NCBI GenBank assembly: GCA_030754235.1 | Contig: JASMAS010000015.1 | Location: 1 to 64,000, forward strand | Reading direction: 5' to 3' | Origin: Litorilituus sp. | Lineage (GTDB): Bacteria > Pseudomonadota > Gammaproteobacteria > Enterobacterales > Alteromonadaceae | DNA length: 64,000 bases | Shown here: positions 1 to 64,000 of the stretch, one piece after another | Position numbering within the stretch: the stretch's first letter is position 1 | Layout of the letters: each line of letters starts with the position of its first letter | The notes under the pieces: model-generated | Seen by the model: only the letters and a program-made list of their open reading frames with translations | What the model was told of the DNA's origin: nothing | Database searches by the model: none | Program-made: the position numbers and the translations under genes

Positions 1-504
1 CACATGCTGTAAACGAATTTTATTAATATTTGAATACCACCAATCAGAGCAGCTAAGGCGATTAAGCGTTGGTATGTGTGGCTCATTGCTATCAAATGTA
101 GGTATTTCTATTGAGTATTTATATGCGAAAGCACGACAAATATTATAAGCAGTTTCATTTTCCCCATACTCAACAATAATTAATCGACATTTATGCGCTG
201 ATTCTTTGCAAAAACTTTTAACCTCAGTATGTGAGCTTGAAAGGTTAAAATCATGGAGAATTAACTTTTTATCAATTCGACCAATAAAAAGGTTAGCTTC
301 ATATAAACTCTTTTCTTGATAAATTCGTAAATATTGATTTGCCAAAGCATCGGCTAGGTATGGGTGACGATTGAATATTTTTTGTCGGTAAGAATGACAT
401 TCACGTGTACCAATGCCATTTAGCTTTGATGGCAAAAAAGTGTCAAAACTATGCCATTTTCCAGCCCTATCAGGACTAACTGAGACTAATGGTGTCTCAG
501 AACG
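1..504 (-). pseudogene. Phage replication gene A (GpA-like) fragment, runs off left edge
   Basis: The minus strand is open in one frame from the left edge to about position 634, giving some 165 codons beyond the tmRNA terminator. The translation contains a segment rich in Leu, Ala and Tyr (YLADALANQYLRIYQ) and ends near the edge with RLSCSDWWYSNINKIR. This resembles the RLxxxxWWxxxL motif of P2-type replication endonucleases (Phage_GPA family) ahead of their catalytic region. No in-frame ATG or GTG lies between the tmRNA gene and codon 1-3 at the edge; only TTG codons at 433-435 and 343-345 could start it. It therefore looks N-terminally truncated: a prophage or island remnant beside ssrA. 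Family assignment is from remembered motifs, not a search, and the catalytic domain lies outside the window. Confidence 0.55.
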
Positions 505-540
505 AAAAAAGCTACAGCCTTTATTTCTAAGGGCTATAGC
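504..540 (-). terminator. Rho-independent terminator of ssrA
   Basis: Read on the minus strand, a 9-bp stem (GCTATAGCC with GGCTGTAGC, one G-U pair) closes an 11-12 nt loop and is followed by a run of six T. It lies 33 nt past the tmRNA CCA end and on its other side meets the phage-like open frame. Confidence 0.75.
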
Positions 541-572
541 CTGATTCTGTTGACTTTCGTCAACCTTTAATT

Positions 573-923
573 TGGTGGAGCGGGGGGGAGTTGAACCCCC
601 GTCCAAAAAACCTACATCCTCGGTACTACATGTTTAGTCGATTATTTATTTAACCAATTAGACGCCAATCGACAGGCTTCGTCATGGTGAGTTTGATACT
701 ATTTTGCGGTTCAGCCTCAAACAAGCTTCCCTCGCTAACCTATTTGGGGTGACCATCAATCCTCGAGACAATAGGTGAGACTATGAGGTGATGGCTAGCC
801 TTAGGCGGCTAGTGCGAACGTTTCGTCGTTTGCAATTATAGTTTTGCGGCTTTTTACCAGGCCAACCGCCCCTGGACATGCACCTTGGGTTTCGTGAATC
901 TTGTCGAATCCTAAATCCGCCCC
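573..923 (-). ncRNA. ssrA: tmRNA (transfer-messenger RNA)
   Basis: This is the tmRNA that rescues stalled ribosomes together with SmpB. The 5' end begins GGGGCGGATTTAGGATTCGA, the conserved tRNA-like start. The 3' end carries the T-arm sequence GGGTTCAACTCCC and a terminal CTCCACCA encoded in the DNA. The length of about 351 nt is normal. The mRNA-like part encodes the tag ANDETFALAA. The gene lies just upstream of nothing else on its strand except smpB, which is encoded behind it in the same direction, as in many gammaproteobacteria. The 3' end of ssrA is a known integration site, which fits the phage fragment next to it. Confidence 0.97.
801..833 (-). other. tmRNA proteolysis-tag reading frame
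   Basis: The frame runs from the resume codon GCA (831-833) to the stop TAA (801-803) and encodes ANDETFALAA. The E. coli tag is ANDENYALAA, so Asn-Tyr is replaced by Thr-Phe, while the terminal ALAA recognised by ClpXP is kept. With the Ala from the charged tRNA-like domain the full tag is 11 residues. Confidence 0.92.
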
Positions 924-959
924 AAAGTTAATTCACTATATTCTAGCGATATTAAGCTA

Positions 960-988
960 ATTATACCGCGCTTAACGGTTAAGGCCAA
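960..988 (-). promoter_or_regulatory. Sigma-70 promoter of ssrA
   Basis: On the minus strand TTGGCC (983-988) and a perfect TATAAT (960-965) are separated by 17 nt. Transcription would start about 30 nt before the mature tmRNA 5' end, consistent with RNase P processing of a precursor. Confidence 0.7.
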
Positions 989-1011
989 ATGAAATAATCA
1001 ATTTGTTACCT

Positions 1012-1494
1012 TTACTCTTTGTTTTTCATCATTCTACCCTGTTCAACTTTCCATTCTCTGTCTTTTATATCGGCGCGTTTGTCATGATCTTTTTTACCTT
1101 TACCGAGATAAAACTCTAGTTTTACCCAGCACTTTTTCCAGTACATCGCGGTGGCGATTAAAGAAAATCCATTACGTTCTACAGCACCAATAAGCTTATC
1201 AAGCTCTCTACGGTTTAAAAGTAGCTTTCTTGGGCGAACAGGATCACAAACTACGTGACTCGAGGCTGATATCAACGGGTGGATTTCAGCGCCGACTAGA
1301 TAAGCCTCGCGATCTTTTATATGTACATAGCAATCGGAAATGTTTACTTTGCCGTTGCGAATACTTTTAATTTCCCATCCTTGCAGGCTCATACCGGCTT
1401 CAAACTTGTCGGTTAGGGTATAGTTATGCCTAGCTTTCTTGTTCAAAGCAATGGTGTTACTGTTAGATTTATTTTTTGATTTTTTCTTAGCCAT
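1012..1494 (-). CDS. smpB: SsrA-binding protein SmpB
   Basis: SmpB binds the tRNA-like domain of tmRNA and delivers it to stalled ribosomes. The 160-residue product has the OB-fold signature NKKARHNY (about 18-25), [13 protein letters not shown] (34-46), and a basic C-terminal tail with [13 protein letters not shown] that folds in the decoding centre. I chose the ATG at 1492-1494 (MAKKK) because an AGGA ribosome site lies 6 nt upstream. An upstream in-frame ATG at 1510-1512 would add six residues and has no good site. It sits directly upstream of ssrA on the same strand and diverges from ratA. Confidence 0.97.
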
Positions 1495-1637
1495 CATTTT
1501 TCCTATCATCAATCGCGGTTATTATACGGAGAATATCGCGCAATTAAATGAGAAATTTATCTTTTATTGGATAATGCGCTTTTTGCTCTATTTTGTTATT
1601 ATACTCTTGTTAAATAACTTGAGGTCTAATAGAAGCA

Positions 1638-2078
1638 ATGCCAGCGATAAACCGTAGTGCGCTTGTCATGTATAGTGTCGAGCAGATGTATCAATTAATT
1701 AATGATGTTTCAGCTTATCCAAGCTTTTTACCTGACTGTAGCGGTAGTAAAATCATAAGCCAAGATGATAATTCGGTTACGGCAGCCTTGCTAGTCTCAA
1801 AAGGAGGCATCAAAAAATGGTTTACCACGCAAAACACCCTTATTTCGAATCAAGAAGTACAGTTGACTTTAGTTGATGGTCCTTTTAATAAATTACAGGG
1901 TAGTTGGCAGTTAAAAGCTTTGACAGAAGATGCATGTAAAGTAAGTTTGGCACTTGAATATGAGTTTTCAAACAAAATGTTTGATGTAGCTTTCGGTCGT
2001 GTATTTACTCACTTAACCAATAATATGGTACAAGCCTTTACGCAACGCGCTAAAGATGTTTACGGGGTTAATGATTAA
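1638..2078 (+). CDS. ratA: RatA/YfjG family START-like protein
   Basis: The product is a 146-residue single-domain START/polyketide-cyclase fold protein of the RatA (YfjG/Coq10-like) family. It begins MPAINRSALVMYSVEQMYQL and carries the family segment DVSAYPSFLPDCSGSK. Proteins of this family are described either as inhibitors of 70S assembly (RatA in E. coli) or as Coq10-like ubiquinone-binding proteins; the sequence does not decide. It diverges from smpB and its 3' end overlaps rnfH by 8 nt, so the two genes are almost certainly co-transcribed, as in enteric bacteria. Family assignment is strong; the molecular role is uncertain. Confidence 0.92.
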   Translation: MPAINRSALVMYSVEQMYQLINDVSAYPSFLPDCSGSKIISQDDNSVTAALLVSKGGIKKWFTTQNTLISNQEVQLTLVDGPFNKLQGSWQLKALTEDACKVSLALEYEFSNKMFDVAFGRVFTHLTNNMVQAFTQRAKDVYGVND

Positions 2079-2460
2079 AATGGCAGCAGTAGTTGATCAA
2101 AACAGTAGCGATAACCATGAAGTGATGATTCATATCGAAGTTGTTTATGGGCTTGCAGATAAGCAAAAGCTCTTGGCTTTACCCGTAAATAAAGGAACTA
2201 CCATTGAACAAGCGATTATTGAGTCGGGTATTCTTGGTTTATTTTCAGAAATCGACTTGAAAGTTAATAAAGTTGGCGTGTGGAATAAAGCGGTAAAACT
2301 TACTGACGTTGTTCAAGATTTAGATCGAATTGAAGTTTATCGCCCATTGATTGCCGATCCTAAAGAAGTCAGAAAACGTCGCGCTGAAAAAGCTAAGCAA
2401 GAAGGTCGAGCAGATAAAACAACAGGGGGACGGGTTAACCCGTTGTCTAAAAGAGATTAG
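2071..2460 (+). CDS. rnfH: RnfH family ubiquitin-like protein
   Basis: This small beta-grasp protein of the RnfH/UPF0125 family contains the conserved segment DRIEVYRPLIADPKEVRKRR near its C-terminus and KVNKVGVWNKAVKL before it. E. coli RnfH is 96 residues; here 129 are predicted because of a longer N-terminus and C-terminal tail. The start is uncertain: ATG 2071 overlaps the ratA stop, ATG 2080 follows it closely, and ATG 2125 sits right before the conserved core. The function of RnfH is not settled; some rnf operons encode homologues, but here it belongs to the ratA pair and faces bamE. Confidence 0.88.
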   Translation: MIKMAAVVDQNSSDNHEVMIHIEVVYGLADKQKLLALPVNKGTTIEQAIIESGILGLFSEIDLKVNKVGVWNKAVKLTDVVQDLDRIEVYRPLIADPKEVRKRRAEKAKQEGRADKTTGGRVNPLSKRD

Positions 2461-2593
2461 TTAATATGCCTAGTTTAATAACGAATACCTATTACATTAA
2501 TAAATTAGTCAGCTTAGAACAAACAACATTACTTAAACATAGTTATTTTATATTTCATTCATTTTGAGCGGTTAATTAATTCGCTAAATGTTC

Positions 2594-2613
2594 AATTAAT
2601 GTACTTGGTATAA
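2594..2613. repeat. Short intergenic repeat copy (TTGGTAT type)
   Basis: AATTAATGTACTTGGTATAA recurs almost identically at 49827-49846 (14 identical bases, then one change). Both copies lie in the gap between convergent genes. Related TTGGTAT sequences occur at 30557-30592, 31364 and 44581. Confidence 0.45.
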
Positions 2614-2626
2614 TCTTTTTCTAAAT

Positions 2627-2655
2627 CAAAAAACGGCTAACTGGCCGTTTTTTAT
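2627..2655. terminator. Bidirectional terminator between rnfH and bamE
   Basis: A hairpin with arms AAAACGGC and GCCGTTTT around the loop TAACTG is flanked by A on the left and T on the right, so it can end both the rnfH and bamE transcripts, which converge here. Confidence 0.75.
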
Positions 2656-2678
2656 TCTTAAACTTTTGTGCTACCTGA

Positions 2679-3050
2679 TTAATTTTTTTTCATTTTATCT
2701 GTAGGAGCATTAAAAGGAACATTAAAGTTCTCAGATAACTTAAAATCTCCTGAAGCAGAGACTAGTTTGTCATCTTCAAATGTTATGGTGAAGTTCTTTT
2801 GCATGTTTAATTTTTCACTTCGGCCAGACTTAAAGCGGTAAATATAATTCCAAGTATTTTGGTCAAAAGAGTCTATTACAACAGGGCTACCTAAAACAAA
2901 CTTTACTTGCTCTTTAGTCATACCTATTTGAATTTTATCAATACTTTTTTGCTCAAGGTAATTGCCTTGAGGAATATCTATACGATAAACCCAGCTTGAA
3001 CAAGCAGAAAGTGATAGTGCGATAGTGATTATTGAAATTCGAAACAGCAT
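2679..3050 (-). CDS. bamE: Outer membrane assembly lipoprotein BamE
   Basis: BamE (SmpA) is a small lipoprotein of the BAM complex that inserts beta-barrel proteins into the outer membrane. The 123-residue product has a lipoprotein signal ending LSLSAC, with the lipidated Cys at 17. It carries the family core: IDKIQIGMTKEQVKFVLGSP followed by W-Y-Y-R positions (NTWNYIYRF). It is encoded downstream of recN on the same strand, as in E. coli, but a gap of about 130 nt with a TAATCCGTTTGG repeat-like sequence separates them. Assignment is firm. Confidence 0.95.
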   Translation of the reverse strand: MLFRISIITIALSLSACSSWVYRIDIPQGNYLEQKSIDKIQIGMTKEQVKFVLGSPVVIDSFDQNTWNYIYRFKSGRSEKLNMQKNFTITFEDDKLVSASGDFKLSENFNVPFNAPTDKMKKN

Positions 3051-3182
3051 GAAGTTATTATTACCTTAATTGGACTACTATAAAAGCATGAGCAGGGATA
3101 ATAACGAAGCACGGGCTGAGATTCAAAATTATTTTAAATAAATTTTACAGCACAACGCTAAATTAATCCGTTTGGCATTGGT

Positions 3183-4865
3183 TTAACTAGCCAGTAACTC
3201 TTTTGCATTGGCTAAACTATGCTCTGATATTTTATCTCCTGCTAACAAGCGAGCTATTTCTTTGATGCGACTTTGCTTACTTAGTTCCGTTACATTTGTT
3301 TGGGTTTTCTCACCGTCAGTTAATTTACTGACAAACAATTGTTGATGCCCCTTGCAGGCAACTTGCGGTAAATGAGTGACACAAATAACTTGGGTGTTTT
3401 TTGATAATTGTTGAAGTTTTTTGCCAACCATCGCTGCAGTAGGACCACTAATTCCAACATCAACTTCATCAAAAATCAAGGTTGGTGTTACGACTTTATC
3501 GGCTAAAATAACTTGCATAGCTAGACTGATTCTTGACAGTTCGCCTCCTGAAGCTACTTTATTCATCGCTTCTAGTGCTTGGCCAGGGTTGATACTTACT
3601 TGAAAGTCAATTTTATCTACACCGTTGATTGAAATATTAGCAGAGGTATTTTGTTGAGGTTCATTTTTTATGGAGATAAAGAAGCGACCATTAGGCATAT
3701 TAAGTTCTTGCATACTTTTGCTAATTAGTGCACTAAGTTTACATGCTGCTTGCGATCTTGATTTTGATAAGGCATTAGCCGATTCATGGTACAAAATCTT
3801 TGTTTTCTCAAGCTCATTAATAACAAGATCAAGTCTTGATTCATCATGGCATATTTCACTTAATGTCTGCTTTAGCTGCTGATGAGTTTCATAGAGCATT
3901 TCTGGTGAAATATTGTGTTTTTTTGCTAGTTGTAATGAGGTTGAATAACGCTCTTCAATGAAAGCATAGGCTTGTGGATCTAGCTCTAAGTGTTGATAAT
4001 AACTTTTTAGATCTGTTTTCGCCTCTTCCAGTTGAATTAGACTGTCGTTTAATAAGGTAGCAACACTTTCTAACTTATCATCAACACGCATTATAGACGC
4101 AATATTATCAGAGCATTGGCGTAGAGCGTCTAGCACATTAAAACTTTCGTCATCGGCTAATGTTTGTAACGAAGCGAGGGTAGTCTCAAGTAGATCTTGG
4201 GCGTTAGCGTGGCGTTTGTAGTCCTTCTCTAAAGATTTGAACTCATTTTGTTGAGGAGAAAATTCATCAAGCTCAATGACTTGATATTGTATTAACTGTT
4301 GTTGAGCTTCTCGCTGGTGTTTACTTTCTTGTAGCTCTACTAATTCTTTGTTTAAGTTATGCCATTGCTTATAATAATGTTTTACATCATCCAGTAATAA
4401 CGGGTGACTGGCATACTCATCAAGTAATTTACACTGTTGGCTAGATTTTACGATGAGCTGATGGTCATGTTGCCCATGAATATTAATCAATAGTTGTCCA
4501 ATTTCTTTTAGTTGTACTAACGGCACTTGGCTGCCATTTATATAAGCTTTTGAGCGTCCTTCACTTGAAATGATTCGGCGCAAAATACATACCGTATCAG
4601 ACTCTAAGTCTAAGTCATGCTGTTGTAACCATTGTTGAGCGGCTAGATTGTTTTGGGTTTCAAAGGTAGCAGCAAGCTCAGCTTTTTTACAATGAGGCCG
4701 AACTGCATTGGTTGTAGCTCGCTCACCTAAACATAAACCTAACGCATCTATGGCGATGGACTTACCTGCACCTGTTTCACCAGTAATAGTTGTCATGCCT
4801 TGTTGCCAGTCAATATCAAGAGATTGAACAATAGCGAAGTTTTGAATGTTAAGGTGTAAAAGCAT
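3183..4865 (-). CDS. recN: DNA repair protein RecN
   Basis: RecN is an SMC-like ATPase that acts on double-strand breaks in recombinational repair. The 560-residue product has a Walker A GETGAGKS at 29-36, long central coiled-coil arms, an ABC signature SGGELSR near 439 and Walker B LIFDEVD near 463. The start chosen is ATG 4863-4865 (MLLHLNIQNFAIV), matching the family N-terminus; an ATG three codons upstream has an AAGGG directly against it, too close to serve. Two abutting LexA boxes lie 23-54 nt upstream, so it is an SOS gene. It lies between nadK and bamE as in E. coli. Confidence 0.97.
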   Translation of the reverse strand: MLLHLNIQNFAIVQSLDIDWQQGMTTITGETGAGKSIAIDALGLCLGERATTNAVRPHCKKAELAATFETQNNLAAQQWLQQHDLDLESDTVCILRRIISSEGRSKAYINGSQVPLVQLKEIGQLLINIHGQHDHQLIVKSSQQCKLLDEYASHPLLLDDVKHYYKQWHNLNKELVELQESKHQREAQQQLIQYQVIELDEFSPQQNEFKSLEKDYKRHANAQDLLETTLASLQTLADDESFNVLDALRQCSDNIASIMRVDDKLESVATLLNDSLIQLEEAKTDLKSYYQHLELDPQAYAFIEERYSTSLQLAKKHNISPEMLYETHQQLKQTLSEICHDESRLDLVINELEKTKILYHESANALSKSRSQAACKLSALISKSMQELNMPNGRFFISIKNEPQQNTSANISINGVDKIDFQVSINPGQALEAMNKVASGGELSRISLAMQVILADKVVTPTLIFDEVDVGISGPTAAMVGKKLQQLSKNTQVICVTHLPQVACKGHQQLFVSKLTDGEKTQTNVTELSKQSRIKEIARLLAGDKISEHSLANAKELLAS

Positions 4866-4887
4866 GCTTGCCATCCCTTAAAGGTTG

Positions 4888-4919
4888 CTGTATAAATTTA
4901 TAGCTGTTAATTTATACAG
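4888..4919 (-). promoter_or_regulatory. Two adjacent LexA boxes upstream of recN
   Basis: CTGTTAATTTATACAG (4904-4919) is a perfect CTGT-N8-ACAG SOS box. Immediately next to it CTGTATAAATTTATAG (4888-4903) matches at all but one conserved base. E. coli recN also has more than one LexA site, so tight SOS repression is expected. Confidence 0.88.
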
Positions 4920-4966
4920 TAATTATAGGTAATGCAAATACTTTTTGAATTTACTTCGCTGTTTAA

Positions 4967-5848
4967 CTAATAAAGCTTATTGCCCCAGCTTAATTTGCTG
5001 CGCAGTACATTAAAATAATCATGATTTAATGGATGTACTAAGCGAATAGTGTACTCACTCTTTTTAATAATTACTTCATCGCCGGGCATAACGGCTAAAA
5101 TAACATGACCATCGCAACTTACTTGTAAACTTTCTTGGTTTTCATTAGCCAGAATAAGTTTAATTTCACTCTCGCCATCAACCACAATTGGGCGGCTAGT
5201 TAATGTATGAGGAAACATTGGCACTAAAGATAAAGCATTTAAATTTGGAGTTAAAATGGGACCGCCAGCAGACATTGAATAGGCAGTAGAGCCCGTAGGG
5301 GTTGAAATAATTAGACCGTCTGAGCGTTGACTGAACATAAACGAGTTATCGATGTAAACTTCAAACTCTATCATACTGGCCACTTTCCCTGCATGAAGAA
5401 CGGCTTCGTTAACGGCACTATTTGAGCTTTTCAATTTACCATGACGATACACTTCAGCTTCGATGATAAAGCGCTGCTCTGAGCGTGATTCTCCCGCTAA
5501 TATTTTAGCTAAGGGGTCAATGATGTCGTTAGGTGCAAGGTCAGTTAAAAAACCTAAATTGCCACGGTTCACACCAATAACACCAATATTGTAACAAGCC
5601 AAAACACGTGCAGCACCCAACATATATCCATCACCGCCTACCACAATGGCTAGATCTGCTTGCTCGCCAATATCAGTAAGAGCCCGTACTTGCATGTCAT
5701 CTATTGATATTGAGTTGGCAACAGAGTTTTCTACTAACACATTATAGTGGTTATCCCGTAAATATTGATGCAGTGCAAAAATTGTTGCGCTTGCACCTTG
5801 GTGATTTGGCTTACCGATAAGTCCAATAGTGTTGTAAAGTTTGCTCAT
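4967..5848 (-). CDS. nadK: NAD kinase
   Basis: NAD kinase phosphorylates NAD to NADP using ATP or polyphosphate. The 293-residue product has the diagnostic GGDG motif at 71-74 ([14 protein letters not shown]), the NE motif in [10 protein letters not shown] around 142-148, and the glycine-rich segment [15 protein letters not shown] near 185. Length and motifs are those of bacterial NadK. It is upstream of recN on the same strand with about 100 nt containing the LexA boxes between them, so recN has its own SOS promoter. It diverges from grpE, reproducing the enteric arrangement. Confidence 0.97.
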
Positions 5849-5965
5849 GACAATTATTTCTTAATTTACTGATTTATATCTAAGTATATGTGCAGTTTCG
5901 CTGTATTTGAATAGCTTGTAAAGTTAGCATTTGATAATATACTTTTAATTTAGTGTGAAATTGAG

Positions 5966-5991
5966 CTTGAATAAGAAAATATTGCCCCCAT
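5966..5991 (+). promoter_or_regulatory. Sigma-32 heat-shock promoter of grpE
   Basis: CTTGAAT (5966-5972) and CCCCAT (5986-5991) are separated by 13 nt, close to the RpoH consensus CTTGAAA-N13/14-CCCCAT. It lies about 55 nt before the grpE start. Confidence 0.8.
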
Positions 5992-6049
5992 GAATAGCTC
6001 CATTGCATTTTTATTATTGAAAATTATTTAGTTTTAATTGGAGTTTTTT

Positions 6050-6679
6050 ATGACTACAGAGTCAGCAAAATCTGACGAGAAGCCAACAGCGGAGCAGTTA
6101 GCCGAAGAAATTGTGCAACAAGCAGAAGAGCAAGTTGAAGAGCAGCATGTACATGCTCATGAAATGATCAGTGATGAGCAAGAGCGTATTAATGAATTAG
6201 AGTTAGCTTTAGCAACAGCACAGGCTACAGTTTCTGAACAGAAAGATTCAGTTATTCGTGCAAAAGCTGAAGTAGATAATATTCGTCGCAGAGCCGCGCA
6301 AGATGTTGAGAAAGCCCGTAAGTTTGCTTTAGAGAAGTTTGCTAGCGAAATGTTAACTGTGGTAGATAACCTAGAACGTGGTTTAGCCACTATTGATGCA
6401 GACGCTGAAGAGCAAAAAGCAACTTTTGAAGGTGTTAATTTAACGCTGCAAGGTTTGTTATCAGGTCTAGAGAAATTTGGTGTTAAAGCTGTTGATCCTT
6501 TAGATCAACCATTTAATCCCGAATTACATCAAGCAATGTCAATGCAGGAAGTGCCAGATGTTGCTCCTAATACCGTTATTGCCGTAATGCAAAAAGGTTA
6601 TGAATTAAATGGTCGCTTAATTCGACCAGCGATGGTTATGGTTTCTAAGGCAGCTCCTGCGGTAGATACTTCAGCTTAA
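6050..6679 (+). CDS. grpE: Nucleotide exchange factor GrpE
   Basis: GrpE releases ADP from DnaK and so drives the chaperone cycle. The 209-residue product has an acidic, Glu/Gln-rich N-terminal part, a long coiled-coil helix (about 45-105) including [10 protein letters not shown], and the C-terminal beta domain with the signature [10 protein letters not shown]...VPNT-like (residues [31 protein letters not shown] split across 165-200). ATG 6050 is preferred because GGAG lies 6 nt upstream; the ATG at 6038 lies before that site. It has its own sigma-32 promoter and terminator, and lies directly upstream of dnaK rather than inside one operon with it. Confidence 0.96.
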
Positions 6680-6707
6680 TAATAAAGCAACCAAAGTCGA
6701 TAACATC

Positions 6708-6738
6708 AAATCCGTTAATGAGAATTAGCGGATTTTTT
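6708..6738 (+). terminator. Terminator of grpE
   Basis: A 12-bp stem (AAATCCGTTAAT with ATTAGCGGATTT, one G-T pair) closed by a GAGA tetraloop is followed by T6. This is a strong intrinsic terminator separating grpE from dnaK. Confidence 0.82.
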
Positions 6739-6800
6739 GCATTTTAATAGGCTTATTAGCACTAAATATGCTTTTTTTTACATTTTTTTCTTCTCTATAG

Positions 6801-6827
6801 TTGAAAAGTAATTTGCCGACCCCACTT
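6801..6827 (+). promoter_or_regulatory. Sigma-32 heat-shock promoter of dnaK
   Basis: TTGAAAA (6801-6807) and CCCCACTT (6820-6827) are spaced 12 nt apart, close to the RpoH consensus. A leader of about 75 nt follows before the dnaK start at 6911. Confidence 0.75.
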
Positions 6828-6910
6828 ACTATTTCAACAACAAATTAGATTAAACCTTTTACTTACAGCCAATAAAGAGGCTAAGTAAAAAATGAATAGG
6901 AGCTCCCATC

Positions 6911-8830
6911 ATGGGCAAAATAATCGGTATTGACCTAGGAACAACTAACTCATGTGTAGCTGTTTTAGACGGCGAAAGTGTTCGCGTAATTGAAAATGCA
7001 GAAGGCGATCGTACAACCCCTTCAATTATTGCTTACACAGAAGAAGGCGAAACATTAGTAGGTCAACCTGCTAAACGCCAATCAGTAACAAATCCAACAA
7101 ATACTTTATTTGCTATTAAGCGTTTAATTGGTCGTCGCTTCGAAGATAAAGAAGTGCAGCGCGATATTGAAATTATGCCTTTTGGTATCGTTAAAGCTGA
7201 CAATGGCGATGCTTGGGTTAAAGCAAAAGATAAAAATGTTGCGCCACCACAGGTTTCTGCTGAAGTTTTAAAGAAAATGAAAAAAACAGCAGAAGATTTT
7301 CTAGGTGAAAGTGTTTCTGAAGCAGTAATAACTGTGCCTGCTTATTTTAATGATTCACAACGTCAAGCAACTAAAGATGCTGGTCGTATTGCTGGTCTTG
7401 ATGTTAAGCGTATTATCAATGAACCAACGGCTGCCGCGCTAGCTTACGGTATGGACAAGTCTAAAGGTGATAAGGTTGTAGCTGTATACGATTTAGGTGG
7501 TGGTACCTTCGACATCTCAATTATTGAAATTGATGAAGTAGAAGGCGAGCACACGTTTGAAGTATTAGCAACTAATGGTGATACTCACTTAGGTGGTGAA
7601 GATTTCGATAACCGTTTAATTAATTATCTTGTTGATGAGTTCAAGAAAGATCAAGGTATGGATTTAACCGCTGATCCACTTGCTATGCAGCGTTTAAAAG
7701 AAGCCGCTGAAAAAGCAAAATGTGAACTTTCTTCTGCACAACAAACCGATGTTAATTTGCCGTATATCACAGCAGATGGTTCTGGTCCTAAGCACATGAA
7801 CATCAAAGTAACTCGCGCTAAGCTTGAATCTTTAGTTGAAGATATGGTTAAAGCGACTTTAGAGCCGTTAAAAATTGCTCTTAAAGATGCTGATTTATCA
7901 ACAAGTGATGTCGATGATGTTATTTTGGTTGGTGGTCAAACACGTATGCCAATGGTACAAAAAGCAGTTACTGATTTCTTCGGTAAAGAGCCACGTAAAG
8001 ATGTTAACCCAGATGAAGCCGTAGCATCAGGTGCAGCGGTACAAGCAGGCGTTCTTTCTGGTGATGTGACCGACGTACTTCTTCTTGATGTTACGCCGTT
8101 ATCATTAGGCATTGAAACAATGGGTGGTGTGATGACTAAGGTTATCGACAAAAACACGACCATTCCAACAAAACAATCGCAAACCTTCTCAACCGCTGAT
8201 GATAACCAAGCTGCGGTAACGGTTCATGTCGTCCAAGGTGAGCGTAAGCAAGCTGCGGCTAACAAATCTTTAGGTCAATTTAATCTTGAAGGTATTGATC
8301 CGGCTCCACGCGGTACACCTCAAATCGAAGTCACTTTTGATATTGATGCTGATGGTATCTTGCATGTAACAGCCAAAGATAAGAATACTGGTAAAGAACA
8401 AAAAATTACTATCAAGGCATCTTCTGGTTTATCAGATGAAGAAGTAGAACAAATGGTAAATGATGCAGAAGCTAACGCTGATGCTGATGCTAAATTTGAA
8501 GATCTAGTTACTGCACGTAACCAAGCTGATGGTATGGTTCACGCTACTCGCAAGCAAGTTGAAGAAGCAGGTGATGAGTTACCAAACGAAGACAAAGAGA
8601 AAATTGAAGCCGCTATTACCGAACTTGAAGAAGTCATTAAAGGTGACGACAAAGAAGTAATTGATGCTAAATCTCAAGCGCTAATGGAAGCATCGGCTAA
8701 ACTAATGGAGCTTGCGCAAGCAAAAGCACAAGGTGCTCCAGAAGGAGCTGCTCCTGAAGCTGATGGCGGCGCAGCCCCTGCAGATGATGTAGTAGATGCA
8801 GAGTTTGAAGAGGTTAAAGACGATAAGTAA
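6911..8830 (+). CDS. dnaK: Molecular chaperone DnaK (Hsp70)
   Basis: DnaK binds exposed hydrophobic segments of client proteins in an ATP cycle with DnaJ and GrpE. The 639-residue product has the N-terminal ATPase motif [11 protein letters not shown] (4-14), the phosphate-2 motif [10 protein letters not shown] near 194-203, the adenosine motif [10 protein letters not shown] near 338-347, a substrate domain from about 390, and the acidic tail [18 protein letters not shown] lies just before the ATG. It is followed by a terminator and then dnaJ, the usual order. Regulated by sigma-32 from the promoter at 6801. Confidence 0.99.
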
Positions 8831-8961
8831 TTATTTGTCTACTGACTTGCTTTATAGCAACGTTGGAAGTACTCAAGTATAATCATATGCTCGGTGTTTC
8901 CGCGTTACTTTAAAGCGACTTAGCGACAACTAATTTACTTTAGATTTTCGTTGTTATTCTT

Positions 8962-8985
8962 AAAGCGTCGGTTACGGCGCTTTTT
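8962..8985 (+). terminator. Terminator between dnaK and dnaJ
   Basis: AAAGCGTC and GGCGCTTT form an 8-bp stem (one G-U) around GGTTAC, followed by T5. It may be partial, with dnaJ receiving read-through or using its own promoter. Confidence 0.65.
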
Positions 8986-9023
8986 GTGTGTTAAGTAAGA
9001 GAAAAATAATTTTAATTTTGGTT

Positions 9024-9067
9024 CTGATTTGCTTAATTTATTTTCAATAAGAAATTAAGCAAATCAG
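9024..9067 (+). repeat. Perfect 16-bp inverted repeat in the dnaJ leader
   Basis: CTGATTTGCTTAATTT (9024-9039) and its exact reverse complement (9052-9067) flank a 12-nt loop. There is no T run after it, so it is not a typical terminator. It ends 32 nt before the dnaJ ATG and would form a stable hairpin in the 5' leader. Confidence 0.8.
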
Positions 9068-9099
9068 TATCATTTAACTTGAAGTAAAGAAATAGATTT

Positions 9100-10242
9100 A
9101 TGTCAAAACGTGATTATTATGAAGTGCTAGGCCTATCAAAAGATGCCGGCGAGCGCGATATTAAAAAAGCTTATAAAAAGTTAGCGATGAAATATCATCC
9201 TGACAGAACCGCAGGTGATAAAGCCAAAGAAGAAACTTTTAAAGAAATTAAAGAAGCCTATGAAGTATTAAAAGATGATCAAAAGCGCGCTGCTTATGAT
9301 CAATACGGACATGCGGCTTTTGAGCAAGGTGGTCACGCTGGTGGTGGTTTTGGTGGTGGTCACGGTGATTTCGGTGATGCTTTTGGTGACATTTTTGGTG
9401 ATATTTTCGGTGGTGGCCGTGGTCGCGGTGGTCGTCAATCTCGTGCACAACGAGGTTCAGATTTGCGTTATAACGTCGAGTTAAATCTTGAAGATGCAGT
9501 AAAAGGTAAGAGTTTAGAAATTAAAGTACCTACCTATGTTAGCTGTGAACCATGCCATGGTTCTGGCGCTAAAAAGGGCACCTCGGCTAAAACCTGTAGT
9601 ACTTGTCATGGTCATGGACAAGTTCAAATGCGTCAAGGATTATTTGCCGTTCAGCAAACTTGTCCTACTTGTAGTGGTAAAGGCAAGGTTATTTCAGATC
9701 CCTGTCCTTCATGTCGTGGTCAAGGTCGTGTAGAGAAAAATAAAACGTTATCCGTTAAAATTCCAGCAGGTGTTGATACCGGTGATCGTATTCGCTTATC
9801 TGGTGAAGGTGAAGCAGGTGAGCATGGCGCACCGGCAGGTGATTTATATGTGCAAGTGAATGTTCGCGATCATGATATCTTCGTTCGTGATGAAAACCAC
9901 TTATATTGTGAAGTTCCTATCAGTTTTGTTACCGCGGCATTAGGTGGTGAAATTGAGGTGCCTACTTTAGCTGGTAAAGTTAAACTTAAAGTACCTAAAG
10001 AAACACAAACCGGCAAAATGTTCCGTTTACGGGGCAAAGGTGTGAAGTCGGTACGTAGTAATGCTGCTGGTGATTTAATGTGTAAAGTAGTCCTTGAAAC
10101 TCCTGTAAACTTATCAGGTGATCAAGCGGATCTATTACGCCAGTTAGAAGAAAAAATGGGTAAAAGCAGTAAAAAGCATAGTCCAAAAGAAACAGGCTTT
10201 TTTGACGGTGTGAAAAAGTTTTTTGACGATTTAAAAAGTTAA
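9100..10242 (+). CDS. dnaJ: Co-chaperone DnaJ (Hsp40)
   Basis: DnaJ delivers substrates to DnaK and stimulates its ATPase. The 380-residue product is a full type I Hsp40: J domain 1-70 with HPD at 33-35, a Gly/Phe-rich linker about 75-125, four zinc-binding CxxCxGxG repeats from about 150 to 210 ([32 protein letters not shown]), then the C-terminal substrate-binding domains. It follows dnaK after 269 nt holding a terminator and a large hairpin, so its expression may be partly uncoupled from dnaK. A strong terminator follows. Confidence 0.98.
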
Positions 10243-10383
10243 CGTTTAGCGATAAAACATGAGAATCATTTATATCGTGTTATCACTTTTTTGACAGAGA
10301 GAATATGACTTGTAAACTCTGCCTAGTATCAACGACTAAAAATACCTGCAAAGGCCGTTAGAAAGGTTCAGCATACCCTATTT

Positions 10384-10420
10384 AAAAGCGACAAAGAGAG
10401 TGTTCTCTTTGTCGCTTTTT
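10384..10420. terminator. Strong terminator after dnaJ, probably bidirectional
   Basis: An 11-bp perfect stem (GCGACAAAGAG with CTCTTTGTCGC) around a 6-nt loop is preceded by A4 and followed by T5. It separates dnaJ from the convergent gene at 10435-11250. Confidence 0.85.
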
Positions 10421-10434
10421 GTTCATTATTATCT

Positions 10435-11250
10435 TTAGCGCTTTAAGCGTATAAAGCATATGCTCAGAATAAAAAGAGTTAGTAACGCACTACCACCACC
10501 ATGCAGCTCTACTACTTCTATATAAGGCTCGTCGTAATCAGCACTTTCTAACGGTATAGCATAAAGTGCGTTACTGTCATCAGAGCTATAGCTCGCTACG
10601 ACATCACTATATCCCACTTCGTATAAATCAATTAGCACATCGTAATAATCGCTTGGATAGCCAGATAAAAATGAGGTAATCACTTGATATTCATCTAAAT
10701 CTGTATTGCCGTTGATAATAAAGCTATCAGTGGTATAGTAATGTGTCCAAGGGCCGCCGTTTTTACTTAGGTACAACAGTGCATAAACGTTACCTAATTG
10801 GTTACTCGTGTAGCTAAAAATATCAGCATCAAAGGTCACATTCAAAGTTTGATAAAAGCTATCGCCATCAATATCATCTAGTAAAAAGCTGGTTGCGCTA
10901 TAAATAGCAAAGTCGGCATAACTGTTATGAAGCAAAGTCGTTTTGTTATGGTGTTGCGTGTCTTTATTTTTTGTAGCTTTTACAAACGTTGTTTTTGAAC
11001 TACTTAATATCTCTTCTCGCGTTTGGCCTGTCGCTTTGCCGCTAAGTTGATCCGCTATTAAGCTTGCCATTGTGTTTTTGGGTATATCAGGTCCTTTTTT
11101 GAATTGACCTTGAGAAATAGATCTATAGTTATTAGTGACTGAATTGTCTTTTGCATAAGTACTGGGAAAGAAAAAGAGTGAGATTAGCATCGATAAAATA
11201 ATAACTATTGCTATCCAAGGTGTTTTTTTATCATGGTATGTTGTGAACAT
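10435..11250 (-). CDS. Secreted protein with C-terminal GlyGly-CTERM sorting signal
   Basis: The 271-residue product has an N-terminal signal segment (hydrophobic 13-31, likely cut after Ala33 in STYA) and a C-terminal tail HGGGSALLTLFILSICFIRL. That tail is a Gly-rich motif, then a membrane helix, then basic residues: the layout of GlyGly-CTERM substrates, which are cut by rhombosortase and leave by type II secretion. The middle (about 100-245) is rich in Asp, Ser and Tyr and looks like a beta-sandwich of the choice-of-anchor type, though I do not recognise a defined function. It is divergent from the PepSY/two-component operon, and a direct-repeat half-site pair faces it at 11300-11316. Function unknown. 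Confidence 0.65.
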   Translation of the reverse strand: MFTTYHDKKTPWIAIVIILSMLISLFFFPSTYAKDNSVTNNYRSISQGQFKKGPDIPKNTMASLIADQLSGKATGQTREEILSSSKTTFVKATKNKDTQHHNKTTLLHNSYADFAIYSATSFLLDDIDGDSFYQTLNVTFDADIFSYTSNQLGNVYALLYLSKNGGPWTHYYTTDSFIINGNTDLDEYQVITSFLSGYPSDYYDVLIDLYEVGYSDVVASYSSDDSNALYAIPLESADYDEPYIEVVELHGGGSALLTLFILSICFIRLKR

Positions 11251-11299
11251 GGTATATCCTTACTGACATTGTGTATGTTGGTATTAAAACGCAGTAAAG

Positions 11300-11316
11300 A
11301 TGAATATAAGCTGAAC
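11300..11316 (-). promoter_or_regulatory. Possible response-regulator box facing the GlyGly-CTERM gene
   Basis: On the minus strand the sequence is GTTCAG-N5-ATTCAT, a degenerate version of the ATTCAG-N5-GTTCAG repeat found at 11340 and 13804. The spacing of 5 is kept and one half-site is exact. It lies about 50 nt before the gene at 10435-11250. Confidence 0.35.
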
Positions 11317-11339
11317 ACGCTAACGTTGTTATTATAACT

Positions 11340-11356
11340 ATTCAGCAAACGTTCAG
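11340..11356 (+). promoter_or_regulatory. Direct-repeat operator ahead of the PepSY-regulator-kinase operon
   Basis: ATTCAG-CAAAC-GTTCAG is a hexamer direct repeat with 11-bp period, the geometry of OmpR/PhoP-type response-regulator boxes. The identical half-sites and spacing recur at 13804-13820. It lies 73 nt before the PepSY gene, whose operon encodes such a regulator, so autoregulation is likely. Confidence 0.65.
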
Positions 11357-11428
11357 TTGCTATGCTTTATGCTATTAATTAAGCTATAGCAATAGATTTA
11401 ACATTTAATGTGATTACGTGGAATAACA

Positions 11429-11728
11429 ATGAAATTTGCACTCACTTTAGCTTTTCTTATTTTAACTTTCTTACCTATGAGTGTGCACTCTCATGGGAGC
11501 TTCACTAATGCTATAACCCCTCTCAAAGCAAACCAGCAAGCTAAACCACAATTAAAAGTAAAAAGTAACAAAAAAGCCGCTCAATTAGCGAAGGCACGTT
11601 TAGGTGGAAAAGTACTTAAAGTGAAGAAAAAAAATTCAGGTTACCGGGTGAAATTAATCAAAAAAGACGGTCATATCGTTTCAGTTCATGTTGATGCTAA
11701 AACGGGCAAAGTAAGTCGAGGTAACTAA
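11429..11728 (+). CDS. Small secreted PepSY-domain protein
   Basis: The 99-residue product has a signal peptide (1 to about 21, VHS/HG) and one PepSY-like domain at about 50-97 (AKARLGGKVLKVKKKNSGYRV, then KKDGHIVSVHVDAKTGKV split). PepSY proteins are periplasmic and are often encoded beside two-component systems or peptidases. The stop lies 2 nt before the response-regulator start, so this is the first gene of a three-gene operon. It is unusually basic (about one Lys in five residues in its mature part). A role as a periplasmic modulator of the adjacent kinase is inference. Confidence 0.8.
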   Translation: MKFALTLAFLILTFLPMSVHSHGSFTNAITPLKANQQAKPQLKVKSNKKAAQLAKARLGGKVLKVKKKNSGYRVKLIKKDGHIVSVHVDAKTGKVSRGN

Positions 11729-11730
11729 CA

Positions 11731-12411
11731 ATGCGTTTATTACTGCTTGAAGATGATCTTGCCCTACAGAAAAATCTGAATGATCATTTAGTGGCTGCTA
11801 ACTATGTAGTTGATTTAGCAAGTGATGGTGAAGAAGGATTATTTCAAGGACAAGAATATCCTTACGATGCAGCTGTTATTGATATTGGCTTACCTAAACT
11901 TGATGGCATCAGCGTTATTCGATTATTGCGTGAGAAAAATATCGATTTTCCTATTTTAGTGTTAACAGCCAGAGGTAGTTGGCAAGATAAAGTTGCCGGA
12001 TTAGATGCTGGCGCAGATGATTACTTAACTAAACCTTTTCAGCCTGAAGAGTTATTGGCACGCTTAAATGCTTTGATCCGTCGCTCGGCAGGGCAGGCAA
12101 GCCCATTGATTAAAAATGGTCCCTTAGTGATCAATACAAAAAGCTTGCAAGTTGAAATAAATAATCAAGTAATAAAACTGAGTAGCTCTGAATACAAGTT
12201 ATTAGAATATATGATGCTGCATCTAGATGAAGTCACTTCTAAGTCGGTATTAACTGAACATATTTATGATCAAGACTTTGATCTTGACTCTAATGTTATA
12301 GAAGTATTTATCAGGCGGTTGAGAAAAAAACTCGATCCTAATAGTGACTATAACTTTATTGAAACGCTGCGTGGCCAGGGATATAAATTAAAACGACTAT
12401 CGACGACATGA
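11731..12411 (+). CDS. OmpR/PhoP-family response regulator
   Basis: The 226-residue product has a receiver domain (1-115) with acidic pocket EDD at 7-9, phosphoacceptor Asp51 (VIDIGLPKLDG), Thr79 and Lys101 (YLTKPFQ), then a winged-helix DNA-binding domain (about 125-222) ending FIETLRGQGYKL. This is the PhoP/QseB/OmpR type. It overlaps the kinase gene by 4 nt (ATGA), which indicates translational coupling. The likely binding sequence is the ATTCAG-N5-GTTCAG repeat found upstream of this operon and of the DUF3300 gene. Closest relatives appear PhoP-like, but I avoid the symbol because the signal is unknown. Confidence 0.95.
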   Translation: MRLLLLEDDLALQKNLNDHLVAANYVVDLASDGEEGLFQGQEYPYDAAVIDIGLPKLDGISVIRLLREKNIDFPILVLTARGSWQDKVAGLDAGADDYLTKPFQPEELLARLNALIRRSAGQASPLIKNGPLVINTKSLQVEINNQVIKLSSSEYKLLEYMMLHLDEVTSKSVLTEHIYDQDFDLDSNVIEVFIRRLRKKLDPNSDYNFIETLRGQGYKLKRLSTT

Positions 12412-13772
12412 AAAATATATTTCACGCGCATTTGTGGTCGATGAATTCCCTTAAAGTTAGGTTATTACTCAGTACGTTAATTATGACGCTATCCGTGCTG
12501 CCAATTATAGGGTTTACGTTATCTAATGCCTTTGAGCAGCAGTTAAACCTTGCCACACAAAATGAACTTAAAGCGTATAGCTACTCTATTTTTACTGTTG
12601 CAGAAGTTGAAAATTATCAACTTGTTATGCCTGAGCAGTTATTAGAAAACCAATTTAATGTTAGTCAATCTGGTTTGTACGCAGTTATATCTCCATTAGG
12701 CTCTAGTAAACAACATAACAATATGCTGTTGTGGCAATCACAATCCATGCTAACTGTTACATTGCCTGAATATTTGCCTGCGCCTAAGGTTGGTCAAACT
12801 TTATCGTCAACCATAGAGTTATCAGGAAGTGAGCACATACTATACAGCTTTAGTGCAAGTTTTTCTAGTAATGGCCAAGACTTCCCTATTACCCTGCATT
12901 TAATTAAAAGTCAGCAAGAATTTCTCACCGCATTAAGTGATTTTAGGCAAAAATTATGGTTATGGTTATTTATTCTTATGGTGGTATTTATTGTAGTGCA
13001 AGTAGTGTGGTTATTATGGACTCTCAAACCTTTAACCCGTTTAAGGCTTGAACTTGAGCATATTGAAAAAGGGCAACAAAAAGTATTAGAAGCAAATTAT
13101 CCTCTTGAATTAATGAAAGTAACTCAGCAATTTAATACACTATTAATTACTGAAGAAAACCAACGAACAAGATACCGTAATGCTCTATCAGACTTAGCGC
13201 ATAGTTTGAAAAACCCCTTAGCCGTTATCCAAAGCCAAACCAATATTTCTGACAGTGCTAATGAACAGTTGCAGCGTATTAACCATATTGTTGAGCATCA
13301 ATTAAAAAGAGCGCAAAGTGCAGGACAGTCTTCATGGCATTTGGGGGTCCCGGTTAATACAGTAACTGAAAAATTGATTAAAACCTTAGCTAAAATTTAT
13401 CAAGATAAGCAATTGTCTTTCAATGTTGAGGTTGCTGTTCATGCTACTTTTAGAGGCGATGAAGCCGATTTAATGGAGATGCTTGGCAATCTATTGGACA
13501 ACGCCTGTAAAGCAGCGGTCAGTCAAGTGTCAATAAAAGCGATAACAGTGGGTAAAAAATTGACTATTGAAATTGCTGATGATGGTCAAGGAATAGATAA
13601 ATCCGAACAAGCACTTATTTTGTCTCGCGGAGGCCGTGCTGATACTTATCAGTTAGGACATGGTATTGGTTTAGCTATTGTTAATGATCTTATCACCAGT
13701 TATCAAGGGCAGTTATCGATTGGTAAATCATCTGAACTTTCAGGGGCATCTTTTACCCTTTTTTTTGAGTAA
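12408..13772 (+). CDS. Sensor histidine kinase paired with the preceding regulator
   Basis: The 454-residue inner-membrane kinase has TM1 at about 18-38, a periplasmic sensor of about 145 residues, TM2 at about 184-205, a linker, the phosphoacceptor His265 in SDLAHSLKNPLAV, and the ATP-binding domain with N-box LLDNACKA (362-369), G1 DDGQGI (391-396) and G2 GHGIGLAI (417-424). The layout is that of PhoQ-type kinases. Start ATG 12408 overlaps the regulator stop; ATG 12441 (MNSLKVR) is an alternative that would still keep TM1. The sensed signal is unknown; the neighbouring PepSY and DUF3300 proteins suggest an envelope signal. Confidence 0.94.
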   Translation: MKNIFHAHLWSMNSLKVRLLLSTLIMTLSVLPIIGFTLSNAFEQQLNLATQNELKAYSYSIFTVAEVENYQLVMPEQLLENQFNVSQSGLYAVISPLGSSKQHNNMLLWQSQSMLTVTLPEYLPAPKVGQTLSSTIELSGSEHILYSFSASFSSNGQDFPITLHLIKSQQEFLTALSDFRQKLWLWLFILMVVFIVVQVVWLLWTLKPLTRLRLELEHIEKGQQKVLEANYPLELMKVTQQFNTLLITEENQRTRYRNALSDLAHSLKNPLAVIQSQTNISDSANEQLQRINHIVEHQLKRAQSAGQSSWHLGVPVNTVTEKLIKTLAKIYQDKQLSFNVEVAVHATFRGDEADLMEMLGNLLDNACKAAVSQVSIKAITVGKKLTIEIADDGQGIDKSEQALILSRGGRADTYQLGHGIGLAIVNDLITSYQGQLSIGKSSELSGASFTLFFE

Positions 13773-13803
13773 AATTATGCTACCAATACTTGTTTAACAA
13801 GTT

Positions 13804-13820
13804 ATTCAGCTTGTGTTCAG
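13804..13820 (+). promoter_or_regulatory. Direct-repeat operator ahead of the DUF3300 gene
   Basis: ATTCAG-CTTGT-GTTCAG has exactly the half-sites and spacing of the repeat at 11340-11356, while the spacer differs. It lies 51 nt before the DUF3300 start, downstream of the kinase stop, and suggests that this gene is a target of the adjacent regulator. Confidence 0.65.
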
Positions 13821-13870
13821 TTTAGTGTTGTTAACCTTATTATCAATCAATAGCAATAAGGAAAACATTC

Positions 13871-15058
13871 ATGAAACACCTCATTTTACTGCTTAGTTTA
13901 ATCCCCATGACTTTGTTAGGTTGCTCAACGGTTCGGGCACAAGAGCCACCATTATCTATCACACAGAAAACACAAGAGCCGGTACTACTTACTGATGCCG
14001 AGCTAGCTCAAATGTTAGCGCCTATTGCTCTTTATCCTGATAGCTTACTCACTCACATTCTCATTGCTGCAACTTATCCTATTGAAATTGTTGAAGCACA
14101 TCGCTGGTTGAAAAAAAATAAACAGCTAAGTGTCAAAAAGCTTGGCAAATTAGTAGAAAACCTTGATTGGGACGAAAGTGTTAAGGCGTTAATCAGTTTT
14201 GAGCGTGTGTTGAGTCGTCTAAGTGACAACTTAACATGGACATTGCAACTAGGTGATGCTTTTTTACAAGATGAAGTAAGATTATTGGACAGTATCCAAG
14301 CTTTAAGAAATCAAGCAAAAATCGCCGGCAATTTAGATAAAATGGATAACATGGACGTTAGCTATGATAATGATAATATTGTTATTGAACCCGTAGAAAA
14401 AGAAATTGTTTACGTGCCTTATTATGATACTCGAATGATTTATGGTACTTGGCATTGGGCATCATTCCCACCGGTTTACTGGACACCTCATCATAGTGCT
14501 CATGTAAGTTATTATCATCCTTTTCACTGGCACTCAGGTGTTCATATTTCGTTTAATTACTTTTTTAGTGCTTTTCATTGGCATAATCGCCATGTGGTTG
14601 TAGTTAAACCTCATCGAAGTCGCTATTATCGTTCCCGTCATTCCATCTCACGTGGCGGTTATGCAAAACGTTGGAAACATCAAGTAAGTCATAGGAAAGG
14701 AGTGGCGTATCGCAATAAGCATATCAGCAAAAAGTATCGCAGTGACCGCGTAAGAATACATAAGGCAAATAAACACTTAGATGGTAGAGTTGAGGTTAAA
14801 GGTACGCATAACCGAGTAATGGATAAGTTAGTGTCTACACACCAAGTTATAAATAACAAAGCGCAAACAACCGTGCATTTTAAGCATAAAACGGTTAAAG
14901 AACCGGTAAAAACAAAGCAGCAGTATAAGCCATATAATAAGCAGTATAAGCGCGTCAGTAAGCATCAGAAAAGCTTACCGCATAAAAAACAGCATCAGTC
15001 ACGTGTGAAAAATACTACTAAAAATAAGGCTGTTAAAAAGTATACAAAAGAAAGGTAA
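13871..15058 (+). CDS. DUF3300 lipoprotein with His/Tyr-rich and Lys-rich regions
   Basis: The 395-residue product starts with a lipoprotein signal ending LLGC (lipidated Cys18). Residues about 40-190 match the DUF3300 family (LAPIALYPDSLLTHILIAAT and VVYVP-like EIVYVPYYD). A histidine- and aromatic-rich stretch follows (about 195-240, HPFHWHSGVHISF), then a strongly basic tail rich in Lys, His and Gln. The His cluster suggests metal or surface-polymer binding, but this is only inferred from composition. It has its own promoter region with the direct-repeat operator shared with the upstream two-component operon. The family has no established biochemical role. Confidence 0.85.
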   Translation: MKHLILLLSLIPMTLLGCSTVRAQEPPLSITQKTQEPVLLTDAELAQMLAPIALYPDSLLTHILIAATYPIEIVEAHRWLKKNKQLSVKKLGKLVENLDWDESVKALISFERVLSRLSDNLTWTLQLGDAFLQDEVRLLDSIQALRNQAKIAGNLDKMDNMDVSYDNDNIVIEPVEKEIVYVPYYDTRMIYGTWHWASFPPVYWTPHHSAHVSYYHPFHWHSGVHISFNYFFSAFHWHNRHVVVVKPHRSRYYRSRHSISRGGYAKRWKHQVSHRKGVAYRNKHISKKYRSDRVRIHKANKHLDGRVEVKGTHNRVMDKLVSTHQVINNKAQTTVHFKHKTVKEPVKTKQQYKPYNKQYKRVSKHQKSLPHKKQHQSRVKNTTKNKAVKKYTKER

Positions 15059-15086
15059 TAAACGGCTTAATATGAAGTGTTGTTGT

Positions 15087-15557
15087 TTACTTTTCTTGAA
15101 AATTAGGTAGAACACCGCTTCTACTATGCTCAAACACTAATGAGGTTTCCACTGTGGTGACTTCATCACGGGAGGTAATGTTTTTAAAGACAAATTGGCG
15201 CAGATGCTCACTGTCTTGTACTGACATATGGATATAGTAATCATAACTTCCACCCATATGATATAAGTTTAAAATTTCTGGGTAGGCTAGTAGATCATCT
15301 CGAAATTGATTAACAATTTGCTCTGAGTAAGGTTGTAGACGAATTGCGGCGATTGCTTCAATATTACCGCCAATGGTATTTAAGTTTACGTCAATATGCG
15401 CGCCTTTGATAACACCACTTTGTTTTAGCCGTTTAACCCGTTCAAGGCAAGTTGAAGGCGCAATACCTATTTTAGCCGCTAATTCTTTGTTGGTAATATC
15501 GGCATTGTTATATAAAAGCGTTAAAATTTGAAGGTCAATGCTATCGAGTTTTTTCAT
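15087..15557 (-). CDS. Lrp/AsnC-family transcriptional regulator
   Basis: The 156-residue product has an N-terminal winged helix-turn-helix (about 4-62, LDSIDLQILTLLYNNADITN and the recognition helix IAPSTCLERVKRLKQSG) and a C-terminal RAM/AsnC ligand-binding domain (about 70-150). These regulators usually respond to amino acids. It is smaller in identity to Lrp itself than to the AsnC-like paralogues, so no symbol is given. It converges with the DUF3300 gene and its upstream side holds the decayed nhaA fragment, so no target operon is obvious. Confidence 0.93.
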   Translation of the reverse strand: MKKLDSIDLQILTLLYNNADITNKELAAKIGIAPSTCLERVKRLKQSGVIKGAHIDVNLNTIGGNIEAIAAIRLQPYSEQIVNQFRDDLLAYPEILNLYHMGGSYDYYIHMSVQDSEHLRQFVFKNITSRDEVTTVETSLVFEHSRSGVLPNFQEK

Positions 15558-15730
15558 AGAGTGGTGTTTATCTTTTTACTGTTGAATTAGAGTAAATATT
15601 ACACTTAAATACGCAGTTTAGGCTAGTGAATATCGATTGTTTTTGTATTTATGTCGTTTTTGCAGCTTTTTTCCGAATTATTCGCGACTTTTGTTTAGCG
15701 TGAACTTGCTATTGTAAACTTGATTTGCTC

Positions 15731-15942
15731 AAGGTGGTTAGGTTTTATTTTGTGGCAGTTAAGCTAGGTGTTGCTAAATTACCTGAAAAGGTTAATTTTT
15801 ATCTGTTTTATCGCATTGCGCATTAGGTAGCGTCGGTTTTACCATGAGCTTATTTATCGGCTCGTTAGCCTTTGAACAAAGTAATGATATTCCACTGTAT
15901 AAAAATAGACTAGGGATAGTTATTGGTTCAATAGCGCAATAA
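15731..15942 (+). pseudogene. nhaA: Decayed 3' fragment of Na+/H+ antiporter nhaA
   Basis: Two adjacent frames encode consecutive parts of the NhaA C-terminus. The first, from about 15731, reads VAVKLGVAKLPEKVNF (15752 on) and then hits a stop at 15824-15826. The second, from 15820, reads ALGSVGFTMSLFIGSLAFE and ends RLGIVIGSIAQ at stop 15940-15942. NhaA proteins have the order VKLG-AKLP then GIGFTMSLFIxSLAF then LGILxGS, so one frameshift near 15820 joins them. Nothing like the first 300 residues of NhaA precedes it. This is therefore a remnant of a deleted gene. It sits in the gap of 552 nt between the Lrp-type regulator and epmC; the rest of that gap shows nothing clear. Confidence 0.85.
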
Positions 15943-16109
15943 AAAAGTAATATTATGCTTATATTTTAAAAGAGAATTTATGACTTGTTGCCTAAGTTAA
16001 CTCTGAGCGTAAAGTAGAGCTTGGCCAAGCTTAAGCCAATTGCTTAAAGCAAGATGAAATGAGCACTTTTTTTCGTTACAATGGCGCAAATATTTCTGCT
16101 TGCTTTTTT

Positions 16110-16646
16110 ATGAACCATCAATACCAAGATCTTATCCTACTTTTTAATGAGACTTTTTTTGAGCAATACAATACCCGTTTAGTTAAAGGTGGAGATGAAC
16201 CTTTTTATCAACCGAAAAATGAACACTGTTCGTATCATCAAATTATTTTTGCTCGAGGGTTTTATGCCAGTGCATTTCATGAAATTGCCCATTGGTGTCA
16301 AGCCGGTAAAGAAAGGCGTTTGCTAGAAGATTTTGGTTATTGGTATATTCCCGACGGCAGAAATGAGCAGCAGCAGAAAAAATTTGAACAAGTTGAAGTG
16401 ATCCCTCAAGCCATTGAATGGGCATTTAATGTGGCCGCACAAAAAAAATTCTATGTTTCTTCTGATAACCTTGATGGTTTTCAGGGTGATACAAAGGGTT
16501 TTAAAGAGAATGTTTTTGAGCAAGTGACAATATATTTACAACAAGGCTTTCCACCCAGAGCACAGCAGTTTATGAACGCATTAGCACAATTTTATCAAAC
16601 GCCCATGCCATTAACGCTTGCGCACTTTATCAAGCAAGAGGAATAA
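16110..16646 (+). CDS. epmC: Elongation factor P hydroxylase EpmC
   Basis: EpmC (YfcM) hydroxylates the modified lysine of EF-P, completing a modification that helps ribosomes pass polyproline. The product from ATG 16110 is 178 residues (E. coli 182). It has the family core QIIFARGFYASAFHEIAHWC with a metal-site-like HEIAH at 57-61 and the segment EDFGYWYIPDGR. A start at 16059 would add 17 residues without family support. It lies 4 nt upstream of the ATP-NAD kinase-like gene and close to yfcL, mnmC and fabB, the usual enteric neighbours. EpmA and EpmB are not in this window. Confidence 0.93.
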   Translation: MNHQYQDLILLFNETFFEQYNTRLVKGGDEPFYQPKNEHCSYHQIIFARGFYASAFHEIAHWCQAGKERRLLEDFGYWYIPDGRNEQQQKKFEQVEVIPQAIEWAFNVAAQKKFYVSSDNLDGFQGDTKGFKENVFEQVTIYLQQGFPPRAQQFMNALAQFYQTPMPLTLAHFIKQEE

Positions 16647-16650
16647 GGCT

Positions 16651-17826
16651 ATGTTTAAATTAGGCCTAATTATTAACCCTATAGCAGGGCTTGGTGGTAG
16701 TGTTGCCTTAAAGGGGAGTGATGATATGACGCTACACGCTCTTGCTTTAGGTGCTAAACCAAAAGCGAATGTCCGTGCTAAAACAGCATTATCTGTATTG
16801 AAACCTTATCAAGATGATATCACTATTTATACCGTGAATGGGCAAATGGGGCAAGAGTGTGCTCAGCAACTCGGTTTTAAGGTTGAGCTCAGTTTTCACA
16901 CTCCAGAGGCGGACACTAAGGCAGAAGATACTGAGCAAGCTGTTGTCGCTTTATTGTCAGATAATGTTGATATTATCTTGTTTGCTGGTGGAGATGGTAC
17001 AGCACGAAATATCGCGTATGCGGTTGAGCAGTTTGCGTTGGCAAATGCTTGCGCTCAAATTCCAGTATTAGGTATTCCGGCGGGCTGTAAAATTCATTCA
17101 GGTGTTTATGCTATTACTCCAACGGCTGCCGGTAGAGTAGTTGAGTTAATGGTGACTAAGCAGTTAGTGACATTAACTGAGGGGGATGTTATGGACATTG
17201 ATGAGTCTTTATTTCGACAAGGCATTGTTAAAGCTAAACGCTTTGGTGAAATGCAAATTCCTAGTGAATTACGTTTCGTTCAAGCCGTTAAATCAGGCGG
17301 AAAAGAGTCTGATGAGCTAGTGTTGCAAGATATCGCCGAAGATATTATTGATCACATGAGAGAGCATGATGAACACCTTTTTATTATTGGATCAGGCTCG
17401 ACGACCGCTTTTTTAATGGCTGAGCTTAGTTTACCGAATACCTTACTTGGCGTTGATTTAGTTCAAGATGAAACACTCGTTGATACTGATGTGACAGAAG
17501 CACAATTATGGCAACAATTAGTGCAGGCTGAGGCTACACAACAGCGAGTTCATTTAGTGATCACTTTAATTGGTGGTCAAGGTCATATTTTTGGCCGAGG
17601 CAATCAACAATTAAGTCCTAGGGTTATTCGTTATATTATTGGGCAAGAGGGTGGTAAAATAAATATTAGCATTATTGCTACCAAGTCTAAATTGACACAG
17701 CTAAATAATCGTCCGTTAATTAGTGATACTGGTGATAGCGAATTAGATCAGCTTTTGTCAGGCTTTATGGTGATAACTACAGGTTATAAGGATCAGGTAT
17801 TATATCCTGTTGCTAGCCCTCAATAG
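16651..17826 (+). CDS. ATP-NAD kinase family (AcoX-like) protein
   Basis: The 391-residue product begins MFKLGLIINPIAGLGGSVAL and contains GGDGT at 113-117 (LFAGGDGTARNI), the nucleotide motif shared by NAD kinases and diacylglycerol kinases. A glycine-rich segment GSGSTTAFLM follows near 255. It belongs to the COG3199/AcoX-like group, distinct from the true NAD kinase at 4967-5848. The phosphate acceptor of this group is not established. ATG 16651 is preferred over 16618, which lies inside epmC; AGAGGAATAAGG precedes it. The 4-nt gap to epmC implies one operon, an arrangement not seen in E. coli. Confidence 0.88.
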   Translation: MFKLGLIINPIAGLGGSVALKGSDDMTLHALALGAKPKANVRAKTALSVLKPYQDDITIYTVNGQMGQECAQQLGFKVELSFHTPEADTKAEDTEQAVVALLSDNVDIILFAGGDGTARNIAYAVEQFALANACAQIPVLGIPAGCKIHSGVYAITPTAAGRVVELMVTKQLVTLTEGDVMDIDESLFRQGIVKAKRFGEMQIPSELRFVQAVKSGGKESDELVLQDIAEDIIDHMREHDEHLFIIGSGSTTAFLMAELSLPNTLLGVDLVQDETLVDTDVTEAQLWQQLVQAEATQQRVHLVITLIGGQGHIFGRGNQQLSPRVIRYIIGQEGGKINISIIATKSKLTQLNNRPLISDTGDSELDQLLSGFMVITTGYKDQVLYPVASPQ

Positions 17827-17978
17827 TGGAAGAAACAAACTGGGTACACTTATCGACCTAAATATTGAATACACTTTACACAAGCTTAACGAACTGAGAG
17901 TAGCTCTTCGTCATGAGCAGGTAAAATGGCTTTAATGTAGGCAAAAAACAATGAATATAAATTAACAAAGAGAAAAAA

Positions 17979-18272
17979 ATGCTCCCTTCTACAACACATG
18001 CAATCAATACTGTAACTGAACTTTACCAGTATTTAGATAGTTTATTCGATCAAAATATTGATTGTGATACTTTATTTGCCAGTGGCTATTTACGAGGTTT
18101 TATCTCGCTTTATGCCACAGAGTTTGGTGATGAGCAGCAAGTGATTGTAGCTGAACTGTTTGCCAATATTTCTCAGGGGCTAAGTGATGCTAAACAAGAG
18201 TTGAGCCCACAAGATTACGCTATAGTGCAAAACTTTTGGTTAGCACTACAAGAGACATTGAAGCACTCTTAG
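17979..18272 (+). CDS. yfcL: YfcL family protein
   Basis: This 97-residue all-helical protein matches the YfcL family: [19 protein letters not shown], then [13 protein letters not shown] and a C-terminal FWLALQETL. It has no signal or membrane segment and its role is unknown. It is convergent with mnmC and overlaps its 3' end by 4 nt. In E. coli yfcL sits beside epmC and mnmC as well, which supports the assignment. Confidence 0.88.
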
Positions 18273-20290
18273 CTCGAGATTTTTCGCTTGATAATATCTC
18301 TAATAATAAAGCGGTTAGGACTTAAGTTAAAAAGCATATCGTTATCGACAGGATAAGGTGTTCCACATAAATCTGCTGTTAAAATATCAGCAGCTAATGG
18401 CGCTGAGCATAACCCTCTTGCACCAAAGCCCATCATGACATATAAATTGTCGATTACAGGAGCTTGTTGGTTGTATTTCCAATTTTTATCTTTACTAAGA
18501 TGAGGATAAATTTCAATATGCTTTTGAATATCTGGCATGGCCCCAACCATGGGCATATGATCAGGTGTCATACAGCGCAATCTCGCTTTGCTGCTACTGA
18601 CATCATCTTTATTCCAACCGATATTTTCAGCCTGTTTAGGCAAACATTGACGCAATATGTTAAGGTTAAAATCATCATCTTTGGCCGTTGATTGTGTCGA
18701 CATGCTATTTTTATTAAAGGTTGCACCAATACAATGTATCGCGTTGTTTTCTGGTGTTAAATAACCTTTATGGCAAATAACCGTTGAGAGGTTTTTAATG
18801 TTGTCATTGGTATGCATACTGGTTACTTGCCCTTGCACAGAGCTATACGGTAGCTGCTTGATTAAAGGCAGATTAATGGCTTCTGCTCCGCCACAAACGA
18901 TTAAAACACTGGCGTTAAGCTTGCCTTTATTCGTTGTTAGCTGCCAGCTTTTACTGTCGGTTTGTGTGATTTTTTCAATACTTATATTGGTTTTTATTTT
19001 TAACCTACCGGTTGTTTTTGCAGCATTTATAATTTGCTCTACAGCTATTTGTGGCGCTAGCCAGCCAGCGTGAGGCATAAATAGCCCACCATAATCAAGG
19101 GTAATATTAGCCAATAGACTCGCTTTTTGGGCATCAACACTATGAATGAGCTCTACCGGCCAGGTATTAAGTTCTGCAAATTTTTCTTGGCGTTTTGCTA
19201 GCGCTTCCTTGTAAGAAACCTCAAGAAGCCCGCACCATTGATGAGGAAAATCAAAGCCGTCAGCCACCACTTGATTATACACCGCTTTTGCTCGCCAAAA
19301 AGCTTGCTGATAAAACAAACTAATATCGTCTTGCTGTTGATGTAAAAGGGGGTAGAGGGCACCGATGGCATTACTTGAACCACCTTGAGCCACTGCATCA
19401 TCTTTGCAATATAAAGTGACTTTAATGCCTTGCTTGGTTAAAGCATATGCAGCACAAGCTGAGGCAATTCCACCACCAATAATACTTACATGCTGTGGCT
19501 TGGTTATTTTAGCCCTTAATTGATAACCTTTTTGATGGTGTGGGTCTTGTTGGAAAATGCCTGTTAGTATTTGTTTTTTATTGCCGGTATAAGGCTTTTT
19601 CTCAATTCTAAAACCAACCGCTTGAAGATGTCGTTTAACAAAACCGGCAACGGTAAACGTAGCAACACTTGCTTGAGGTTTTGATAAGCGACCTAGTTGG
19701 GTAAATAGATGTTCATGCCACATGTCTGGATTTTTTGCTGGGGAAAATCCGTCAAGATACCACGCATCAACTAAGCCGTTTTTTCCTGTTTTTAAATGTG
19801 TTAACCCTTGAGTGGCGTCATTTATTATCAACGTTAGGGTTACTCGTGCGTTAAAAAAATTTAATTTAACGTTATGGTGGCCGTTATTATCAAAATCAGG
19901 ATATTGGGCAATTAATAAATCTACATAGCGTGCTAACTGTGGAAAATTTTGAAGGGATTTTGTTAATAGCGCTTTAGACAGGGGGTATTTTTCTACGCTG
20001 ATGACATTAACTTTAGCGAGATTTTTATTGGGGTGTTTATCTAACAAATTTTGGTACGCTTGTAAGGTCAATAAAAAATTTAATCCGGTACCAAAGCCTG
20101 TTTCAGCAATTGTAAAGGTGTTTGATGCGGCTAATATTCTTTTAGCGATCTTATTACCACAAATAAATATTTCTTCACTTTGTTGGTAACCCACTTCGCT
20201 ATCAAAATAAATATCATCAAATTGTTCAGAATAAGGAGAGCCGTTTTTTTGAAAGCTTAAGCGTGGTGTTGAATGATTAGAAGTAGTCAA
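18269..20290 (-). CDS. mnmC: Bifunctional tRNA mnm5s2U synthesis protein MnmC
   Basis: MnmC makes the last two steps of mnm5s2U34 in tRNA. The FAD-dependent C-terminal domain removes carboxymethyl from cmnm5s2U, and the N-terminal methyltransferase adds the methyl group. The 673-residue product has the SAM-binding region [10 protein letters not shown] at 63-72 and [17 protein letters not shown] near 175. The FAD Rossmann motif [16 protein letters not shown] is near 270. The C-terminal [14 protein letters not shown] is typical of DAO-type oxidases. Both domains look complete. It converges with yfcL and diverges from fabB, as in E. coli. Confidence 0.97.
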
Positions 20291-20408
20291 AAAGAAACCA
20301 TTTAAAAGTTAGTCAATATTCATTGTCAGTATTTTACGTTAGTTTGCGACAGAGATCAGCGATATTAACCAAAAGGTCGTAGATATTATCTGGGCGATAT
20401 CATAATAT

Positions 20409-20426
20409 AGTGTACATGTGTACACT
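20409..20426 (+). promoter_or_regulatory. FabR-like palindromic operator ahead of fabB
   Basis: AGTGTACATGTGTACACT is an 18-bp near-perfect palindrome (only the central TG breaks it). It resembles the known FabR operators of fabA and fabB (AGCGTAC...). It lies about 130 nt before the fabB start. FabR itself is not in this window, so the match is by motif and target only. Confidence 0.65.
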
Positions 20427-20509
20427 GGATTTGTTTTTTGGCTAACTAGTAATACCAGTTAGTGATAGTATTACGAGTATAATGTCTCGATTTTTGAAAT
20501 TCTTATCCT

Positions 20510-20533
20510 AATTTTAATTTTAATTTTAATTTT
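20510..20533 (+). repeat. AATTTT hexamer repeated four times in the fabB leader
   Basis: Four perfect tandem AATTTT units run up to 22 nt before the fabB ATG, in the stretch where the ribosome site should be; no good Shine-Dalgarno is visible. Slippage here would change leader length, not the protein. Confidence 0.75.
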
Positions 20534-20555
20534 TTATAAAATAGTGGTTATTTAA

Positions 20556-21770
20556 ATGAAACGTGTTGTGATCACCGGTATCGGTATAATCTCAAGCATT
20601 GGTAATAATGCAAAAGAAGTTTTAGCTTCATTGAAGTCAGGAAGTTCAGGTATTACTCGTTCTGAAAGCTTTGCTGAACAAGGTTTACGTAGTCAAGTTT
20701 GGGGAAAACCTGATATTGATATTAAAGAGCATATCGATCGTAAATCCCTTCGTTTTATGGGCGATGCGGCAGGTTATGCCTACATAGCCATGGATCAAGC
20801 GATTGAAGATGCTAAGCTGACAGATGAGCAAGTCTCAAACGTGAGAACCGGTATTGTTGCTGGCTCCGGTGGAGCATCGTCTGCAAATATTGTTGCATCA
20901 AGCGATACATTGCGAAACCGTGGTGTACGCCGTGTTGGCCCCTATGCAGTCCCTAAAACTATGTCTAGTACAGTTTCAGCTTGTTTAGCAACCCCCTTTA
21001 AAATTAAAGGTGTTAACTATTCTATTAGCTCAGCTTGTGCTACCAGTGCCCATTGTATTGGCCATGCTATGGAGCTTATTCAATTGGGTAAACAAGATAT
21101 TGTTTTTGCTGGTGGTGGCGAAGAAGTCGATTGGTCACTGGCTATGATGTTTGATGGCATGGGCGCTTTATCATCAGGAAGAAATGATACACCGCAATTA
21201 GCTTCACGCACTTATGATGCTGACCGTGATGGTTTTGTTATTTCTGGTGGCGGTGGTATGGTTGTTGTTGAAGAGTTAGAGCATGCACTTGCACGCGGTG
21301 CACACATTTATGCAGAAGTGGTTGGCTATGGCGCAACTTCTGATGGCTACGATATGGTAGCACCAAGTGGTGAAGGTGCAGTCCGTTGTATGCAACAAGC
21401 GATGGTTGGCGTTAAAGGTGAGATTGACTACTTAAATACCCATGGTACTTCTACGCCTGTTGGTGATGTAAAAGAGCTAGGGGCTATTCAAGAACTGTTC
21501 GGAGAAAAGTCTCCTGCCATTAGCGCAACTAAAGCAATGACAGGCCATGCGCTTGGTGCTGCAGGCGTTCACGAAGCAATTTATTCTATGTTAATGATGG
21601 AAAATAATTTTGTTGCCCCTTCAATTAATGTAGATAACCTAGATGAACAAGCTCAAGGTTTAGACATTGCCACCGAAAAACGCGATCTAGAGCTAAATAC
21701 CGTTATGTCTAATAGTTTTGGTTTTGGTGGCACTAATGCCACGTTAGTGATGCAAAAGTATAAGGACTAA
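20556..21770 (+). CDS. fabB: 3-oxoacyl-ACP synthase I FabB
   Basis: FabB condenses malonyl-ACP with acyl-ACP and is essential for unsaturated fatty acids. The 404-residue product has the active-site Cys in [20 protein letters not shown] (about 163), His in [11 protein letters not shown] (about 297) and His in [12 protein letters not shown] (about 332), the Cys-His-His triad. The N-terminus [16 protein letters not shown] is that of FabB/FabF enzymes. Position next to mnmC and the FabR-like site support FabB rather than FabF. Cold-adapted bacteria depend on this step for membrane fluidity; regulation by FabR is inferred. A strong terminator follows. Confidence 0.97.
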
Positions 21771-21798
21771 TTTGTTGTAAAAAAGATAAAACCATATC

Positions 21799-21840
21799 AA
21801 AGCCATGTTACGTAATTTAGCGAACATGGCTTTATTTTTT
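21799..21840 (+). terminator. Terminator of fabB
   Basis: An 11-bp perfect stem (AAAGCCATGTT with AACATGGCTTT) around a 13-nt loop is followed by ATTTTTT. Confidence 0.82.
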
Positions 21841-21907
21841 GTAGCCCTATTAGTATGAATTACTTTATAATTAATCAACTTAAATATAGAAAATCTTTTT
21901 TTGTTCA

Positions 21908-23044
21908 ATGAAAATACTTTTCGATGAAAATATGCCTTACGCTAAAGAGTTTTTTAGCGATATTTGCGGTAAAAACACTCAGATACAGGGGTTCTCTGGT
22001 CGTGAGTTAAATGCTCTGCAACTTGCCGATGCTGATGTATTACTGGTCCGTTCGATCACGCAAGTTAATCAAGCTTTGTTGCAAAACAATCATCAATTAA
22101 GCTTTGTTGGTACGGCAACCATTGGTACAGATCATATCGATTTACCCTATCTAGCCAAACGTAATATTGCCTTTCATTCTGCGCCTGGCTGTAATGCTAT
22201 TTCTGTGGCTGAGTATGTGATAAGTAGTTTAGTTGTTTTAGCAGAGCGTTATTTATTAGATATTACAAAGCTCAGTGTCGGTATTGTTGGTGCGGGTAAT
22301 ACAGGCTCACGTGTATTTGAAAAACTAACCGCTTTAGGAATATCGCCTAAAATTTGCGATCCTTTGTTAGAGGAAAGTGAGCATGATAACAGAGATTTTG
22401 TTTCGTTAGATGACGTGCTTAGTTGTGATATTATTTCTTTACATGTACCTAAAGTTGTCGAAGGTAAATACCCTACCTACCATCTCCTGAACGAATCACG
22501 ATTAAGTAAACTTAATGATGGGCAAATTTTGATCAACGCTTGTCGTGGAGAAGTAATTGATAATCAGGCTCTACTTAGGTTGAAAAAGTCGGGGCACGGT
22601 TTAAAGTTGGTGTTAGATGTTTGGGAAGGAGAGCCTGAGATATTAACGTCACTCGTTGAGCATACTGAAATAGCTACAGCGCACATTGCAGGTTATAGCT
22701 TAGAAGGAAAATCTCGTGGTACTGAAATGCTTTATCAGGCATTATGCCAACAATTAGGTAAAGTGCCAATATTGCAATTATCTCACCTTTTACCAAAAGC
22801 AAGTATTGCTAACATAGATATAGTTGAAACAGTAGACCAAAGCCTAGTTAATAAATTGGTTAAAATCGTCTATGATGTTAGACGAGATGATGCTATTTTT
22901 CGTCAACAATTGGCCAGTGAAGGTTTTGACAATCTGAGAAAAAATTATCCAGTTCGTCGCGAGTTTTCGTCCGTTAAAGTTACTTTATTATCCAGTGCCT
23001 TCAGTGATGTGCCACATCGCTTAGGCTTTAGTATTAGCTCCTAA
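21908..23044 (+). CDS. pdxB: Erythronate-4-phosphate dehydrogenase PdxB
   Basis: PdxB oxidises 4-phosphoerythronate in the DXP-dependent route to pyridoxal phosphate. The 378-residue product is a D-2-hydroxyacid dehydrogenase: NAD-binding GAGNTG at 128-133, the catalytic Arg in INACRGEVIDN, and His in TAHIAGYSLEGK followed by the PdxB C-terminal dimerisation domain. It lies 33 nt upstream of asd and is probably co-transcribed with it, as pdxB is with the asd-like gene usg in E. coli. Assignment is firm. Confidence 0.96.
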   Translation: MKILFDENMPYAKEFFSDICGKNTQIQGFSGRELNALQLADADVLLVRSITQVNQALLQNNHQLSFVGTATIGTDHIDLPYLAKRNIAFHSAPGCNAISVAEYVISSLVVLAERYLLDITKLSVGIVGAGNTGSRVFEKLTALGISPKICDPLLEESEHDNRDFVSLDDVLSCDIISLHVPKVVEGKYPTYHLLNESRLSKLNDGQILINACRGEVIDNQALLRLKKSGHGLKLVLDVWEGEPEILTSLVEHTEIATAHIAGYSLEGKSRGTEMLYQALCQQLGKVPILQLSHLLPKASIANIDIVETVDQSLVNKLVKIVYDVRRDDAIFRQQLASEGFDNLRKNYPVRREFSSVKVTLLSSAFSDVPHRLGFSISS

Positions 23045-23077
23045 TAGAGCATAAGTCCAACAAGTAGAGAGAGGATC

Positions 23078-24097
23078 ATGGCACAGAAATTTGATGTATG
23101 CGTACTTGGCGCAACAGGTTTGGTTGGCAAAACCATTATGGAAATTTTAGAAGAAAGAGATTTCCCAATTAACAAACTTTACCCATTAGCCAGTGCGCGC
23201 TCAGCGGGTGAATTTATTGAATTTAATGGTGAAAGCATTGAAGTTTTAGATGCGGATAACTTTGATTGGAGCCAAGCACAAATTGGTTTCTTTTCAGCCG
23301 GAGGCTCAACGTCGGCAAAATATGCTCCTATGGCGGGTGATGCAGGCTGTATTGTTATTGATAACACTTCAGAATTTCGTTACGACGAAGATATTCCATT
23401 AGTCGTACCAGAGGTAAATCCACAAGCATTAGCTGAATACCGTAACCGTAATATTATTGCTAATCCTAACTGTTCTACTATTCAAATGATGGTAGCACTA
23501 AAACCCATTTATGATGCTGTAGGTATTAACCGTGTTAATGTGAGCACCTATCAATCTGTATCGGGTGGTGGTAAAGCATCTATGGATGAACTAGCTAAAC
23601 AAACGGCTGATTTATTAAGTGGCAAGCCAGTAGAGTCTAAGAACTTCTCTCGTCAAATTGCTTTTAACGTTATTCCACAAATTGATGTATTTCTTGATAA
23701 TGGTTATACCAAAGAAGAAATGAAAATGGTTTGGGAAACGAAGAAAATTTTAAATGATGATAATGTACTGGTTAACCCAACTGCAGTTCGCGTACCGGTA
23801 TTTTTTGGTCATGGTGAAGCGTTACATATTGAAACAAACTCACCAATTTCTGCTGAAGAAGTGAAAGATTTACTCGCTCAAGCACCGGGTTTAGTAGTGT
23901 GTCATAATGATCAAGATTTCCCTACACAAATTGGTGATGCTAGTGGCAAAGATGAAACTTATGTCGGTCGAATTCGTGAGGATATCAGTCACAATTGCGG
24001 TATAAATATGTGGATTGTTGCCGATAATGTCCGTAAAGGTGCGGCAACCAATAGTATTCAAATAGCTGAATTATTAATAAAAGATCACTTAAGTTAA
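23078..24097 (+). CDS. asd: Aspartate-semialdehyde dehydrogenase
   Basis: Asd reduces aspartyl phosphate to the semialdehyde for lysine, threonine, methionine and diaminopimelate synthesis. The 339-residue product has the NADP loop GATGLVGK (11-18), catalytic Cys132 in NPNCSTIQMM, SGGGKASMDEL near 166, and His in FFGHGEALHIE near 247. Enteric usg, found at this position, has lost the catalytic residues, but this copy keeps them, so it is called asd. It follows pdxB closely and is ended by a strong terminator. Confidence 0.93.
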   Translation: MAQKFDVCVLGATGLVGKTIMEILEERDFPINKLYPLASARSAGEFIEFNGESIEVLDADNFDWSQAQIGFFSAGGSTSAKYAPMAGDAGCIVIDNTSEFRYDEDIPLVVPEVNPQALAEYRNRNIIANPNCSTIQMMVALKPIYDAVGINRVNVSTYQSVSGGGKASMDELAKQTADLLSGKPVESKNFSRQIAFNVIPQIDVFLDNGYTKEEMKMVWETKKILNDDNVLVNPTAVRVPVFFGHGEALHIETNSPISAEEVKDLLAQAPGLVVCHNDQDFPTQIGDASGKDETYVGRIREDISHNCGINMWIVADNVRKGAATNSIQIAELLIKDHLS

Positions 24098-24137
24098 TTT
24101 ATTTTTTGAAATAATTAGGCAGCCAAAACCCCATAGT

Positions 24138-24176
24138 AAAACTCATCATAAACAATTGTGTTCATGGTGAGTTTTT
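24138..24176 (+). terminator. Terminator of the pdxB-asd operon
   Basis: A 17-bp stem (two G-U pairs) from AAAACTCATCATAAACA and TGTTCATGGTGAGTTTT around an ATTG loop ends in T6. The remaining 240 nt to fimV are AT-rich with no clear element. Confidence 0.85.
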
Positions 24177-24417
24177 TGTTTTCTTCAAATCATAGCTGCG
24201 ATGGTACAGAACATTCATATATTATAGCGTTTGAGCGTAGTAAAAAATACCAAGCAATATTATCTGAGTTTGATATTATCCTATCATCAGCATAAATAAC
24301 TCCATGCTAATGGAATGATTTTTGCTTTGTTATACAATACTGTTAAATATCATAATCTAGTCAATTAACTGACAGTTAACATATTTTGTTAAAAGAAAAA
24401 TAACTGGGAAAGCTTCG

Positions 24418-27243
24418 ATGCAAAAAATATTATGCCTGTGCCTATGGCAGGTTATCGTTCTTAGTATAGCGACAGTAAGCATATTCTCTATTAGCTTACC
24501 TGCTGTTGGTCAAGGGGTAGCTGCTAAAGAAGAGAGTGGCATTCGCATGCGAGGCCCTAAAAGCTCAGATGTTTTCCCTTATGATAAGTATGGACCTATT
24601 ACGAAACGCGATACTTTATGGAAAATAGCGTTAACAGTAAGGCCTGATAACCGTTTAACGGTATATCAAGTGATGCAAGCTTTATATAAAGCTAACCCAC
24701 AAGCATTTGCAGAAAATAACTTAAATTATTTGGTACAAGGTCAGTATTTGCAAATTCCATCATTTACACAAATGATGAAAATTAATCGTACAGAAGCCGA
24801 AAGAAAATCAAACCAGGACGATCAAAACTGGCAAAAAAAGCAACCAAAAGCCACCAATAAAACGGTAAATAAACTCCAAGAGCCCAGTGTTAATAAAAAA
24901 GACTTAAACACGGTAAAAGTTGAAATTAATGATCAATTACAAAAAATAGATACAGAGCAACAACAACGATTAAAAAGCATTCAAAATGATGTGTTAGACT
25001 CAATTGACGGCTTGCAAGCTATTTTGAAAGAAAATGAAAAATTGCGTCAACGTTTAGCAAGTTTTAATAGCCAACTTGGCACCATGCAAAAAGAGGTGGC
25101 TAAAGGGAAAGAAATCAAGCTGCAAATGGATCATATGCTTAAATTGCAGCAAGCTTTACTCAACAAAGCACAAGCGAGGGAGCAAGAGCTATTATTGGAA
25201 AAACAACGAGCAGAGGCGGCAAAAAACAATATATATTCAAGCCTATGGCTCAAGGTATTAATAGGAACGCTTCCTGCCTTGCTACTGCTTATTGTCACGG
25301 TATTGATTTTTAAACGCAAACAGAGTGTGCAACCAGCGGAAGAAGTTGTTTCCCAACAAGACAATAAAGTTCACAAAGAAGCGATTGTTGCACATAAAGA
25401 AGAAAAAGAGCCAGTTGATGCAATAGATGACTTAACTTTGGATGATGACTCGTCACTTGACGGTGATTTATCGTTAGATGATGAATTAGAAGCTGAAGAT
25501 GATTTATCCATGGATCTCGTTGAAGAAGAAGATGACGTTATCCATTTAGATAGTGACGATGAAGATGAATTAGATGGACTAGATGATTTAGAAGATATAT
25601 TACTTGATGATGATAGCCCACTCGATGAACAAAGTAGTGAAGGCATAGCTCAGGATGACTTAGATGAGCTACTTTCCTCGGATGAGTTATCGATTGATGA
25701 ATCTTCATTGCAAGAAGAAGCTCTTGAGAATAATCAGATTGATCAAGATGATCTTGATGATTTACTCAATAGTCTTGATGAAGAGTTATCGGTTGATGAA
25801 GATCCATTAGCTGAAGAAAGTCATATTAGTATTGATGATGTTATAGAGTCCGACGAGCCCGATGAGTTGATAGAGGAAGTTACCGCTGATCTAGACTCTG
25901 TTACAGATGACGAAACGGCTCAAGCGGAAATTACGGATCCCGATGATATTGATGCGTTGCTTGAGTCGATGAATATAGAAGACTCTTCAGAAAATGAAGA
26001 ATCCCCGGTAGAAAATCAGATCAGCCAAGACAGTGATGAAGCCGAAATCAACAGTCCCGATGATCTAGATGCATTACTTGACTCGATGGGTGTTGAAGAC
26101 TCCTCAGAAAATGAAGAACCCCCGGTAGAAAATCAGATCAGCCAAGACAGTGATGAAGCCGAAATCGAAATCACCGATCCCGATGATATTGACGCATTAC
26201 TTGACTCGATGGGCTCTGATGAACCTCAAAAAGAAATTACTGATCCCGATGATATTGATGCCGTACTTAACTCTATGGGCTCTGATGAACCTCAAAAAGA
26301 GATTACTGATCCAAATGATATTGATGAAATACTTGAATCAATGGGGGAGGAAGAAAATAACGATATCGTTGATAACATAGGCGAGTCTCCCAATAGAAGC
26401 AAGATAGAAAGTTTATCCGAAGAGTATATTGCACCATTGCTAGCGGCTGACTTTAGTGCTATTCACAAAGAGAGCTCAACTGATGACATGAGCTCCGATA
26501 TAGATGCAAACATTGTCGCGCCCGATGAGTCTGATCAAGCAGAAAATTCTGATACTTTAGATATTGGTGATGAATTAGATGAAGGAGAGCAGGGAGCTTT
26601 TGATGAGGAAGCTTTATCCAAATTACTCCATGATTCAGCATCAGAGAATGCAGTAGAGTTAACGCCAGATTTCTCAGATAAAAATGTGTTAGCTGATTTA
26701 TTGAATGATAGTAGTGATGACGCTGACAATGTTACTTCAGAAGCAACAGAAATTGATGATATTCAAGAACTTGATAATTTAGAGTTTGATGAATTGCTCG
26801 CTAATATTGAAGAAGAGTCTAATGTGGCTAGCACTTCCGTTGATTATACTCAAGACTATGATCCAGATGATTCTATTTCCTTAGATGATTTTGATGATCC
26901 TAATAGTGGAGTCGTGACTGAAAGTGATACTAAAGCTAACGAAGACAACTTTGTTTCAGTTGATTCAATACTTTCTGCTGCACAAGATATCGATGTCACA
27001 GAAGAATTGTACGATGAAGCTAACATTGATGTAGGGTTGAATGAATATTCTGAATTTACTGAAAATGTCAATCAAGTGGATGTTGATGAAGATGAAAATG
27101 GCATGGCAGCTAAACTCGACTTAGCAAAAGTTTATGTGGAAATAGGCGATCAAGATAATGCTCAAGTTATTTTACTGGAAATAATTAATCACGGTAATCC
27201 CCAACAGCAACTTGAAGCACAAGAATTACTTGATAACCTGTAA
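24418..27243 (+). CDS. fimV: FimV/HubP-family polar landmark protein with acidic repeats
   Basis: The 941-residue product has a signal-like N-terminus. Then comes the FimV core (about 55-125, YGPITKRDTLWKIALTVRPD and the LysM-like end GQYLQIPSF), a Gln/Lys-rich coiled coil (about 150-270) and one TM helix (about 279-298). A very acidic cytoplasmic region of about 600 residues follows, ending in the FimV C-terminal helix pair (LDLAKVYVEIGDQDNAQVI near 900). Such proteins organise the cell pole: type IV pili, flagella and chromosome landmarks in Pseudomonas, Shewanella and Vibrio. Internal repeats EITDPDDIDALLDSMGSDE recur at about 500-640. It lies between asd and truA; fimV is often upstream of truA in this order. 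Confidence 0.93.
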   Translation: MQKILCLCLWQVIVLSIATVSIFSISLPAVGQGVAAKEESGIRMRGPKSSDVFPYDKYGPITKRDTLWKIALTVRPDNRLTVYQVMQALYKANPQAFAENNLNYLVQGQYLQIPSFTQMMKINRTEAERKSNQDDQNWQKKQPKATNKTVNKLQEPSVNKKDLNTVKVEINDQLQKIDTEQQQRLKSIQNDVLDSIDGLQAILKENEKLRQRLASFNSQLGTMQKEVAKGKEIKLQMDHMLKLQQALLNKAQAREQELLLEKQRAEAAKNNIYSSLWLKVLIGTLPALLLLIVTVLIFKRKQSVQPAEEVVSQQDNKVHKEAIVAHKEEKEPVDAIDDLTLDDDSSLDGDLSLDDELEAEDDLSMDLVEEEDDVIHLDSDDEDELDGLDDLEDILLDDDSPLDEQSSEGIAQDDLDELLSSDELSIDESSLQEEALENNQIDQDDLDDLLNSLDEELSVDEDPLAEESHISIDDVIESDEPDELIEEVTADLDSVTDDETAQAEITDPDDIDALLESMNIEDSSENEESPVENQISQDSDEAEINSPDDLDALLDSMGVEDSSENEEPPVENQISQDSDEAEIEITDPDDIDALLDSMGSDEPQKEITDPDDIDAVLNSMGSDEPQKEITDPNDIDEILESMGEEENNDIVDNIGESPNRSKIESLSEEYIAPLLAADFSAIHKESSTDDMSSDIDANIVAPDESDQAENSDTLDIGDELDEGEQGAFDEEALSKLLHDSASENAVELTPDFSDKNVLADLLNDSSDDADNVTSEATEIDDIQELDNLEFDELLANIEEESNVASTSVDYTQDYDPDDSISLDDFDDPNSGVVTESDTKANEDNFVSVDSILSAAQDIDVTEELYDEANIDVGLNEYSEFTENVNQVDVDEDENGMAAKLDLAKVYVEIGDQDNAQVILLEIINHGNPQQQLEAQELLDNL
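25981..26345 (+). repeat. Nested tandem duplications inside fimV
   Basis: A 60-odd-bp block (25985-26046) recurs at 26102-26163 with almost no change, an offset of 117 bp (39 codons). Then a 66-bp unit (22 codons, core DPDDIDA.LDSMGSDEPQKE) recurs at 26213 and 26279, with older copies further upstream at 25927. Both periods are multiples of 3, so the reading frame is preserved. Confidence 0.8.
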
Positions 27244-27340
27244 AAACAAGTTGCACTACAAATACCATTGGCATAACGAAGCAAATAATAGATAATGCGC
27301 CTTTAAATTTTTCGATAAAATGGCACATTAAGAGGTTGGC

Positions 27341-28123
27341 ATGCGTTATGCTCTTGGCATCGAATATGATGGTAAAAATTACTGTGGTTGGCAGCGACAA
27401 AAAAGTGTCGTTAGTGTTCAGCAAACACTAGAAAATGCCCTATCAAAAATAGCCGATGAACCTATTGAAGTGGTTTGTGCTGGTCGAACAGATACCGGTG
27501 TAAATGCCACAAATCAAGTGATTCATTTTGATACCAATAAAGTTCGTAAAGATATTGCATGGACTTTAGGTGTAAATACTCATTTACCTAGAGATGTTGC
27601 CGTAACTTGGGTTAAAGCTGTTAGTGAAGATTTTCACGCACGCTTTAGCGCGACAGCAAGACGTTATCGTTATATCATTTATAATAATGCTTTACGCTCA
27701 GCGATTCTAAGTGATGGTATCAGTCATTTTCATTATCCTCTTGATGAAACCTTGATGCATGAAGGAGCCCAATATTTAGTGGGCAAACATGACTTTACCT
27801 CTTTTCGAACTGTTCATTGCCAGTCACATTCCCCTACCCGAACTATTGAGCACTGCCAGGTAACTCGTCAAGGTGAATACATTATCGTTGATGTAAAAGC
27901 CAATGCCTTTTTACATCATATGGTGCGCAATATTGTTGGGAGTTTAATGCGAGTGGGCCAAGCACAAGAACCTATCTCTTGGATAAAAGAAGTGCTAGAA
28001 CACAAAAATCGTTGTATGGCTGGTGTGACAGCCCCTCCAGAAGGGTTATATTTTGTAGAAGTTGATTATCCCCAGCAGTTTGCATTACCTAAAAGACCCT
28101 TTGGGCCACTTTTTTTAAATTAA
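27341..28123 (+). CDS. truA: tRNA pseudouridine(38-40) synthase TruA
   Basis: TruA makes pseudouridine at positions 38-40 of tRNA anticodon arms. The 260-residue product has the catalytic Asp51 in [15 protein letters not shown] and the later motifs RYRYIIYN and [14 protein letters not shown]. Length and motifs are typical. It lies about 100 nt after fimV and before accD, the usual pdxB-to-purF order with fimV inserted. Confidence 0.97.
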
Positions 28124-28297
28124 TTCTTTTATTAAAGTAAAATTACTTACAAGACAGACCAGTTTTTTATATAAAACATGGGTTAAAGTGTGTTCTAATT
28201 CATCGTTAAGTTAGCATTCTTTTCAAAATTGACTTTTTAGTGATATTTTTAGATAAAAAGTTGATTTATATTCGTTGCAATAGGCAAAAATAAAATT

Positions 28298-29164
28298 ATG
28301 AGCTGGATTGAAAAAATTCTCCCCAAAGCAAAATCTACCCAAAAACGTAATATTCCGGAAGGTGTCTGGAGTAAATGTTCCTCATGTAATGCAGTGCTTT
28401 ACAAAGTTGAGTTGGATAGACAGATTTCAGTATGCCCCAAATGTGATCATCATATGCGAATTACGGCACGAAAGCGTATTGATAGCTTCTTAGACCAAGA
28501 TAATCGCATGGAACTTGGTGAAAGTTTTGAAGCACAAGATATTTTAAGATTTAAAGACTCAAAACGCTATAAAGACCGATTAAGTGCAGCTCAAAAAAAT
28601 ACCGGTGAAAAAGATGCACTCGTGGTGATGAAAGGTGAATTACATGGTATGCCTGTTGTCGCTGCTGCTTTTGAATTTTCATTTTTAGGTGGTTCAATGG
28701 CATCGGTTGTTGGTGCTCGTTTTGTGGCAGGTGTTGAGTATTGTTTAGAGCATAACTTACCCTTTATTTGTTTCTCTGCCAGTGGTGGTGCCCGTATGCA
28801 AGAGGCACTATTCTCATTAATGCAAATGGCTAAAACGAGTGCTGCATTAGCTAAAATGAGCGAGAAAGGCTTACCTTATGTATCGGTATTAACCGATCCA
28901 ACTATGGGTGGGGTTTCAGCAAGTTTAGCTATGCTAGGTGATATTAATGTTGCTGAACCAAAAGCGTTAATAGGCTTTGCTGGTCCACGAGTTATCGAGC
29001 AAACGGTAAGAGAAAAACTTCCTGAAGGTTTCCAACGAAGTGAATTTTTGTTAGAAAAAGGTGCTATCGACATGATAGTGGATCGTCGAAACATGCGAGA
29101 CACACTTGCTCGCATGTTAGCCAAATTTACTGGGCAACCTAGTCCAGTTGCGGAAAGTGCATAA
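28298..29164 (+). CDS. accD: Acetyl-CoA carboxylase carboxyltransferase beta subunit
   Basis: AccD with AccA transfers the carboxyl group from carboxybiotin to acetyl-CoA, giving malonyl-CoA. The 288-residue product has an N-terminal zinc ribbon with Cys27, Cys30, Cys46 and Cys49. The crotonase-fold core contains [20 protein letters not shown] near 165 and [20 protein letters not shown] near 227. The C-terminus lacks the long acidic extension of some homologues. The stop is 7 nt before the folC start, so folC is translated from the same message. Confidence 0.98.
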
Positions 29165-29171
29165 CCTTTTA

Positions 29172-30551
29172 ATGCCCAGTGATCAAAAAAGCCACTTAAA
29201 AGGCGGCAAAAGCCTTAATGAGTGGCTTTGTTATTTAGAAACTATCCATGAAACTGAGATTGATCTTGGTTTGTCACGCATCAGGATTGTTGCGCAGCGT
29301 TTAGCGATTGATTTAAGTTTTGCTACTGTGATTACAGTCGCAGGCACTAATGGCAAAGGAACAACATGTGCATTTTTAGAGAATGCTTTATGCCGCGAGC
29401 ATAAACACAAGGATGCTGCTCATTCACAGTTAAATGTTGCGGTGTACTCTTCTCCCCACATTGAATGCTTTAATGAACGATTGCGTATTAACCATTGCGA
29501 TGTTGATGATATTGCCTTTATAAAAGCCTTTGAACAAATAGAGTTAGCTCGAGATGATATTTCTCTCAGTTATTATGAGTTCACCACCTTAGCGGCATTT
29601 GTCGTCTTAATGGCTAGTAAACCTGAGATTATTATTCTCGAAGTAGGTCTAGGCGGTAGGCTCGATGCGACAAATATTATTGACGCAGATGTTGCGGTTA
29701 TTACCTCGGTGGATATTGATCATCAAGCTTTTCTTGGCAATGACCGTGAAACAATAGGTTTTGAAAAAGCAGGTATTATGCGTGCCGAACAAGATATTAT
29801 TGTTGGTGATTTTACACCTCCAAAATCGGTACTAAAACATGCTAGTGACATTAATCAAGCTTTAGAACCTGAAAAAATATCGCAAGCGTTGGCTAAAATA
29901 AAAGTAAGAGGGAAGGACTTTACAATTGTTGACGCCATTAATGCCGATAATACGCTTGGGTTTTGGCAATGGCAATACCGTGATCAAGTGAAAGGTGAAC
30001 AACAGACATTTCAAATAAAACAACTTATTCCTACCAGTATTCCCCGTGATAATGTTGCCACAGCATTAATGGTGTTAAAGCAACTTGGGGTGGCATTAAC
30101 GAGTGAAAAGGTAAATCGTCTGATCCAGCAAACCAAAGTAGCAGGTAGAACAGAAATGTTTAAATTTACTTGTGATGTGATGCTTGATGTGGGTCATAAT
30201 CCTCATGCAGGGCGTTATTTGGCTAATCAATTGAGTTTGCTTAAAACGCAACATGGATACACAAACGTTATTGCGGTATGCGCCATGTTGGCTGACAAAG
30301 ATATAAAAAACACCTTGTCAGCACTCTCGCAACGTGTTGATTATTGGTATATTGCTCCCTTGGCAGTACCAAGATCTGCAACAACAGAGTATACCAGTGA
30401 AATACTTGGTAAGTTTACTCAGGCAATCAATTGTTTTGACAATATCACTCAGGCATTTAAAATAGCTAGCGAAGATGCTAAACCAACGGATTTAATTTTG
30501 GTGTTTGGCTCTTTTTTTACAGTGGCTGAAATTAGAAAGCTGCTAATTTAA
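29172..30551 (+). CDS. folC: Dihydrofolate/folylpolyglutamate synthase FolC
   Basis: FolC adds glutamate to dihydropteroate and extends folate polyglutamate tails. The 459-residue Mur-ligase-type product has the P-loop GTNGKGTT at 58-65, the segment EVGLGGRLDATNI near 165 and the ADP-binding motif DVGHNPHAG near 340. The ATG at 29172 (MPSDQKS) lies 7 nt after the accD stop; the ATG at 29148 would start inside accD. It is followed by a small repeat and dedD, in E. coli order. Confidence 0.96.
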   Translation: MPSDQKSHLKGGKSLNEWLCYLETIHETEIDLGLSRIRIVAQRLAIDLSFATVITVAGTNGKGTTCAFLENALCREHKHKDAAHSQLNVAVYSSPHIECFNERLRINHCDVDDIAFIKAFEQIELARDDISLSYYEFTTLAAFVVLMASKPEIIILEVGLGGRLDATNIIDADVAVITSVDIDHQAFLGNDRETIGFEKAGIMRAEQDIIVGDFTPPKSVLKHASDINQALEPEKISQALAKIKVRGKDFTIVDAINADNTLGFWQWQYRDQVKGEQQTFQIKQLIPTSIPRDNVATALMVLKQLGVALTSEKVNRLIQQTKVAGRTEMFKFTCDVMLDVGHNPHAGRYLANQLSLLKTQHGYTNVIAVCAMLADKDIKNTLSALSQRVDYWYIAPLAVPRSATTEYTSEILGKFTQAINCFDNITQAFKIASEDAKPTDLILVFGSFFTVAEIRKLLI

Positions 30552-30556
30552 TTGAT

Positions 30557-30592
30557 TAATACCAAATAGATTACGTTGTTCTCTTGGTATTA
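30557..30592. repeat. Inverted repeat TAATACCAA/TTGGTATTA
   Basis: Two exact 9-nt arms are separated by 18 nt. The right arm (30584-30592) overlaps TATACT, a possible -10 for dedD. It belongs to the TTGGTAT family of intergenic sequences seen elsewhere in the window. Confidence 0.55.
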
Positions 30593-30624
30593 TACTCGCT
30601 AATCGATTTAGCCTGGAGTTTCAT

Positions 30625-31287
30625 TTGTCTACACCGTTTCAAAACCGCCTTGTTGGTACCATTATAGTTGCCGCAGCTGTTGTTATTTTTTTACCTGATC
30701 TACTCGATGGTAAGAAAAATATAAATCAAACAGACTTTGAAGCTATACCTAAAGCACCAAGCTTTACCGGAAAAATAACGCATAAAACATTTCCGGAGCA
30801 AAAACTAGTTCTAAAAGAATTGCCGCAAATTATTAATGAAACAGCATTAGATTTAGACAGTGAAACGTCAGAAAAAGAGCTGAGCCATACGGTTGTAAAG
30901 GCCACTGCTCAGTCAAATGAGATCATAACGCCAGCGACTAAAGCTAACGCTATTCTCGCAAAGGTAGAGCCTGTTACCATCGAGAAGAAAGCCGTTATTA
31001 ATAAACCCGTATTAGGTAAGCATCCAGAAAGGGCGGTTAATAAAGAAGCTTGGGTTATTCAATTAGGTAGCTTTAAACATAAGAGAAATGTCGAGGAGCT
31101 GTTGGCCAAGCTAAAACTAAAAGGTTATAGCGCTTTTACTAAACCAATTAAAACGAAAAAGGGTACGCTAACTAAGGTTTTTGTTGGTCCTGAATTAATT
31201 AAATCATCATTAGAAAAGCAAATTTCACCGTTGAAAAAATTAACCGGTGTTCAAGGAAAAATCGCTCGTTTTTACCCAACCAAATAA
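30625..31287 (+). CDS. dedD: SPOR-domain cell-division protein DedD
   Basis: DedD is an inner-membrane divisome protein whose SPOR domain binds denuded septal peptidoglycan. The 220-residue product has one TM helix near the N-terminus (about 9-25, VGTIIVAAAVVIFLPDLL), a low-complexity periplasmic linker, and a SPOR domain at about 135-215 (WVIQLGSFKHKRNVEELLAKL). The start is TTG 30625, with GGAG 6 nt upstream and no nearby ATG. Place in the folC-dedD-cvpA-purF order supports the name. Confidence 0.9.
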   Translation: MSTPFQNRLVGTIIVAAAVVIFLPDLLDGKKNINQTDFEAIPKAPSFTGKITHKTFPEQKLVLKELPQIINETALDLDSETSEKELSHTVVKATAQSNEIITPATKANAILAKVEPVTIEKKAVINKPVLGKHPERAVNKEAWVIQLGSFKHKRNVEELLAKLKLKGYSAFTKPIKTKKGTLTKVFVGPELIKSSLEKQISPLKKLTGVQGKIARFYPTK

Positions 31288-31326
31288 AGAAGAATGATAA
31301 AAAAATTGTTACTATGCCAAAATAGA

Positions 31327-31359
31327 ATTGAGTTATTTCTAACCCAGAAATAACTCAAT
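31327..31359 (+). repeat. Perfect 14-bp inverted repeat upstream of cvpA
   Basis: ATTGAGTTATTTCT and its exact reverse complement flank AACCC. No T run follows, so termination of dedD is possible but not typical. The promoter at 31364 lies directly after it, so it could also be an operator. Confidence 0.75.
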
Positions 31360-31363
31360 CAAC

Positions 31364-31393
31364 TTGGTATTATTAATTCTATTCTGGTAGAAT
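31364..31393 (+). promoter_or_regulatory. Sigma-70-like promoter of cvpA-purF
   Basis: TTGGTA (31364-31369) and TAGAAT (31388-31393) are 18 nt apart, 32 nt before the cvpA ATG. No good PurR box was found here. Confidence 0.45.
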
Positions 31394-31424
31394 GCGCGGC
31401 TCTAATCAATGAGAAACTCAAATT

Positions 31425-31907
31425 ATGATTTGGATAGATTATGCCATTTTGGCTGTTATAGGCGTATCAACACTTATTAGTTTGGTGCGTGGCTTTGTTA
31501 AAGAAGCGGTGTCCCTAGTTGTTTGGATCAGTGCCTTTTTTATTGCGAGTACCTTCTATGCCAACCTAGCTAATTTACTCACTAATATTTCCGATCAGCT
31601 ATTACGTAACGCGGCCGCCATCACTATACTATTTATCGCTACTTTAGTGTTGGGTGCTCTGGTTAATTTCCTAATAGGTCAATTAGTCAGTAAAACGGGC
31701 TTGTCAGGTACCGATAGGGTTTTAGGGCTAGTTTTCGGTGCTTTACGAGGCGTATTAATTATCAGTGCAGTGCTCTTCTTTATGGATGCATTTACTGGTG
31801 CTGCGGGCAGTGATTGGTGGAAAAGTTCACAACTGATCCCTGAATTTAAATTAGTTGTTGAATGGTTCTTTGAGTATCTCAAGCAGTCATCTAGTTTTCT
31901 AACTTAG
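31425..31907 (+). CDS. cvpA: CvpA family membrane protein
   Basis: CvpA is a small inner-membrane protein first linked to colicin V export and later to resistance to bile and other envelope stress; its molecular role is unknown. The 160-residue product has about four hydrophobic helices (near 4-22, 26-46, 62-85 and 102-122) and the family motifs [17 protein letters not shown] and GLVFGALRG. It lies 43 nt upstream of purF, the conserved cvpA-purF pair. Confidence 0.96.
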
Positions 31908-31950
31908 CGTTAATTTATTTACTTTACTCAGGTCAAACGGAGAAAAATTC

Positions 31951-33468
31951 ATGTGTGGTATTGTTGGTATTGTCGGAAAAACCCCGGTTAATCAATATTT
32001 GTATGACGGATTAACTGTGTTACAGCATAGAGGTCAAGATGCTGCCGGTATTGTAACTATCCATAACAATACTTTTAGGCTTAGAAAAGCTAATGGTTTA
32101 GTTAAAGATGTATTTCATACCCGTCATATGATGCGCTTACAAGGTAACATTGGTATTGGTCATGTTCGTTACCCAACTGCGGGTACTTCTAGTTCTTCTG
32201 AAGCGCAACCATTTTATGCAAATTCACCTTATGGGATATCACTAGCTCACAATGGTAACCTTACTAATGCTGATGAATTAAAGCGTTGGTTAAATACTGA
32301 AGCACGACGTCATGTAAATACTACTTCAGATTCTGAGTTGTTACTTAATATTTTAGGCCATGAACTACAACAAAGTGCTAATTTAGCACTCACACCTGAT
32401 GATGTTTTTAATGCGGTAGCTAATACCCACAAGCGGGTAAGAGGTGCTTATGCTACGGTTGCTTTGATCATTGGTTATGGCATGGTTGCTTTTCGTGATC
32501 CTAATGGCATTCGCCCGTTAGTATTTGGTAAACGTGAAACAGAACATGGCGTAGAGTATATGGTTGCCTCTGAATCAGTTGCACTAGATGCATGTTCATT
32601 TGAATTTGTTCGTGATGTTGCCCCAGGTGAAGCGATTTTCTTTTCACAAAATGGTCAAATTCATAGTAAGCAATGCGCTGAAAACCCCACTTACAGCCCT
32701 TGTATTTTTGAATTTGTTTATTTTGCTCGTCCTGATTCAACTATTGATAAAATGTCAGTGTACGCATCTCGTGTAGAGATGGGAACTAAGCTTGGTGAAA
32801 AAATTGCCAATGATTGGGAAGATGAAGATATTGATGTCGTTATTCCTATTCCTGAAACTTCGTGTGATATTGCTTTACAAATAGCTAAACAACTCGAACT
32901 TCCTTACCGACAAGGCTTTGTAAAGAACCGTTATATTGGTCGTACTTTCATTATGCCAGGTCAAGAACAACGTAAGAAATCTGTTCGTCAAAAACTTAAT
33001 GCTATCAGTACTGAGTTTAAAGGTAAAAATGTTTTACTCGTTGATGATTCTGTTGTACGTGGTACCACTTCAGAGCAAATTATTGAAATGGCTCGAGCTT
33101 CAGGTGCTAAAAAAGTGTACTTTGCATCGGCGGCACCAGAAGTTCGTTTCCCTAATGTCTATGGTATTGATATGCCAAGCGCCAATGAACTGATTGCTCA
33201 TGGACGAGATGTTGATGATATTTGTACTTTGATTGGTGCCGATAAGCTTATATTTCAAGAAATTGATGATTTAGTTGCTGCCGTGGGCTCTCATAATGCA
33301 GAAATCACTAATTTTGATACTTCTGTATTTGATGGTAATTATGTTACCAATGATATTGACAACTCTTATTTAGAAAAATTAGATGCGCTACGTAATAATA
33401 GTACTAAAGAAGAATCAGATAAAAATGCTGATTCTGTGATAGATATGTATAACGAAGGTGCTGAATAA
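31951..33468 (+). CDS. purF: Amidophosphoribosyltransferase PurF
   Basis: PurF commits PRPP to purine synthesis by transferring the amide of glutamine. The 505-residue product starts MCGIVGIVG, whose Cys becomes the N-terminal nucleophile of the glutaminase domain. The PRPP-binding motif [13 protein letters not shown] lies at 361-373. A C-terminal extension rich in Asp and Asn is seen. It is the second gene of the cvpA-purF pair; a hairpin follows and the next gene converges. Confidence 0.98.
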
Positions 33469-33511
33469 GTCGCTTCCTTTGACTAGGTGATAATGTAATT
33501 GCATCTAAAAT

Positions 33512-33541
33512 AAGTAGCGGGTCTAAAATAACTCGCTACTT
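33512..33541. terminator. Hairpin between convergent purF and Yip1-family gene
   Basis: AAGTAGCG and CGCTACTT form an 8-bp stem with a 14-nt loop. The T tract is weak on both strands, so efficiency is uncertain. Confidence 0.5.
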
Positions 33542-33553
33542 GTCACTTCTCGC

Positions 33554-34153
33554 TCAAGTTATAAACTCATAGCCAAAAGCGACTCCCCAGATGACTGTAC
33601 TCAAGGCCATAATAGCAATTAACAAAACTAAGCCGCAAGTAACAACAGAGCTCGAGTAAATGAAGCCTTTTTCCTCTGGAATGTTCATCATAATAGGCAC
33701 CCCCGAATACAATAAATACACTGAATAACAGACCGCAGCAATAACGGCTAGACTTACAAACCAGAGTACGGGATATAATGCTGAAATACCAACCATTAAA
33801 ATCGGTGTAGCGGTATAAACGGCAAGTTCAAGTGATTGTACAAAGCTGGGGGTCGAATCGAAGGTTTTTGCCATCCAATGAATTAAGCAGGCTAGGGAAA
33901 AAACACCGAAAACAAGTGCTATGTACATAAAAATGGCCATCACTTGGGCGCTAGATTGGTTGACCTTTATCGGTTCGCCTACTCCAATCGTCCAACCAAT
34001 ATGTGCCGCAGCATAATAACCACAAATAGTGGGTATTAGAGAAACCACTAAAATATGTACTAAGCTATACATTAAGCTTTCATGAACTCTTTTGATCGTT
34101 TTCCATTCATCTTTTGGGTGAGTATATAAACCCCATATATGATTCAATATCAT
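33554..34153 (-). CDS. Yip1-family integral membrane protein
   Basis: The 199-residue product starts with a short amphipathic N-terminus typical of the family (LNHIWGLYTHPKDEWKTIK), followed by about five membrane helices (around 30-50, 72-95, 110-132, 137-155 and 170-192). Bacterial Yip1-family proteins are of unknown function. It has no partner gene: purF converges with it and the next gene upstream on its strand is a separate small gene 272 nt away. That gap contains a small CCGTATT/AATACGG inverted repeat at 34211-34235. Confidence 0.85.
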   Translation of the reverse strand: MILNHIWGLYTHPKDEWKTIKRVHESLMYSLVHILVVSLIPTICGYYAAAHIGWTIGVGEPIKVNQSSAQVMAIFMYIALVFGVFSLACLIHWMAKTFDSTPSFVQSLELAVYTATPILMVGISALYPVLWFVSLAVIAAVCYSVYLLYSGVPIMMNIPEEKGFIYSSSVVTCGLVLLIAIMALSTVIWGVAFGYEFIT

Positions 34154-34425
34154 TATGTTCTCCTTTGTTTGCTACTAGCTACACACCGGACGTGGTTAAT
34201 ATTAATTACACCGTATTGCTTACACTATAATACGGTATGGGGTGTATAAGCGATCACTCGCACATAAAGAATGATTAGACCCTAGCTTTCTTTAAAGGTT
34301 ACTTGAAATAAGTGGAAAGTAAAAGTGTGGGGAATTTAAAAATAACAAAAACTGAGTATGATTACCTTAATACAGTTGACCCAAAGCAATCACTGTACAA
34401 TGATATTTAACGACAAAAAGCATGC

Positions 34426-34716
34426 TCAACTGACTTTAATTCGAACAATTCTCATTATTTCAATGTCAAGCCCTGCGATGGTTTCATGATCAGGATAATA
34501 GGTAATATTAACCCGTTGCCCTTGCAAGCTTTTATAGAGTTTTTTGCGTTTATATTTAAAAGGTACATCAATATTTTCTAGCATTAAGGTGTTTAGCAGC
34601 CAATCATCAAACTCTCGTTGTACATGCGAAATGACCTTAATGTTGTCAGTATGTACTAGTTTGGGGTGACGTTCAGTAAGTTGTTTTGCTAATTTATTTG
34701 AATTTATGTTTGCCAT
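34426..34716 (-). CDS. Small conserved-looking protein of unknown function
   Basis: I do not recognise this 96-residue protein. It is basic, without signal or membrane segments, and appears to mix helices (about 1-45) with a C-terminal beta region (VNITYYPDHETIAGLDIEIM). It lies divergent from miaE with 103 nt between them, and its codon usage looks like that of its neighbours. A real gene is likely given its length and its isolated place between two well-supported genes, but it could be wrong. Confidence 0.55.
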   Translation of the reverse strand: MANINSNKLAKQLTERHPKLVHTDNIKVISHVQREFDDWLLNTLMLENIDVPFKYKRKKLYKSLQGQRVNITYYPDHETIAGLDIEIMRIVRIKVS

Positions 34717-34819
34717 GACTTGATCAATGTCAGTTAAAAGTGAATTTTTACTAGTATCTCAATATTCACCCTTTTAAAATAGCACTAATCTTAGATTTTT
34801 AACCAAAAGTAACTTTGCC

Positions 34820-35599
34820 GTGACCACACCTTATTATTCTACACTGCTTGCACCGATATTAAATTTTCTTCAATGTGAAACTCCCGACTCATGGATAAAT
34901 GAAGCAAAAAAAACAGAAAACTTACCGGTTATTTTGTTGGATCACCTCGCGTGTGAGTTAAAAGCGGGTCAAACAGCGATGTTTTTAATACGAAAATATG
35001 CTGTTGATAAAGAAAGTAGCCAGATATTATTTGAGTGGTTTAAACCTTATGAAGATTTTCTCTATCGAAAGCAAGGTAACTTACAATCACTTAACAATAA
35101 AAATAATTTAACTAAAGCTATTTTACCTAAAAACAACTCACCCTATAGCCAAGACTTAATTGATAAAATGGTGTTATTAATAAAAGAAGAATTGCATCAT
35201 TTTTACCAAGTGTTAGAAATTATGGAAGATCGTAATATTTCTTATCAGGGGATCAAAGCAGGCCGTTATGCCAAAGGTATGATGAAGCATGTGACGACTT
35301 ATGAGCCTAATGCTCTAATAGATAAGTTAATCATAGGTGCTTATATTGAAGCACGTTCATGTGAACGTTTTGCGAAATTAGCGCCACACTTAGATGACGA
35401 GTTAAATCAATTTTATGTATCATTATTGCGCTCAGAAGCTCGTCACTATCAAGATTATTTAGCGTTAGCTGAGCAAGTTTCAGGTGGCGATGTCAGTGAA
35501 CGTGTTGCGTACTTTGGTAAGGTTGAAGCTGAATTGATATCAACACCAGATAATGATTTTAAGTTTCATTCCGGTGTACCAATATTTAGAGCAAATTAA
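34820..35599 (+). CDS. miaE: tRNA 2-methylthio-N6-isopentenyladenosine hydroxylase MiaE
   Basis: MiaE is a non-haem di-iron enzyme that hydroxylates ms2i6A37 of tRNA using oxygen. The 259-residue product is a ferritin-like four-helix bundle with carboxylate and His ligands in HLACELKAGQTAM (near 42), KEELHHFYQVLEIM (near 125), IEARSCERF (near 176) and SEARHYQDY (near 207). The start is GTG 34820 with no ATG nearby. In bacteria with MiaE the modification reports on oxygen supply. It converges with lpxH. Confidence 0.94.
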   Translation: MTTPYYSTLLAPILNFLQCETPDSWINEAKKTENLPVILLDHLACELKAGQTAMFLIRKYAVDKESSQILFEWFKPYEDFLYRKQGNLQSLNNKNNLTKAILPKNNSPYSQDLIDKMVLLIKEELHHFYQVLEIMEDRNISYQGIKAGRYAKGMMKHVTTYEPNALIDKLIIGAYIEARSCERFAKLAPHLDDELNQFYVSLLRSEARHYQDYLALAEQVSGGDVSERVAYFGKVEAELISTPDNDFKFHSGVPIFRAN

Positions 35600-35674
35600 A
35601 GTTATTTTCTTCTCGATATTATTTACTAATGCCATTAATTAAGGTCATTGCTATAACTCAACAGCAACTTGATT

Positions 35675-35711
35675 AAAATTGCTCATCCTAAGCGTCAAGA
35701 ATGAGCAGTTT
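35675..35711. terminator. Hairpin between convergent miaE and lpxH
   Basis: TGCTCAT (35680-35686) pairs with ATGAGCA (35701-35707), with A-rich and T-rich flanks on either side. A bidirectional terminator is likely but the T tract is short. Confidence 0.55.
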
Positions 35712-35742
35712 AAGAGAGATAAACTTTGATAATAACCCGTAC

Positions 35743-36528
35743 TTAAACTAATGGCGTATTCATTAACTCAATCTGGTCTGGTGTCACTTTGAGCCAAGCT
35801 CCTTGCTCGTACCAATCACCTAACACAATACGTTTAGCTTCTTTATTATTAACCCTTAATTGATGTATATCAGGTCTGTGGGTATGACCATGAATCAGTA
35901 ATTGGCTATGATATTTTGCTAAACAACTTACTACTTCTTCATGGGTAACATCCATAATACCTTGAGGCTTATTGGCGGTTGCTGCAGCGCTTTTTTTACG
36001 ATAGTTGTCAGCCATTTTTTTACGGACAAATAAAGGTAGGTTGGTCATTATTGCTTGCCACCACCATGAACGTGACTTTTTTCGAAATGCTTGATAGGCA
36101 ACATCACGGGTACACAACGTATCGCCGTGCATAATAACAACACTTTTTCCATATAAATCAATTAATTCCACTTCTGGTAATAAGATCATCCCTGACTTTT
36201 TGGCATATTTTTTACCGAGCAAAAAATCTCTGTTACCATGAATGTAATATATTTTGGTACCGGTGTTTGCAAGTGTTAACAGTGCGTTAGCAATCGTCGC
36301 GATATAAGCGCTATCGTCATCATCTCCAATCCAAGCTTCAAATAAGTCTCCGAGTATATAGAGCACTCGAGCTTGTACCGCATCGTTTTTTAAAAAACGT
36401 AAAAAACAGGCAGTAATGTCTGGCCTGTTCTGTGCTAGGTGCAAATCAGCAACAAAATAAGTAATATCTTGTTGCTGATTTGAATGTGAATGAAGCAATG
36501 AAGGATTACTCAACAATGGCTGATTCAA
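35743..36528 (-). CDS. lpxH: UDP-2,3-diacylglucosamine diphosphatase LpxH
   Basis: LpxH hydrolyses UDP-2,3-diacylglucosamine to lipid X in lipid A synthesis. It is a di-manganese calcineurin-type phosphatase with motifs FVADLHLA (about 25-32), [14 protein letters not shown] (about 59-72), GNRDF (about 101) and HGHTHRPDI (about 215). No ATG or GTG precedes the core: the frame offers TTG at 36526, 36514 and 36511, so translation probably begins at a TTG. The longest form overlaps ppiB by 23 nt; TTG 36511 overlaps its stop by three codons. Co-transcription and coupling with ppiB are likely. Confidence 0.93.
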
Positions 36529-36997
36529 TTAAAATATCTTCTTTTGGTACATCACCGTGACCAAACATGTTGCCGGTTTCAGCTAAGGCCATTTTGTCAA
36601 TGACATCCATACCTTCAACTACTTCGCCAAATACACAGTAACCCCAACCTTGAAGTGATTCATTTTTAAAGTCTAAGAAGTCATTGTCTGTTAAGTTGAT
36701 AAAAAACTGCGCAGAAGCTGAATGAGGCTCTTGGGTACGAGCCATAGCGATAGACCCGCGTTGATTAGTTAAGCCATTATTTGCTTCATTTTTAATACTT
36801 GCACGAGTTTCTTTTTCTTCTAAACCAGGAGCAAAACCACCACCTTGTGCCATAAATCCTTTTATTACACGGTGAAAAATAGTCCCGTTATAGTGACCTT
36901 CTTCCACGTATTGTTGAAAGTTTTTAGCGGTAGTTGGCGCTTTATCAAAGTTTAACTCAATTTTAATATCACCCAGCGTTGTTTTGAAAATAATCAT
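36506..36997 (-). CDS. ppiB: Cytoplasmic peptidyl-prolyl isomerase B
   Basis: PpiB is a cyclophilin that catalyses cis-trans isomerisation of proline bonds. The 163-residue product has the cyclophilin core: [13 protein letters not shown] (near 41), the catalytic Arg in [23 protein letters not shown] (near 82) and [14 protein letters not shown] (near 126). There is no signal peptide, so it is the cytoplasmic form. The E. coli order ppiB-lpxH, with cysS divergent, is kept. Confidence 0.97.
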
Positions 36998-37147
36998 AGT
37001 GTTCTCGTTTACAGAAAAAAATTATCAGAATTGTACGCTAAGTTGACAGAAAGTGCATCTGCTATGGTGATCCAAAAACGCCCTTGAGGTACAATCTCTT
37101 TTCAAATTATACCATTAGCTTTTAACTCGCAGGAGTCGCACCCCCTC

Positions 37148-38554
37148 ATGTTACAGATATACAATACTTTAACCCGCAAAAAGGAAGTTTTTACCCCAAT
37201 TAATCCTGGTAAAGTAGGCTTGTATGTATGTGGTTGTACGGTTTACGACTTATGTCATATTGGTCACGCTCGCACTTATATTAGTTTCGATAACATTGCC
37301 CGTTATATGCGATTTTCTGGTTTAGAGGTGAATTATGTGCGTAACATTACTGACGTTGAAGATAAAATCATTAACCGTGCTATTGAAAATAATGAGACAC
37401 CAGAACAACTAACAGAGCGCACCATTGGTTATATGCATGAAGATTTTGATGCTTTAAATATGGCAAGGCCAGATCTTGAGCCGCGCGTAACCACTCACAT
37501 GGGTGAAATTATCACCATGATTGAAACCTTGGTAACTAAAAATCATGCCTATATTGCAGGTGGTCAAGCTAATGAAACAGGTCAAGGAGATGTGTTATTT
37601 GATGTTTCAAGTTTTGATGATTACGGTAAATTAAGCGGCCAAAATTTAGAACAATTACAAGCTGGCTCCCGCGTTGATGTGGATAAAACAAAAAATAATC
37701 CATTAGACTTTGTTTTATGGAAATCAGCTAAACCTGGTGAGCCAAGTTGGTCTTCTCCATGGGGAGAAGGACGTCCAGGCTGGCATATTGAGTGCTCAGC
37801 AATGAATGCAAAAGAACTTGGTCATCATTTTGATATTCACGGTGGAGGTTCTGATTTACAGTTTCCTCACCATGAAAATGAAGTTGCTCAAAGTTGTTGT
37901 GCTCTGGATACGCCTTATGTAAATTACTGGATGCATACCGGTATGGTACAAGTAGACCAAGAAAAAATGTCTAAATCTTTAGGGAATTTTTTCACTATTC
38001 GTGATGTACTGGCTCAGTATGATGCTGAAACTGTACGTTTCTTCTTAACAACAGGGCATTACCGAAGTCAGCTAAACTATTCAACCGATAACTTAACACA
38101 AGCAAGAGCCTCATTAGAGCGTATTTATACTGCATTAAGAGATGTTGATATGGTCACAGATTTTGTACTTAATAGAGAGTCAACTTACGTACAGCAATTT
38201 TGCCAAGCGATGGATGATGATATCAACACGCCACAAGCGATTGCGATATTATTTGAAATAGCCAAAGAGCTGAATGTCGCAAAAGAAAAAGACAAAAAAG
38301 TAGCGTCGATGCTTGCGAGTACACTTAAAGCATTAGGTGGTGTTATCGGTTTATTACAACTTGACCCTGCCAGCTTCTTACAGGGGAAAAATGATGATGG
38401 TGAAGTGGCGATAATTGAAGCATTAATTGCTCAGCGTAATCAAGCACGAGCAGATAAAAACTGGTCACTTGCTGATGAAGCGAGAGACAAATTAAATGCA
38501 ATGAGTATTGTTTTAGAAGATAGCGCAGGTAAAACAACTTGGCGTAAAGCTTAA
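37148..38554 (+). CDS. cysS: Cysteinyl-tRNA synthetase
   Basis: CysRS charges tRNA-Cys. The 468-residue class I synthetase has zinc ligand Cys28 in [15 protein letters not shown] at 37-40, later zinc ligands in HIECSAMN (near 218) and HHENEVAQS (near 244), and KMSKS at 273-277, followed by the anticodon-binding helical bundle. It is divergent from ppiB and converges with folD across a GC-rich repeated gap. Confidence 0.98.
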
Positions 38555-38582
38555 GACTTTGCTCATGTGACTGCTTTCTTTG

Positions 38583-38712
38583 ACAACCCCACCCTTGGGC
38601 TGTTCCCTTCGCGCTCAGGGCAACTCAAACGCTCAGGGGCAACGTAGGCCTCAGGGTGAATGCTAAACAATAGCTGTCTCATTGTCCTGAGTTTGTCGAA
38701 GGAAGCTGTCTT
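38583..38712. repeat. GC-rich intergenic repeat block between cysS and folD
   Basis: The gap holds GCTCAGGGCAAC (38613) and near-copies GCTCAGGGGCAAC (38631) and CCTCAGGGTGAA (38649). Near 38682 is GTCCTGAGTTTGTCGAAGG. The reverse complement of that last segment (CCTTCGACAAACTCAGGAC) is like a short palindromic motif seen in intergenic regions of many bacteria. Composition is clearly more GC-rich than the surroundings. Confidence 0.6.
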
Positions 38713-38754
38713 CAACTGATCATCTTTTTCGCTCACAATGCGCAGGTACGTTTG

Positions 38755-39609
38755 TTACTTTCCAAATTGCTCACAAGCAATTAAGGTGTTTTCAATCAGA
38801 CTTGCTACCGTCATTGGTCCTACACCACCAGGAACAGGCGTAATAAAAGCCGCCTTATTTTTTGCCGCATCAAAGCCAACATCACCGACAAGTTTCCCCG
38901 AATCTAAACGGTTAATACCTACATCAATAACTGTTGCTCCCTCTTTTATCCATTCGCCAGGAATAAAAGCAGGTTTACCTACAGCAACAACAACTAAATC
39001 GGCATTGCGCACTTTAGACTCTAAATCGTTGGTAAATCTATGGGTTGTCGTTACCGTACAACCAGCAAGTAATAACTCAAGTGTCATAGGGCGGCCAACA
39101 ATATTAGAAGCTCCTACCACTAAAGCTTCTAAACCATGGGGTTTCACGCCCGTTGATTCAATTAACTCCATAATCCCTTTTGGAGTGCATGGGCGAAGGC
39201 CTGGTTGACGTAGTGCTAACTTACCGACATTTGAAGGGTGAAAGCCATCAACATCCTTTTCAGGGTTGATATGTTCAATGACTAAATTAGCATCTAGCTC
39301 TTTAGGTAAGGGTAATTGCACTAAAATGCCGTCAATGGCATCGTCAGTATTAAGCTCATCGATCAACTGGTACAGTTCATCTTGACTGGTTGTTTCAGGT
39401 AAGTCATAAGAGCGTGAAACAAAACCGACTTCTTCGCATGCTTTTCGTTTACTGCCAACATAGACTTGTGAAGCAGCATCACAGCCAACTAAAATAACAG
39501 CTAAGCCTGGAGCTCTTTGGCCATTACTAATTCGTTGGGTGACTTTTGCTTTTACTGTATCTCTTAGTTGCTTGGCAATATGCTTGCCGTCAATCAATGA
39601 TGCCGTCAT
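38755..39609 (-). CDS. folD: Methylene-THF dehydrogenase/cyclohydrolase FolD
   Basis: FolD interconverts methylene-, methenyl- and formyl-tetrahydrofolate with NADP. The 284-residue product has the catalytic Lys in [14 protein letters not shown] (near 50-62), [12 protein letters not shown] (near 95), the conserved [13 protein letters not shown] (near 120) and the C-terminal [11 protein letters not shown] (near 258). It has about the normal length and converges with cysS. Upstream a gap of 324 nt leads to the tRNA cluster and carries its promoter. Confidence 0.98.
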
Positions 39610-39855
39610 AATAATTAATTGTAACCTTGAATAGATAGTGAAATTGATGGGCTAATTAAAGCGGTGCTATTTTGCCATAAAGTGAAAATCATATATAGCT
39701 ACTAAGAGAATAAATTCGTTAAATAATAAAAATTTTACTTCCTATTTGTATGCTGTCATTATTCATTGCGTGCTCAAGCTAGTCGACATATTTTGATACT
39801 AATCGTGCAAGTTGCATTAAAAGTGAACGAACAGGTATTTTTTTATAAAAAAAGT

Positions 39856-39884
39856 TTGACTGGAATGGCGCAACTCGGTAATAT
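39856..39884 (+). promoter_or_regulatory. Strong sigma-70 promoter of the tRNA cluster
   Basis: TTGACT (39856-39861) and TAATAT (39879-39884) are 17 nt apart and followed by CCGCACCCG, a GC-rich discriminator typical of stable-RNA promoters. The rest of the 39610-39933 gap shows nothing else clear. Confidence 0.78.
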
Positions 39885-39933
39885 CCGCACCCGTTGAAAG
39901 CAGCTAAGCTTTTTAGTTTCTTTAAGCAAATGT

Positions 39934-40010
39934 CGGTGATTAGCGCAGCTTGGTAGCGCACTTGGTTTGGGTCCAAGGGGTCGCAAGTTCGAATCTTGCA
40001 TCACCGACCA
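39934..40010 (+). tRNA. tRNA-Pro (TGG)
   Basis: A full 77-nt cloverleaf: acceptor CGGTGAT with ATCACCG, anticodon stem CTTGG with CCAAG and loop TTTGGGT (anticodon TGG), T arm GTTCGAATC, and encoded ACCA end. Its sequence is identical to the copy at 40269-40345. Confidence 0.97.
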
Positions 40011-40049
40011 CTTATTTAATAAGTAAGTGAACCTAGTATAAGGTACTGT

Positions 40050-40126
<77 letters not shown>

Positions 40127-40151
40127 TATAACCTTAGGTATGCCAAATTAT

Positions 40152-40228
40152 GGTGGCTATAGCTCAGTTGGTAGAGCCCCGGATTGTGATTCCGGTTGTC
40201 GTGGGTTCAAGTCCCATTAGCCACCCCA
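40152..40228 (+). tRNA. tRNA-His (GTG)
   Basis: GGTGGCTATAGCTCAG with the extra 5' G (G-1) typical of tRNA-His, anticodon loop with GTG in GATTGTGATTC, T arm GTTCAAGTC and CCCA end. The 5' G at 40152 pairs opposite the discriminator. Confidence 0.96.
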
Positions 40229-40268
40229 TCTTTTACTTTACTGCACCTTGCCAGTATAGTTTTAAAAT

Positions 40269-40345
40269 CGGTGATTAGCGCAGCTTGGTAGCGCACTTGG
40301 TTTGGGTCCAAGGGGTCGCAAGTTCGAATCTTGCATCACCGACCA
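40269..40345 (+). tRNA. tRNA-Pro (TGG), second copy
   Basis: Identical over all 77 nt to the copy at 39934-40010, including the TGG anticodon and encoded CCA. It closes the Pro-Arg-His-Pro cluster, which appears to be one transcript from the promoter at 39856. Confidence 0.97.
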
Positions 40346-40536
40346 CTTTTTACTGGTCAAAATCACTGCATTTGTAAAAAGCAGGTGGAAAATGAGTTAA
40401 GTAGAAGTGCAACTACCTTTTTATTGATTTTCTATGTTTTTCAAGGTAAATGACTCAATTGAGTCCAATAAGCTGCAAAGTTTTTTGTGAAAATTCATTT
40501 GAAATCATCTCTATTTTTAGCCTTTAAACTTATCAC

Positions 40537-40565
40537 TTGTATCTTTTTTGAAGCCTCGCTATAAT
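40537..40565 (+). promoter_or_regulatory. Sigma-70 promoter of tig
   Basis: TTGTAT (40537-40542) and a perfect TATAAT (40560-40565) are 17 nt apart. A 5' leader of about 130 nt leads to the tig ATG at 40701. Confidence 0.6.
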
Positions 40566-40700
40566 TCTGCGTCACAAATTTTAACCGTTCGTATGAGCAC
40601 GGCATCTTTTGTTCTTTTATTTACTTCAAAAAGTGAATAAAGTAGGAAATAAATAGATGCATTTTAAATAGCGTAGCACGCTAAGTTTTGAGGTATATAA

Positions 40701-42008
40701 ATGCAAGTTTCAGTTGAGACTACACAAGGTTTGGAACGTCGTTTGACTATTTCTGTTCCTGCCGAAACAGTAGATGTTGAAGTTAAAAACCGTCTTCGTC
40801 AAGTTGCTAAAACCCAGCGTATCAATGGTTTCCGCCCGGGTAAAGTACCACCATCAGTCATTCAAAAGCGTTACGGCCAATCTGTTCGTCAAGAAGTCGC
40901 GGGTGAAATCATGCAGCGTAGCTTTGTTGATGCTATTGTTGCTGAAAAATTAAACCCTGCTGGTCGTCCTGCTTTTACCGCTAAAAGCAATGAAGATGGC
41001 AAAGATTTTGAATTTGATGCAACGTTTGAAGTTTATCCAGAAGTTGAACTTAAAGAGTTAGAAAAAATTGCTGTTGAGCGTCCCGCTGTTGAAGTAACAG
41101 ACAAAGATTTAGATGAAATGTTTGTCACATTACAAAAGCAACATCAAACGTGGAAAGAGAACAAGCGAAAAACGAAGAAAGGCGACCGATTAACAATTGA
41201 TTTCACTGGCCGCATTGACGGTGAAGAGTTTGAAGGTGGCAAAGCTGAAAGTTTTGAGCTTGAGCTTGGCGCTGGCCGAATGATCCCCGGCTTTGAAAAA
41301 GAAGTAACGGGTATGAAAGTAGGTGAAGAAAAAACTATTTCTGTTACTTTCCCTGAAGATTACCATGCTGAAAACTTAAAAGGTAAAGAAGCAGAGTTTG
41401 ATATTGTTGTTCATAAAACTGAAGGGCCTATTTTACCTGAAATTGATGAAGACTTTGCAAAATTGTTTGGTGTTCAAGAAGGTGGTGTTGAAGCGCTTCG
41501 TGAAGAAGTTGGCAAAAACATGGAGCGTGAATTAAGCCAAGCAGTTAAAGCTAAAGTAAAAGAGCAAGTTATTGAAGGCCTATTAGCCGGTCATGAAGTT
41601 GGTGTGCCTGCTGGTTTAGTTGAGCAAGAAATTGACGTGTTACGTCAACAAGCTATGCAACGTTTCCAAGGTCAAATGGATCCTAAAAACTTACCTGAAT
41701 TACCAAGCGATATGTTCAAAGAACAGGCTGAACGTCGCGTGAAAATTGGTTTATTATTAGGTGAAGTTATTAAAGTAAACGAATTAAAAGTTGATGATGC
41801 TAAAGTAGATGAGTTAATTGCAACCGCCGCTTCTGCTTATGAAGATCCAAAAGAAGTTATTGAATACTATGCAAACAATAAAGAGTTAATGCAACAAATG
41901 CAAAACGTTGCTCTAGAAGAGCAAGCCGTTGAACTTTTAGTTGAAAAAGCAGCAGTAAAAGATAAAAAAGCAAGCTTTAAAGACATTATGAACCCAGAAG
42001 GTAAGTAA
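40701..42008 (+). CDS. tig: Trigger factor
   Basis: Trigger factor is the ribosome-associated chaperone and prolyl isomerase that meets nascent chains. The 435-residue product has the ribosome-docking signature GFRPGKVP at 43-50, an FKBP-type isomerase domain at about 155-245 ([20 protein letters not shown]) and a long helical C-terminal domain. A hairpin terminator follows. The order tig-clpP-clpX-lon-hupB-ppiD is conserved widely in gammaproteobacteria. Confidence 0.98.
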
Positions 42009-42060
42009 TATACCTGTTCAGTCGTAGTTTTCGATTGACATTAAGCTAAGCAATCGCTTA

Positions 42061-42099
42061 AATGGCTTATATGGAAACATATAAGCCATTTTACTTTTT
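42061..42099 (+). terminator. Terminator of tig
   Basis: A perfect 13-bp stem (AATGGCTTATATG with CATATAAGCCATT) closed by a GAAA tetraloop is followed by TTACTTTTT. clpP starts shortly after, so some read-through or a separate promoter is needed. Confidence 0.75.
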
Positions 42100-42117
42100 A
42101 TAAAGGGATAAAATACC

Positions 42118-42792
42118 TTGTTTAATTCTCAATTTAGTTCTCAATTTAATTCTCAGCACATGTCTCAAACCAATACACCTCAAAATTCAGCTAACTCAAT
42201 TGAAAGTGCTTTAGTACCTATGGTTGTAGAACAAACAGCCAAAGGTGAACGCTCTTATGATATCTATTCACGCTTGTTAAAAGAGCGAGTGATTTTTTTA
42301 TGTGGTCAAGTTGAAGACCATATGGCCAATTTAATTATTGCGCAACTATTGTTTTTAGAGTCAGAAAGCCCAGACAAAGATATTTTTCTTTATATTAACT
42401 CTCCTGGCGGATCTGTTACTGCGGGTATGGCCATTTACGATACAATGAAATTCATTAAGCCTAATATCAGTACTGTATGTATTGGCCAGGCAGCGAGTAT
42501 GGGCGCATTCTTGCTTTCTGGTGGTGAAAAAGGTAAGCGCTACTGTTTACCTAACGCGCGTGTGATGATCCATCAACCATTAGGGGGCTTTCAAGGCCAG
42601 GCCTCTGATTTTGAAATTCATGCTAAAGAAATATTATTTATTAAAGATAAATTAAATCGCTTAATGGCAGAGCATACAGGGAAGCCATTAAAGACAGTTG
42701 CGCAAGATACTGACCGAGATAACTTCTTAAGTGCAGAAGCGGCGGTTGAATATGGCTTAGTTGATGCCATATTAGAACAACGATTAGATTAA
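42118..42792 (+). CDS. clpP: ATP-dependent Clp protease proteolytic subunit
   Basis: ClpP forms the barrel that degrades proteins fed by ClpX or ClpA, including tmRNA-tagged ones. The product has catalytic Ser in [14 protein letters not shown], His in [16 protein letters not shown] and Asp in the C-terminal DRDNF. The start is probably TTG 42118, with AAGGGA 9 nt upstream; the first ATG (42160) has no ribosome site. The TTG form has 224 residues and begins [16 protein letters not shown] after Met, a short internal repeat ahead of the normal mature N-terminus ALVPMVVEQ. The pro-segment is therefore longer than in E. coli. Confidence 0.96.
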
Positions 42793-42926
42793 TATTGTTC
42801 AATGGCCACTAATGCCAAAAACATTAAGTAGCCAGTAGCACAAAAATAATTAACGTAATACTACTATAATTAGAGTGACGGGTAATTGAAAAGTAATAAC
42901 AGAATAAAACGATTTAGAGGCAGGGT

Positions 42927-44204
42927 ATGACCGATATTAAAAATGGTGACGGTGATAACGGTAAGTTACTTTACTGCTCATTTTGTGGCAAAAGCCAACA
43001 TGAAGTGCGCAAGTTGATTGCTGGCCCATCAGTGTTTGTGTGTGATGAGTGTGTTGAACTATGTAACGACATTATTCGTGAAGAAGTAAAAGAAATTTTA
43101 CCACAAGAAGAGAAAGAAGCACTCCCTTCACCGGTAGAAATTCGTGAAAGTTTAGATGATTATGTTATCGGCCAAGAGCATGCCAAAAAGGTACTCGCGG
43201 TAGCGGTATATAATCACTATAAGCGTTTACGTAACGGTGATTCACACAATGGTGTAGAGCTAGGTAAAAGTAATATTTTACTTATAGGTCCAACAGGTAG
43301 TGGTAAAACATTGCTTGCTCAAACGCTAGCTCGTTTACTTGATGTACCCTTTACAATGGCTGATGCAACCACGTTAACTGAAGCAGGTTATGTAGGGGAA
43401 GATGTTGAGAACATCATCCAAAAACTACTGCAAAAATGTGATTATGATGTCGATAAAGCGCAGCGTGGTATAGTTTACATTGATGAAATTGATAAAATTT
43501 CACGCAAATCAGATAACCCGTCGATTACTCGTGATGTTTCGGGGGAAGGAGTCCAACAAGCCCTATTAAAACTGATTGAGGGGACCATTGCTTCAGTACC
43601 ACCACAAGGTGGAAGAAAGCATCCTCAACAAGAGTTTTTACAAGTGGACACTTCTAAAATACTCTTTATTTGTGGTGGTGCTTTTGCTGGCTTAGATAAA
43701 GTAATAGAGCAACGTTGCCATACCGGAACAGGAATTGGTTTTGGTGCCGAAGTGCGCAGTAAAGATCAAGAAAAATCTCTTACCGAGCGTTTTGAAGATG
43801 TTGAGCCGGAAGATTTAGTTAAATATGGCTTGATACCAGAATTTATTGGACGTTTACCTGTTGTCGCCACACTACGCGAGTTAGATGAAGCAGCATTGAT
43901 TCAAATTCTTCAAGAGCCTAAAAATGCTTTAACTAAACAGTTTTCTGCATTATTTGACATGGAAAAGGTTGAATTAGAATTTAGAGAAGATGCTTTGCAC
44001 GCCATTGCCAGAAAAGCCATGGATAGAAAAACAGGGGCAAGAGGCTTACGTTCAATTGTCGAAGCTGTTTTACTCGATACTATGTATGAATTGCCATCAA
44101 TGGAAAATGTCAGCAAAGTGGTCGTTGATGAAACAACCATTAAAGGCGAGTCAAAACCTTTAGTCATTTATGACAATCAACCAGATCAAGCAGCATCTGA
44201 ATAA
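42927..44204 (+). CDS. clpX: ClpX ATPase subunit of ClpXP
   Basis: ClpX unfolds substrates, including ssrA-tagged proteins, and passes them to ClpP. The 425-residue product has the N-terminal zinc finger with Cys17, Cys20, Cys39 and Cys42, Walker A GPTGSGKT at 121-128, Walker [11 protein letters not shown] near 187, and the ClpP-binding IGF-type loop in [10 protein letters not shown] near 270. It follows clpP by 134 nt and is ended by a terminator. Confidence 0.98.
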
Positions 44205-44221
44205 ATGGTATTGAACTGATG

Positions 44222-44249
44222 AAAAAGAGCTTTTATAGCTCTTTTTTTT
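44222..44249 (+). terminator. Terminator of clpX
   Basis: AAAAAGAGC and GCTCTTTTT form a stem around TTTTATA, ending in a run of eight T. The following stretch to 44520 shows no further clear element. Confidence 0.78.
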
Positions 44250-44532
44250 AATAAAAATCTTAACAGGATAATATCAACAGCCCGTAATTTATTAAGGTAA
44301 TTATGAAGCCGTTATTCGTTTGCCAACGTCCTGCCAAAACGCAAATTTAAGAGGGTACATGCCTCATTATTGATGTTGACAAAGACGCGACATAAAATAA
44401 GTTAACCAGAGCGTGCAAGATATCCTTGTATTGAATAGCCACTTGCTTTGATCTATAACTTGCGTTGAAGTCTTTTAATTACCGTTAATTAGGCAATTAA
44501 TGAGTTTGTTTGATATAAACTTTTATTTTTTG

Positions 44533-44561
44533 CTTGTAAGTTCTACCTTTATCCCCATATT
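44533..44561 (+). promoter_or_regulatory. Sigma-32 heat-shock promoter of lon
   Basis: CTTGTAA (44533-44539) and CCCCATATT (44553-44561) are spaced 13 nt, near the RpoH consensus. It is 57 nt before the lon ATG. A TTGGTAT-type repeat (44572-44590) lies between. Confidence 0.75.
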
Positions 44562-44617
44562 AATTCTATAAAATAATCCGTTTGGTATAAATTACCACTT
44601 TTCTCAAAGAGACAGTC

Positions 44618-46963
44618 ATGACTGAAGAATTATCTGCTGTAGTTGAAATCCCCGTTCTTGCCTTGCGCGATGTTGTTGTGTACCCACAAATGGTGATCCC
44701 TTTATTTGTGGGCCGTGAAAAGTCTATTCGCTGTTTAGATCTTGCGATGGAAAATGATAAACAAGTCTTTCTAGTGGCGCAAAAAGACGCTTCGGTAGAT
44801 GACCCTCAAGCAGATGATGTTTACCAAACAGGTACGGTAGCAACTATTTTACAAATGCTAAAACTACCTGATGGTACCGTAAAAGTCCTTGTTGAAGGTG
44901 GGCAAAGAGCACAAATAAATACATTTGTAGAAACACAAGAGTATTTTAGTGCTGAAGTTGAGTACCTAGCATCTGATGGTAGTGAAGAAGAAGACCATGA
45001 AATCTTAATCCGTTCTGCGATGTCGCAGTTTGAAGGTTATGTCAAGCTTAACAAAAAAATCCCACCTGAGGTGCTTACTTCCTTATCGGGCATTGATGAT
45101 CCACAACAGCTTGCCGATACCATGGCAGCACATATGCCATTAAAATTAGTGGATAAACAAAAAGTACTAGAAATTATCAATGTGACAAAGCGGTTGGAGC
45201 ACTTGATGGCTTTGATGGAAGGTGAAATAGATCTTCTGCAAGTTGAGAAAAAAATTCGCACTCGCGTTAAGAAGCAAATGGAAAAAAGTCAGCGAGAGTA
45301 CTATTTGAATGAGCAAATGAAAGCGATTCAAAAAGAGCTTAATGAGGGAGATGAAACACCTGATGAACTTGAGCAAATGGCCAAGAGCATAGAAGATGCG
45401 CAAATGCCACAAGAGGCAAAAGAGAAAACACTTGCTGAATTACAAAAATTGAAAATGATGTCACCTATGTCAGCAGAGGCAACGGTAGTAAGAAGCTATA
45501 TTGATTGCATGCTCAATGTACCGTGGAAAAAGCGTAGCAAACTCAAGCGTAATCTAGCGCTTGCACAAGAGGTATTAGACAAAGATCATTTTGGTTTAGA
45601 TAAAGTTAAAGAGCACATTTTAGAATATCTTGCGGTACAACAAAGAGTAAGTCAGTTAAAAGGGCCTATTTTATGTTTAGTGGGTCCGCCTGGTGTTGGT
45701 AAAACTTCATTAGGGCAATCTATTGCTAAGTCTACCGGTCGAAAATATGTTCGAATGGCCTTAGGTGGTGTTAGAGATGAAGCTGAAATACGAGGACACC
45801 GCAGAACTTACATAGGCTCATTACCAGGTAAGCTTATACAAAAAATGTCCAAAGTTGGTGTTAAGAACCCATTGTTTTTATTAGACGAGATTGACAAGAT
45901 GTCTTCTGATATGCGCGGTGATCCTGCTTCAGCCTTATTAGAAGTGTTAGATCCTGAACAAAATACCAGCTTCAATGATCACTACTTGGAAGTGGATTAT
46001 GACTTGTCTGATGTCATGTTTGTGGCGACCTCTAATAGCATGGATATACCTGGACCACTGTTAGATCGCATGGAAGTAATTCGTTTGTCGGGGTATACCG
46101 AAGATGAAAAACTAAATATTGCTCGTAATCATTTACTTGAAAAACAAATAAAGCGTAATGGTTTAAAAGACAAAGAAATTAAAATTGATGATAGCGCTAT
46201 CATCGGGATAATCCGTTATTATACTCGCGAAGCAGGGGTGAGAAGTTTAGAGCGTGAAATTTCTAAATTATGTCGAAAAGCCGTTAAATCAATATTGCTT
46301 GATAAGAAATTGAAGCAAGTTACCATCAATCAAGATAATCTAGATGAATACTTAGGTGTACAGCGTTTTGACTATGGTAAAGCCGATGATGAAAACCGTA
46401 TAGGCTTAGTTACAGGTCTTGCGTGGACACAGGTTGGTGGAGAACTGTTAACTATTGAAACGGCATCAGTGCCAGGCAAAGGTAAATTAAGCTATACCGG
46501 ATCACTAGGTGATGTCATGCAAGAGTCAATTCAGGCAGCGATGACTGTAGTACGTTCTCGCACTGAAAAATTACGCATTAATGATGATTTTTATGAAAAA
46601 CGAGACATTCATGTTCATGTACCTGAAGGAGCAACACCCAAAGATGGTCCAAGCGCTGGAATCGGTATGTGTACGGCGCTAGTTTCAAGCTTAACAGGTA
46701 ACCCAGTCAAAGCTGATGTGGCAATGACGGGAGAAATCACGTTGCGTGGTGAAGTATTAGCTATTGGGGGGTTAAAAGAAAAACTTTTAGCAGCGCACAG
46801 AGGTGGCATTAAAACAGTTGTGATTCCACACGAAAATGCACGTGATTTGAAAGAAATACCAGAAAATGTAAAAGCTGAATTATCAATTCACCCCGTTAAA
46901 TGGATAGATGAAGTACTGACTATTGCCCTAGAGAACCCCGTTGCGCAGTGGCAAACGGAATAA
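44618..46963 (+). CDS. lon: ATP-dependent protease Lon
   Basis: Lon degrades misfolded and short-lived regulatory proteins. The 781-residue LonA-type product has the N-terminal substrate domain, Walker A GPPGVGKT at 356-363, Walker [10 protein letters not shown] near 420, and the Ser-Lys catalytic dyad at Ser679 ([10 protein letters not shown]) and Lys722 ([10 protein letters not shown]), numbers that match the E. coli enzyme. Heat-shock control is indicated by the sigma-32 promoter. It lies between clpX and hupB. Confidence 0.99.
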
Positions 46964-47317
46964 ATGGTCTGCGAAAATTTAACTGTTTTTTTGTCATAAA
47001 TCATACAAAAGCGAAGAAAATACCTAAAAAAGTAAAAAAAAATGAAAAAAAGTGGAATAAAGGCTTTTCAAACGCTGAAACTATGGTAAGTTAACTACGC
47101 TTATGTCGCTAGACCCCTTGTTCAGTAAGCCCAAGAGGTTTTATTTATAATAGGTCTAGCCGTAATAGTATTTTCTAAACTCGACGCTTGGTGTTCAAAA
47201 GAAACAAAATAACGAATCGTTGATTTTCGTTTCTATGGGACGAACTTTTGCAAACACTCATATAAAAAGAGACGCAAAGATAGCGTTGTAATAATAACAA
47301 TTTAAGGGGTATACACT
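46964..47317. other. lon-hupB intergenic region, no clear element
   Basis: This 354-nt gap is AT-rich with long A runs at 47030-47055 and no terminator, tRNA or frame that I can support. It must carry the hupB promoter, since hupB has an AAGGGG ribosome site at 47304 and no upstream partner, but no hexamers stand out. Confidence 0.5.
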
Positions 47318-47593
47318 GTGAATAAATCTCAACTTATCGAGAAAATTTCTGAAGGCGCTGACATTTCTAAAGCAGCTGCGGGTCGCGCATTAGATTCATT
47401 TATTGGCGCTGTAACTGAAGAATTACAAAATGGTGAGCAAGTTGCTCTAGTTGGTTTTGGTACTTTTTCTGTACGTGACCGTGCTGCTCGCACTGGCCGT
47501 AATCCACAAACCGGTGCTACTATTGAAATCGCCGCTGCTAAAATTCCATCTTTCAAAGCTGGTAAAGCATTAAAAGATAGCTGTAACGGCTAG
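47318..47593 (+). CDS. hupB: Histone-like DNA-binding protein HU-beta
   Basis: HU is an abundant nucleoid protein that bends DNA and has architectural roles. The 91-residue product has the HU fold: N-terminal helices ([20 protein letters not shown]) and the beta-arm segment around [21 protein letters not shown] near 46-66, with PQTG at the arm tip. The start is GTG 47318 with AAGGGG upstream. It sits in the lon-hupB-ppiD order that marks the beta subunit. A strong terminator follows. Confidence 0.97.
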
Positions 47594-47630
47594 TATTTAT
47601 TAATTTGCTCTTGGCATGTAATATTTATCT

Positions 47631-47655
47631 AAAGACCACCATTAGGTGGTCTTTT
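47631..47655 (+). terminator. Terminator of hupB
   Basis: AAAGACCACC and GGTGGTCTTT form a perfect 10-bp stem around ATTA and end in T4. Confidence 0.85.
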
Positions 47656-47820
47656 GCTTTATAAACACAACAATTAATAATAAATGTACGATAAAGCAAT
47701 CTAGTACTTCAAGCGGCGGTTTGCTTCTGTTAAAATCGCGAGCAATAAAAAATTAATGGTCGTTATTATTTTTTGGTAACTGACTTAATAGGGTGTTTAC
47801 CTTAAAGAAAAGAGAAAAAA

Positions 47821-49737
47821 ATGTTAGAAGATATTCGAGAAAGTTCGCAAGGCTTAACCGCTAAAATTATTCTTGGTCTAATTATATTAACCTTTGCTGT
47901 CGCGGGTATTGGTAGCTATACCAATTCAGCTGATACATCTGTTGCCACAGTTGATGGTGAAAAAATTAGTCAACAAGCCTTCAATAAAGCTTATCAGGCT
48001 CAGCGTAACCGCATGGCGCAGCAGTTTGGTGACATGTTTGACACCCTATCAAATGATGCTAATTATATGGCGAACTTTCGTCAAAGCGTGTTAGATAACC
48101 TGATCAATGAGAAATTAATTGATCAGAGCGCACAACGCTTAGCGATACGAGTTTCTGATGAACGCTTAAAGAACACTATTCGTGAAATGCCAGAATTTCA
48201 AGTAGATGGTGCATTCGATAATAATCGCTACTTAGCCATTATTAACCAAGCGGGTTTTTATCAGTCTTCAGACTTTAGAGACTATTTACGCGTAGAAATG
48301 ACACGCCGCCAATTAAGCCAAGCCTTAGTCGCAACAGAATTTAACTTGCCTTACCAAGAGAAATTGCAACTTGCTTTACAAAACCAAACTCGCGATGTGC
48401 GCTTTGCCACTATTTCTGCTAAGCAGTTTGAAAAAAATGTTGAGGTAAGTGAAGAGGAAATTAAAACTTACTATCAAGCAAATCAAGTTCGTTTTGAAAA
48501 TAAAGAACAAGTTAAAGTTAACTATATCACTTTAAATGTGAACGATATTGCGAAAAAGATTGAAGTCAGTGAAGAAGACATTAGTACTTATTACCAAGAA
48601 AACATTGCTAGCTTCACTCAAGCTGAGCAACGACGAGTATCTCATATTTTAATTGAGTTTACTGAGGGTGATAGTGACAGTGAATTATCAGCTAAAACAC
48701 AAGCAGAAGCCGTTTTAGCGCGTATTGAACAAGGTGAAGACTTTGCCGCCTTAGCAAAAGCCTTATCAAACGATACGTTTAGTGGTGAAAATGGCGGTGA
48801 TTTAGAGTTTCTTGAAGCAGGTGTTATGGAGTCAAGCTTTGATGACGCAGCATTTGCATTGAAAAATGTTGGCGACACCACAGAGCTTGTTAAAACAAGT
48901 TTTGGTTACCACATAATTAAGTTAACAGAACTTAAGCCTGAAGTGATAGAAAACCTTGCTGATATCAAAGTAGAGTTAACAGCTAAAGTGAGTAATGAAA
49001 AAGCACAAGATGTTTTTTATGAAAAAACACAAAAACTCGCTGAAGTTAGTTTTGAATTTCCTGACAGTTTAGATGATGCCGCAAGCGAAGTTAATGCGAG
49101 TGTTACTACTTCTACTTGGTTATCTCGTACGGGTAATTCAGCACCTTTTGATAATGCAAAAGTTATTGATGCTGCGTTTTCAGATATTGTTTTACAAGAT
49201 AATATGAACTCAGATGTTATAGAAGTAGGTGATGATGTTGCTTTAGTCTTGCGTTTAGATACATATCAAGAAGCGAAAGTTAAACCTCTAGATGAAGTTA
49301 AAGCACAAATTAAGCATATTTTAGTTGCACAAAAAGCGACACAAAAAGCACAAGATACGGTTGATGAGTTGTTAGCCCAGTTTACAGCCGGTAATGATAT
49401 TGAAGCACAGTTAGCTGAGCTAAGTGCAAGTTTTACAACTAAAGCTGCACTAGCACGTTATAGTGGTGATTTAGATCAGAGTATAAGCCGTGAAGCGTTT
49501 GTACTGCCACACCCTAAAGCCGGTGTTGTTTCGGCATCGACAGTTGCATTAAGTAATGGTGATTTAGCTTTGGTTGAAGTACAAGCTGTACAAGTCAGTG
49601 ATAAACCAGCTAATCCACAGCTTGCTCAACAACAAACGTCACAATTGGCGCAGTCAGCTTATCAAAGTTATATTGATTCATTAAAAGTAGGCGCAAAGAT
49701 TACTCGTCAAACAGTAGCAGAGCCAACAAGCTATTAA
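47821..49737 (+). CDS. ppiD: Periplasmic folding chaperone/isomerase PpiD
   Basis: PpiD is an inner-membrane anchored SurA-like chaperone that binds proteins leaving the Sec translocon. The 638-residue product has one TM helix at about 13-33, a SurA-like N-terminal domain, and a parvulin domain at about 265-360 (RRVSHILIEF, then GGDLEFLEAGVMESSFDDAAFAL split). Its C-terminal part is predicted to be periplasmic and helical. It is the last gene of the tig-to-ppiD run and ends at a strong terminator facing the sap operon. Confidence 0.97.
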   Translation: MLEDIRESSQGLTAKIILGLIILTFAVAGIGSYTNSADTSVATVDGEKISQQAFNKAYQAQRNRMAQQFGDMFDTLSNDANYMANFRQSVLDNLINEKLIDQSAQRLAIRVSDERLKNTIREMPEFQVDGAFDNNRYLAIINQAGFYQSSDFRDYLRVEMTRRQLSQALVATEFNLPYQEKLQLALQNQTRDVRFATISAKQFEKNVEVSEEEIKTYYQANQVRFENKEQVKVNYITLNVNDIAKKIEVSEEDISTYYQENIASFTQAEQRRVSHILIEFTEGDSDSELSAKTQAEAVLARIEQGEDFAALAKALSNDTFSGENGGDLEFLEAGVMESSFDDAAFALKNVGDTTELVKTSFGYHIIKLTELKPEVIENLADIKVELTAKVSNEKAQDVFYEKTQKLAEVSFEFPDSLDDAASEVNASVTTSTWLSRTGNSAPFDNAKVIDAAFSDIVLQDNMNSDVIEVGDDVALVLRLDTYQEAKVKPLDEVKAQIKHILVAQKATQKAQDTVDELLAQFTAGNDIEAQLAELSASFTTKAALARYSGDLDQSISREAFVLPHPKAGVVSASTVALSNGDLALVEVQAVQVSDKPANPQLAQQQTSQLAQSAYQSYIDSLKVGAKITRQTVAEPTSY

Positions 49738-49739
49738 TA

Positions 49740-49766
49740 ACAAATAACAAATAACAAATAACAAAA
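49740..49766 (+). repeat. Tandem TAACAAA heptamers after ppiD
   Basis: Between the ppiD stop and its terminator the unit CAAATAA repeats about three and a half times (49741-49763). It is non-coding and short, so any change in copy number would be neutral for the protein. Confidence 0.6.
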
Positions 49767-49802
49767 AGCGAGTAGCAGGGTATCTGCTACTCGCTTTTTT
49801 TT
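49763..49802. terminator. Strong terminator between ppiD and sapF
   Basis: A perfect 16-bp stem (AAAAAGCGAGTAGCAG with CTGCTACTCGCTTTTT) around GGTAT, flanked by A and T runs, serves the ppiD transcript and may also act on the sap transcript. Confidence 0.88.
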
Positions 49803-49843
49803 CATCATATTAAGTGTTATACCACTAATTAATGTACTTGATA

Positions 49844-50632
49844 TTATGACCTTTTATTTCGTAATTGAAAGTTCTGGTTCATCATTAATCTTTGGGTAAC
49901 CTTGTGCTTTGGCTTAGCCATGACATCTAGCGTTTTACCTTCTTCAACGATTTTGCCTTGGGATAACACCATAATATCATCACTAAAATGACGTATAATT
50001 CCCATGTTGTGAGAAATTAAAATGTAGGCTAAGCCCATTTGTTGTTGAAGATCGAGTAATAAGTTGATTATTTGTGAACGTAAGGAAGGATCTAAAGAGG
50101 CTAGTGCTTCATCAAGAATAATTACCTGTGGCTGAAGGATTATCGCACGGGCAAGGGATATGCGCTGCTTTTGGCCACCAGAAAACATATGAGGGTAGAA
50201 ATTCATATGATCGCCAAGTAAGCCGACTTTTTGTAATGTTTGCCTGATAAGCTCAGTACGTTTTTTCTCTTCAAAGGGGGTGTTGAGTTTTAGTGGCTCA
50301 TCTAATAATTGTTGAATAGTTAAGCTTGGATTTAAGGTAGTGCCTGAGTCTTGAAAAATCATACGTATGTGTTGGCATCTATGTCGATAACTGCCTGTTT
50401 TTAATGCGTTACCATTAAGGTAAATTTTACCGCTAGTTGCAGGCTCTGCGCCGACCAATATTTTAGCTAAGCTGGATTTCCCAGAGCCCGTTTTACCAAT
50501 AACAGCTAGGGTTTTATGTGCTTTTACAGAAAAAGATATGGAATCAAGTACGGTAGTTTGTTTTTTGTTAAAGCCAAATACTTTACGATGGTATGACTTC
50601 GTTAAGGCTTCAACTCTAAGTAAATCTGCCAT
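49844..50632 (-). CDS. sapF: Peptide ABC transporter ATP-binding protein SapF
   Basis: SapF is one of two ATPases of the Sap importer, linked in enteric bacteria to resistance to cationic peptides and to putrescine or K+ traffic. The 262-residue product has Walker A GKTGSGKS at 46-53, signature FSGGQKQRISLARA near 147 and Walker B VIILDEALASLDPS near 165. It lies 1 nt from sapD and is the last gene of the sap operon. Confidence 0.94.
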   Translation of the reverse strand: MADLLRVEALTKSYHRKVFGFNKKQTTVLDSISFSVKAHKTLAVIGKTGSGKSSLAKILVGAEPATSGKIYLNGNALKTGSYRHRCQHIRMIFQDSGTTLNPSLTIQQLLDEPLKLNTPFEEKKRTELIRQTLQKVGLLGDHMNFYPHMFSGGQKQRISLARAIILQPQVIILDEALASLDPSLRSQIINLLLDLQQQMGLAYILISHNMGIIRHFSDDIMVLSQGKIVEEGKTLDVMAKPKHKVTQRLMMNQNFQLRNKRS

Positions 50633-50633
50633 G

Positions 50634-51632
50634 CTAACCTCTATTAGGCATAGTTAAGAAAGGAAAATGGCAACTGACTTTATGGCCGTGGAAGCTGCTA
50701 ACAGAGGGTGCTCTTACACAATCCTGCTGTGCTCGTGGACACCTTGGACCTAATCTACAGCCAATTGGAAGGTGTTGTAAAATAGGGATACTGCCAGGTA
50801 AAGTCATCAGTCTTGATTTAGCAGGTAAATGTAAATTTGCCATAGGACTACTATCAACTAAGGCTTGAGTATAAGGGTGCATCGCTTTTTTAAATATCTG
50901 CTCAGTAGTACCCGCTTCAACAAATTGACCGCTATACATAACGGTAATGGTATGTGTCCAGTGAGTGATGTTTTCCAAATCATGACTAATCAATAAAATG
51001 GCCATATTTTTTAACTGGTTTAAGCTAGCCAATAAGCGAAAAACTTGCCCTTGATTGGTGTTTTCCATCGCCGCGGTAGGTTCATCTGCGATGAGTAAAA
51101 TAGGTTTTCTTGCTAAGGCAATCGCAATCATGACCCGTTGGCATACAGCCTCTGTAAGTTGATGTGGATAGCTCTTAAGGCAAGCGGTATGCTTTTTAAT
51201 ACCCACTTTATGTAATAACTTTATCGCTTCGGCTTCACGTTGCTGCTGTTTTTGCCAGAAAAACCCTGTTAAACGACTAATTTCTATGGCTTCAGATAAT
51301 TGCTCACCAATAGAGGTCGTTGGGTCTAAACAAGCCATTGGCTCTTGAAAAATCATGGCAATATCGCGTGATAATATTTCTTTGCGCTCATCAATGGATA
51401 AGCGTAATAAATCAATACCTCGCCAATGAAAGCGGTCAGCGTGTACATGCCATTTATCGTCTAAAACACCGACAATAGCTTGGGCTAGTAACGACTTACC
51501 TGAACCTGATTCACCAACAACACCACGTACTTCGCCTTCTTTCATCGACAGGCTTACTTTATCAACAGCGAGAATATTTTGATCACCGGTGATAAGTTCA
51601 ATGGATAAGTTTCTAATATCAAGTAAGTTCAT
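50634..51632 (-). CDS. sapD: Peptide ABC transporter ATP-binding protein SapD
   Basis: SapD is the second ATPase of the Sap importer. The 332-residue product has Walker A GESGSGKS at 40-47, Walker B LLIADEPTAAMENT near 179 and the oligopeptide-type C-terminal cysteine-bearing region (CRLGPRCPRAQQDC). Its ABC signature is degenerate (HQLTEAVCQRVMIAIALA in place of LSGGQ), as in enteric SapD, so ATPase work may fall mainly to SapF. It overlaps the end of sapC by one nt. Confidence 0.94.
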   Translation of the reverse strand: MNLLDIRNLSIELITGDQNILAVDKVSLSMKEGEVRGVVGESGSGKSLLAQAIVGVLDDKWHVHADRFHWRGIDLLRLSIDERKEILSRDIAMIFQEPMACLDPTTSIGEQLSEAIEISRLTGFFWQKQQQREAEAIKLLHKVGIKKHTACLKSYPHQLTEAVCQRVMIAIALARKPILLIADEPTAAMENTNQGQVFRLLASLNQLKNMAILLISHDLENITHWTHTITVMYSGQFVEAGTTEQIFKKAMHPYTQALVDSSPMANLHLPAKSRLMTLPGSIPILQHLPIGCRLGPRCPRAQQDCVRAPSVSSFHGHKVSCHFPFLTMPNRG

Positions 51633-52525
51633 TATCCCTCCTTACGCAGCTTAAGTGCATGGCGAATACCTTCACCAACAAGGTTGGTTGAAACAACAGA
51701 AAATAATATTGCCAAACCTGGTAAGTATACAGTCCAAGGGGCAATGTAAAATAAGTCTAAGCCGTTAGCTAAAGTAGCTCCCCATTCTGGCATTGGAATT
51801 TGAGCGCCAAGACCTAGAAAGCCTAAAGTAGCAATATCTAATATTGCAGCAGATTGTGCCATGGTCGCTTGGCTCATTATTCTATCGACAATATTAGGAA
51901 AGATTGAATAATACAAAATTCTAACAGGGCTTGCGCCATCGAGTCTAGAAGCGAGCACATAGTCCTTTCTAAATTCCTCTTTAACAGCATAACGTGTGAT
52001 ATGAACAAATTGTGGTATTAATACCATCACAACAGCCCACACTGTATTACTTATACCTGGCCCTAAAATAGCAACGATAATAATAGCCAGTAGTAGTGAG
52101 GGGATGGATAGAATGACATCAAGAAAATGGTTAAGAAAACTAGACTTCATGCCAGTGGTTAAGGCAGATAACGAACCGATTATCACCCCCACCACTGACG
52201 ATATAATAACCACAACAAAGCTCAAACCAAAGGTCAGTGAGGTACCGTACATCAATCTTGAGAGCATATCTCGGCCTAACTCATCAGTACCTAATAGATA
52301 ACTTACATTACCGTCACTATGCCATGCAGGTGGTAGTAATAGCATGTCAAGTTGACCTTCTATAGGAGAGTATGGCGCCAACAAAGGACTAAAAATAGAG
52401 AGAATAATTAAAAAAATAAAACAGCTAAACCCAGCCATAGCAACTGGCGTTTTACGAAAAATAAGCCATAGCTGCATAAACGGTGACGGAAAAACTTCCT
52501 CTAAATATATTTTATTACGTGCCAT
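51632..52525 (-). CDS. sapC: Peptide ABC transporter permease SapC
   Basis: SapC is one of the two membrane permeases. The 297-residue product has a cytoplasmic N-terminus, about six TM helices, a DppC/OppC-like segment GTDELGRDMLSRLMYGTSL near 85 and the EAA loop that contacts the ATPases (ASRLDGASPVRILYYSIFPN near 195). It overlaps sapB by 11 nt and sapD by 1 nt, showing tight operon structure. Confidence 0.94.
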   Translation of the reverse strand: MARNKIYLEEVFPSPFMQLWLIFRKTPVAMAGFSCFIFLIILSIFSPLLAPYSPIEGQLDMLLLPPAWHSDGNVSYLLGTDELGRDMLSRLMYGTSLTFGLSFVVVIISSVVGVIIGSLSALTTGMKSSFLNHFLDVILSIPSLLLAIIIVAILGPGISNTVWAVVMVLIPQFVHITRYAVKEEFRKDYVLASRLDGASPVRILYYSIFPNIVDRIMSQATMAQSAAILDIATLGFLGLGAQIPMPEWGATLANGLDLFYIAPWTVYLPGLAILFSVVSTNLVGEGIRHALKLRKEG

Positions 52526-53543
52526 ATTTTTTATCCCTTGCCAGCGGGTTTAGCGCTGCATAAATAAAATCGGTGAGAATATGAACGACAAAAATAAAGC
52601 ATGAAAGTACCAATAAACCATTTTGTATAGCAGTGTAATCTCGTTGAGCAATACTGACAATAAGCCAACGCCCAATACCTGGCCAGCTAAAGATAACTTC
52701 CGTCACCATTGCAATGGTTACAAGGCTAGCAAACTGCAATCCTACATGGCGAATAATTTTAATTAAGGCATTACGGATAGCATGCCGAAATATAATTTGT
52801 TTAAAGCTTAAGCCTTTAGCACTTGCAGCTCTAATATAGCTTGTTTGAAGTACTTCAATCATCGATGTACGCGATAAACGAATAAAAATAGTTGTTGGTG
52901 CTATGGCAATTACAAAGGCGGGTAAGACAATATGCGCTGTTGCATCACGAAATGCCTGCCATTTATAAGGGCTATCGCTGAGTAAAATATCAATAAACTG
53001 AATACCGGTAACTAGCTCAATTTCAAACAATAAACTGATTTGTCCTGCAGAGGGGAACCAGCCTAAATTAATAGAAAAAATTAATATTGCCAATAAACCT
53101 AGCCAAAAAACGGGAATTGAATAACCTATCATTGACACGGATAAAATAATGTTATCGGAGAGTTTGTTATGTCTTATGGCGGCAATAAAGCCTAAAGGAA
53201 TACCTATAAACATGGCGATAAATAATGCGACTAAGCTCAGTTCAATAGTTGCAGGCAATAAATTCATTATTTCATGACTAATGACTGATTGACTTGCCAT
53301 TGAAAGCCCTAAGTCACCTGAAATAATATGCTTTAAATAAATAATGTATTGCCAAATAATATTGCTGTCAGTGTGATAGCGAGCCTTTAATTCTATCAAC
53401 TGCGCAGGGGTGACATTAATAGCGCCAGATAAGTTAATAACAGCATCGCCTGGAAATAAAAAGCTTAAACTAAAAGAAAGCATCGTTAGTAATAACATAG
53501 TGAAAACAAATAAACTAAGACGGCGAAGTGTAAAAATAAGCAT
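52515..53543 (-). CDS. sapB: Peptide ABC transporter permease SapB
   Basis: SapB is the other permease. The 342-residue product has an N-terminal TM helix, a DppB/OppB-like domain with about six helices and the EAA motif YIRAASAKGLSFKQIIFRHA near 240. It is slightly longer than the E. coli protein (321). It lies 1 nt after sapA and overlaps sapC. Confidence 0.94.
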   Translation of the reverse strand: MLIFTLRRLSLFVFTMLLLTMLSFSLSFLFPGDAVINLSGAINVTPAQLIELKARYHTDSNIIWQYIIYLKHIISGDLGLSMASQSVISHEIMNLLPATIELSLVALFIAMFIGIPLGFIAAIRHNKLSDNIILSVSMIGYSIPVFWLGLLAILIFSINLGWFPSAGQISLLFEIELVTGIQFIDILLSDSPYKWQAFRDATAHIVLPAFVIAIAPTTIFIRLSRTSMIEVLQTSYIRAASAKGLSFKQIIFRHAIRNALIKIIRHVGLQFASLVTIAMVTEVIFSWPGIGRWLIVSIAQRDYTAIQNGLLVLSCFIFVVHILTDFIYAALNPLARDKKYGT

Positions 53544-55214
53544 TTAGTTTACCTTTTTTGTCTTAGTTTTGTTTTGTACAGTTTCATCTTTTACTGCTAT
53601 TGTCAGTGGACTTTTCTTCACTTGGTAAAAACTTATGCCACCAAAGGGACCCATGGTTTTACCAACAATATTATTTCCACGGGCTTGGTATCTCTTAGAG
53701 TGTGCAATAGGAATTAAAGGCAACTCTTTATTCAGAATGGCGTTAGCCTGAGTGTAAAGCTGTTTTCTTTGCTCAATATTATTCGTTTCTAGCGCTTTAT
53801 GAATAATATCATCATAATCTTGATTGCACCAAAAAGTTCTGTTGCTTCCAATATGACTGGCGGCACAACTGAGCATTGGTGTAAAAAAATTATCAGGATC
53901 AGGATGATCTGCTGACCAACCTAATAAAAATGATTGGTGCTCTCCCTGTGCTAAACGATGCAAAAAGGTATTCCACTCGTAACTGACAATATCCACATTG
54001 ATGTTGATCTTTTTTAAATCCGCTTGAATAAGTTTTGCCATGGTGATGGCATTAGGGTTGTATGGCCTTTGTACCGGCATTGCCCATAAGTCCATAGTAA
54101 AACCATCAGGGTAGCCGGCTTGGGCAAGTAACGTTTTAGCCTTATCCAAATTAAACGCTTGCTCTTTTGATGTTTTATCGTATGCCCATGAAGTTTCAGG
54201 TAAAATTGATTTTGCTAACTCGGCTTGCCCTTGGTAAACAGTATCAAGTAACACTTGTTTATTGATAGCAAAAGCCATTGCTTGGCGAACCAAAATATTA
54301 TTAAAAGGAGCCTGAGTCGTATTAAAACCAAAATAACCAACATTTAATGCAGTAACCGACTCAAGGGTTAAATCACTGCGTTGAGTAATTTTATTATGGG
54401 CAATAGGATAACTACTAATATCACACTCTTTTGCTAATAGCTTGGTTAATCTACCGGTATTACTCGATGTAATATCAAACACTAATTGCTCTATTTTCGC
54501 GGATCCTTGCCAATACGCTTTATGGTGATAAAAACGAATCAACGACCCTACGCGATATTCTTTTAATTTAAATGGTCCAGTGCCAATAGGGTGTATATCA
54601 ATGTTCTGTTTTTGTTGATTCTTGTTTAGTTTTTCTGCATATTGCGCCGATAATATCACCGCGAAGTCTGTTGCTAAATTAGCTAAAAAATTGTTGTCGG
54701 CACGAGTCAGGTGAAAGCGAATAGTGTAATCGTTAATTTTTTCAATTTTTTTAATTAAGCTATCAAATTCAATGTTTTGAAAGAAAGGGTAATGACCACC
54801 TGACGTTAAATGAAAAGGGTGTTCGTGATCAATAATACGATTAAAACTAAAAAGCACATCATCAGCATTGAAGTGTCTGGTTGGGGTAAAATAATCTGTT
54901 TGATGAAAACTAACGTTTTTGCGTAGATAGAAGGTTACTTTTTTACCATCACGTGTAACATGCCAGGACTTCGCCAAAGCCGGCACTAAATTATTCTCAT
55001 CGCCTTGATAAGCAATTAGTTTATTATAAAGTTGTTTAGAGGTCGCATCAATAGTGGTACCAGAGGTGACTAATTGCGGGTTAAAGGTGTCAGGAGAACC
55101 TTCAGAGCAATAAATTACACTGCGCTGATTTAATGATAGCCTGCTATTATCATCACAGGCTGTTAGCAAAGCTATTAATAAAATAGCGCTAATAAAAGAG
55201 TTAAGACAATTCAT
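53544..55214 (-). CDS. sapA: Peptide-binding lipoprotein SapA
   Basis: SapA is the periplasmic substrate-binding protein. The 556-residue product has a lipoprotein signal ending LLTAC (Cys19), so unlike enteric SapA it is probably tethered to a membrane. The family-5 solute-binding fold includes WHVTRDGKKVTFYLRKNVSF near 75 and FSFNRIIDHEHPF near 105. It overlaps the 3' end of pspF by 14 nt, so the sap genes follow pspF in one transcript. Which substrate it binds is not evident. Confidence 0.93.
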   Translation of the reverse strand: MNCLNSFISAILLIALLTACDDNSRLSLNQRSVIYCSEGSPDTFNPQLVTSGTTIDATSKQLYNKLIAYQGDENNLVPALAKSWHVTRDGKKVTFYLRKNVSFHQTDYFTPTRHFNADDVLFSFNRIIDHEHPFHLTSGGHYPFFQNIEFDSLIKKIEKINDYTIRFHLTRADNNFLANLATDFAVILSAQYAEKLNKNQQKQNIDIHPIGTGPFKLKEYRVGSLIRFYHHKAYWQGSAKIEQLVFDITSSNTGRLTKLLAKECDISSYPIAHNKITQRSDLTLESVTALNVGYFGFNTTQAPFNNILVRQAMAFAINKQVLLDTVYQGQAELAKSILPETSWAYDKTSKEQAFNLDKAKTLLAQAGYPDGFTMDLWAMPVQRPYNPNAITMAKLIQADLKKININVDIVSYEWNTFLHRLAQGEHQSFLLGWSADHPDPDNFFTPMLSCAASHIGSNRTFWCNQDYDDIIHKALETNNIEQRKQLYTQANAILNKELPLIPIAHSKRYQARGNNIVGKTMGPFGGISFYQVKKSPLTIAVKDETVQNKTKTKKVN

Positions 55215-56334
55215 CAGTTACACTACCATCGAGTAAGTTGTATTTTTTTAAATAGCCCCTTAATTGATGATAGGTTAACTCTAAAGCTTGTGCCGTTTTC
55301 TTTTGATTAAATTGACAGTGAGCTAAGGCTGACTTTATCAGTTCTATTTCATAGCCTTGTGAAAGTGATTTTAACGATTGTGGAAAATCAGGGGTTGTTG
55401 CTGCATCCAAAGATTTATTGATCACGCTAACATTAGCGGGTGCATTATCGCTTTCTTGAGTGCTGTCATCTGTATCTATCTTTGTAGGCGTTTTATTTTC
55501 ATTAGGGACTAAATGCACTCTATCTAGCGTTTTAATTTGCTGACTAGGCCTAAAAGGAGATTCAAAGGGATCGATAATCAGCTCATGTACAGGTAAGTGG
55601 GGGTTATTACAACGATAAACACTACGTTCAACGACATTCTTTAATTCTCGAATATTACCTGGCCAATGATAATCCAGCATAGCGCGTTTTGCTTTTTCAG
55701 TAAATCCGCTAAAAAGTTCAAACTCTAATTCACGTGCCATATTAATCGCAAAATGCTCGGCAAGCATAAGAATATCTTCAAGACGCTCTCTAAGTGGCGG
55801 TAAAGTAATGACATCAAAAGCTAGGCGGTCTAGAAGATCAGCCCTAAATTGACCTGTTGAGGCTAGGCTAGGTAGGTCTTCATTGGTTGCTGCTACTAAA
55901 CGCACATCGGTAGTAATTGTTCGTGAACCGCCAACGCGTTCAAATTCACCATATTCAACTACGCGCAAAAGTTTTTCTTGAATTAACCCAGAGGTGTTAG
56001 CTATTTCATCTAAAAACAGTGTTCCTTTATCAGCTCGCTCAAATCGCCCTTCATGACGCTTACTTGCGCCGGTAAAAGCGCCAGAGTCGTAGCCAAAAAG
56101 CTCCGTTTCTAGTAAGTTTTCATTGAGTGCGGCACAATTAAGCTTTAAGTAACTTTGTTCCCAACGTTTAGATAAATAATGAAGGCGAGCAGCAATAAGC
56201 TCTTTACCTGTTCCGCGCTCACCAATAATGAGTACAGGCTTACTCAGCGGAGCAATTTGTGATATTTGCTCTAACACTTCTAAAAAGCTGTTAGATTGAC
56301 CAAGCAGATTGTCTTGTTGATTAAAACGAGCCAT
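55201..56334 (-). CDS. pspF: Phage-shock activator PspF
   Basis: PspF is a bacterial enhancer-binding protein that activates sigma-54 transcription of the psp genes and is held off by PspA. From ATG 56334 it has 377 residues: Walker A GERGTGKE at 38-45, the sigma-54 contact GAFTGA at 85-90, Walker B GTLFLDEIAN near 105, and a C-terminal Fis-type helix-turn-helix near 345-372. There is no receiver domain, as in all PspF. A linker rich in Asp and Ser (about 280-325) is longer than in E. coli. An upstream ATG at 56376 is less likely. It diverges from pspA. Confidence 0.96.
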   Translation of the reverse strand: MARFNQQDNLLGQSNSFLEVLEQISQIAPLSKPVLIIGERGTGKELIAARLHYLSKRWEQSYLKLNCAALNENLLETELFGYDSGAFTGASKRHEGRFERADKGTLFLDEIANTSGLIQEKLLRVVEYGEFERVGGSRTITTDVRLVAATNEDLPSLASTGQFRADLLDRLAFDVITLPPLRERLEDILMLAEHFAINMARELEFELFSGFTEKAKRAMLDYHWPGNIRELKNVVERSVYRCNNPHLPVHELIIDPFESPFRPSQQIKTLDRVHLVPNENKTPTKIDTDDSTQESDNAPANVSVINKSLDAATTPDFPQSLKSLSQGYEIELIKSALAHCQFNQKKTAQALELTYHQLRGYLKKYNLLDGSVTDELS

Positions 56335-56467
56335 GTTTTTACTTAATAATAAACTATTAGTTAATTTCACTAACAAATAGTGTATTTTATTAAGCGCTTA
56401 GATAATAGTTTTTTTTGATTATTTAATTAATTTTTTAAAAACAGTTAGTTAATAGAATTTGTCAATG

Positions 56468-56482
56468 TGGCGTAATTCCTGA
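56468..56482 (+). promoter_or_regulatory. Weak candidate sigma-54 promoter of pspA
   Basis: TGGCGTAATTCCTGA has a -24-like TGG at 56468 and a -12-like GA ten bases on (GC expected). It is the best sigma-54-like match in this gap and pspA is normally sigma-54-driven, but the -12 is imperfect. It lies about 55 nt before pspA. Confidence 0.35.
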
Positions 56483-56534
56483 ATGTATGAAATATACATT
56501 TAACAAATTGATTAAAAGTAAAGAGGAAGTTGTT

Positions 56535-57194
56535 ATGGGTATTTTTTCAAGGTTTACTGATATTGTTAACTCTAATATAAATAACTTACTAGATAAAGCG
56601 GAAGATCCAGCCAAAATGGTACGACTCATCATTCAAGAAATGGAAGACACCTTGGTTGAAGTTCGCTCAAGTTCAGCAAAAACATTAGCCGATAAAAAAG
56701 AGTTAACTCGACGCGTTACTCGTTTTGAAAATGAAGCACAGCAATGGCAAGAAAAAGCCGAGTTAGCATTAAGTAAAGATAGAGAAGACTTAGCAAGAGC
56801 GGCATTAGTAGAAAAGAAAAAAAGTGAAGAAAATAGACACGTTTTAGTTGAAGAACTCGTCCACATAGATGAGCAGATCACAAAGTTACAAGATGAGATC
56901 TCTCAATTGCAAGACAAGTTAGCTGATGCAAAATCACGTCAAAAAACGATTCTATTGCGTGAGAAAACCGCTAACTCACGTTTAAAAGTGAAGCAGAATA
57001 TTGAATCGAATAAAGTTAATGATGCGTTAGGTCGTTTTGATAGCTACGAGCGTAAAATTGATGATATTGAAGCACAAATTGAATCTTACGATATGGGGAG
57101 TAAATCACTGGCCGATGAAATTGCAGACTTAGAAGCCGATGATAAAGTTGATGATGAACTCGCATCGTTAAAAGCCAAAATGAAGAAAAAATAA
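56535..57194 (+). CDS. pspA: Phage-shock protein PspA
   Basis: PspA binds stressed inner membrane, stabilises it and represses PspF. The 219-residue product is almost wholly coiled coil, with the amphipathic N-terminal helix MGIFSRFTDIVNSNINNLL and the segment KAEDPAKMVRLIIQEMEDTL that marks the PspA/Vipp1 family. The start is ATG 56535, with GAGGAAG upstream; the ATG at 56487 has none. It is divergent from pspF and upstream of pspB and pspC. No pspD was found after pspC. Confidence 0.97.
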   Translation: MGIFSRFTDIVNSNINNLLDKAEDPAKMVRLIIQEMEDTLVEVRSSSAKTLADKKELTRRVTRFENEAQQWQEKAELALSKDREDLARAALVEKKKSEENRHVLVEELVHIDEQITKLQDEISQLQDKLADAKSRQKTILLREKTANSRLKVKQNIESNKVNDALGRFDSYERKIDDIEAQIESYDMGSKSLADEIADLEADDKVDDELASLKAKMKKK

Positions 57195-57289
57195 AAATTT
57201 ACAGTAAAAGCTTAATGCTTAATAGTTTACGTACTCATTACATTTATTATATAACTTAAGTTTAGTTAAAAGAGTCAAGGAGAAGAGTT

Positions 57290-57517
57290 GTGCATGACGT
57301 TATTATGGCACCGGTAATTATTTTTATGTTAATTGTTGCTCCAATATGGTTGGTGCTACATTACCGCAGCAAAAAACAAGTTAGCCAAGGTTTAAGTGAG
57401 GAAGAATATCTGCAACTGTCTGAGTTATCAGAAACGGCAGACAAAATGGCTGACCGTATTAAAACGCTTGAAGCTATTTTAGATGCGGAGACCCCTGATT
57501 GGAGAAGTAAATTATGA
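57290..57517 (+). CDS. pspB: Phage-shock protein PspB
   Basis: PspB is a small inner-membrane protein that with PspC senses membrane stress and frees PspF. The 75-residue product has a single TM helix at about 7-25 and a cytoplasmic helix rich in Glu and Leu ending LDAETPDWRSKL (E. coli ends LDAEHPNWRDR). The start is GTG 57290 because AAGGAG lies 7 nt upstream; ATG 57305 would cut off part of the N-terminus. It overlaps pspC by 4 nt. Confidence 0.95.
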   Translation: MHDVIMAPVIIFMLIVAPIWLVLHYRSKKQVSQGLSEEEYLQLSELSETADKMADRIKTLEAILDAETPDWRSKL

Positions 57518-57981
57518 GTGGCAAAAAAGGAGAGTTATATCGTAATCCACAAGGTGGAAAAATAGCCGGTGTGTGCGCTGGTATTGCAGACTATTTTGGC
57601 TGGGAAACTTGGCTAGTAAGAATTTTAGTTGTCTCAGGCGTGTTGTTTGGTATGCCATTTTTAATTATTGGTTATATTGCCGCATGGTTTATATTAGATA
57701 CAAAACCTTGTGCTCAAACGCACAAAGCAGGTAATAAATTTTTTCGATACAATAAGCAACACCAACAGCGTAAAAAAGGTGAAGCTGATGACCTTGACTA
57801 TGAGCAAGTTAACGAGTCGATAAAAGTAAAGGCAAGAGTTTGGCAAGCGGGAGAACCACCTAAACAAGCCTTTCATGATATTCGCCGTAAATATCGTACG
57901 CTGGAAACTCAGCTTCAAGATATCGAGAAATACGTAACCTCTGCTGAGTTCACCGTTTCAAGGGAAATCAATAAGTTATAA
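57514..57981 (+). CDS. pspC: Phage-shock protein PspC
   Basis: PspC is the membrane partner of PspB. The 155-residue product has the PspC domain (LYRNPQGGKIAGVCAGIADY and GWETWLVRILVVSG near 1-45), a TM helix (about 40-64) and a cytoplasmic coiled-coil tail that may bind PspA. It overlaps the end of pspB by ATGA. After it comes a gap of about 180 nt and then ycjX. Confidence 0.96.
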   Translation: MSGKKGELYRNPQGGKIAGVCAGIADYFGWETWLVRILVVSGVLFGMPFLIIGYIAAWFILDTKPCAQTHKAGNKFFRYNKQHQQRKKGEADDLDYEQVNESIKVKARVWQAGEPPKQAFHDIRRKYRTLETQLQDIEKYVTSAEFTVSREINKL

Positions 57982-58160
57982 AACCTCTGTTCAGTTTATG
58001 TCACTTTATCACTAAAGTAGTGGTATGCCTTATCTAGGAACGATGAGTGTAGGCAACCACTTTGTTATTCTTGTTCATTCTTAACGCGTAATGACTATTA
58101 TTCTTTAAAGAAAATCATTACTATCAAAGTATTCAGTTTTAGGGACGTCATTAATTACCT

Positions 58161-59624
58161 ATGGCAATGATAAAAAAACAGCGTTTAGCTAAATTAAAAG
58201 ATAAAGCCAAGGAACTGCTGAGTCGCACTTTAGATCAGCACATTAATTTAGCAGTAACAGGTTTAAGTCGAAGTGGTAAAACGGCTTTTATTACTTCTTT
58301 TGTCAATCAACTCATTAATGAAGGTCATGGTAGTCAGCTCAGTTTTTTTGATCCCGTCCATCATGGCAATTTCATTGCGGCTAAACGTGTCGCACAAAAA
58401 AACTTATCCGTTCCGCGCTTTGATTATGATTTAGCTATTTCAGCACTTACTAATGAAAAGCCGAGTTGGCCTGAGCCTACCCATGGTATCAGTGAGCTGC
58501 GTTTAGCTATACGTTATCAACCTACAACGTCGTTATTAAAATATGGCAGTGATATGGCAACATTAACGGTTGATATCACTGACTATCCGGGCGAATGGTT
58601 GCTTGATTTACCTATGCTTAAACAAACTTACGAGCAGTGGTCAGAGCAAACAAACGCATTGCTGTTAACTGAACCCCGTCACCAATACGCTAAGGTATTT
58701 TTAGCCAAGGTGGCTCAGTTAGACCCCTTCGCACCTGCAGATGACGAAACCTTAGCAAACCTATCGAAAGAATATACTGAGTTATTGCATTTATTCCGTC
58801 ATCAGTTAGGACTTTCGGTCATTCAACCGGGGCGCTTTATTTTGCCTGCAGAACTTGCTGGCGCGCCTATTTTAGAGTTTTTTCCTTTTCCCAATATACA
58901 TGCTATTGACGGTAATGATTATCAAAATGCTAGTGATGATAGTTTTATTGGTATGCTCAGAGCTCGTTTTATTGAGTACAAACAAAGTGTTGTGAAAAAG
59001 TTTTATCAACAGCATTTTGTTCGTTTTGATCGACAAATTGTGTTAGCAGATTGTTTAACACCACTTAATGCCTGCTCAGAAAACTCTGGACCAGAAAGTT
59101 TTGCCGATTTGCAGCTGGCGATAGATATGATTTTGGAAAGTTACAGCTATGGAAAATCAGGTTTATTAGCGCGATTATTTTCACCTAAAATTGATAAACT
59201 ACTGTTTGCTGCTACTAAAGCAGATCATGTCACCGGTGAGCAACACGCGCCAATGATCTCATTATTGAACCAGCTTATTTACCAAAGCAAGCATAAGCTT
59301 AATTATGATGCAATTGAGATGAAAACCTTAGCAATAGCATCAGTGAAAAGTACTCAATCAGGCAAAATACTTCATCAAGGTCAACAGGTTTCGGTGATTC
59401 AGGGTAATCGTTTATCTGTCAATGATAATCGTTGTATTGCTGATAAAGTAACGTTATTTCCTGGTGCAGTACCTGATAAATTACCAGAACAGCAATATTG
59501 GCAAAGCTCTGCCTTTAATTTTATCAACTTTGCCCCGCCCGCTGGTCTCACTCAGCACCAAGCTTTACCACACATACGTATGGATCAGGTCTTACAGTTC
59601 TTATTAGCAGATAAAATGATATGA
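58161..59624 (+). CDS. ycjX: YcjX family P-loop GTPase-like protein
   Basis: The 487-residue product belongs to the YcjX (DUF463) family, a putative stress GTPase with a P-loop GLSRSGKT at 34-41. In E. coli it lies downstream of the psp operon and is induced with it; its role is unknown. No signal or membrane segment is visible. It overlaps ycjF by 4 nt (ATGA). Confidence 0.95.
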   Translation: MAMIKKQRLAKLKDKAKELLSRTLDQHINLAVTGLSRSGKTAFITSFVNQLINEGHGSQLSFFDPVHHGNFIAAKRVAQKNLSVPRFDYDLAISALTNEKPSWPEPTHGISELRLAIRYQPTTSLLKYGSDMATLTVDITDYPGEWLLDLPMLKQTYEQWSEQTNALLLTEPRHQYAKVFLAKVAQLDPFAPADDETLANLSKEYTELLHLFRHQLGLSVIQPGRFILPAELAGAPILEFFPFPNIHAIDGNDYQNASDDSFIGMLRARFIEYKQSVVKKFYQQHFVRFDRQIVLADCLTPLNACSENSGPESFADLQLAIDMILESYSYGKSGLLARLFSPKIDKLLFAATKADHVTGEQHAPMISLLNQLIYQSKHKLNYDAIEMKTLAIASVKSTQSGKILHQGQQVSVIQGNRLSVNDNRCIADKVTLFPGAVPDKLPEQQYWQSSAFNFINFAPPAGLTQHQALPHIRMDQVLQFLLADKMI

Positions 59625-60745
59625 AACATTTAGAGAAAGACATGGAAAAATCAACTCAGAGCAAAACCGCATCGGCTCACCAACAACAAATTTTATTTGC
59701 CGATAACGAAATGGAAAATGAGCAATCCGCCCCCCACGTTAAAGGCACGGCTGATGGCAAACAAATTTTATTTAATAATCAAGATTACTTGCCCATGGAT
59801 GAGCGTGATGAGTTACCTGCCAGTGTAGAGGAGATTGAACTCTCTGTAAATGAAAGCCCAATTGGTAGACGTCCCCGTTGGTTATGGAGAATTGCACTCT
59901 CTTTATTTATGGTAATTATTAGTGTTGAAACGGTAGATTTTTTTATTACAGGTTTTACCCATTCCCCCATTTTAACGAGTATTTATGGTGTGCTTTTAAC
60001 TTGCTTATTGGTTATTAGCTCGTCAGCGCTTATGAGAGAATGGTCAACGTTAAGACAATTTAAACGCCGCCAACGCTTAAAGCAGCAATCGTTACTATGG
60101 TTAAAATCATCGAGGGAGGAAGCACTCCAATGCACCGCTACAACTATTGATGTGAAAGATTTTTGCCAGCAAATAAACAAAAGCTTACCCTGTGATTTAC
60201 TGTCTGAGCAAGAGCAAGCATGGCAAAGAGCTTTAGCTGCTGAGCACTCTAGTGATGAACTGTTACAGCTTTACTCAAGAGTTGTGTTAAGTAAAGTCGA
60301 TGAAAAAGCGATGGCTGAAGTTGCTAAATTTTCTACAGAAGCGATTGCTCTTGTTTCTCTAAGCCCTGTAGCCTTGGTTGATATGTTGCTTATGCTATGG
60401 CGTAATTTACGCATGATTAATAAAGTTGCTGGGTTATATGGCTTAAAACTTGGCTATTGGAGCCGAATTAAACTTATTAGGCAGGTGTTTGTTAATATGG
60501 TTTATGCAGGAGCAAGTGAATTAATTACCGACTTCGGTACGGATATGATTGGTGCCGATTTATTAGGTAAACTTTCGGGTAGATTAGCGCAAGGCTTAGG
60601 TGCAGGTATGCTTACTGCACGTTTAGGGGTAAAAACAATGCAACTGTGTCGACCAATTCCTTTTAATGATAAACCTAAGCTAAGTCATGTTCGAAAAGAA
60701 ATGCTTGTCACGATTAAAAAGCTACTGAGTCATAAAAATAACTAA
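59621..60745 (+). CDS. ycjF: YcjF family inner membrane protein
   Basis: The 374-residue product has a soluble N-terminal part of about 80 residues, then hydrophobic helices near 90-110 and 115-135. Its C-terminal DUF697/YcjF domain ends in a membrane-associated helical region (SPVALVDMLLMLWRNLRMIN near 245). It pairs with ycjX as in E. coli. The start ATG 59621 overlaps ycjX; ATG 59642 (MEKSTQ) is an alternative. Function unknown; linked to envelope stress by its place. Confidence 0.93.
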   Translation: MKHLEKDMEKSTQSKTASAHQQQILFADNEMENEQSAPHVKGTADGKQILFNNQDYLPMDERDELPASVEEIELSVNESPIGRRPRWLWRIALSLFMVIISVETVDFFITGFTHSPILTSIYGVLLTCLLVISSSALMREWSTLRQFKRRQRLKQQSLLWLKSSREEALQCTATTIDVKDFCQQINKSLPCDLLSEQEQAWQRALAAEHSSDELLQLYSRVVLSKVDEKAMAEVAKFSTEAIALVSLSPVALVDMLLMLWRNLRMINKVAGLYGLKLGYWSRIKLIRQVFVNMVYAGASELITDFGTDMIGADLLGKLSGRLAQGLGAGMLTARLGVKTMQLCRPIPFNDKPKLSHVRKEMLVTIKKLLSHKNN

Positions 60746-60788
60746 CAATACCGGTTAACCACACCTTCAGGCTGAGTGTAATTTTTGT

Positions 60789-60806
60789 TGTAATTATTAT
60801 TTTACA
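60789..60806 (+). promoter_or_regulatory. TyrR box upstream of phhA
   Basis: TGTAAT-TATTAT-TTTACA matches the TyrR box consensus TGTAAA-N6-TTTACA at all but one base. It is about 145 nt before the phhA start and fits TyrR encoded three genes on. Confidence 0.75.
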
Positions 60807-60952
60807 ATAATCTTGGTTGGTTGTTTTTTGACCATCCTTCATTGCTTCCCTTTACGTTATTTATTGCCTTAAGATAAATCCAACTACTGGGGACTCCCCC
60901 ATAGGCCTGTTACTAATAAATATAATTAAGGCTGCAAACAAAGGTTATTACA

Positions 60953-61765
60953 ATGACAAAACACACCAAATATGTGTCTAAAACTCCTAATGAACAGGGA
61001 GTTATTGAGTGGACAGAACAAGAAAATAAAACGTGGCAAACATTAATTACTCGTCAATTATCGAAAATAGAAGATAAAGCGTGTGATGAATATATTAATG
61101 GTTTAAAAAAAATACAGCTACCGCTTGATAGAGTTCCTCAACTTGACGAAGTTTCTAAGGTACTCAAAGAAACAACAGGCTGGCAGTGTCATGCCGTTCC
61201 CGCCTTAATAGGTTTTGGCGAATTTTTTAAATTACTTTCAGAAAAAAAATTCCCTGTCGCGACCTTTATTCGAAGCGAAGAAGAACTAGACTACTTGCAA
61301 GAACCTGATATTTTTCATGAAATATTTGGCCATTGTCCGCTGCTGACCAATTCTTCATTTGCAAACTACACACAGGCGTACGGTAAAATGGGGTTAAATG
61401 CCACTAAAGAGCAGCGAGTATTTTTGGCAAGGTTGTATTGGTTTACCGTTGAATTTGGTCTACTTGCTACACCTGAAGGTACTCGTATTTACGGTGGTGG
61501 CATTCTTTCATCTCCGGGGGAAACCGAATACGCATTAACCGCTAAAACGGTTGAAAGAAGAGTGCTAAATAAGCAAAAAGTGGTTGATGTTTTTAGAACT
61601 CAATATCGAATCGATATCATGCAGCCCGTATATTTTATGTTAAATCAAGTCAGTGATTTAGATAAGATCAGAGAGTTAGAAGTTGACGAAATTATGGATC
61701 TTATTGAAGAAGCAAAATCACTAGGAATGTTTCCAGCAAAATTTGAACCTAAAAATGTAGCTTAA
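60953..61765 (+). CDS. phhA: Phenylalanine-4-hydroxylase
   Basis: PhhA converts phenylalanine to tyrosine with tetrahydropterin and iron. The 270-residue product has the iron ligands His122 and His127 in IFHEIFGHCPLL and Glu167 in FTVEFGL, with no N-terminal regulatory domain, as in other bacterial enzymes. It lies between the ycjF and phhB genes and has a TyrR box upstream. Its partner phhB recycles the cofactor. Confidence 0.97.
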   Translation: MTKHTKYVSKTPNEQGVIEWTEQENKTWQTLITRQLSKIEDKACDEYINGLKKIQLPLDRVPQLDEVSKVLKETTGWQCHAVPALIGFGEFFKLLSEKKFPVATFIRSEEELDYLQEPDIFHEIFGHCPLLTNSSFANYTQAYGKMGLNATKEQRVFLARLYWFTVEFGLLATPEGTRIYGGGILSSPGETEYALTAKTVERRVLNKQKVVDVFRTQYRIDIMQPVYFMLNQVSDLDKIRELEVDEIMDLIEEAKSLGMFPAKFEPKNVA

Positions 61766-61826
61766 ACAATTGACTAAAAAATACAGCGCTACAACGTAAT
61801 CAGCTAAATAAGCATAAGGACTTAAA

Positions 61827-62168
61827 ATGTCAGAACAATTATCAACACAACAATGTGAAGCATGTCATGCACAAGCACCTAAAGTAAGTGATCAAGAACT
61901 ACAAACACTGCTAAGAGAAATTCCAGACTGGGTACCGCAAGTTAGGGATAATGTCATGATGTTAGAACGAGAATATAAATTCAAAAACTATAAACTTGCT
62001 TGGGCATTCGCTAATAAAGTGAGTGAATTGGCAGAAGCAGAGTTTCATCACCCGTCAATTTTATTAGAGTGGGGAAAAGTGACGGTGACTTGGTGGACAC
62101 ACTCTATTCATGGTTTACACAAAAATGACTTTATTTGTGCCGCAAAAACGGATGGATTACTCGTTTAA
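61827..62168 (+). CDS. phhB: Pterin-4a-carbinolamine dehydratase
   Basis: PhhB dehydrates the pterin carbinolamine made by PhhA so that the cofactor can be reduced and reused. The 113-residue product has the PCD motif [20 protein letters not shown] with the catalytic His pair and a later [12 protein letters not shown]. It is 61 nt after phhA and co-transcribed with it; a terminator and tyrR follow. Confidence 0.96.
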
Positions 62169-62215
62169 GTGAAAAATAATCACTTTTAAATGACTGATTT
62201 TTAAGTCAAATAGAT

Positions 62216-62253
62216 AAAAAGCTCTGGTAAATACAATGATAAGGGCTTTTTTA
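62216..62253 (+). terminator. Terminator of phhAB
   Basis: AAAAGCTCT pairs with AGGGCTTTT (one G-U) across a 14-nt loop and ends in T6. It lies directly ahead of the TyrR box of tyrR. Confidence 0.75.
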
Positions 62254-62254
62254 T

Positions 62255-62272
62255 TGTACAAATTAGTTTACA
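62255..62272 (+). promoter_or_regulatory. TyrR box upstream of tyrR
   Basis: TGTACA-AATTAG-TTTACA differs from TGTAAA-N6-TTTACA at one base. It is 41 nt before the tyrR start, consistent with autoregulation. Confidence 0.72.
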
Positions 62273-62312
62273 ATGGCTTTTTGTTTTTCAGATCGAATCA
62301 AAGGGCTATTGT

Positions 62313-63881
62313 ATGCGTTTGGAAATTACTTGCCATGACCGAGTGGGCATGGGGCAAAAAGTATTAGGTACTTTTGTTGAACATGGTATTAATGTTCGTG
62401 GTATTGAGTTAAAGCAACCGGGACGTATTTTCATCAATATCCCTGATTTAGAGTTTGCTGATCTACAAACCTTTATGCCTCAGTTACGTTTATTAGAAGG
62501 TGTCGGTGATGTGAAAACTACACCTTATATGCCCTCAGAGCGTGAACGTAACGAGCTTGTCACTCTGATTAAAACCTTCCCCGACCCTTTTATTTCTTTA
62601 GACGCTAAGGGCAATATTCGTATTGTTAATAATGTTGCCTCAACCATCATGGGCTGTGATGAAGAAAGCATTAAAGGTCAACATGTTAGTCAATGGCTTA
62701 AAGGTTTTAATTTTACCCGTTGGTTAGACAGTGATGATGTACTTGCTCAAACTCGACGCTTAAAGTTTCAAGGTGAAGACTTTGTCGCGGATATTATCCC
62801 TATCAATGTGGCCGGTGAGGCTGATTTAAACAATGGCAAAACAAAGCAAATTTTAGCTGGCGCCGTACTTATCCTTAAATCGGAAGCACGCCTTGGTCAG
62901 CAAATAAACGCATTCAAGCAGCCCAATGAAAATACTTTCTCTGGCATTCAAGCGGGCAGTACCGCAATGCGTAAAGTGATCAGAGAAGCTAAACGGATGT
63001 CTCAGCTTGACTCATCAATTCTCATTATAGGTGAAACCGGTACGGGTAAAGAGCTACTTGCTCGAGCTTGCCATGCGTGTAGTGAACGTGCAGAACAGCC
63101 TTTTATGACGTTAAATTGTGCTGCGCTACCTGATGATGTGGCAGAGTCAGAATTATTCGGTGTGGGAGAAATAGACCCTGAAAACAGTAAGCGTGGTATT
63201 TTTGAGCTTGCCGATGGTGGTAGTGTCTTTTTAGATGAAGTAGGCGAAATGTCAACAAAGCTGCAAAGCAAATTACTACGAGTCATTCAAAATGGTAGCT
63301 TTAGACGCGTAAACTCAGAGCAAGAAATTACCGTGAATGTACGTATTATTAGCTCAACAAACAAAGATCTACTTCATTTAGTCTCAGTTGGTGAATTTAG
63401 AGAAGACCTGTATTATCGTCTGAATGTTTTTGGCCTCAATATTCCTCCCCTTAGAGAAAGACGCAGTGACATTTTACCGTTAACGGAATATTTCATCGCT
63501 AATGCAGGCCAACGTATAGGGCGCAGTAATTTAACCCTAACACAAGAGTGCCGAGAGTTTATTGAGCACTATCCATGGCCGGGTAACGTCAGGCAATTAG
63601 AAAATGTAGTAACACGCGCCACTTCATTGCTCGAAGGTGATAAAATAGACGTAGAATATCTGCAGCTACCTGCCTATACCCGTGAGCATGGCTACCTTGA
63701 ACAAGAGTTTGAAGGAACGCTCGATGCCGCAGTAAAAAGCTTTGAAGCAGACCTGCTGAGAAAATTATATCCTGCTTATCCAAGCACCAGACAGTTAGCC
63801 AAAAAATTAGGCTTAAGTCATACGGCCATTGCTAATAAATTACGTGAATATGACATCAATAAAAAAACTGTAAAAATTTAG
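62313..63881 (+). CDS. tyrR: Aromatic amino acid regulator TyrR
   Basis: TyrR controls aromatic amino acid genes in response to tyrosine, phenylalanine and tryptophan. The 522-residue product has an N-terminal ACT domain (about 1-70), a PAS domain (78-130, IKTFPDPFISLDAKGNIRIV), an AAA+ domain with Walker A GETGTGKE near 237, and a C-terminal Fis-like helix-turn-helix (STRQLAKKLGLSHTAIANKL). GAFTGA is absent (FGVGEIDPEN at its place), so like E. coli TyrR it should act on sigma-70. It follows phhAB, whose TyrR box suggests it is the activator of phhAB. Confidence 0.96.
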   Translation: MRLEITCHDRVGMGQKVLGTFVEHGINVRGIELKQPGRIFINIPDLEFADLQTFMPQLRLLEGVGDVKTTPYMPSERERNELVTLIKTFPDPFISLDAKGNIRIVNNVASTIMGCDEESIKGQHVSQWLKGFNFTRWLDSDDVLAQTRRLKFQGEDFVADIIPINVAGEADLNNGKTKQILAGAVLILKSEARLGQQINAFKQPNENTFSGIQAGSTAMRKVIREAKRMSQLDSSILIIGETGTGKELLARACHACSERAEQPFMTLNCAALPDDVAESELFGVGEIDPENSKRGIFELADGGSVFLDEVGEMSTKLQSKLLRVIQNGSFRRVNSEQEITVNVRIISSTNKDLLHLVSVGEFREDLYYRLNVFGLNIPPLRERRSDILPLTEYFIANAGQRIGRSNLTLTQECREFIEHYPWPGNVRQLENVVTRATSLLEGDKIDVEYLQLPAYTREHGYLEQEFEGTLDAAVKSFEADLLRKLYPAYPSTRQLAKKLGLSHTAIANKLREYDINKKTVKI

Positions 63882-64000
63882 TTATTATTCTTCCCCCTCT
63901 ACGCAGCAAAAACGCCCTCTTTACACTAGGGGCTGTTGAGGTTTAGGGTTAAATTTTGTTCGAGATAAAAGCATTTTAGTCGCGGCGAGTAGTGTGGAGC
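63882..64000. other. Right edge after tyrR, unassigned
   Basis: No reading frame or RNA can be supported. From 63926 the text (GGGGCTGTTGAGG..., then AAATTTTGTTCGAGATAAAAG and TTAGTCGCGGCG) looks like the start of some repeated or mobile sequence that continues beyond the window, but it cannot be named from what is here. Confidence 0.3.

Follow-up and report, generated by a model that had tools for sequence, protein, structure and literature searches.

A predicted PhoP/PhoQ-like envelope circuit with one conserved box at three promoters of its own locus

A short direct repeat stands before two neighboring transcription units in the window, i.e., in the whole stretch of 64,000 nucleotides of Litorilituus DNA analyzed here. 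One unit encodes a PepSY protein, a response regulator and a histidine kinase, the other a DUF3300 protein. Which regulator uses this repeat, and how many promoters does it serve?

Results

One box with a fixed −10 distance at three promoters

A sequence-only reading of the window had described ATTCAG-N5-GTTCAG at 11340 and 13804 with different 5-nt spacers, and both coordinates were confirmed in the sequence. Conservation in the loci of relatives brought out a further box on the minus strand; this divergent box and its promoter were absent from the earlier reading. The locus comprises the following features.

10435..11250, minus strand: choice-of-anchor H family protein, 271 aa (NCBIfam NF038116, E 1e-39), divergent from the operon
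11283..11288, minus strand: −10-like hexamer TTTAAT belonging to the divergent promoter, at +28..+33 relative to the first base of the box
11300..11316, minus strand (read 11316 to 11300): third PhoP-type box, GTTCAG-CTTAT-ATTCAT, facing the choice-of-anchor-H gene
11340..11356, plus strand: PhoP-type box ATTCAG-CAAAC-GTTCAG, preceding the PepSY-regulator-kinase operon
11368..11373, plus strand: −10-like hexamer TATGCT, 11 nt past the PepSY-operon box
11429..11728, plus strand: small PepSY protein, 99 aa, with a signal-peptide-like start (by eye)
11731..12411, plus strand: OmpR/PhoP-type response regulator, 226 aa, with Response_reg and Trans_reg_C domains
12408..13772, plus strand: PhoQ-like sensor histidine kinase, 454 aa (PhoQ model, E 1.1e-58)
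13804..13820, plus strand: PhoP-type box ATTCAG-CTTGT-GTTCAG, preceding the DUF3300 gene
13832..13837, plus strand: −10-like hexamer TAACCT, 11 nt past the DUF3300 box
13871..15058, plus strand: DUF3300 protein, 395 aa (Pfam PF11737, E 3.3e-86)

In all three cases, exactly 11 nt separate the box from a −10-like hexamer T(A/T)NNNT, and in the window sequence the divergent box departs from RTTCAG-N5-RTTCAG in its last base. A sigma-70 scan listed none of the three hexamers (0/3), and its total was no better than that of shuffles (19 vs 18.9); the scan hence neither supports nor excludes them.

When the 64 kb window was simulated 300 times with a first-order Markov model, RTTCAG-N5-RTTCAG had a mean of 0.037 matches per copy, and two matches occurred together in 0/300. 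The genome (3,325,531 bases, i.e., 3.33 Mb, in 112 contigs) was searched with the reversed pattern as control. The looser TTCAG-N6-TTCAG was not enriched (6 matches vs 7 in the control), and the bare RTTCAG-N5-RTTCAG was found three times, compared with two control matches. Its third genomic copy, on contig 69, lies within an open frame without a box plus −10 match and was set aside as chance. The pattern RTTCAK-N5-RTTCAK-N11-TWNNNT, partly fitted to the locus because K was permitted after inspecting relatives, occurs three times in the whole genome, each time at the locus and before one of its genes, with no control match. The sequence-only reading had itself raised the objection that the motif might be frequent and without promoter bias. 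The box plus −10 escapes this objection (3/3 at promoters of the locus), whereas the bare repeat stays near its control and is thus weak evidence alone; the signal is carried by position, the fixed −10 and conservation.

Conservation within the genus

At a threshold of E 1e-40, the regulator was found in 37 of 39 genus genomes, with the divergent anchor-H gene beside it in 37/37. Three strict box plus −10 matches are present at the module in 34 of these 37; over all 39 genomes, the module has three in 34 and none in 2, and the remaining three genomes have two (2 genomes) or one (1 genome). The two genomes without the regulator are also without module boxes, anchor-H gene and full DUF3300 gene, and one of them has a 35-residue DUF3300 match (E 3.6e-5). 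Sorting by eye assigned 107 of the 131 strict matches in the genus to the module and 24 elsewhere, compared with 42 for the reversed control.

After removal of 16 duplicates, the PepSY and anchor-H set comprised 38 loci, of which 37 came from the genus and one from another family; the DUF3300 set, after removal of 22 duplicates, comprised 39, with 37 from the genus and two from elsewhere. The PepSY-operon box was found in 38/38 loci (no mismatch in 31, one in 7) and the DUF3300 box in 39/39 (37 exact, one with one mismatch, one with two). Over its 38 loci the anchor-H box had no mismatch in 7, one in 30 and two in 1. At 11 nt, T(A/T)NNNT followed in 36/38 PepSY, 37/38 anchor-H and 39/39 DUF3300 loci. 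Column information reached 1.4–1.8 bits for TTCAG, 0.9–1.6 bits for the purine positions and 1.3–1.8 bits for the −10 hexamer of the divergent promoter (38 loci); the last base of the anchor-H box, mostly T, had 1.0 bits. The 21 columns upstream of the box stayed at or below 0.7 bits, except for a T adjoining the box.

Genes intervene between kinase and DUF3300 in eight relatives, some of them on the opposite strand in four, and the DUF3300 gene kept its own box in 8/8. Some relatives have a SecD/SecF-like pair in this position, identified with Pfam in L097 (4568-7323); similar frames are present in L100 and L111. At another locus, L103 (G009:C4:207500-213500), regulator and DUF3300 were each matched as overlapping pieces with stops between, as if frame-disrupted. 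All three boxes with −10 persist there despite the broken frames, which may reflect decay or sequencing error.

We consider it very unlikely that another OmpR-family regulator encoded in the genome binds the boxes and that the adjacent pair is merely a target. Many OmpR-type regulators use 11-bp direct repeats, and genome G048 (85% complete) has a DUF3300 gene with an exact box and gave no match to the regulator at E 1e-80; such boxes could thus serve another regulator. Yet regulator and module boxes are missing together in two of 39 genomes, strict matches off the locus remain below the control (24 vs 42), and a PhoQ-like kinase is found together with a motif that equals the PhoP box (see below). 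Control by the adjacent regulator, which the sequence-only reading had held probable for its own operon and the DUF3300 gene, is supported by the boxes at both promoters and by this joint absence.

Wider distribution of the box

A wider sample consisted of the best 80 of at least 586 named loci, which suggest a place for the window among Colwellia; the sample overlaps the genus set, so the two sets are not independent. It was grouped into 25 Colwellia-type loci (Colwellia, Cognaticolwellia, Thalassotalea, Litorilituus and two MAG records grouped by gene order), 21 of Shewanella and Ferrimonas (Shewanella-type), 21 of Pseudoalteromonas and 13 others. A first count required box and −10 and allowed up to two mismatches; for a recount, the −10 was dropped and one mismatch allowed.

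In the first count, the Colwellia-type loci among these best 80 of at least 586 had box and −10 at PepSY in 23/25, at DUF3300 in 22/22 and at anchor-H in 25/25. None needed more than one mismatch, and the background was 0.0016 per region whether no mismatch or one was allowed. Together with the genus data, this conservation refutes the view that the repeats match by chance or are left over from a promoter duplication, an explanation to which we give practically no credence. The bare motif without genome-wide enrichment would suit it, whereas no simulated window held two copies, and spacers and flanks differ between the copies. The sequence-only reading had already argued that the repeat is not a recent copy, and the differing spacers and flanks, with repeats conserved across the genus, bear this out.

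For Shewanella-type loci, again among the best 80 of at least 586, the first count gave 2/21 at PepSY, 7/20 at anchor-H and 12/16 at DUF3300, all of the latter at two mismatches. In the recount, the box was found at PepSY in 16/21 and at anchor-H in 18/20, with no match elsewhere in the loci, and at DUF3300 in 0/16. The second half-site at these anchor-H and PepSY boxes is mostly TTCAT or TTCAC (e.g., L206, L210 and L219), consistently altered in its last base relative to the Colwellia form. A −10 of the window's form is mostly missing in Shewanella and Ferrimonas, which weighs against the circuit proposed below. In the remainder of the best 80 of at least 586, box and −10 were found at PepSY in 18/21 Pseudoalteromonas loci and in 1/11 of the others. 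In ten of the 13 other loci, 0.5–0.7 kb separate an upstream box from the frame for PepSY or the regulator, and in two such loci that were read the gene behind the box encodes a glycine-zipper protein. A Microbulbifer and a Moraxellaceae MAG locus (L251:3497-4042 and L252:3477-4067) show an exact box, a glycine-zipper gene and then PepSY, regulator and kinase. The glycine-zipper family includes SlyB, a PhoP target in enterics.

Boxes were counted by eye in 28 further loci of the order. Of the 16 loci with a regulator identity of at least 66%, 14 had a box with at most one mismatch on the PepSY side, and 15 had one on the divergent side; at 57–61% identity (12 loci), it was found on the forward strand in 7 and on the other strand in 0. 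A DUF3300 scan of named genomes gave no match.

Another family, f7 (13 genomes, of 2.3–2.8 Mb except for one of 4.4 Mb), has 4–7 box plus −10 matches per genome, with control matches of 0 in 10/13, 1 in two and 3 in one. These counts suggest that family f7 may run a larger regulon on the same code.

The regulator–kinase pair

Among five E. coli regulators, PhoP was closest to the regulator of the locus (43% identity). In a model scan PhoP came only second, with 196.6 bits after RppA with 200.7 and before the CztR-type model with 191.2. NCBIfam equivalog cut-offs were missed throughout, i.e., 196.6 vs 336 bits for PhoP, 199.2 vs 497 for PhoQ and 200.7 vs 250 for RppA.

The kinase was matched by the PhoQ model 35 orders of magnitude ahead of the next model (E 1.1e-58 vs 1.6e-23). 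None of the other 23 proteins of the genome that match the PhoQ model scores as well (E 2.3e-59, vs 1.3e-22 for the next of the 24). Compared with five E. coli pairs, PhoQ was closest (161 bits vs 58), the catalytic half being 33% identical, and among solved structures PhoQ catalytic domains came top (1.3e-41, vs 1.9e-17 for CpxA). A profile comparison of its sensor with the PhoQ sensor gave nothing beyond shuffles. The sensor is acidic, with a median net charge of −8 over 36 sequences, and the acidic patch of PhoQ is absent: 36/36 aligned kinases have at most four D/E per seven residues, compared with six in E. coli PhoQ. Mg2+ sensing should hence not be assumed. From these comparisons the pair is PhoP/PhoQ-like; as the curated cut-offs were missed and the acidic patch is missing, we do not file it as PhoP/PhoQ.

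PepSY, anchor-H and DUF3300 proteins

The PepSY protein matched Pfam PepSY_2 (E 3.9e-5) and PepSY (E 1.2e-4), both just under the curated cut-offs, and its profile matched a solved PepSY protein (5.2e-5). It is strongly basic, with a net charge of +18 after residue 22 and a median of +14 in 55 distinct sequences. The anchor-H protein ends in a GlyGly-type C-terminal tail (by eye); we found no open-access paper on choice-of-anchor H.

The tail of the DUF3300 protein is basic and rich in His, Lys and Arg (charge +15 to +48, median +36.5, in 38 distinct sequences). A charge-based contact of the basic PepSY protein or of this DUF3300 tail with the acidic kinase sensor is conceivable. The sequence-only reading had labeled the DUF3300 protein a lipoprotein. 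This label fits the window, where LLGC is encoded (13871-13930), and does not extend to the relatives: such a cysteine was found in the first 35 residues of 0/37 other distinct sequences, thus DUF3300 is not a lipoprotein throughout the genus. Searching solved structures with DUF3300 gave one unrelated match (E 0.089). According to excerpts of PMC9600279, yacH, the DUF3300 gene of E. coli, is counted among CpxR-regulated genes and has a link to cationic peptides, and its deletion raised protamine survival.

Discussion

E. coli PhoP/PhoQ is the closest of five E. coli pairs tested, and its acidic PhoQ patch is missing here. No PepSY gene was found in the E. coli phoPQ region examined, and the E. 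coli PhoP box is of the GTTTA type. In the literature excerpts on which our comparisons draw, the PhoP consensus of Pseudomonas aeruginosa, GTTCAGNNNNNRTTCAG, rests on gel shifts and on mutated half-sites at retS (PMC3156716) and also on ChIP-seq (PMC7916210). The locus motif equals GTTCAGNNNNNRTTCAG, with R allowed at the first position here and the anchor-H box differing in its last base. The sequence-only reading had noted that the 11-bp period fits OmpR/PhoP-type regulators and had not named the P. aeruginosa PhoP box. The kinase shares its PhoQ-like catalytic half with P. aeruginosa PhoP/PhoQ, whereas the PepSY partner gene and DUF3300 belong to the present locus. According to the same excerpts, P. 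aeruginosa PhoP binds several loci (oprH, arnB, retS, rsmZ); here, the strict pattern stands at three promoters of one locus.

The operon has its counterpart in Vibrio cholerae DbfQRS, where a secreted PepSY protein is likewise followed by the response regulator and then the kinase (PMC12714742). The excerpts of that paper report that DbfQ, the PepSY protein, binds the kinase DbfS and favours its phosphatase state, and they describe DbfR as acting widely on biofilm, metabolism and motility, whereas strict boxes are confined to one locus here. In the searched text of that paper, no binding site is named and no DUF term appears. A third system is FeuN-FeuP-FeuQ of Sinorhizobium meliloti, for which excerpts of PMC3616915 give the candidate FeuP site TTCA-N7-TTCA. 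As proposed for the present locus, a negative modulator is encoded with a regulator-kinase pair, and the TTCA core and 11-bp period are the same; unlike here, the host is an alphaproteobacterium and at least 14 genes including ndvA are involved (PMC3616915). A plasmid search gave 220 records, all below 60% identity, with FeuP among the 20 matches listed. Taken together, the three sites suggest that Pseudomonas PhoP, Sinorhizobium FeuP and the present regulator might share one TTCA-N7-TTCA code.

We propose that the locus is very probably a self-contained PhoP/PhoQ-like envelope circuit, a prediction made from sequence. The phosphorylated regulator would bind RTTCAG-N5-RTTCAK boxes as a head-to-tail dimer. 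The box would stand in for the −35 element at three promoters, and the regulator would activate from the fixed 11 nt distance to the −10. Predicted targets are its own PepSY-regulator-kinase operon, which would amount to positive autoregulation, and the genes for DUF3300 and for the divergently encoded choice-of-anchor-H protein. By analogy with DbfQ and DbfS, the basic PepSY protein probably keeps the kinase in its phosphatase state and would thereby provide negative feedback; an envelope disturbance would release the PepSY-held kinase.

That the regulator instead represses the three promoters, with the box blocking RNA polymerase, appears very unlikely to us. The layout found here, in which the box precedes the −10 at a constant distance of 11 nt, is the one expected of activation, and results for dbfQRS suggest positive autoregulation (excerpts of PMC12714742). 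Repression has its precedent in P. aeruginosa, where PhoP represses retS and rsmZ from boxes between −10 and start codon (excerpts of PMC3156716).

Within the proposed activating circuit each element has precedent; the PhoP box and the PepSY-regulator-kinase operon of Vibrio DbfQRS are already known. In the open-access literature, we found no description of the combination, in which three promoters make up a regulon that hardly extends beyond its own locus and always includes DUF3300 and anchor-H. A further reading, which we regard as unlikely, is that the regulator serves its own locus only and that DUF3300 and anchor-H would be working parts of the sensing loop, beyond mere outputs. As an example, the basic DUF3300 tail and the basic PepSY protein may compete for lipopolysaccharide or for the acidic sensor of the kinase. 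If true, such a closed loop would give DUF3300 and choice-of-anchor-H proteins a functional setting for the first time in these bacteria.

With this analysis, the PhoP-like system of Colwellia and relatives gains a likely binding site and a compact regulon. It ties DUF3300 and choice-of-anchor H, two families of unknown function, to PepSY-linked envelope signalling, in a three-promoter system that is small enough for complete testing.
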